Below are positions 1 to 23,370 of a DNA stretch of 23,370 nucleotides, piece by piece (the stretch's first letter is position 1; each line of letters opens with the position of its first letter). The DNA comes from a virus. Below the pieces are notes generated by a model that saw only the letters and a list, made by a program, of their open reading frames with translations, was not told where the DNA came from and ran no database searches. The stretch is taken from IMG/VR virus record IMGVR_UViG_3300030329_000089, positions 1 through 23,370 of that record; one strand, written 5' to 3'. The translations under genes were made by a program, and so were the position numbers.

Positions 1-63
1 TTCTTATATACACTCAGGCCCACATGAGAAGCAATTTGGACCTATAAATAAATATTTTATAAA

Positions 64-88
64 TGTCAAGTAAAAAAATAGCTTGACA
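64..88. repeat. Inverted repeat overlapping the P1 -35 box
   Basis: TGTCAAG at 64-70 and CTTGACA at 82-88 are perfect 7-base inverted copies with an 11-base A-rich spacer. The right arm contains the P1 -35 hexamer. The left arm is therefore the same hexamer facing leftward. It could be an operator, or the -35 of a divergent promoter whose best leftward -10 (TATAGG, read from 46 to 41) is poor. I favour an operator or chance symmetry over a real divergent promoter. Confidence 0.4.
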
Positions 89-111
89 AATAGGTTTCTC
101 GCGGCCATAAT
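83..111 (+). promoter_or_regulatory. Upstream sigma70-type promoter (P1)
   Basis: TTGACA at 83-88 and CATAAT at 106-111 are separated by exactly 17 bases. The -35 is a perfect match and the -10 matches five of six. An A-rich tract at 71-80 lies just upstream, where a proximal UP element would sit. Transcription would begin near 118 and run into terS. The -35 overlaps an inverted repeat, TGTCAAG (64-70) and CTTGACA (82-88). This is a sequence match only; no transcript is shown. Confidence 0.7.
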
Positions 112-123
112 GGGGTAAGAGGG

Positions 124-152
124 TTGACTTTAGTCTTAAAATATGTTATAAT
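124..152 (+). promoter_or_regulatory. Downstream sigma70-type promoter (P2)
   Basis: TTGACT at 124-129 and a perfect TATAAT at 147-152 are separated by 17 bases, so this is close to the ideal host sigma70 promoter. Expected start is near 159, giving a leader of about 150 bases before terS. The first pair of CTTAAG repeats begins about 14 bases after that start, a position where a bound protein could block or modulate the promoter. It lies 41 bases downstream of P1 in the same orientation. The prediction rests on hexamers and spacing alone. Confidence 0.8.
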
Positions 153-171
153 AATGGTATTAAAGGTTACA

Positions 172-257
172 ACTTAAGAACACTTAAGAAACCAGAGAGT
201 AATTCCTTTAATATTTACACTTTAATTAACAATCTCAAACACTTAAGAACACTTAAG
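172..257. repeat. Two copies of a 17-bp element (paired CTTAAG palindromes)
   Basis: ACTTAAGAACACTTAAG occurs identically at 172-188 and 241-257. Each copy contains two CTTAAG palindromes whose starts are 10 bases apart (173 and 183; 242 and 252), about one helical turn. The copies are offset by 69 bases and separated by AT-rich DNA. The arrangement lies between promoter P2 and terS. It looks like a multi-site protein-binding region: an operator, or a terminase recognition site near the packaging start. Which of these is inference. Confidence 0.8.
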
Positions 258-309
258 TATATCCAGACTTCCATTGTTTTGTCTTTTAAAATAAAAAAGG
301 GAAAAAATA

Positions 310-711
310 ATGGGCAAAGATAGGGTAGATATGTCTAACCAAAATGTTCCGGAGGTTAAAAGACCAAGAGGTAATCCTAATTTTTACAAAGGGATGCCCT
401 CTCTGAACCCTAAGGGTCGAACTAAAGGTTCAGTAAATAAGTTCACTAAGTTATCCAGGGAACTTATGTCCTCTAAGGGACCGGAGATAGTAGACAAAGT
501 AATAGAACTAGCTCTGGAGGGGGATAGACATTGTCTCAAAATGTGCCTGGACCGGATCATCCCGGTATCTAAAGCAGTAGAGATTAAACACGAACATGAA
601 GATTTAGGTATAAACATTATAGTCGAATCAGTAAAGGCTATAGAACGTCAGGAAGAAGAAGAATATAAAGTCATAGAGGGAGAGATTACCAACCGGATTG
701 AAGATGAGTGA
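310..711 (+). CDS. terS: Terminase small subunit (probable, DUF5681-like)
   Basis: This 133-residue protein would recognise phage DNA and hand it to the large terminase. Residues 18-45 carry a basic N-P-N-F-x-K-G / N-P-K-G-R-x-K-G-S-x-N-K segment. It is followed by a helical part with a G-D-x-x-x-L-K-M-x-L-D-R pattern, typical of DUF5681-type proteins found just before terL. The tail is very acidic (EEEE near residues 115-118). ATG 310 has AAAAGGGA about 8 bases upstream; a second in-frame ATG at 331 has no comparable ribosome site, so 310 is preferred. The stop overlaps the terL start by 8 bases. Family assignment rests on the motif and on position; a different small DNA-binding protein is the main alternative. 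Confidence 0.75.
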   Translation: MGKDRVDMSNQNVPEVKRPRGNPNFYKGMPSLNPKGRTKGSVNKFTKLSRELMSSKGPEIVDKVIELALEGDRHCLKMCLDRIIPVSKAVEIKHEHEDLGINIIVESVKAIERQEEEEYKVIEGEITNRIEDE

Positions 712-1981
712 TATAAATGTCACACTTCATTCGGCACAAATGGAAATCTTTAAGAGTCCGAAGAGGTTCAAGATAGCTTCCTGTGGACGTAGATTTGGTA
801 AATCTTATTTAGCCGCATGGCTCCTGATAATTAAGGCATTACAATCTCAAGAAAAGGATGTATTCTATGTAGCACCTACTTTCCAACAAGCTAAAGATAT
901 TCTTTGGAGCATCTTAAAGGACATTGGAAGGGAGGTGATCAAGTCTACCCATGAGAACACGGCTACGATTACATTAATTAATGATCGTAAAATATATCTC
1001 AAGGGTTCAGATAGACCGGATACATTACGAGGAGTGGGCTTATCGTTTGTAGTTCTTGATGAGTATGCCTCAATGAAACCGGAAGTGTGGGAGATGATCC
1101 TAAGACCCACACTGGCAGACGTAAAGGGTGAAGCGTTATTTATAGGGACTCCGGCTGGTAAAAATCATTTCCATAAATTATGGGTAGATGCACAGCTAGA
1201 GGAAAATAAAGAGGATTGGGAAGCATTTCAGTTTACTTCCACAGCAAATACCTTTATTGACCCTAAGGAAGTCGAAGCGGCTAAGAGAACAATGTCCACT
1301 CAGGCGTTTCGACAGGAATTTGAAGCCACCTTTGAATCCTTTTCGGGTGGTATTTTTAAAGAGGAATGGGTTAAGTATGCTGAAGAAGATGTATTTCAAG
1401 ATGTATCAAAAGTACAAGGTCATTATGTCATATCTGTTGACCCGGCTGGGTTTGAAAAAAGTGACAAAGAACGAGGACTCAAAAGTTCAAGACTAGATGA
1501 AACAGCTATCTCCATTGTCAAGATTGTCCAGGATGAATGGTACGTTAAGGATATTCTACACGGGAGATGGGGCATTAAGGAGACAGCAGAAAAGATACTT
1601 GATTCCGCTGAAGATGTCAGCGCAACTACAGTGGGTATAGAATCAGGTTCTCTAAAGAACGCCATCATGCCCTACCTTGAAGACTACATGAGGATGAGGG
1701 GTAGGTGGATAAATATAACCGATGTTACTCATGGTGGTAAAAAGAAACAGGACAGAATTATTTGGTCACTTCAGGGCCGTATGGAACACGGTAAGATTAA
1801 ACTAAGAAAGGCAGATTGGAATCATCGTTTTATCTCTCAAATGTTGGACTTTCCAAGCCCCTTGTCTCACGATGACTTACTGGACTCTCTGGCCTATATT
1901 GACCAAGTATCTGTAGCGGATTTCGCTCAATCAATCGACGTAGAGGAATGGGAACCATTAGATAATGTCTCAGGATATTAG
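704..1981 (+). CDS. terL: Terminase large subunit (packaging ATPase and nuclease)
   Basis: This is the motor that translocates and cuts DNA at the portal. Numbering from ATG 704 (425 residues), the Walker A is GRRFGKS (28-34). Walker B is FVVLDEY (115-121, with D119 and E120), and the coupling motif is IGTPAGKN (147-154). The RNase H-like nuclease has acidic positions D246 (SVDPAG), E313 (GIESG) and D390/D391 (HDDLLDSLAY). A K-K-Q-D-R-I motif (348-352) also fits the nuclease half. All expected catalytic residues are present, so the enzyme should be active. A TTG two codons upstream (698) would extend it, but ATG 704 is more likely. It overlaps terS by 8 bases and portal by 17, which suggests translational coupling. 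Confidence 0.97.
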   Translation: MSDINVTLHSAQMEIFKSPKRFKIASCGRRFGKSYLAAWLLIIKALQSQEKDVFYVAPTFQQAKDILWSILKDIGREVIKSTHENTATITLINDRKIYLKGSDRPDTLRGVGLSFVVLDEYASMKPEVWEMILRPTLADVKGEALFIGTPAGKNHFHKLWVDAQLEENKEDWEAFQFTSTANTFIDPKEVEAAKRTMSTQAFRQEFEATFESFSGGIFKEEWVKYAEEDVFQDVSKVQGHYVISVDPAGFEKSDKERGLKSSRLDETAISIVKIVQDEWYVKDILHGRWGIKETAEKILDSAEDVSATTVGIESGSLKNAIMPYLEDYMRMRGRWINITDVTHGGKKKQDRIIWSLQGRMEHGKIKLRKADWNHRFISQMLDFPSPLSHDDLLDSLAYIDQVSVADFAQSIDVEEWEPLDNVSGY

Positions 1982-3941
1982 TTACAACGATCCAAAACGA
2001 TCCCTAAGTTCATGGGTAATCGGCAGGGTAAACCAGTGGGAAGAACACCGGAATACCAACTATCTCCAAAAGTGGGATGAATACTACCGTATCTGGCGTG
2101 GCATATGGACCAATGAGGATAAGACTAGGCATTCGGAAAACAGTAAGCTTATTTCCCCGGCTACACAACAAGCAATAGAGGCCACCGTATCCGAACTGGA
2201 AGAAGCTATATTTGGTAGGGAACAGTGGTTCGATGTAAGGGACGACATTGCCGATCAGAATCCTCAGGATGTAAATATAATAAGGCTTAATCTCCAGGAG
2301 GACTTGGAACGTGCAAAAGTAAAGGACTCTATTTGTGAATCTCTTCTCAATGCAGCAATTTTTGGGACGGGTATCTCTAAAGTAAATGTCAAAGAAGAGA
2401 CAATAAAATCCCCTAAGGATTCTAAAATACCCAATACATTAACTAGTGAAACAGTAGTAATGGAAGACGACATTATCTCTGTAAAATTAGAATCCATAAC
2501 CCCTAAAGAATTTGTCATAGACCCTACGGCTGCAAGCATTAATGAAGCTCTGGGCGTAGCACAGATCGTAATCAAACCTAAATACGAAATTATGGAGGCC
2601 ATTAAGGAGGGTATTTATGAGGATAAACCCATTGGAAGCTATGATAAAGCAGATTTTGGATTTGATGAAGAAAATAGTAGTGTCTCCACAGACGACGATA
2701 AGGTAAAGATTACTGAATACTGGGGCAGGGTCCCGGTAAAGTTCCTGGAGGACGGCGATGAATCTATAGGGGAACAGTTTGATTATGATGAGGATGAACT
2801 TGTAGAGGCTGTAGTGGTCATAGCGAATGATGGAGTAGTCCTTAAGGCAGCAAGAAATCCCTATATGATGGGTGACCGTCCCTTTGTAGCTTACCAGCAT
2901 GATCGTGTCCCGAACAAGTTCTGGGGTAGAGGTATTGCAGAAAAAGGGTATAATCCCCAGAAGGCTCTTGATGCCGAACTAAGAGCAAGAATAGACGCTC
3001 TGGCCCTCACTACGCATCCAATGATGGGTGTAGACGCTACGAGACTACCAAGGGGAGTTAAGTTTGAAGTCAAGGCAGGGAAAACTATCCTGACTAACGG
3101 TGATCCAAGACAGACATTAATGCCCTTAAACTTTGGTTCCCTTGCTCAAAGTACCTTTACCGAAGCAGCCGAACTTGAGCGTATGGTTCAGATGGGTACT
3201 GGAGCTATGGATTCAGCAAACAGTAACTTTGCTAACCCAAGAAATTCTACCGCATCCGGCATGTCTATGCTTCAGGCCGCAGCTATTAAACGTCAGAAGC
3301 GTACTATAATGAACTTTCAGGAAAACTTTCTGATCCCTCTGATCGAAAAGGCAGCATGGAGATATATCCAATTTAATCCGGAGCGTTACCCTGCCGGAGA
3401 CTATAAGTTTATTGCTTATTCCTCTATGGGTATTATGGCAAAGGAACTGGAGATGACACAAATGATTCAGTTGCTCTCCATGACACAACAAGGGACCCCT
3501 CCGTTTGCTTTATTACTTATGTCCATTTTTGAAAATAGTTCCATGTCTAACCGTGAAGAAATGAAAATGGCCATAACACAAATGATGCAACCTAACCCAC
3601 AACAACAACAACTACAACAAATGGCACAGCAAATGGAACTTCAGAAAGCTCAAGCGGAAATTAAGGAAACCGAAGCTAGTGCTATGAAGGACTTTGCTCA
3701 TGCGGCTAAACTCCAAAGTGAAGTTCAGGATAAAACTTCTGAGAACTCCTTAATTAAGGAACAGATGGAAATGGCCGAGAAGATGGCTAAGATCGAAAAA
3801 CTCCGTACAGATTCAGAAGCATCAGCAGCGAAAGCAGAGCATTTACAATCTGAAATTGTACGGAATATCCCCGAAGTGGAACACCTACAGTCAGAGACAA
3901 TTCTTAATCTTGCTAAAGCTAGAAACCAAGGGAGACAGTAA
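1965..3941 (+). CDS. Portal protein (head-tail connector)
   Basis: This 658-residue protein would form the dodecameric ring through which DNA enters and leaves. Placement directly after terL and before scaffold and capsid is the standard portal position, and length fits podovirus portals. The N-terminal third has W-x-x-Y-Y-x-I-W-R-G and a segment N-A-A-I-F-G-T-G-I, common in these connectors. The C-terminal end changes character: a glutamine run encoded by a CAA repeat (Q546-Q549 and following) leads into about 110 residues of charged helix rich in A, E, K and Q. This is likely a coiled-coil barrel facing the capsid interior. ATG 1965 lies inside the end of terL. I cannot say which portal subfamily it belongs to. 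Confidence 0.9.
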   Translation: MSQDISYNDPKRSLSSWVIGRVNQWEEHRNTNYLQKWDEYYRIWRGIWTNEDKTRHSENSKLISPATQQAIEATVSELEEAIFGREQWFDVRDDIADQNPQDVNIIRLNLQEDLERAKVKDSICESLLNAAIFGTGISKVNVKEETIKSPKDSKIPNTLTSETVVMEDDIISVKLESITPKEFVIDPTAASINEALGVAQIVIKPKYEIMEAIKEGIYEDKPIGSYDKADFGFDEENSSVSTDDDKVKITEYWGRVPVKFLEDGDESIGEQFDYDEDELVEAVVVIANDGVVLKAARNPYMMGDRPFVAYQHDRVPNKFWGRGIAEKGYNPQKALDAELRARIDALALTTHPMMGVDATRLPRGVKFEVKAGKTILTNGDPRQTLMPLNFGSLAQSTFTEAAELERMVQMGTGAMDSANSNFANPRNSTASGMSMLQAAAIKRQKRTIMNFQENFLIPLIEKAAWRYIQFNPERYPAGDYKFIAYSSMGIMAKELEMTQMIQLLSMTQQGTPPFALLLMSIFENSSMSNREEMKMAITQMMQPNPQQQQLQQMAQQMELQKAQAEIKETEASAMKDFAHAAKLQSEVQDKTSENSLIKEQMEMAEKMAKIEKLRTDSEASAAKAEHLQSEIVRNIPEVEHLQSETILNLAKARNQGRQ

Positions 3942-3943
3942 AT

Positions 3944-4009
3944 ATGGCATGGGGTAAATACGGTCTAAAAAAGATGAAGAAATCTAAAAAGAAATCTAAA
4001 AAGAAGTGA
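3944..4009 (+). CDS. Small lysine-rich peptide, 21 residues
   Basis: A short ORF directly after portal encodes M-A-W-G-K-Y-G-L-K-K-M followed by lysines and serines, with about half of all residues lysine. The 3' half is a perfect 12-base tandem duplication (3977-4000) encoding K-K-S-K twice. AAGGGAGA about 9 bases before ATG 3944 is a good ribosome site, and the TGA overlaps the next gene's GTG, so it may mainly serve to couple translation. A DNA-neutralising virion peptide is also possible. Function unknown; the strong ribosome site is the main reason to call it. Confidence 0.5.
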   Translation: MAWGKYGLKKMKKSKKKSKKK

Positions 4010-4167
4010 GTGCATATAGTCACCCATTTTTAGAGGACGAGGATGAACCCGTAATCTGTGTTAAGTGTGGTAGAGTAGGTTGTGAGTGCGGTCCCGATTG
4101 TGAGTGTAATGCTTCATTCGATAAGACCCTACCACCACAGGAACAATTAGTACAAGACTTTGAATAA
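4006..4167 (+). CDS. Small cysteine-rich protein, GTG start
   Basis: An open frame of 53 residues starts at GTG 4006, overlapping the stop of the 21-residue peptide as GTGA, and ends at 4167 just before the next ATG at 4170. The first half is acidic (E-D-E-D-E). The middle has six cysteines in 17 residues: C18, C21, C26, C28, C32 and C34, spaced CX2C-X4-CXC-X3-CXC. That density implies metal binding (zinc or iron-sulphur) or disulphides; the CX2C knuckle favours zinc. I do not recognise the family. The exact fit between two genes, with no gap, supports it. Role could be a small regulator or virion component. Confidence 0.65.
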   Translation: MSAYSHPFLEDEDEPVICVKCGRVGCECGPDCECNASFDKTLPPQEQLVQDFE

Positions 4168-4169
4168 TT

Positions 4170-4391
4170 ATGAATGACAGGGAGTTTTTAGAAAAACGAA
4201 TAGATTTGTTTTCTTCAGAGGCTTGGAGTCTCTTCACTGAAGAATTAACTCAAATGGCTCAATCTTTAGAAAACATACAGACTATAGAAGACGAAAAAAC
4301 TTTATACCTCAGAAGAGGTCAGGTGGATATTCTAAATATGATTATTAATTTAGAGGAAACCACCAAATTAGCGTTGGACCAATTAGAATAA
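4170..4391 (+). CDS. Unrecognised small helical protein, 73 residues
   Basis: ATG 4170 follows the previous stop by two bases. The protein is acidic to neutral and predicted almost wholly helical, with heptad-like leucines and the segment L-Y-L-R-R-G-Q-V-D-I-L-N-M-I-I-N-L-E-E near residues 46-64. Small helical proteins with an L-x-x-R-G-x-x-x-x-L pattern are common between portal and scaffold genes in podoviruses, but I cannot attach a function. Its position suggests a part in head assembly. No strong ribosome site is visible, so translation probably depends on coupling to the gene before it. Confidence 0.75.
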   Translation: MNDREFLEKRIDLFSSEAWSLFTEELTQMAQSLENIQTIEDEKTLYLRRGQVDILNMIINLEETTKLALDQLE

Positions 4392-4445
4392 TCTAATCCC
4401 AACATTTTATCAACTCCATAATCTTTATAGACGGAGGTTAGCATT

Positions 4446-5228
4446 ATGAGTAGTGTAGTTGTAGAAGAACAGACTGAAACACCGGAAGAAGCTAAACAGT
4501 ATTCAGATATTACTGAGGCATCTCCAACGGAGGTACAACCTGAGTCAGAAGAACCTGAATTACCGGATAAGTTTAAAGGGAAGTCAGTTACGGAAATTGT
4601 CTCTTCCTATGAAAATCTCGAAAAGGAACTGGGTCGAAAGGGTCAGGAAATTGGAGAGTTAAGACAATTAACCGATCAAATTCTGAAACAACAAATTACC
4701 ACTCAAACCGAAACCGCTGAAGAAGAAGAGGTTGATTTTTTTGATGACCCTAACACAGCCGTTAGTAAAGCCATTGAAAATCATCCAAAGTTTCGGGAGT
4801 TTGAAGAGCAGCAAAAAGTCCAATCGGCTCAAGCTACAACTCGTCAACTTGAAGCAGCGCATCCCGATTACTTAGAAGTCGTAGCAGACCCTAAGTTTCA
4901 GGAGTGGGTTAAGGAGAGTCCCATACGGACCCAACTTTATGTCCACGCTCATAATTATGATCTAAATTCCGCAATGGAACTCATGGGAAATTGGAAGGAA
5001 CGATCATTAATTACGAACACCGCAAAGGCAGAGGAACAAAAAGCTATGAAGCGGAGTGAGGCATTAAGGACAGGAAAAGCCGTATCCGGAGGTTCTTCTG
5101 AATCTACAGCCGGTAAAAAAATCTACCGTAGGGCTGATCTAATCAGGCTTAAAACAACAAACCCTCAGAGGTATGAAGATTTACAGGACGAAATTTTATC
5201 TGCATACGCTGATGGTCGAGTCAAATAA
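4446..5228 (+). CDS. Capsid assembly scaffolding protein
   Basis: This 260-residue protein would direct procapsid assembly and then be lost or cleaved. The N-terminal 45 residues are acidic and rich in E, P, S and T. They are followed by L-P-D-K-F-K-G-K-S-x-x-E-I-x-x-S-Y-E-N-L-E-K-E-L-G-R-K (residues 38-65), a hallmark pattern of podovirus scaffolds. The middle is charged helix with a D-D-P-x-x-A segment, and the last 50 residues are basic, as expected for capsid binding. GGAGG at 4433-4437 is 8 bases before ATG 4446. It directly precedes the major capsid gene, the classical order. Confidence 0.93.
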   Translation: MSSVVVEEQTETPEEAKQYSDITEASPTEVQPESEEPELPDKFKGKSVTEIVSSYENLEKELGRKGQEIGELRQLTDQILKQQITTQTETAEEEEVDFFDDPNTAVSKAIENHPKFREFEEQQKVQSAQATTRQLEAAHPDYLEVVADPKFQEWVKESPIRTQLYVHAHNYDLNSAMELMGNWKERSLITNTAKAEEQKAMKRSEALRTGKAVSGGSSESTAGKKIYRRADLIRLKTTNPQRYEDLQDEILSAYADGRVK

Positions 5229-5255
5229 CCTATAGAGAGCTAAAGGAGAAATAAA

Positions 5256-6188
5256 ATGGCTTTGGGTTCTAACCAGCAGACCACTACAACGGCTGCTAAT
5301 TTTATTCCCGAACTATGGTCCGATGAGGTCATAGCCGGGTACAAAAAGAATTTGGTACTGGGTAATCTCGTCACCCGTATCAATCATAACGGTAAGAAAG
5401 GGGACACGATTCATATCCCTACTCCTACCCGTGGATCGGCTAACGCAAAGGCCGCTAACACTCAAGTCACGTTACAGGGTGATACTCACGGAGTAACCAA
5501 CTTGAGCATCGACAAGCACTACGAATATTCCGTAGTGATTGAGGACATTGTGGAAGTTCAGGCACTTCAGTCACTCCGTCGTTTCTATACGGACGATGCT
5601 GGTTATGCTCTGGCTGCACAGGTGGATACCGATCTCTTTACTATCATGGAGGGTCTTCAGGGTGGTACTGTAGGTGGTTCCGGAACGTCTTTGTGGGAGA
5701 AGGCAAAGATTGGTAGTGACGGTACTACGGATTTCGTAGGTGGTACTTCTAACGCTGCCGATATTACAGATGCTGGTATCCGCGCAATGATGCTGCTTCT
5801 GGATAACGCCGATGTCCCTTCCGATAATCGGGCGATGGTTATCCCTCCAATCTGCATGAGCGATATGCTTGCTCTTAATCGCTTTACTGAACAAGCATAT
5901 ATTGGTGATGGCAATGCTATCAAGACGGGTAAAATTGGACAGATTTACGGCATGGACGTATTTGTATCCACTAACTGCCCTGCCGTAACCACCACTAACT
6001 CTGTAGCTGTGCGTATCGGTTTGATGATACACAAAGATGCAGTTGCTCTTGTGGAGCAAATGGGAGTTCGTTCCCAGACGCAATACAAACAGGAATACCT
6101 TGGTGACCTGTTTACTTCCGATACGATCTATGGTGTCGGCGAGTTGCGTAACGATGCCGGAGTTGCTTTCGCGGTTCCAGCAGCCTAA
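5256..6188 (+). CDS. Major capsid protein (HK97-fold, podovirus type)
   Basis: This 310-residue protein builds the icosahedral shell. It begins with a short flexible arm (residues 1-15) and continues F-I-P-E-L-W-S-D-E-V-I, then N-G-K-K-G-D-T-I-H-I-P near 45-55 and Y-E-Y-S-V-V-I-E-D near 88-96. This is the usual opening of marine podovirus coat proteins of HK97 fold. Length is typical. AAAGGAGA at 5242-5249 gives a strong ribosome site with suitable spacing, as expected for the most abundant virion protein. Codons appear richer in G and C than in flanking genes (for example GGTGGT and TCCGGA), consistent with high expression. A stable hairpin follows the stop. Confidence 0.96.
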   Translation: MALGSNQQTTTTAANFIPELWSDEVIAGYKKNLVLGNLVTRINHNGKKGDTIHIPTPTRGSANAKAANTQVTLQGDTHGVTNLSIDKHYEYSVVIEDIVEVQALQSLRRFYTDDAGYALAAQVDTDLFTIMEGLQGGTVGGSGTSLWEKAKIGSDGTTDFVGGTSNAADITDAGIRAMMLLLDNADVPSDNRAMVIPPICMSDMLALNRFTEQAYIGDGNAIKTGKIGQIYGMDVFVSTNCPAVTTTNSVAVRIGLMIHKDAVALVEQMGVRSQTQYKQEYLGDLFTSDTIYGVGELRNDAGVAFAVPAA

Positions 6189-6195
6189 GTAAAAC

Positions 6196-6228
6196 AGAGG
6201 GGACTTTTAATCCTTAGAGGTCCCCTCT
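6196..6228 (+). terminator. Strong hairpin after the capsid gene
   Basis: AGAGGGGAC (6196-6204) pairs perfectly with GTCCCCTCT (6220-6228). Allowing two G-U pairs the stem extends to 15 base pairs with a three-base TCC loop. It begins eight bases after the capsid stop. Only a weak U-tract follows (UUACUU), so it may be a partial intrinsic terminator or an RNA-stabilising structure rather than a full stop. It sits before the next gene in the same direction. Confidence 0.75.
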
Positions 6229-6246
6229 TACTTGGAGTTTATTAAT

Positions 6247-6831
6247 GTGGCTAAAGTAATGACTATGGAGGAGCTTTTATCCGGTTCATCGTACAATATG
6301 GAACTGGATAAAATCAAAAATAGAATAAAGAGCCTCTATAGAGATATGCTTACCAAAGTCTACAAAGCGGCTAATCCGGGTGCTACAGTCAGCGATATTC
6401 AGTCCTTCCTTGACAATAACGATATAGATTTCGGAGAGGAAAAGGAAGAGTTCGATGAGGACGTAGAGAGTCTGGAAAACATTATGGATCAACTTCTTAA
6501 GGTAGACGAAATTGATCCCATAGTGGACAAGGAATTTTCTAAACCCGAAGTAGCTACAGGGAAAGAACCAAAAAATAAGATACACGATAAGGTTAAGGAA
6601 TTTAATACTAAGGCTCTTAAGATACCCAAAGGCGGTCTATTTACACCTCCGGATAAACATAGTTTGCCCAAGACTTCCGCTTTACCTGTACCTAAGGGAT
6701 CAATAAAACGTAAGATAGATGATAATCCAAAAGTAGACAAGAAAACTCTTAAAGCTGTTTGGGATGCGGAACGCCAGAAGTTACTTGATTTAGTAGCCAA
6801 AAGAAATAGAGAACATGGGGTTATTTTATGA
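6247..6831 (+). CDS. Unrecognised charged protein after the capsid gene
   Basis: About 194 residues. The first half is acidic and helical, with E-E-K-E-E-F-D-E-D near residues 60-75. The second half is lysine-rich with K-I-P-K-G-G-L-F-T-P-P and repeated proline and lysine turns, so the chain is charge-polarised and partly disordered. The open frame extends to a TTG at 6232, but TTGGAG at 6232-6237 looks like the ribosome site for GTG 6247; ATG 6259 is a further candidate. Its place between capsid and fibre genes suggests a virion or assembly protein, but no family is recognised. It ends in an ATGA overlap with the next small gene. Confidence 0.75.
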   Translation: MAKVMTMEELLSGSSYNMELDKIKNRIKSLYRDMLTKVYKAANPGATVSDIQSFLDNNDIDFGEEKEEFDEDVESLENIMDQLLKVDEIDPIVDKEFSKPEVATGKEPKNKIHDKVKEFNTKALKIPKGGLFTPPDKHSLPKTSALPVPKGSIKRKIDDNPKVDKKTLKAVWDAERQKLLDLVAKRNREHGVIL

Positions 6832-6950
6832 AACCGATAAAGATGAGAAAGGCCGGAGGATTTAGAAAGACTCCCAAACGTAAAACAATCTCCAAGGAAG
6901 ATAGTAAACGTAATATCGGTAGATGGTCTATGGAGAAAAGATTGTCATGA
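6828..6950 (+). CDS. Small basic protein, 40 residues
   Basis: ATG 6828 overlaps the stop of the preceding gene as ATGA, and its own TGA (6948-6950) overlaps ATG 6947 of the next gene in the same way. The product is strongly basic, M-K-P-I-K-M-R-K-A-G-G-F-R-K-T-P-K-R-K, then K-E-D-S-K-R-N-I-G-R-W. GGGG 8 bases before the ATG is a usable ribosome site. The double ATGA junction with no gap is good support for a real gene. It may bind nucleic acid by charge; function is unknown. Confidence 0.68.
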   Translation: MKPIKMRKAGGFRKTPKRKTISKEDSKRNIGRWSMEKRLS

Positions 6951-7144
6951 GGAGAGGAGTAACTAAACCTTTAGTAAGGCCGTTCCCTAAGGGCAGACAA
7001 CATACTTGGAAACAACAAAAGTTATTTATGTACCTTTCCGATAAAAATCAAGATACGAGATCACCATTCGATTCCGATGATGCAGCATTATACGGAGACT
7101 ATAGATCACTATATGGACAAGCAAGATACACTTCAGGGAGTTAA
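6947..7144 (+). CDS. Unrecognised small protein, 65 residues
   Basis: I place the start at ATG 6947, which overlaps the previous TGA, with GGAGA (6931-6935) about 11 bases upstream. An in-frame ATG at 6923 would add eight residues but lies deep inside the previous gene. The N-terminal half is basic (M-R-R-G-V-T-K-P-L-V-R-P-F-P-K-G-R). The C-terminal half is acidic and tyrosine-rich, with D-A-A-L-Y-G-D-Y-R-S-L-Y-G-Q-A-R-Y. No family is recognised. With the gene before it, it forms a coupled pair of small proteins ahead of the fibre module, possibly minor virion proteins. Confidence 0.7.
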   Translation: MRRGVTKPLVRPFPKGRQHTWKQQKLFMYLSDKNQDTRSPFDSDDAALYGDYRSLYGQARYTSGS

Positions 7145-7147
7145 AAA

Positions 7148-7723
7148 ATGACTGATTACGCTTATGACGATAAATGGTCCACAAAAAATGCACTGGCCGA
7201 TAGTGCCGCATTAAAGGTTGTGGATGCAGATGAATTTCATACGGAATTTGGATTAATTGAAACAGCTATTGCTACTAAATCCAACAAGGCAAGTAACCTT
7301 TCCGATTTAACTGATAAACCAGCAGCAATAGTTAATTTAGGATTTACTGGGGCCACAACAAATGTAGCAAGTACAAGCGTAGAACAGACATGGACAAAAC
7401 AACAAAGACCCCTTACGGCTGATTTGACATTTAATGCTACTCAGACTTGGGATTGTGCTTTAGCTCAAGACGCAAGATTAACTTTGGCAAATAATGTCAC
7501 CGCATTTTCCGCACCTACTAATCAAGTGGCTGGTTCATATTACACACTCAGGGTAAACAACGGATCGGGTCCCTACTCAATTAGTGGCTGGAACGCTGTA
7601 TTTAAATTTCCGGGTGGAACTGATCCAACCTCTACGGCTACGGCAAGTGCTATTGATTTGTTTGTATTCCGTTCTGACGGTACAAATATGGAACTCATAG
7701 GCCAATCACAGGATGTAAAATAA
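7148..7723 (+). CDS. Putative tail-fibre or collar-type virion protein
   Basis: This 191-residue protein has an N-terminal segment, F-H-T-E-F-G-L-I-E-T-A-I-A-T-K, then S-N-L-S-D-L-x-D-K-P-A-A-I-V-N-L-G (residues 30-65). It resembles the linker found in many phage fibres, where S-N-L-S-D-L precedes a trimeric shaft. The rest is rich in T, N, A and S with alternating hydrophobic residues, as expected for a beta-structured domain, and contains the Y-T-L-R-V-N-N-G-S-G-P-Y-S-I strand pair. AGGGAG precedes ATG 7148 with normal spacing. It opens a three-gene fibre module. It could be a fibre base, an adaptor for the large fibre, or a separate spike; sequence cannot decide. Confidence 0.65.
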   Translation: MTDYAYDDKWSTKNALADSAALKVVDADEFHTEFGLIETAIATKSNKASNLSDLTDKPAAIVNLGFTGATTNVASTSVEQTWTKQQRPLTADLTFNATQTWDCALAQDARLTLANNVTAFSAPTNQVAGSYYTLRVNNGSGPYSISGWNAVFKFPGGTDPTSTATASAIDLFVFRSDGTNMELIGQSQDVK

Positions 7724-8598
7724 TGTATGCTTTATTGACAAAAAAGGAAGACGGAAGTTTTGATGTACCCGTAAGATGGACAGGGAGTAACTTTAGACAT
7801 CCCGATCTTAAACCCCTCACTGGTTACACTATAACTAAACACGCTCTGCCTAATGGACACTTACCGTTCTTTGGTATATTTCCCCTTAATAGAATAGGAG
7901 TACCAGTAGGCAAAAGAGCTAAAGGCGATCCGGTGGACACTTTTGACGGAACCACAGTATCCAGAGAAGCTCCAGTAGAGGACGATCCGGATTATGTAGC
8001 TCCAAAGGAACCTACGGAAGAAGAGAAAGCTAAAGCAGAAGCAGAATATTTAGCAAATATAAAAGCTAATAAGATTGTCGAAGTAAAAGCAGAGGCTCAA
8101 AAAAGAATACTGGCTGTAGCTCCGGAATGGAAACAACGTAACTTTGGTTTTCTTCATCAGCAAGTTTCGGACAAGACTAAAGCCGATGCAGAAACTACTA
8201 CGGCAGCAGCGGCTACAGCAGCAGCAGAAGCCTCCACAGCGGCTTCTAAAGCCCATACAGACGCTAAAGGAGCCGAAGCTAACGCTAAGACTACGGCTGA
8301 GACAGACGGTGCTACAGATGAACAAAAAGCAGCTTATGTAACTGCTCAAGAAACTACCAAGACTAAGGAAGCGGAAGCGGTCAAAGCCGAAGAAGATTCC
8401 AAAGCAGCAGAAGCTACAGCTAAAGCAGCTAAAGAAGCACACGATAAAGAGAAAGCCGATATGGTATCCCAAAAAGCTATGTGGGAGAAAGTGGACAGCA
8501 TCCGAAGTAAATCGGACGAGATTGAGGCAAAGATAGCCGAAATGGATAAAGATACTGTGAATGACTTTGTAGTGACTACTGACTCTAACTGGGAGTAA
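7723..8598 (+). CDS. Alanine-rich coiled-coil protein of the fibre module
   Basis: This 291-residue protein starts by TAATG overlap. Residues 1-90 look folded (M-Y-A-L-L-T-K-K-E-D-G at the start). APEWKQRN lies at 133-140 and W-E-K-V-D-S-I-R-S-K-S-D-E-I-E at 254-268. To my knowledge these two motifs occur close together in many small phage tail-associated proteins. Here about 95 residues (154-247) rich in A, K, E and T separate them, with runs such as AAAATAAAEA, forming a long probable coiled coil. The gene reads like a fibre rod, hinge or fibre chaperone with an inserted helix. GCA-rich codons give short repeats near 8203-8231. It directly precedes the large fibre gene, so partnership with it is likely. 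Confidence 0.65.
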   Translation: MYALLTKKEDGSFDVPVRWTGSNFRHPDLKPLTGYTITKHALPNGHLPFFGIFPLNRIGVPVGKRAKGDPVDTFDGTTVSREAPVEDDPDYVAPKEPTEEEKAKAEAEYLANIKANKIVEVKAEAQKRILAVAPEWKQRNFGFLHQQVSDKTKADAETTTAAAATAAAEASTAASKAHTDAKGAEANAKTTAETDGATDEQKAAYVTAQETTKTKEAEAVKAEEDSKAAEATAKAAKEAHDKEKADMVSQKAMWEKVDSIRSKSDEIEAKIAEMDKDTVNDFVVTTDSNWE

Positions 8599-8601
8599 TT
8601 A

Positions 8602-11600
8602 ATGTTTATTTTTCCTAGTGGAATACCAAGCGGAGCCGGAGGTTATCAGCCAGCAGGGGCTTTGTATCTTGATGGTTCTGCTGACTATTTAAGCTGGACA
8701 CCAAGCGGCAATGGATCACTGACAACGCATACTTTTTCATGTTGGGTGAAAAGGCCAAGACATAGTGGTAGCGTAAATGAGCAATTAATTGCGGCTGGTG
8801 ATGACGCGAATAATTATCATCAATACGGGTTTAATGATGATATCTTTTTTACCAGTATTTACACAGCAAGTTCCGTAAACTTTTATGATAACTATGCCGA
8901 AAAGTATCGTGATCCTACGGCATGGATGAACGTGGTCGTAGTTTGGGATACTACAAATGGAACCGCCGCAGATAGGAATAGAGTTTATATAAATGGTACG
9001 AGAATTGGTGTAACGGTTGCTCCTTCAAGCACTGGAAATCCTACATCGTCTGCATCATCAAATCATATGCTTAAAGGGGGAGAAACACACTACATTGGAA
9101 AACGTGCTGGTGTATCCACATTTGGACAGTTTTACTTAGCAGATGTAATTATGCTGGATGGCGTAGCTTCAACCGATGCCAGCCAGTTTGGGGAAACGGA
9201 TTCCGATACAGGTATCTGGGTTCCTAAATCTCCTAGTGGATTGACGTTTGGAACTAACGGTTTCTGGCTGGATTTTAGTGACGGATCAGACATTGGCAAC
9301 GATGTCAGTGGCAATAATAATGACTTCACCCCAACAAGCATGGGTGCAAACAATATTGTTGTGGACGGCCCAGCGAATAGTACCGATAAAGAAATATCAA
9401 TTTATCCTACTATTGATCCTGTTGGGCCGTGGGGAGTTGCAGAAAATACACTATCAAATAATAATATGACTTGGGTTTCTGGTGGTAGTTCAAATAAATG
9501 GAACTACTCGACAATGCCTATCTCTAATACTGATAAAGTGTACTTTGAAGTCCACCAAAGCGGAAATTGTGGCGGCTCACATACACCGGGATTTAGTATT
9601 ACAAAGCGTGGTCATCCCGGCGGTGATACATATCCCGGCGCACAAACAGATAATAGTGATTGGGGTTTTTATCTTGGAAACGGTTCCAGCACAACCGCCG
9701 CCGCAATCATAGTACATGACGCCAGTTTTACTCTTAATAATCAAGCTGGTGGTGCAGACGGTGATGTTTACCAAGTAGCTAGGGACGGTGCAAGTCTCTG
9801 GTTTGGTCGTAATAATACATGGTACAATAGCGGTGATCCAACTGATGCCACTACTGGTATTTATAAATCTGGGAGTAACCCTTTACCAACTGATGAACCC
9901 CTTTGGGTTGCATTTCACAGTTACGGTACTCAAGCCACTTTAACTTGGAAGCCATATTCTGGTGATTGGACTTATTCTCCTCCATCTGGTTTTGGAGAAA
10001 TGAAATCCACCATTACAGGAATTGGCAACTTCTGTACTTGGAATATTCTTGATCCATTTCCATCAGCAAAAGCACAATTATCAGAGGGAAATACCGTAGC
10101 CGTAATGGATGCAGATTCTGCTATTAGAGGAACGATGTTCTTTGATGTAACAGACTCTACAGGATTTTATTGGGAAACTACATTTATAGAAAATATTGGT
10201 AATGCTTCTCACGTTGGAATTGCCACTGCTGCCGCACCACTGAACAATACATCATATATTGCTAGTGATCCTCTACTTGCTACATATCTGGCTGACGGAG
10301 CCGCAGATCACAAGTCTGCTGACAGAGATTCAAGTGGTACTCATCCAACTTATACAAACGGGGATACTATTAGTGTAGCCGTTAAAGGTGGAGCGATTTG
10401 GTTTGCGAAAAATGGTTCTTGGGTTGACGGAGCAAATGGAGGTGCAAGTTCAGCAACTGTTCTTTCAGAACTTAACGCTGGTACAACTACAAATGCGGTT
10501 TTTACCAGCATGACAGGCTACTATGCACCGCATATTCGTGAGCATAACGGCACAAATGTAAAATCAAAGACAAATTGGGGGCAACAACCGTTTAAATACA
10601 CGCCGCCAACTAATATGAAAAGACTTATGACTGCTGATTTTTCAGAGCCGACAGTCACAGACCCAAGCGCATACTTTGGAACAATTCTCTACTCAGGCAA
10701 TTCTACTTCCGACACAAACAGAACTGGTCTTACTAATGCGTCAGGAACCGCATGGACACCAGACTTTGCTTGGTTAAAAGGTAGAAGCGGTGGGACGGCT
10801 ACTCATAAACTTTACGATAGTGTCCGAGGTGCAGGGAATGAAATAAATCCCGATAGTACGAACGCACAAAGCACATACACCGCTGGAATGTCAGCGTTTA
10901 TTTCTGGTGGAATTACTGTTGGAAACGGAACAACGGGATACAACGAATCAGGCCGAACGTTTGTCGTCTGGTGTCTAAAAGCGAATGGTGCTGGATCATC
11001 TGACGATACTGGTGGAATAACGGTTACTCGTTCAACAGCGGATCATCAAGGTTTTAGTATTTGCAAAGGCACATCTACAAGTGGCACTCAAAATTTTGCT
11101 CATGGTCTAGGAGCAAAACCAGAATTTGTTATTGTAAGAGACTTGGAAGATTCCAGCCAAAATTGGCAAGTCCAACATAAAGACGTTAATGCAAACATGA
11201 AGGATATTACTACTCTTGGTTTAAACCGCACTAATGACGCTGGAAGTTCATCTGACTGGTGGGGAGCGGAACCTACATCAACATTACAGTATTTTACGAC
11301 TAATCAAGTCACGGGAACAAATGATTTTGTAGCGTATTTGTTTAGGCGTATTCCCGGAATGATTGGTATTGGAAGCTATGTAGGAAACGGCAACGCTGAT
11401 GGAACAGCCGTAATTATCGATGACGGCGCATCTGGATTTAAGCCAGCATTTTTGCTTATAAAAGAATATGACGGCAGTAACAACGGCAACTGGTTCATAC
11501 GTGATAACGCCAGAGATACTTATAATCCATCAAAGAATGATCTTTATGCTAATAGAACAGACGAGGAATATACGGATTCAAACTCTGACATAGATTTTAC

Positions 11601-11715
11601 GGCCAACGGTTTCAAAATTAAGTGTAATGCAGGGGGATATAATGAGAATAATGCTAAAAATTTATATCTAGCATTTGCAGAATCGCCATTCGGCTTGAAT
11701 AACAGAGTAAGGTGA
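8602..11715 (+). CDS. Large multidomain tail fibre (LamG-like, SPRY-like, triple C-terminal repeat)
   Basis: This 1037-residue protein probably recognises the host surface. Residues 15-250 form a LamG/concanavalin-like domain (A-L-Y-L-D-G-S-A-D-Y-L, then V-Y-I-N-G-T and H-Y-I-G). Two SPRY-like domains follow at about 286-468 and 500-676. They contain K-V-Y-F-E-V and L-W-F-G-R-N-N-T-W, then F-Y-W-E-T-T-F and I-W-F-A-K-N-G-S-W. Each closes with a Y-S/T-P-P-x-x type turn. The rest, about 690-1030, is three divergent copies of a 100-120 residue unit (DUF7483-like), beginning P-D-F-A-W-L-K, P-E-F-V-I-V-R and P-A-F-L-L-I-K and ending near W-C-L-K-A-N-G, A-Y-L-F-R-R and A-F-A-E-S-P-F. GGGAG lies about 7 bases before ATG 8602. 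Its oligonucleotide content differs from its neighbours. Confidence 0.85.
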   Translation: MFIFPSGIPSGAGGYQPAGALYLDGSADYLSWTPSGNGSLTTHTFSCWVKRPRHSGSVNEQLIAAGDDANNYHQYGFNDDIFFTSIYTASSVNFYDNYAEKYRDPTAWMNVVVVWDTTNGTAADRNRVYINGTRIGVTVAPSSTGNPTSSASSNHMLKGGETHYIGKRAGVSTFGQFYLADVIMLDGVASTDASQFGETDSDTGIWVPKSPSGLTFGTNGFWLDFSDGSDIGNDVSGNNNDFTPTSMGANNIVVDGPANSTDKEISIYPTIDPVGPWGVAENTLSNNNMTWVSGGSSNKWNYSTMPISNTDKVYFEVHQSGNCGGSHTPGFSITKRGHPGGDTYPGAQTDNSDWGFYLGNGSSTTAAAIIVHDASFTLNNQAGGADGDVYQVARDGASLWFGRNNTWYNSGDPTDATTGIYKSGSNPLPTDEPLWVAFHSYGTQATLTWKPYSGDWTYSPPSGFGEMKSTITGIGNFCTWNILDPFPSAKAQLSEGNTVAVMDADSAIRGTMFFDVTDSTGFYWETTFIENIGNASHVGIATAAAPLNNTSYIASDPLLATYLADGAADHKSADRDSSGTHPTYTNGDTISVAVKGGAIWFAKNGSWVDGANGGASSATVLSELNAGTTTNAVFTSMTGYYAPHIREHNGTNVKSKTNWGQQPFKYTPPTNMKRLMTADFSEPTVTDPSAYFGTILYSGNSTSDTNRTGLTNASGTAWTPDFAWLKGRSGGTATHKLYDSVRGAGNEINPDSTNAQSTYTAGMSAFISGGITVGNGTTGYNESGRTFVVWCLKANGAGSSDDTGGITVTRSTADHQGFSICKGTSTSGTQNFAHGLGAKPEFVIVRDLEDSSQNWQVQHKDVNANMKDITTLGLNRTNDAGSSSDWWGAEPTSTLQYFTTNQVTGTNDFVAYLFRRIPGMIGIGSYVGNGNADGTAVIIDDGASGFKPAFLLIKEYDGSNNGNWFIRDNARDTYNPSKNDLYANRTDEEYTDSNSDIDFTANGFKIKCNAGGYNENNAKNLYLAFAESPFGLNNRVR

Positions 11716-11870
11716 TAAAGGTTGGTAGAGTATACTATCCTAATACAGAAAAAGGGCATAAATTAGCGCATTATGCGTTAAAAATGATAAGAAGAGCAAT
11801 AACATCTGAAATGAAAAAGAGAAAACAATATGGACCCTGCAACAATCGCATTAAGTATAGCCGCTTGTAA
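11712..11870 (+). CDS. Possible small basic protein, GTG start
   Basis: A 52-residue frame begins at GTG 11712, overlapping the fibre TGA as GTGA, and ends at 11870, overlapping the next gene by 41 bases. The product is basic: M-I-K-V-G-R-V-Y-Y-P-N-T-E-K-G-H-K-L, then K-M-I-R-R-A-I-T-S-E-M-K-K-R-K. It fills the only gap between the fibre and the lysis cassette. The coupled start resembles the other small genes here, but the long overlap and weak ribosome site leave doubt. It also contains the palindrome at 11763-11781, so the region could be regulatory instead. Confidence 0.42.
   Translation: MIKVGRVYYPNTEKGHKLAHYALKMIRRAITSEMKKRKQYGPCNNRIKYSRL
11763..11781. repeat. Imperfect 19-bp palindrome before the lysis cassette
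   Basis: TTAGCGCATTATGCGTTAA reads nearly the same on both strands, with a perfect CGCAT-T-ATGCG core (11767-11777) and one wobble position beyond it. It is 49 bases ahead of ATG 11830. It may be an operator or RNA hairpin for the lysis genes, or simply codon chance within the small 11712 frame. Confidence 0.4.
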
Positions 11871-12369
11871 AAAGATAGCCGAAACTTGTGTCGATGTAAA
11901 GGACTTAACTCATTCTCTTGATTCCTTATTTAACCATCAGGAAGAACATGAAAAGAAAGAACCTAAAAAGAATGAACCCACTACTCGTATGCAGCAAGTC
12001 CTTAAGATTAGGGCAGGGGATGAAGGCTACGATGACGATACGGCTATAAGCGCAGTAGCTAATGACGTTCTGGCTCAGAAACAAAATGATTTAGCTTTAA
12101 AGGGTCTAGCCAGAGAGATAGACAGAAAGTGGGGAATGGGTACATGGGAAACAATAATAGATGAACGAGATAAAAGATTAAAAGCTAAAGAAGAAAGTCA
12201 AAAGAAAGCAAAAGAAGTAGCAAAGAAACGTCAGATAGAGTCAGATGCTAAATGGGATAAAATATACTACTGGCTTAAAGAGTTTGGAAAGTTAATAGTT
12301 ATATTTGTATTTTTTGGCATCATAGCATGGGTAGTTATAGCAAATAAATGTACTGGACCGGGATGTTAA
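11830..12369 (+). CDS. Tail-anchored membrane protein of the lysis cassette
   Basis: This 179-residue protein opens M-D-P-A-T-I-A-L-S-I-A-A-C-K-K, followed by a short hydrophobic or amphipathic helix. The charged middle includes G-L-A-R-E-I-D-R-K-W-G-M-G-T-W-E near 92-107 and a lysine-rich coiled coil (112-140). One strong membrane segment lies at about 154-171 (L-I-V-I-F-V-F-F-G-I-I-A-W-V-V-I), followed by a tail ending C-T-G-P-G-C. The body would face the cytoplasm if tail-anchored. It sits next to the endolysin and holin, so a lysis or membrane-penetration role is likely, perhaps a spanin or anti-holin substitute. I do not recognise the family. The ribosome site before ATG 11830 is weak (AAGAGA). 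Confidence 0.75.
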   Translation: MDPATIALSIAACKKIAETCVDVKDLTHSLDSLFNHQEEHEKKEPKKNEPTTRMQQVLKIRAGDEGYDDDTAISAVANDVLAQKQNDLALKGLAREIDRKWGMGTWETIIDERDKRLKAKEESQKKAKEVAKKRQIESDAKWDKIYYWLKEFGKLIVIFVFFGIIAWVVIANKCTGPGC

Positions 12370-12711
12370 ATGGAATTTGGAATAAGAGAATTAGTACAAT
12401 TTGGAACACTTCTGGCTTCTTTAGCCGGAGCCTTTGCTGTAGTAAAGTCTCAGTTAGCTAGGGTCATACAGGACATTAAAACTTTATCTACTGAATTACA
12501 TGAGTTAAACACTAGACTAGATAAAGCCGAAGCAGATTCAGCAGTAGTAAAACATCAAAATAAAGTCTTTGGTAATATTTTGTCTCCGGATAATTTAAGG
12601 CAATTAAGTAGCAGTATCGCAGAATTAAAGACAGAAATGAGAGTAGTGCATAAAAATTTAGATCAAGTTCATTCTATGCACAATGGTTCACACCCACCAG
12701 TAGGAAAATAA
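12370..12711 (+). CDS. Single-pass membrane protein with coiled coil (spanin- or holin-like)
   Basis: ATG 12370 immediately follows the previous stop. Of 113 residues, about 8-25 form one transmembrane segment (F-G-T-L-L-A-S-L-A-G-A-F-A-V-V). A coiled coil follows (about 30-60, T-E-L-H-E-L-N-T-R-L-D-K-A-E) and then a second helix near 79-100. An N-terminal anchor followed by a coiled coil is the topology of inner-membrane spanins and of DUF2730-type phage proteins. No outer-membrane lipoprotein partner with a lipobox is visible in any overlapping frame, so a classical two-component spanin is not shown. It directly precedes the endolysin, with only one base between. Confidence 0.75.
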   Translation: MEFGIRELVQFGTLLASLAGAFAVVKSQLARVIQDIKTLSTELHELNTRLDKAEADSAVVKHQNKVFGNILSPDNLRQLSSSIAELKTEMRVVHKNLDQVHSMHNGSHPPVGK

Positions 12712-12712
12712 G

Positions 12713-13078
12713 ATGCCCAGTTTTGGAAATAAAAGCAGAGAAAGATTAGAGACTTGTGATCCCCAGATTCAATTAGTGTTGCAAGAAGCCATTAAACACT
12801 ATGATTTTTCTGTACTGGAGGGACATCGAACTGAAGAAAAACAACAAGAATACTTTGAGTCAGGGGCAAGTAAGGTGCAGTACCCTAATTCAAAACATAA
12901 TTCATATCCAGCTATGGCAGTGGATGTGGTTCCCTATCCTATTGATTGGGATAATCTCCAGCGGTTTAAAGAGTTGTCTGAAGTCATTAAGACGGCTTGT
13001 GAAACGGTAGGTGTAGATAATTTACATTGGGGTTTTGATCTATGGCAGTGGGATATGCCACATTGGGAACTTAGGTAA
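12713..13078 (+). CDS. Endolysin: M15-family L-alanyl-D-glutamate-type peptidase
   Basis: This 121-residue enzyme would cut peptide cross-links of the host cell wall. It has the VanY/T5-endolysin arrangement: S-K-H-N-S-Y-P-A-M-A-V-D (60-71) gives zinc ligands H62 and D71, and D-M-P-H-W-E (114-119) gives the third ligand H117 with D114 as probable catalytic residue. Upstream L-E-G-H-R-T (35-40) matches the G-x-R-T motif of the family. Length is near the minimum single-domain form, with no separate wall-binding domain and no signal peptide, so export must depend on the holin. AGGA precedes ATG 12713 with good spacing. It overlaps the holin start by one base (TAATG). Confidence 0.93.
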   Translation: MPSFGNKSRERLETCDPQIQLVLQEAIKHYDFSVLEGHRTEEKQQEYFESGASKVQYPNSKHNSYPAMAVDVVPYPIDWDNLQRFKELSEVIKTACETVGVDNLHWGFDLWQWDMPHWELR

Positions 13079-13476
13079 TGCTCCCACTTTTAGGGCCACT
13101 TGTAAGCGGTGTATTTGACATAGGCAAACAATACTTTGCCAATAAAGCAGAGAAATCAAAAGCTAAACATGAACAAGAAATTGCAGTAATCCGTGGAGAT
13201 CAGAAGTGGGACGAGATACAGGCAAGGAATAGTGGGGACAGTTGGAAGGATGAATATTTAACAGTAGTCATAACGTCACCATTTATCGCTATGTTCTTAG
13301 CGGCTGTTCTTGACAATAGGGGGATGGTGGAACGAATAGGGGAAGCCTTTATAATTCTCCAGAGCGAGGTTCCCGAACAATACTGGACACTGTTAATCAT
13401 AGCCTTTGGTGCATCTTTCGGTGTCAAGGGTGTCGTAAAGGGTGCTAAAACATTTATTGATGGGAAGAAAAAATAA
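13078..13476 (+). CDS. Holin, three-transmembrane (GTA_holin_3TM-like)
   Basis: This 132-residue protein would open the inner membrane for the endolysin. The layout fits the 3TM holin family: a hydrophobic N-terminus (1-17, L-P-L-L-G-P-L-V-S-G-V) and a charged helix with W-D-E-I-Q-A-R-N-S-G-D-S-W-K-D-E-Y near 44-60. Membrane segments lie at about 61-79 (T-V-V-I-T-S-P-F-I-A-M-F-L-A-A-V-L) and 102-120 (Y-W-T-L-L-I-I-A-F-G-A-S-F-G-V), and the tail is lysine-rich. The family pattern W...W.DE..., a proline in the second segment and G-x-x-F-G in the third are all present. It lies directly after the endolysin. Confidence 0.85.
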   Translation: MLPLLGPLVSGVFDIGKQYFANKAEKSKAKHEQEIAVIRGDQKWDEIQARNSGDSWKDEYLTVVITSPFIAMFLAAVLDNRGMVERIGEAFIILQSEVPEQYWTLLIIAFGASFGVKGVVKGAKTFIDGKKK

Positions 13477-14132
13477 TGTCATTTCGATCTACAATTAATA
13501 AAGTCTTAGTCAGGCTAAGAGAGGACACAATCACTTCTGATTGGTCCGGAGCTATTAACGATTCTACGTCAATAGATGACTATCATAAATTGGTGGGTGA
13601 GTTTGTAAACGAAGCTAAGACCATTGTAGAGGACGCTTGGAACTGGGGAGCCTTAAGGACAGTAATTGCCATAAGCACTACTTCCGGAACATCTCAGTAC
13701 ACTGTAACCGGAGTAAATAACCGTAGTCGTATCCTACAGGTCATTGACTCTACAAACAATTCTTTACTTACCCAAACTTCCGATGACTACTTTTATAACG
13801 TAACGTATACAGGTACATCCTCTAACGGTGTCCCGGTGTACTACCGACTAAACAATAACACTATAGACTTCTGGCCCACTCCCGGAGGTACTTACGCAAT
13901 CAAGATTCATGCTGTAGATGCTCCCGATGATCTTACACTAGCCGCCGCTACCTTTTCCGTTCAGGAACACTTAGTAGTCCTTGGAGCCTATGCGCTGGCT
14001 CTGGCTGAACGTGGCGAGGACGGAGGAACACCTAGCGATCAGGCTATGGTCAGATTCAGAACTGCTTTAACTGACGCTATTTCACAAGATTCCCAACGAA
14101 CTGTAAACGAGACAACTTGGTATGCCAGCTAA
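13476..14132 (+). CDS. Tail adaptor / head-tail connector (SU10 adaptor-like)
   Basis: This 218-residue protein would join portal to tail nozzle. The N-terminal helix runs to E-F-V-N-E-A-K-T-I-V-E-D-A-W-N-W-G-A-L-R (residues 43-62), followed by strand-rich sequence (T-S-Q-Y-T-V, then R-S-R-I-L-Q-V-I) and a final helical part with A-L-A-L-A-E-R-G-E-D. The E-D-A-W-x-W helix followed by beta sequence is, to my knowledge, typical of podovirus adaptors of the SU10 type. GGAAG precedes ATG 13476, which overlaps the holin stop by one base. Its C-terminus overlaps the nozzle gene by 11 bases, supporting a joint role. Family name is moderately sure. Confidence 0.7.
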   Translation: MSFRSTINKVLVRLREDTITSDWSGAINDSTSIDDYHKLVGEFVNEAKTIVEDAWNWGALRTVIAISTTSGTSQYTVTGVNNRSRILQVIDSTNNSLLTQTSDDYFYNVTYTGTSSNGVPVYYRLNNNTIDFWPTPGGTYAIKIHAVDAPDDLTLAAATFSVQEHLVVLGAYALALAERGEDGGTPSDQAMVRFRTALTDAISQDSQRTVNETTWYAS

Positions 14133-15948
14133 ACCAACTACACCTATCCCTCTTAAGGGGATGGGGAGTTCCGGACTAAATACTCAGGCTCAAGATTCTA
14201 CTTTGGGACCCGAATGGCTGACTCAGGCCGAAGGAGTGGTGTTTGACCTACAGGGTCGAATAGCTTCCCGTAAGGGTATCAAGATGGTATCTAAAGCCAT
14301 AGCTAGTCCGGTCAAGTCCATAGGTGGGTACATTAAATCAAACCGGACTAGGGAATATTATGCCGGAGCAGGGAACGCAATCTATAAGATAGATACTTCT
14401 ACTAGTCCCTATACCCTCACGGCTCAGACTTTCTCCGGAACCGCACAGACTATATCGGACGCTAACTGGACATGGGTAAACTTTAATGACGAGTTATGGG
14501 GTATCCAGACAGGTCATAAAGTTATAAATTATAACGGTACAAACTGGTACGATAGAGATGATATTCCCGTCAGTGTAGCTACGGCAAATGTAAATGGGGC
14601 CACAAGCAGTACGACAACTTTAGTAGTTGACGGTAATTCAGGTACAATCGAAACCGGGATGTATGTAACTGGCTCCGGTATTTCCGGAACGGTTACTGTC
14701 TCATCTTTATCCGATCAAAATAATCTAGTCCTGTCCTCTGCTCAGTCTTTGAGTAATGATGTTGCGTTGACATTTACTTCTACATACGCCGCACCAGCCG
14801 GAGTAACTACCTTTGACCCCTCATGTGGCCTTGGTGACTTTGGACGTATGTGGTACGGAGGGATTACTGAAGCACCCGGAGTTGTTTATTATTCAGATAA
14901 CCTTATAGGGGAAAAATTAAACGGTGGGGCTGCTGGTTCTATTGATCTTAAGACAGTATGGGGTAACGATGAAGTAGTGGGACTAGGTTCCATTATGGAC
15001 AAGATTGTGATATTCGGTAAACAGAATATTGCAATTTATTCCGGAGCTTCTAACCCGTCCTCTATGGCTCTTGAAGAAGTCATTAAGGGTACGGGGTTAG
15101 CAGGGAAGGACAATATAGCTTATGTAGGTACGGACATATTATTCCTTAGTTACGAAGGTTTAATGTCCTTGGGCAGACTTCAGCAAACGGACGGTAAGGC
15201 TCCCATACAGGATTTATCGGTAACTGTCCGTAACGATCTTGTGGGTATCTTATCTTCCGCTACTGTAGCAAACATTAAAACTGCTTATTATCCGGAAGAC
15301 GGTTTATTAGTTATATTCATGCCGGACGAAAAGAAGGCTTATGTATTTGATGTCAAGATACAGTCAGCTTCACCAAGAGTAACTACATGGCCCTTTACTA
15401 CGGCTCCTTTATGCGGATTGGGTACTATTGACGGTAAGTTATTTATGGGTTTACCTACGGGAGTAGCTGAATACTCAGGTTATCAGGACGCAACCATTAC
15501 TTCCGATGGATCGGGCGGCTGGACCACTACGACTTCTAACTACAGTTATGTATTTCAGACTTCTTGGTTAGACTTAAATTCACCTACCTTTGCTAAAATT
15601 ATTAAGTCCGGACTTTTTGCAATCACCGGAGGAAGAGGGGCCAGTTCCACAATATCGGTCTATAAAGATTTTGAACTAGGCACTCCTTACTCCAAGACTA
15701 TTTCCCTTGTGTCCGGAGTGACCATATCGTTATACACACAGGGAGGTGACGGTGCGGCATTGGTAGCCGGAACAAGATCATTATATGATACGGCTAAATA
15801 CGGAGCTTCTGCTGGTCCCAAGGACTACAAAGTTTCTCTAGGTAGAACGGGGAAAGTAATTAAATTAAAGATGGATACGACAGTCGAGGGGCATTACTCA
15901 AGTTTGACTGATGCAACATTATTAACCAAACAGGGCAAGATAAGGTAG
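14122..15948 (+). CDS. Tail nozzle / stabilisation protein (beta-propeller type)
   Basis: This 608-residue protein resembles the tail tubular/stabilisation proteins that plug the tail tip. It opens with G-S-S-G-L-N-T, then L-x-P-E-W-L-T-Q-A-E-G-V-V-F-D-L-Q-G-R-I-A-S-R-K-G (28-52), the characteristic start of this family. Many short beta repeats follow, ending in aromatic-rich strands. Residues 155-221 look like a separate inserted domain. The body contains W-G-N-D-E-V-V-G-L-G-S-I-M-D-K-I-V-I-F-G-K, typical of nozzle propellers. ATG 14122 overlaps the adaptor gene and has only a weak ribosome site, so coupling is likely. P22 gp10-like stabilisation and SU10 nozzle proteins are the closest ideas. 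Confidence 0.78.
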   Translation: MPAKPTTPIPLKGMGSSGLNTQAQDSTLGPEWLTQAEGVVFDLQGRIASRKGIKMVSKAIASPVKSIGGYIKSNRTREYYAGAGNAIYKIDTSTSPYTLTAQTFSGTAQTISDANWTWVNFNDELWGIQTGHKVINYNGTNWYDRDDIPVSVATANVNGATSSTTTLVVDGNSGTIETGMYVTGSGISGTVTVSSLSDQNNLVLSSAQSLSNDVALTFTSTYAAPAGVTTFDPSCGLGDFGRMWYGGITEAPGVVYYSDNLIGEKLNGGAAGSIDLKTVWGNDEVVGLGSIMDKIVIFGKQNIAIYSGASNPSSMALEEVIKGTGLAGKDNIAYVGTDILFLSYEGLMSLGRLQQTDGKAPIQDLSVTVRNDLVGILSSATVANIKTAYYPEDGLLVIFMPDEKKAYVFDVKIQSASPRVTTWPFTTAPLCGLGTIDGKLFMGLPTGVAEYSGYQDATITSDGSGGWTTTTSNYSYVFQTSWLDLNSPTFAKIIKSGLFAITGGRGASSTISVYKDFELGTPYSKTISLVSGVTISLYTQGGDGAALVAGTRSLYDTAKYGASAGPKDYKVSLGRTGKVIKLKMDTTVEGHYSSLTDATLLTKQGKIR

Positions 15949-15957
15949 GAGTAGATT

Positions 15958-16740
15958 ATGGCATTCTCATGGACAGATTTAGTACCGTCAGTTGTAGGAG
16001 CAGGGTTAGGATTACTGGGGACTAAACTTCAGTCCGATGCCGCTTTGGACGCAGAGGAAGCAAGAGCCGCTGCACTAGAAAGAAATGCAGATAGAGCTTT
16101 CGCTGAAGCACAGCCCTGGAGTGTAATCGGTGAAGGCGGTGTAGGCGATTTCGATGAGGATAGCCGTACTGCTTTGATGCAACTGTCCCCTGAACTACAG
16201 GCAATTTACTCTGGAGCTTTAGGCCGAAGTGGTCTATGGGGGGAACAGGCGATGGCCCTTGGAGCTAACCCCTTTGCCGCCGCAGATGCTTTTTATGACC
16301 AGCAACAAGCTTATTGGGAACCTAAAGAACAACAACTAAGGACCGATGCTGAGACACGTTTACTTGCTCAAGGAAGATTAGGTGGTACGGGTGGTCAAAG
16401 ACAACTAGGGGAACTAGAGAGTTCAATCCTACAGGCTCAAGGGCAACGTAGAACGGATGCTTTAAACCAATCACAACAATTAATAAATACTTTACTGGGT
16501 AGAGAATCAGCCGATATAGGTCAAGCCATAGGACTTCTTAATATTCCCATACAGTACGGTAATATGGGTAGGGGCATAGGTGGTGACTTAGGTAAAGCTG
16601 CTGCTTATGGTCTGGAGTCCAGAGCCACAGGTGCAAAAGCTTTAGCTGACGCTAGGGGCGTAAGTCCTTGGGGTTCTACACTAAGTGGCCTGTCCGGTCT
16701 GTTTACTACGCCCAGAGCTAAATCGGTTTTTGGAGGTTAG
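15958..16740 (+). CDS. Putative internal virion / DNA ejection protein 1
   Basis: A 260-residue protein with a hydrophobic glycine-rich helix at 8-22 (P-S-V-V-G-A-G-L-G-L-L-G). An alanine and arginine-rich helix (30-52) follows, then the segment Q-P-W-S-V-I-G-E-G-G-V-G-D-F-D-E near 52-67. The Q-P-x-x-V ... G-x-x-x-F-D pattern is one I associate with small ejection proteins of marine podoviruses. The central part is glutamine-rich helix with G-R-L-G-G-T-G-G-Q-R. AGGAG at 15945-15949, overlapping the previous stop, supports ATG 15958. It opens the five-gene block that closes the window; membrane insertion during DNA entry is the expected role. Confidence 0.6.
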   Translation: MAFSWTDLVPSVVGAGLGLLGTKLQSDAALDAEEARAAALERNADRAFAEAQPWSVIGEGGVGDFDEDSRTALMQLSPELQAIYSGALGRSGLWGEQAMALGANPFAAADAFYDQQQAYWEPKEQQLRTDAETRLLAQGRLGGTGGQRQLGELESSILQAQGQRRTDALNQSQQLINTLLGRESADIGQAIGLLNIPIQYGNMGRGIGGDLGKAAAYGLESRATGAKALADARGVSPWGSTLSGLSGLFTTPRAKSVFGG

Positions 16741-16743
16741 ATA

Positions 16744-17580
16744 ATGGCTACTTGGACTGAAGTCGGATTAAGACTTAACCCTGATGATCCGGCACAGGGA
16801 TTATTAGGGGACACAGCTATCCTTGGAAATCCTTGGATGGAGGAGTGGCTTCAGGCTAGGGGTGCAGATAATCTTCTTAAAAGAAATTTCCCTGATGCAG
16901 TCCCTGAACAACCGGAAATACTTAAGGGTGCTACCGGACTATTTGATTCTCTAGGTAAAAAACCTAAAGCAATTTTCGGTGGGGATAGTGAAGGAGGAAG
17001 TCCAGTAGGTGATCCTACTCCAGTAGATTTAAGCGGTCTAACTTTAGGGGGTAGAAGTTTATCTTCTCTTGGAGCTTCTTTAGCAAGTCCCATAAATGCA
17101 GCCCATACTGTAGGAGCTTTGGGAGGATTATTCGGTCCTATTGGTGGTGTCATAGGTACTGGACTTGGAGCTTTAGCAGGGTCCTATGCAGTAGATGATT
17201 TAATATCTAACACTACTGGATATAATCCGGACGTATCTGCTTGGGATCAATTTATTAGCGGTATGACATTCGGACAATTTGGAAAAAGTGGTGACCAACA
17301 AATGCAAGAAGAGTTTGACGCTTTTAGTGGTATGGATAATATGTTTGGTGGTGATGATGCCAAGGACCCAACAAAAGCATTTGAAATGTCTGACTTAGAA
17401 CAAATGCAAAAAGAAGCGTTGGAACGTGCAGCCGATCCATTTAGTGAATATGCACAAGAAGATACTTACCAAGAAGCTATACAAAGTTATCAAGATCAAG
17501 TAGCAGAAGCTAATCAAGACGATCAAATGGGGCCGGGAGATGAAGGTCCCGGTCAAGACGCATTAGGAGGAATAACATAA
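16744..17580 (+). CDS. Putative internal virion protein 2 (glycine-zipper hydrophobic centre)
   Basis: A 278-residue protein of mixed character: a hydrophilic N-terminus, then a glycine and alanine-rich stretch near 112-150. There, G-A-L-G-G-L-F-G-P-I-G-G-V-I-G-T-G-L-G-A-L-A-G-S resembles a glycine zipper able to insert in membranes. The C-terminal 90 residues are acidic and glutamine-rich (Q-D-Q-V-A-E-A-N-Q-D-D-Q). No enzyme motif is seen. GGAGG about 8 bases before ATG 16744 is strong. Position between two other ejection-type proteins implies the same class; family not recognised. Confidence 0.6.
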   Translation: MATWTEVGLRLNPDDPAQGLLGDTAILGNPWMEEWLQARGADNLLKRNFPDAVPEQPEILKGATGLFDSLGKKPKAIFGGDSEGGSPVGDPTPVDLSGLTLGGRSLSSLGASLASPINAAHTVGALGGLFGPIGGVIGTGLGALAGSYAVDDLISNTTGYNPDVSAWDQFISGMTFGQFGKSGDQQMQEEFDAFSGMDNMFGGDDAKDPTKAFEMSDLEQMQKEALERAADPFSEYAQEDTYQEAIQSYQDQVAEANQDDQMGPGDEGPGQDALGGIT

Positions 17581-19103
17581 TGGCTAAGATGAACCCATAC
17601 GGCGGTAGTGATTGGGGAGGTCTGTTCGCTTCTCAAGGGAACACTCTGAATGACGTAAGAGCAAAGATAGGTCAGGAAAGAGAAGCAAAAGTCAGACAGG
17701 CTTATGCCGATGCGATCCAAGGTGGAGGTAGTCTCAATGCTGCCCGTATAGCCAGAGCCGCCGAACAACAAAAACAAATGATGATGGGTGTAGCACAAAA
17801 TCTATTTGGTTCCGAAGACGGTATTATAAGTCAGGACCCTCGTTTAGCTAGAGCGGCTAAGAGGGATAAAGATCGTCAGGAAATAACTTCTATTCTTGGT
17901 ACATATACTGATCCTAATTCTGTGGATGGCTCTAGGATTTCTGAAGCAGAAATGAATCAGGGCTTTAGTGAATTAATGAAACGTGGGTATATAAGGGAAG
18001 CTAAAGAGTTTCTTGCTATGGCTCAATCAATGGGCGGTGAACGAAGAGCCGATATAAGTAGTGGATTAGAACAGGATAAGTTTAAATTAGATAAATTAAT
18101 TGCTACAGAAGATATTGATATAAAGAGAGGCAACTTAGCTATAAATGAATTTAACGCTAAACATAGACAAAAAATTGATTGGGCTACTCTTGATGTCAAG
18201 AAAGATGATTTAAAAACTAAACGAGATATTTCTTACGCTCAACTAGCATGGGATAAAAACAAATCCCGTAGGTCTCAAGATGAAATAGAAAGATCAAATA
18301 GAGCTAGAGAAGCACTAAGGAAGACAGGGCATGATATAGACAGAGAAGGTAATGTAATTAAATGGAAACAGGTAAATGATGCAGACAGAATTAATACTGA
18401 AAAATTAGCACAGACCGATAGGGACTTTAAATTAAGATCACGGATAGCTGATTTTGAACGATCATTCAAAACTAAGTCCTTTGAGTGGGAAAAGGAAATG
18501 GACAGGATTAACAATGATCTTAAGAAACAAGGTCTGGAAATTCGTAGAGAAGGAAACCGTATTCAGTTAGTGGGTATTGAGACTACGGCTGAGACAGCGG
18601 ATAAGAATAGAAACGCACAAATTATGCTTGCAAGAGAAAAAATACTGTCCAGTGAAAATATGAATCGTTATAATGAGCTAGGGAAAAACCAAAGGGCTGA
18701 ACTTGACCGTGAACTTAGGAAAAGTTTAGATGATGCAAAGACTTTAAGGGATACAAAAACTATAAAAGCTCCTAATGATGATGAGAGGTTAGCAGTTTTA
18801 AATTTTGTTACGACAATAAGAGGAGTAAAGGACCCAAAGACAAATAAAACTGGCCCTAATTTACAAAACAGTTTACAGAAATTTTACGAAAATAGTGATT
18901 GGGGTTCCATTGACTCTGAAAGTGTAGGGACACTTGCAAGTCACGCAAAGAAAATTATGGAATCACATAGAAGAAGAGGAATACCGTTAGAGATAACGGA
19001 GGCAGTTCAAATGATTGTAGAAGCTAATTTAGGTGCTGGTAAATTTGATTTTAAAAGAGGTCCAGTACCTCAAATTACTATTAAGAAAGTGTCAGGGCCT
19101 TAA
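17580..19103 (+). CDS. Putative internal virion protein 3 (charged helical core)
   Basis: This 507-residue protein begins with W-G-G-L-F-A-S-Q-G-N-T-L-N-D-V (12-26). An alanine-rich helix and L-F-G-S-E-D-G-I-I-S-Q-D-P-R-L-A-R-A-A-K-R follow, then S-E-A-E-M-N-Q-G-F-S-E-L-M-K-R-G-Y near 121-137. I associate this opening with marine podovirus internal virion proteins. About 150-420 is highly charged (K, R, D, E, N) predicted helix without hydrophobic core, so it may be extended or coiled. The last 80 residues are more compact. AGGAGG is 8 bases before ATG 17580, one of the best ribosome sites in the window. It overlaps its left neighbour by one base. No catalytic motif is visible. Confidence 0.65.
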   Translation: MAKMNPYGGSDWGGLFASQGNTLNDVRAKIGQEREAKVRQAYADAIQGGGSLNAARIARAAEQQKQMMMGVAQNLFGSEDGIISQDPRLARAAKRDKDRQEITSILGTYTDPNSVDGSRISEAEMNQGFSELMKRGYIREAKEFLAMAQSMGGERRADISSGLEQDKFKLDKLIATEDIDIKRGNLAINEFNAKHRQKIDWATLDVKKDDLKTKRDISYAQLAWDKNKSRRSQDEIERSNRAREALRKTGHDIDREGNVIKWKQVNDADRINTEKLAQTDRDFKLRSRIADFERSFKTKSFEWEKEMDRINNDLKKQGLEIRREGNRIQLVGIETTAETADKNRNAQIMLAREKILSSENMNRYNELGKNQRAELDRELRKSLDDAKTLRDTKTIKAPNDDERLAVLNFVTTIRGVKDPKTNKTGPNLQNSLQKFYENSDWGSIDSESVGTLASHAKKIMESHRRRGIPLEITEAVQMIVEANLGAGKFDFKRGPVPQITIKKVSGP

Positions 19104-21844
19104 TGAACACTTATGAAATAACTTTCGGTAACGATAAGTACGAAGTAACCGCTAATTCCGAAGCGGAGGCTATGGCTGGCTTTCGATCTCAAATGGGTCT
19201 GGATTCTCAAGAAGATACGGATACACAAAAAGAAGACCCGACTACTTGGGAAAACCTTAGTTATGCTTATGATGAAATGGTGGGCTTTGGTGCTAGTATA
19301 GGAGATTACTTAGAATCCGTAGCACCTCTTGGATCAATAGGATTTGACTTTACAGATGGGTTTACTTATTATTCTCCGGACCAAAAATATGGCGAGGGAT
19401 ATTCCGATGCGTCCCCAAAGGAACGTAGGGAAATGATTATGGCTCATCGTGCTAAACTATTAAAGGAAGAATATGGCGAGGACTTTGTTCCGGATAGAGA
19501 TAGTTGGGCCTATACAATAGGAGGGCTTGGTGGAGCCATAGCTGACCCTACAAGTTTACTTCCTATGGGAGCTACATGGAAAGGAGCTACAGCTATAGGG
19601 GGAGCTTTAGGATTTGGTGCAAGTGCAACTGATGACCTACGACAAAATAAAGAAGTGGATTTAACAAAGGCCGCTGTATCTACCGCTGCCGGAGCAGTAT
19701 TGGCAGGGGGAACTAAACTTGGTATAGATAAATTAATGCAAAGAAGTGCTTCAAAAGTTGTAGATAAAGTTAATGCTAAACTTGATGAACGCAACGCTTC
19801 CGGTATAGATACGATTGTAGAGGACATACCTACGATTGCCGAAGAACTAGGGTATTCTCCGGCAAAGGTAGCAAGAGCCTATAGAATATTAGGGGAAAAT
19901 CCCTATGCCCGTACTGTAGATTTATCTGAGAAGTCAGCTACGAAAGCAATTACTGAAGACAGTGCGGTATCCCGAATACATAGTCCGGCATTGGATGATT
20001 TCCTGGGAATACTCTCTACTCAAGTAAGAAATATATCGGAACCTATATACAATAAACTAAGAAAATTTGAATTAGGTATTCATATGAATACTCAAAGTAG
20101 ACTTTTAGATATTCAGGACTTTGCGGAAAATCTACATAAATCACTTACGCCAAGGATGCACGATGATGTATCAATACATTTAGCTAACGGAAGATTCGAT
20201 GAAGTTGAAAGTATACTCTCTCAAAATGCTCCAAAAATGGCAGAAAGTTTTGTTAAGGTAAAGGATGTATTAACTAAAATAGGGGATGAATTAGAAGAAG
20301 TAGGGTATAATATAAACAGAGATAATTTAGAAGGAGATTATTTTCCTCGACAAGTTAAAGACTATAAAGGATTAACAGATGCTTTAGGTGTAGAACGTAA
20401 AGGTTTTTATGATTTACAATTAGAAACCTATGCTAATAAAAAAGGAATACCAGTAGAGGCTATAGACGATGCTACTAGAGATGAAATTTTAAACCAAGCC
20501 GTGAGGGGTTATGCAGTAGATACGAAAGGTCATGTCCCTCGCTTTGTTAAGGAGAGGAAACTAGATAATGTAACTGATGATCTTCTGGAATTCTACGGAA
20601 CACCAGCGGAATCCCTACAGAGCTATGTAAGAGGTGCAACAAATGCTATTGAACGTGGGAAATTCTTTGGTAAATCTGTAGACTTAGATGAAAATGGTAG
20701 TATAGGAGCTTGGTTAAGTAAGGAACTACCCGATATTAAACCCGACGATCAACTTAAACTTCAAGAGTTATTAAAGTCAAGATTTATTTCCGGTGAACAA
20801 ACCGGAGATGAATGGTCCAAGTTGTTAAAGGATACTGGATATGCCGGAACAATAGCTAACCCTATTGCCGCTATAACACAGATTGGTGATATAGGGATAG
20901 CGGCGTATAAGTCAGGTATTTTTCCTACTATTCAAGCAGCACTCCGGATGCCCTTTAGTAAAAAAAGTGCTAAACTTATTGATATAGGTCTGGACAATAC
21001 TATATCTCAAGAGATGGGGAACCCTAGTAAATTTGCTAATGGATTACAGAAGTTATTTAAAGCATCTGGATTTGCACATATAGATAAATTTGGTAAGCAG
21101 ACTATTATTAATGCTGCACTTATAAAGGCTCAAAGACAATCCAGGTCTACTAAGGGAGTAGAAAAACTTAAGGAAAAATGGGGTACGGTTTTTGGCGATG
21201 ATATGAGTACAGTTATTGATGATCTTAAAGCAGGGAATATGACTGACAATGTTAAGCTATTAATGTGGAATGAGTTATCGGATGTTCAACCTGTGTCCCT
21301 AAGTGAAATGCCGAAGAAATACTTAGATAATCCCAATGGTAGATTAATGTATATGCTTAAATCTTTTACACTTAAACAAGTCGATGTTGTCCGTAGAGAT
21401 ATAGTGCAAGAAGCGGCTAAGAAAGGTGCAGGGAATAAAGCAAGAGCCGCTGGAAGAATGTTAAAACTTGCTACATTTCTAGGTTCTACTAATATGGCTA
21501 CGGGTGTAGTAAAGGATATGTTATTAGGAAAGGATGTAGATGTAGATGAGATACCCGAAAGAATGGTATGGGGTTATCTAGGAGTCTACGGCATGAGTAA
21601 ATGGGGATCAAGTAAACTTTTAGAGGACGGTAAATTAGTGGACCGGGCAGCGGATATGGTTACACCAGCGGCCCCTCTTTTAGATGCGGCTGGAGGAGCA
21701 GTTAAGGAAGTTGGAGAAGATGACCCTGACTTCTCAAAACAGTTAAAGAGTGTTCCACTTGTCGGACCCATGATGTACTATTGGTTCTTAGGTGGTGCGG
21801 AAAAATACAATGAAAAGAGAAAGAAGGAAAAATATAACTTATGA
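19103..21844 (+). CDS. Large internal virion protein 4 (putative ejectosome component)
   Basis: A 913-residue protein, the second largest here. The N-terminal 30 residues (M-N-T-Y-E-I-T-F-G-N-D-K-Y-E-V) look like the small strand-rich leader often seen on phage structural proteins. Residues 138-176 are glycine/alanine-rich and hydrophobic, with G-G-L-G-G-A-I-A-D-P-T-S-L-L-P, a motif I associate with the large ejection proteins of podoviruses. Residues 185-210 are a second such stretch. The rest is long charged helix. By position and size it would fill the role of T7 gp15 or gp16, yet I see no E-S-x-Y and G-L-M-Q pair of a lytic transglycosylase. It starts one base inside the previous gene and overlaps the next by ATGA. 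Confidence 0.7.
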   Translation: MNTYEITFGNDKYEVTANSEAEAMAGFRSQMGLDSQEDTDTQKEDPTTWENLSYAYDEMVGFGASIGDYLESVAPLGSIGFDFTDGFTYYSPDQKYGEGYSDASPKERREMIMAHRAKLLKEEYGEDFVPDRDSWAYTIGGLGGAIADPTSLLPMGATWKGATAIGGALGFGASATDDLRQNKEVDLTKAAVSTAAGAVLAGGTKLGIDKLMQRSASKVVDKVNAKLDERNASGIDTIVEDIPTIAEELGYSPAKVARAYRILGENPYARTVDLSEKSATKAITEDSAVSRIHSPALDDFLGILSTQVRNISEPIYNKLRKFELGIHMNTQSRLLDIQDFAENLHKSLTPRMHDDVSIHLANGRFDEVESILSQNAPKMAESFVKVKDVLTKIGDELEEVGYNINRDNLEGDYFPRQVKDYKGLTDALGVERKGFYDLQLETYANKKGIPVEAIDDATRDEILNQAVRGYAVDTKGHVPRFVKERKLDNVTDDLLEFYGTPAESLQSYVRGATNAIERGKFFGKSVDLDENGSIGAWLSKELPDIKPDDQLKLQELLKSRFISGEQTGDEWSKLLKDTGYAGTIANPIAAITQIGDIGIAAYKSGIFPTIQAALRMPFSKKSAKLIDIGLDNTISQEMGNPSKFANGLQKLFKASGFAHIDKFGKQTIINAALIKAQRQSRSTKGVEKLKEKWGTVFGDDMSTVIDDLKAGNMTDNVKLLMWNELSDVQPVSLSEMPKKYLDNPNGRLMYMLKSFTLKQVDVVRRDIVQEAAKKGAGNKARAAGRMLKLATFLGSTNMATGVVKDMLLGKDVDVDEIPERMVWGYLGVYGMSKWGSSKLLEDGKLVDRAADMVTPAAPLLDAAGGAVKEVGEDDPDFSKQLKSVPLVGPMMYYWFLGGAEKYNEKRKKEKYNL

Positions 21845-23343
21845 GTATTAAGGGACTCTTTGATACTATCGGAGATGTCTGGAGTGGTATGTCCACTCTT
21901 GATAAAGTAGCTTTAACATCCTCTCCAATCCCCATAGTAGGTGACGTACTTGGTGGGATTGCTGATGCTACTCATATAGCTACGGAATACGGTAAGACAG
22001 GTAAGATCCCTTGGACAGATGTAGGTTTAGCGGCAACTGGTTTACTTCCGTTTATGCCTCCGGCTGTAGCGGCTCGTAGTGTAAAAGGTGGTCTTAAGGC
22101 TATGGGGGAGAAGGCAGTTAAACACGCTCCCAATAAACTCCCCGGTTATTATAGTGGTGGTAAAGCACAAGCGGCTGTTAGGGGAGCAGCTACCGGAGGT
22201 CTAAACTTATTACAATCAGCTTACTCACCTAAAGCTCAAGGTCTTTGGAGGAAGCATGGTATTTCTCTAACCGATAAAAAGGTCATGGATAAAGCTTTAA
22301 AAACTTCTGAAGAATTATCCGGTAAAGTTTTATCGGACGCACAAAAAATCAAAGCTAGAGATGTAGGGAAAGAAGCTGCTGGACAGATAAATCAAACTCG
22401 TTTATTTAACGAACAATATAAAACCAGAGAAACATTATATGATGTGTTAGACGGAATAGACCAAGCTACGTTTGCTAAGTTTGGGAGAGGGGAGTACGAT
22501 AAAATCATGAGGGCCGCAACTGGTTTAAATAAGGATACTATGAGTGCGGTCTTCAGACAAATGGGGAAGGGACAGGGTATAGATTTAGACGCTAAAGATT
22601 GGCGTATGGCTATACGAAGGCCCTACACTGGTCGAGCTAGTGGAAATTTAAGAACTCCTTTGACTGCCTCAAGGTCTACAATCTACGGTGGTAAAAACAT
22701 ACAGGCAGTAAGAGATTCTTTTAAAGGTAAAAAATTTAAAACTAATTTAGATTTGCTTGACGCTTTAGAGGGTCAGGGGATTAGAGTAGTTAATGATAAA
22801 AAAATAAGGGATGCCGCTAAAAAGGGCAAGGACAATGTAGAAGTAGTCCTTAGTGGAGCGCACGTTACGGACGCTTATGAACTAGGAGGAGTTAATTATC
22901 TAACAGTTATTAAAAAGGACGGTAACTTAGTTTCTTTTGGTAACGATGGAAATAACTTAGCCGCTGTAAAAAATATAGAGTTAAACGCACCAATGGCAGA
23001 TAGGATAGTATCTATAACTCCACCTATGCACCTGAACGTATTAGGTAAAGGTAAAAAAGGACAGACTAAAAAAATACAAAAGGCTATGGAGAAGATAGCT
23101 GATGAAGGAAGGGAAGCAAGAAAACAATCCCTTAAAAAATTAGGCGTGAAGGGACCAGGAAAATCTCTTGCACCCTTAGGACTAAACAGACCTCAATCAG
23201 AATTTATTAGAAAAGTAGGAGGGTTGACAGATAGAGCATACATACCTGTAGCTGGCAATATAGCTGAATCAGGCATAAGAATGTATAAACCTAGTAGAAG
23301 AAGTGAACAAGGTGGATTGTTACCGATAGACCCACTGTTATAA
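21841..23343 (+). CDS. Putative internal virion protein 5 with pre-toxin-like N-terminus
   Basis: A 500-residue protein starting in an ATGA overlap, with AAGGA upstream. Residues 28-80 (S-P-I-P-I-V-G-D-V-L-G-G-I-A-D-A ... G-L-L-P-F-M-P-P-A-V-A-A-R) are hydrophobic and resemble the segment before the toxin domain in polymorphic toxins, or simply a membrane-active ejection segment. The middle is helical and charged. Residues 333-405 form a compact strand-rich region containing N-V-E-V-V-L-S-G-A-H and N-Y-L-T-V-I-K-K-D-G-N-L-V. The last 90 residues are very basic (K-G-K-K-G-Q-T-K-K) and end with P-I-D-P-L-L. Complete in the window: TAA at 23341-23343. No recognised enzyme; ejection protein is the safest label, DNA-associated by charge. 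Confidence 0.6.
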   Translation: MSIKGLFDTIGDVWSGMSTLDKVALTSSPIPIVGDVLGGIADATHIATEYGKTGKIPWTDVGLAATGLLPFMPPAVAARSVKGGLKAMGEKAVKHAPNKLPGYYSGGKAQAAVRGAATGGLNLLQSAYSPKAQGLWRKHGISLTDKKVMDKALKTSEELSGKVLSDAQKIKARDVGKEAAGQINQTRLFNEQYKTRETLYDVLDGIDQATFAKFGRGEYDKIMRAATGLNKDTMSAVFRQMGKGQGIDLDAKDWRMAIRRPYTGRASGNLRTPLTASRSTIYGGKNIQAVRDSFKGKKFKTNLDLLDALEGQGIRVVNDKKIRDAAKKGKDNVEVVLSGAHVTDAYELGGVNYLTVIKKDGNLVSFGNDGNNLAAVKNIELNAPMADRIVSITPPMHLNVLGKGKKGQTKKIQKAMEKIADEGREARKQSLKKLGVKGPGKSLAPLGLNRPQSEFIRKVGGLTDRAYIPVAGNIAESGIRMYKPSRRSEQGGLLPIDPLL

Positions 23344-23370
23344 TAATCCATTTATCTTCTACGGTCACTC

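Follow-up and report, generated by a model that had tools for sequence, protein, structure and literature searches.

Short repeated DNA elements at promoters and near terminase genes have been described in several systems. The met boxes of MetJ are several short tandem palindromes that lie on one face of the helix, vary in number and are found at promoters; Lambda cosB and phage pac sites consist of binding boxes that recur in the neighbourhood of the terminase genes. In several phages of Alphaproteobacteria, promoters are controlled by CtrA via clustered TTAA half-sites with the arrangement TTAA-N7-TTAA (PMC9437464), and phage HK022 carries the antitermination RNAs putL and putR just downstream of two divergent phage promoters (PMC9378689). 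Here we describe paired CTTAAG boxes in a stretch of 23,370 nucleotides of viral DNA (positions 1 to 23,370 of IMG/VR record IMGVR_UViG_3300030329_000089), hereafter called the window. With the met boxes they share short tandem palindromes on one helix face, in variable number and at promoters; however, the period is 10 bp instead of 8 bp, the hexamer is CTTAAG, and we identified no ribbon-helix-helix regulator. With cosB and pac sites they have in common repeated boxes near the terminase genes, with the CtrA clusters repeated TTAA-containing half-sites at phage promoters, independence of packaging and possibly a host regulator, and with putL/putR a length of about 70–100 nt, a place immediately behind two divergent main promoters, and hairpin potential.

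Paired CTTAAG boxes in the window and its relatives

The features of the window that are relevant here are the following, with transcription starts inferred from promoter spacing:

21 to 43, forward strand: CACATGAGAAGCAATTTGGACCT, one half of a cos-like element that is conserved and whose G-run partner lies just beyond the window start, as seen in relatives (L004:4273)
83 to 111, forward strand: promoter P1, TTGACA-N17-CATAAT; a degenerate tandem box pair is found at its start in many relatives, none at the window's own P1
124 to 152, forward strand: promoter P2, sigma-70-type, TTGACT-N17-TATAAT with TG before the -10; upstream of the boxes and conserved among relatives
173 to 178, no strand: CTTAAG box 1, at about +15 relative to where P2 is predicted to start; kept in relatives
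183 to 188, no strand: CTTAAG box 2, 10 bp from box 1; the spacing peaks at 10 across 96 leaders
189 to 240, no strand: AT-rich stretch between the box pairs; its length and sequence vary among relatives
242 to 247, no strand: CTTAAG box 3
252 to 257, no strand: CTTAAG box 4, 10 bp from box 3
310 to 711, forward strand: putative small terminase subunit gene (terS), 133 aa, DUF5681; directly downstream of the boxes, assigned by position
698 to 1981, forward strand: large terminase subunit gene (terL), the anchor for finding relatives

The 17-mer ACTTAAGAACACTTAAG at 172–188 has an exact second copy at 241–257, offset by 69, and the four hexamers begin at 173, 183, 242 and 252. The original prediction had described just this repeat, AT-rich DNA between its copies and a position between promoter and terS, and all three statements are correct: the 52 nt separating the copies (189–240) have a G/C content of about 25% by direct count, the strong promoter P2 (124–152) lies upstream and the gene at 310–711 downstream. 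A search of the 23.6 kb record for the 16-mer core CTTAAGAACACTTAAG, tolerating as many as three mismatches, gives these two sites only. Single CTTAAG hexamers, on the other hand, are not strikingly frequent (15 in the window versus 9.7 ± 2.9 expected); the distinctive property is the pairing of CTTAAG and not the frequency of the single hexamer. No match was obtained in Rfam at gathering thresholds, and a literature search for CTTAAG together with terminase and promoter returned nothing. The AlphaFold model of the putative TerS is poor (pLDDT 52), and no fold search was based on it. Between box 4 and the start codon (window 264–308) many relatives (e.g. L012, L034, L044, L048) show a hairpin, GUCUUCC-stem-GGGNAAAG, over the ribosome-binding site; it is also present in box-less relatives, and translational control of terS is possible.

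Relatives were collected with TerL as search anchor, so that the boxes played no part in the search: 80 each for the TerL of the window, a second and a third TerL. These form three clades, between which TerL is about 45–57% identical. The second and third TerL queries were taken from loci found by the box pattern, and clades B and C are therefore selected as having box-bearing members; individual loci within each clade were not selected for boxes. An exact CTTAAG pair, 9–12 nt apart, was found within 1.4 kb upstream of terL in 36 of 52, 26 of 54 and 34 of 43 dereplicated loci of the three clades. Conservation in relatives had been proposed as a check, and with 96 of 149 loci positive when all clades are pooled (metagenomic contigs dereplicated by simple identity cut-offs, the clades not being independent samples), lack of conservation can no longer be held against the repeats. 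Controls contained such pairs in only 4 of 2980 shuffled sequences (0.1–0.2%) and in none of 148 stretches of downstream coding DNA. When all 64 palindromic hexamers were compared for pairing, CTTAAG was found paired in 58 of 102 representatives and every other hexamer in two at most; pairing of any palindrome occurred once in 101 coding controls. In total the 96 leaders hold 205 exact boxes (10 in shuffles). Taken together, the pattern of CTTAAG pairs is not due to chance.

The elements had also been called phased, which holds within a pair but not between pairs. Among the 69 pairs spaced 8–11 nt in the 96 leaders, 56 have a spacing of 10, nine of 9 and three of 11, whereas the distance from box 2 to box 3 ranges from 47 to 89 nt, with no helical phasing. 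Double pairs are common in viral contigs, with at least 120 stretches, and almost lacking in 257 Gb of genome sequence from bacteria and archaea, with 13 stretches, several of the latter being repeat arrays within single MAGs. The tandem CTTAAG-N4 arrays noted in MAGs of Akkermansia, Tannerellaceae and Alistipes (L419, L421, L422, L425) look unrelated. We also considered CTATAG or another palindrome as a substitute box in the box-less relatives; this was rejected, as no pairing was found.

The distribution of sites over whole genomes was read in complete or near-complete relatives (34–40 kb), where paired clusters are almost confined to two places, namely the leader of P2 and the beginning of the divergent promoter that drives the primase/polymerase operon. 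This second cluster, at the replication-operon promoter, lies 3.4–4.5 kb from the P2 boxes; the record of the window ends short of it, and it is covered by L003 (record G001), which has an identical TerL. The replication promoter has the form TTGACA-N17-TANNNT-A-CTTAAG. Its first box directly follows the -10 (about -5 to +1) and is therefore mostly upstream of the expected +1; more boxes are found 40–70 nt further on, in some cases three or four that repeat every 10 nt. P1 carries degenerate pairs in direct repeat, e.g. CCTAAG-N4-CCTAAG, in 14 of 23 clade A and 11 of 26 clade C representatives (about 1.5% in shuffles). Two further observations concern the surroundings of the replication promoter. 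In a relative with identical TerL a tRNA-Cys (GCA) gene lies right after the boxes (L083:3084-3159) and is lacking there in the close relatives L103 and L104. In clade A the replication promoter is held by the 3' end of a small zinc-ribbon gene (phrog_10364; G001:2800-2994 and homologues).

A probable DNA operator and a possible leader RNA

The best reading of the CTTAAG pairs, to which we assign a probability of roughly 55% on the sequence evidence, is that of a tandem-box DNA operator. The boxes are conserved, specific for one hexamer, spaced by 10 bp, restricted to promoter starts and vary without RNA-type compensation. Tandem-box operators typically have short palindromes that recur at helical intervals where promoters start, and this arrangement is found here. 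The original prediction had offered a multi-site operator acting at P2 as its second option; our data favour this option and extend it to the replication-operon promoter and to P1. In such an operator a dimeric regulator would read each palindromic hexamer, in its degenerate form roughly C-Y-W-W-R-G, and as boxes 10 bp apart would share one helix face, dimers could bind side by side. At P2 two box pairs flank 50–80 bp within the initial transcribed region; an array of the same boxes covers the start of the divergent replication-operon promoter, and the degenerate form is found at P1. Since the boxes occur at late, replication and P1 promoters, one regulator could time the late and the replication operons together. 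Protein binding, repression and an action on both operons are presumed in this scheme, whose simplest mode would be that host RNA polymerase is blocked or roadblocked on promoters that are otherwise near consensus.

Several observations speak against the operator. The distance between the pairs is not helically phased, as mentioned above, no phage regulator family was found, and in some relatives (L091) the boxes at the replication promoter are lost while the stem formed by the leader arms is kept. The leader arms are complementary at both sites, which an operator alone does not predict. This complementarity raises the possibility that the elements act as leader RNA: the nascent transcript of each main operon would form a long hairpin with the boxes at its base, and would act in cis on host RNA polymerase in the manner of HK022 put, the RNA precedent that comes closest by position, or would protect or process the mRNA as a 5' hairpin or RNase III site. 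We regard this explanation as possible though rather doubtful. Arms of the same leader pair better than arms taken from different leaders, both at P2 (-19.9 versus -15.9 kcal/mol) and at the replication promoter (-14.0 versus -8.9 kcal/mol); the permutation p is about 5e-5 at both sites, and the effect at P2 is still significant with the boxes masked. The leaders also fold better than shuffled sequences (mean z -2.9 and -2.5; coding control -1.0). In some leaders of the replication promoter stems reach up to 18 bp, with both arms changed yet matched, and G:U pairs are in weak excess over C:A mismatches (22 versus 10, p = 0.05). Moreover, a leader RNA would require no phage protein, and none was found, and the elements stand behind two divergent promoters as do putL and putR (PMC9378689); the position just downstream of the main promoters that characterizes put-type elements is observed here as well.

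Other results argue against pairing in RNA. The antisense strand gives an equal folding z (p = 0.83 for P2). In the P2 arms C:A exceeds G:U (112 versus 54), as expected without RNA pairing, and the spacers show the same (18 versus 3). Variants of the boxes are not compensated, neither between partner boxes (0 of 19) nor within P2 pairs at spacing 10 (0 of 27). The first box of the replication promoter is largely untranscribed; the P1 boxes share one orientation and therefore cannot pair; and no terminator-like site is present in window 1–700. In contrast to HK022 put, the boxes here are conserved without compensation, and the first replication-promoter box is placed mostly outside the transcript. 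A local tetraloop hairpin, CUUAAG-N4-CUUAAG, was likewise rejected, as no compensation was seen. Because box variants are uncompensated as RNA pairs, sequence-specific DNA binding fits the boxes best. The leader arms nevertheless co-vary, and a hairpin may coexist with the operator, at least at the clade A replication promoter. Very long, near-perfect leader hairpins of -34 to -53 kcal/mol were noted in the P2 leader of L508 and also in L463, L464, L533 and L580; a few of these have no CTTAAG pair.

Regulator candidates, terminase and packaging

If the boxes are an operator, a regulator should exist in the phage or in its host. Comparing the presence and absence of phage gene families between 18 box-bearing and 9 box-less genomes, we found none that tracks the boxes. 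The zinc-ribbon gene (phrog_10364) was considered as regulator and rejected: it is present in 18 of 18 box-bearing but also in 6 of 9 box-less genomes, and is therefore not diagnostic. Among the families annotated and clustered here, which do not comprise every gene of every genome, there is neither an RNA polymerase nor a repressor gene. As no phage gene family was found to track the boxes, a host protein is plausible as regulator. As a special case of the operator, the boxes could be bound by a CtrA-like response regulator of the OmpR type from the host, which would tie late and replication genes to host physiology. The closest described precedent is CtrA with its clustered TTAA sites in promoters of phages of Alphaproteobacteria (PMC9437464). 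The boxes likewise contain TTAA, repeated every 10 bp, a phage-encoded regulator that tracks them was not found, and the nearest isolate DNA polymerases come from Pelagibacter and Roseobacter phages (identity to proteins of isolates is about 52% at most, this value being for DNA polymerase of Pelagibacter phages). However, the arrangement here is TTAA-N6-TTAA between fixed C and G, and exact pairs are found 56 times at N6 and three times at N7. With N6 instead of N7 the boxes do not belong to the CtrA-site family, and we consider this special case improbable. The boxes further differ from the sites of the pili- and flagellotropic Alphaproteobacteria phages (PMC9437464) in being full CTTAAG palindromes, in lying at and downstream of the start of two main divergent promoters, and in belonging to a phage group without close isolate.

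The first option of the original prediction was that the terminase recognises the DNA here, the boxes being a pac or cosB-like site for TerS. The boxes sit just upstream of terS, and a bendable spacer framed by paired repeats is reminiscent of cosB or pac boxes. The boxes do not, however, follow TerS: the TerS proteins of L073, L075 and L079–L082 are 73–77% identical to that of the window, yet these relatives have no box pair at P2, whereas L066, with a TerS of 66% identity, carries all four boxes, and the boxes persist in clades B and C, where TerS is 28–32% identical or undetectable. The boxes are also not confined to the packaging locus, since they recur 3.4–4.5 kb away at the replication operon. 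Finally, a separate cos-like element is conserved, box-less relatives included, which together with the other differences sets the boxes apart from Lambda cosB and pac sites. The CTTAAG boxes are thus probably not a terminase site, and we regard this option as very unlikely. The cos-like element consists of a G-run (GGGGGGACC) followed about 45 nt on by CACATGRGAAGCAATTTGGACC (window 21–43; L004:4273-4341). In clade A, relatives that lack boxes included, it is found 157–300 bp ahead of the P2 -10; clades B and C have a related G-run. A few contigs start 6–46 nt inside the G-run element, and the enrichment of contig ends is weak. The G-run/CACATGRGAAGCAATTTGGACC element is a better candidate for the packaging site (cos) than the boxes, and probably is that site. 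Least probable of all is that the boxes are iterons of a replication origin beside the promoters, as suggested by tandem short repeats and AT-rich DNA next to promoters: each genome has them at two or three promoters, where they invariably begin in the transcription start region, and we identified no replication initiator protein.

Implications for the phage group

The phages described here form a large, uncultured group without close isolate. A box that is common to late, replication and P1 promoters in three deep clades would represent the cis half of the putative master switch of this group. In a broader and rather speculative scheme, which we consider unlikely as a whole, these phages, in which neither an RNA polymerase nor a regulator of their own was recognised, would place the late and the replication operon under a single regulator of the host, and CTTAAG arrays over hairpin-forming leaders would be DNA operator and leader RNA in one. 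The CTTAAG boxes can be used as DNA bait to fish for the regulator. Should this regulator be a host protein, the timing of infection would be tied to the state of the host, as has been proposed for CtrA in other phages.
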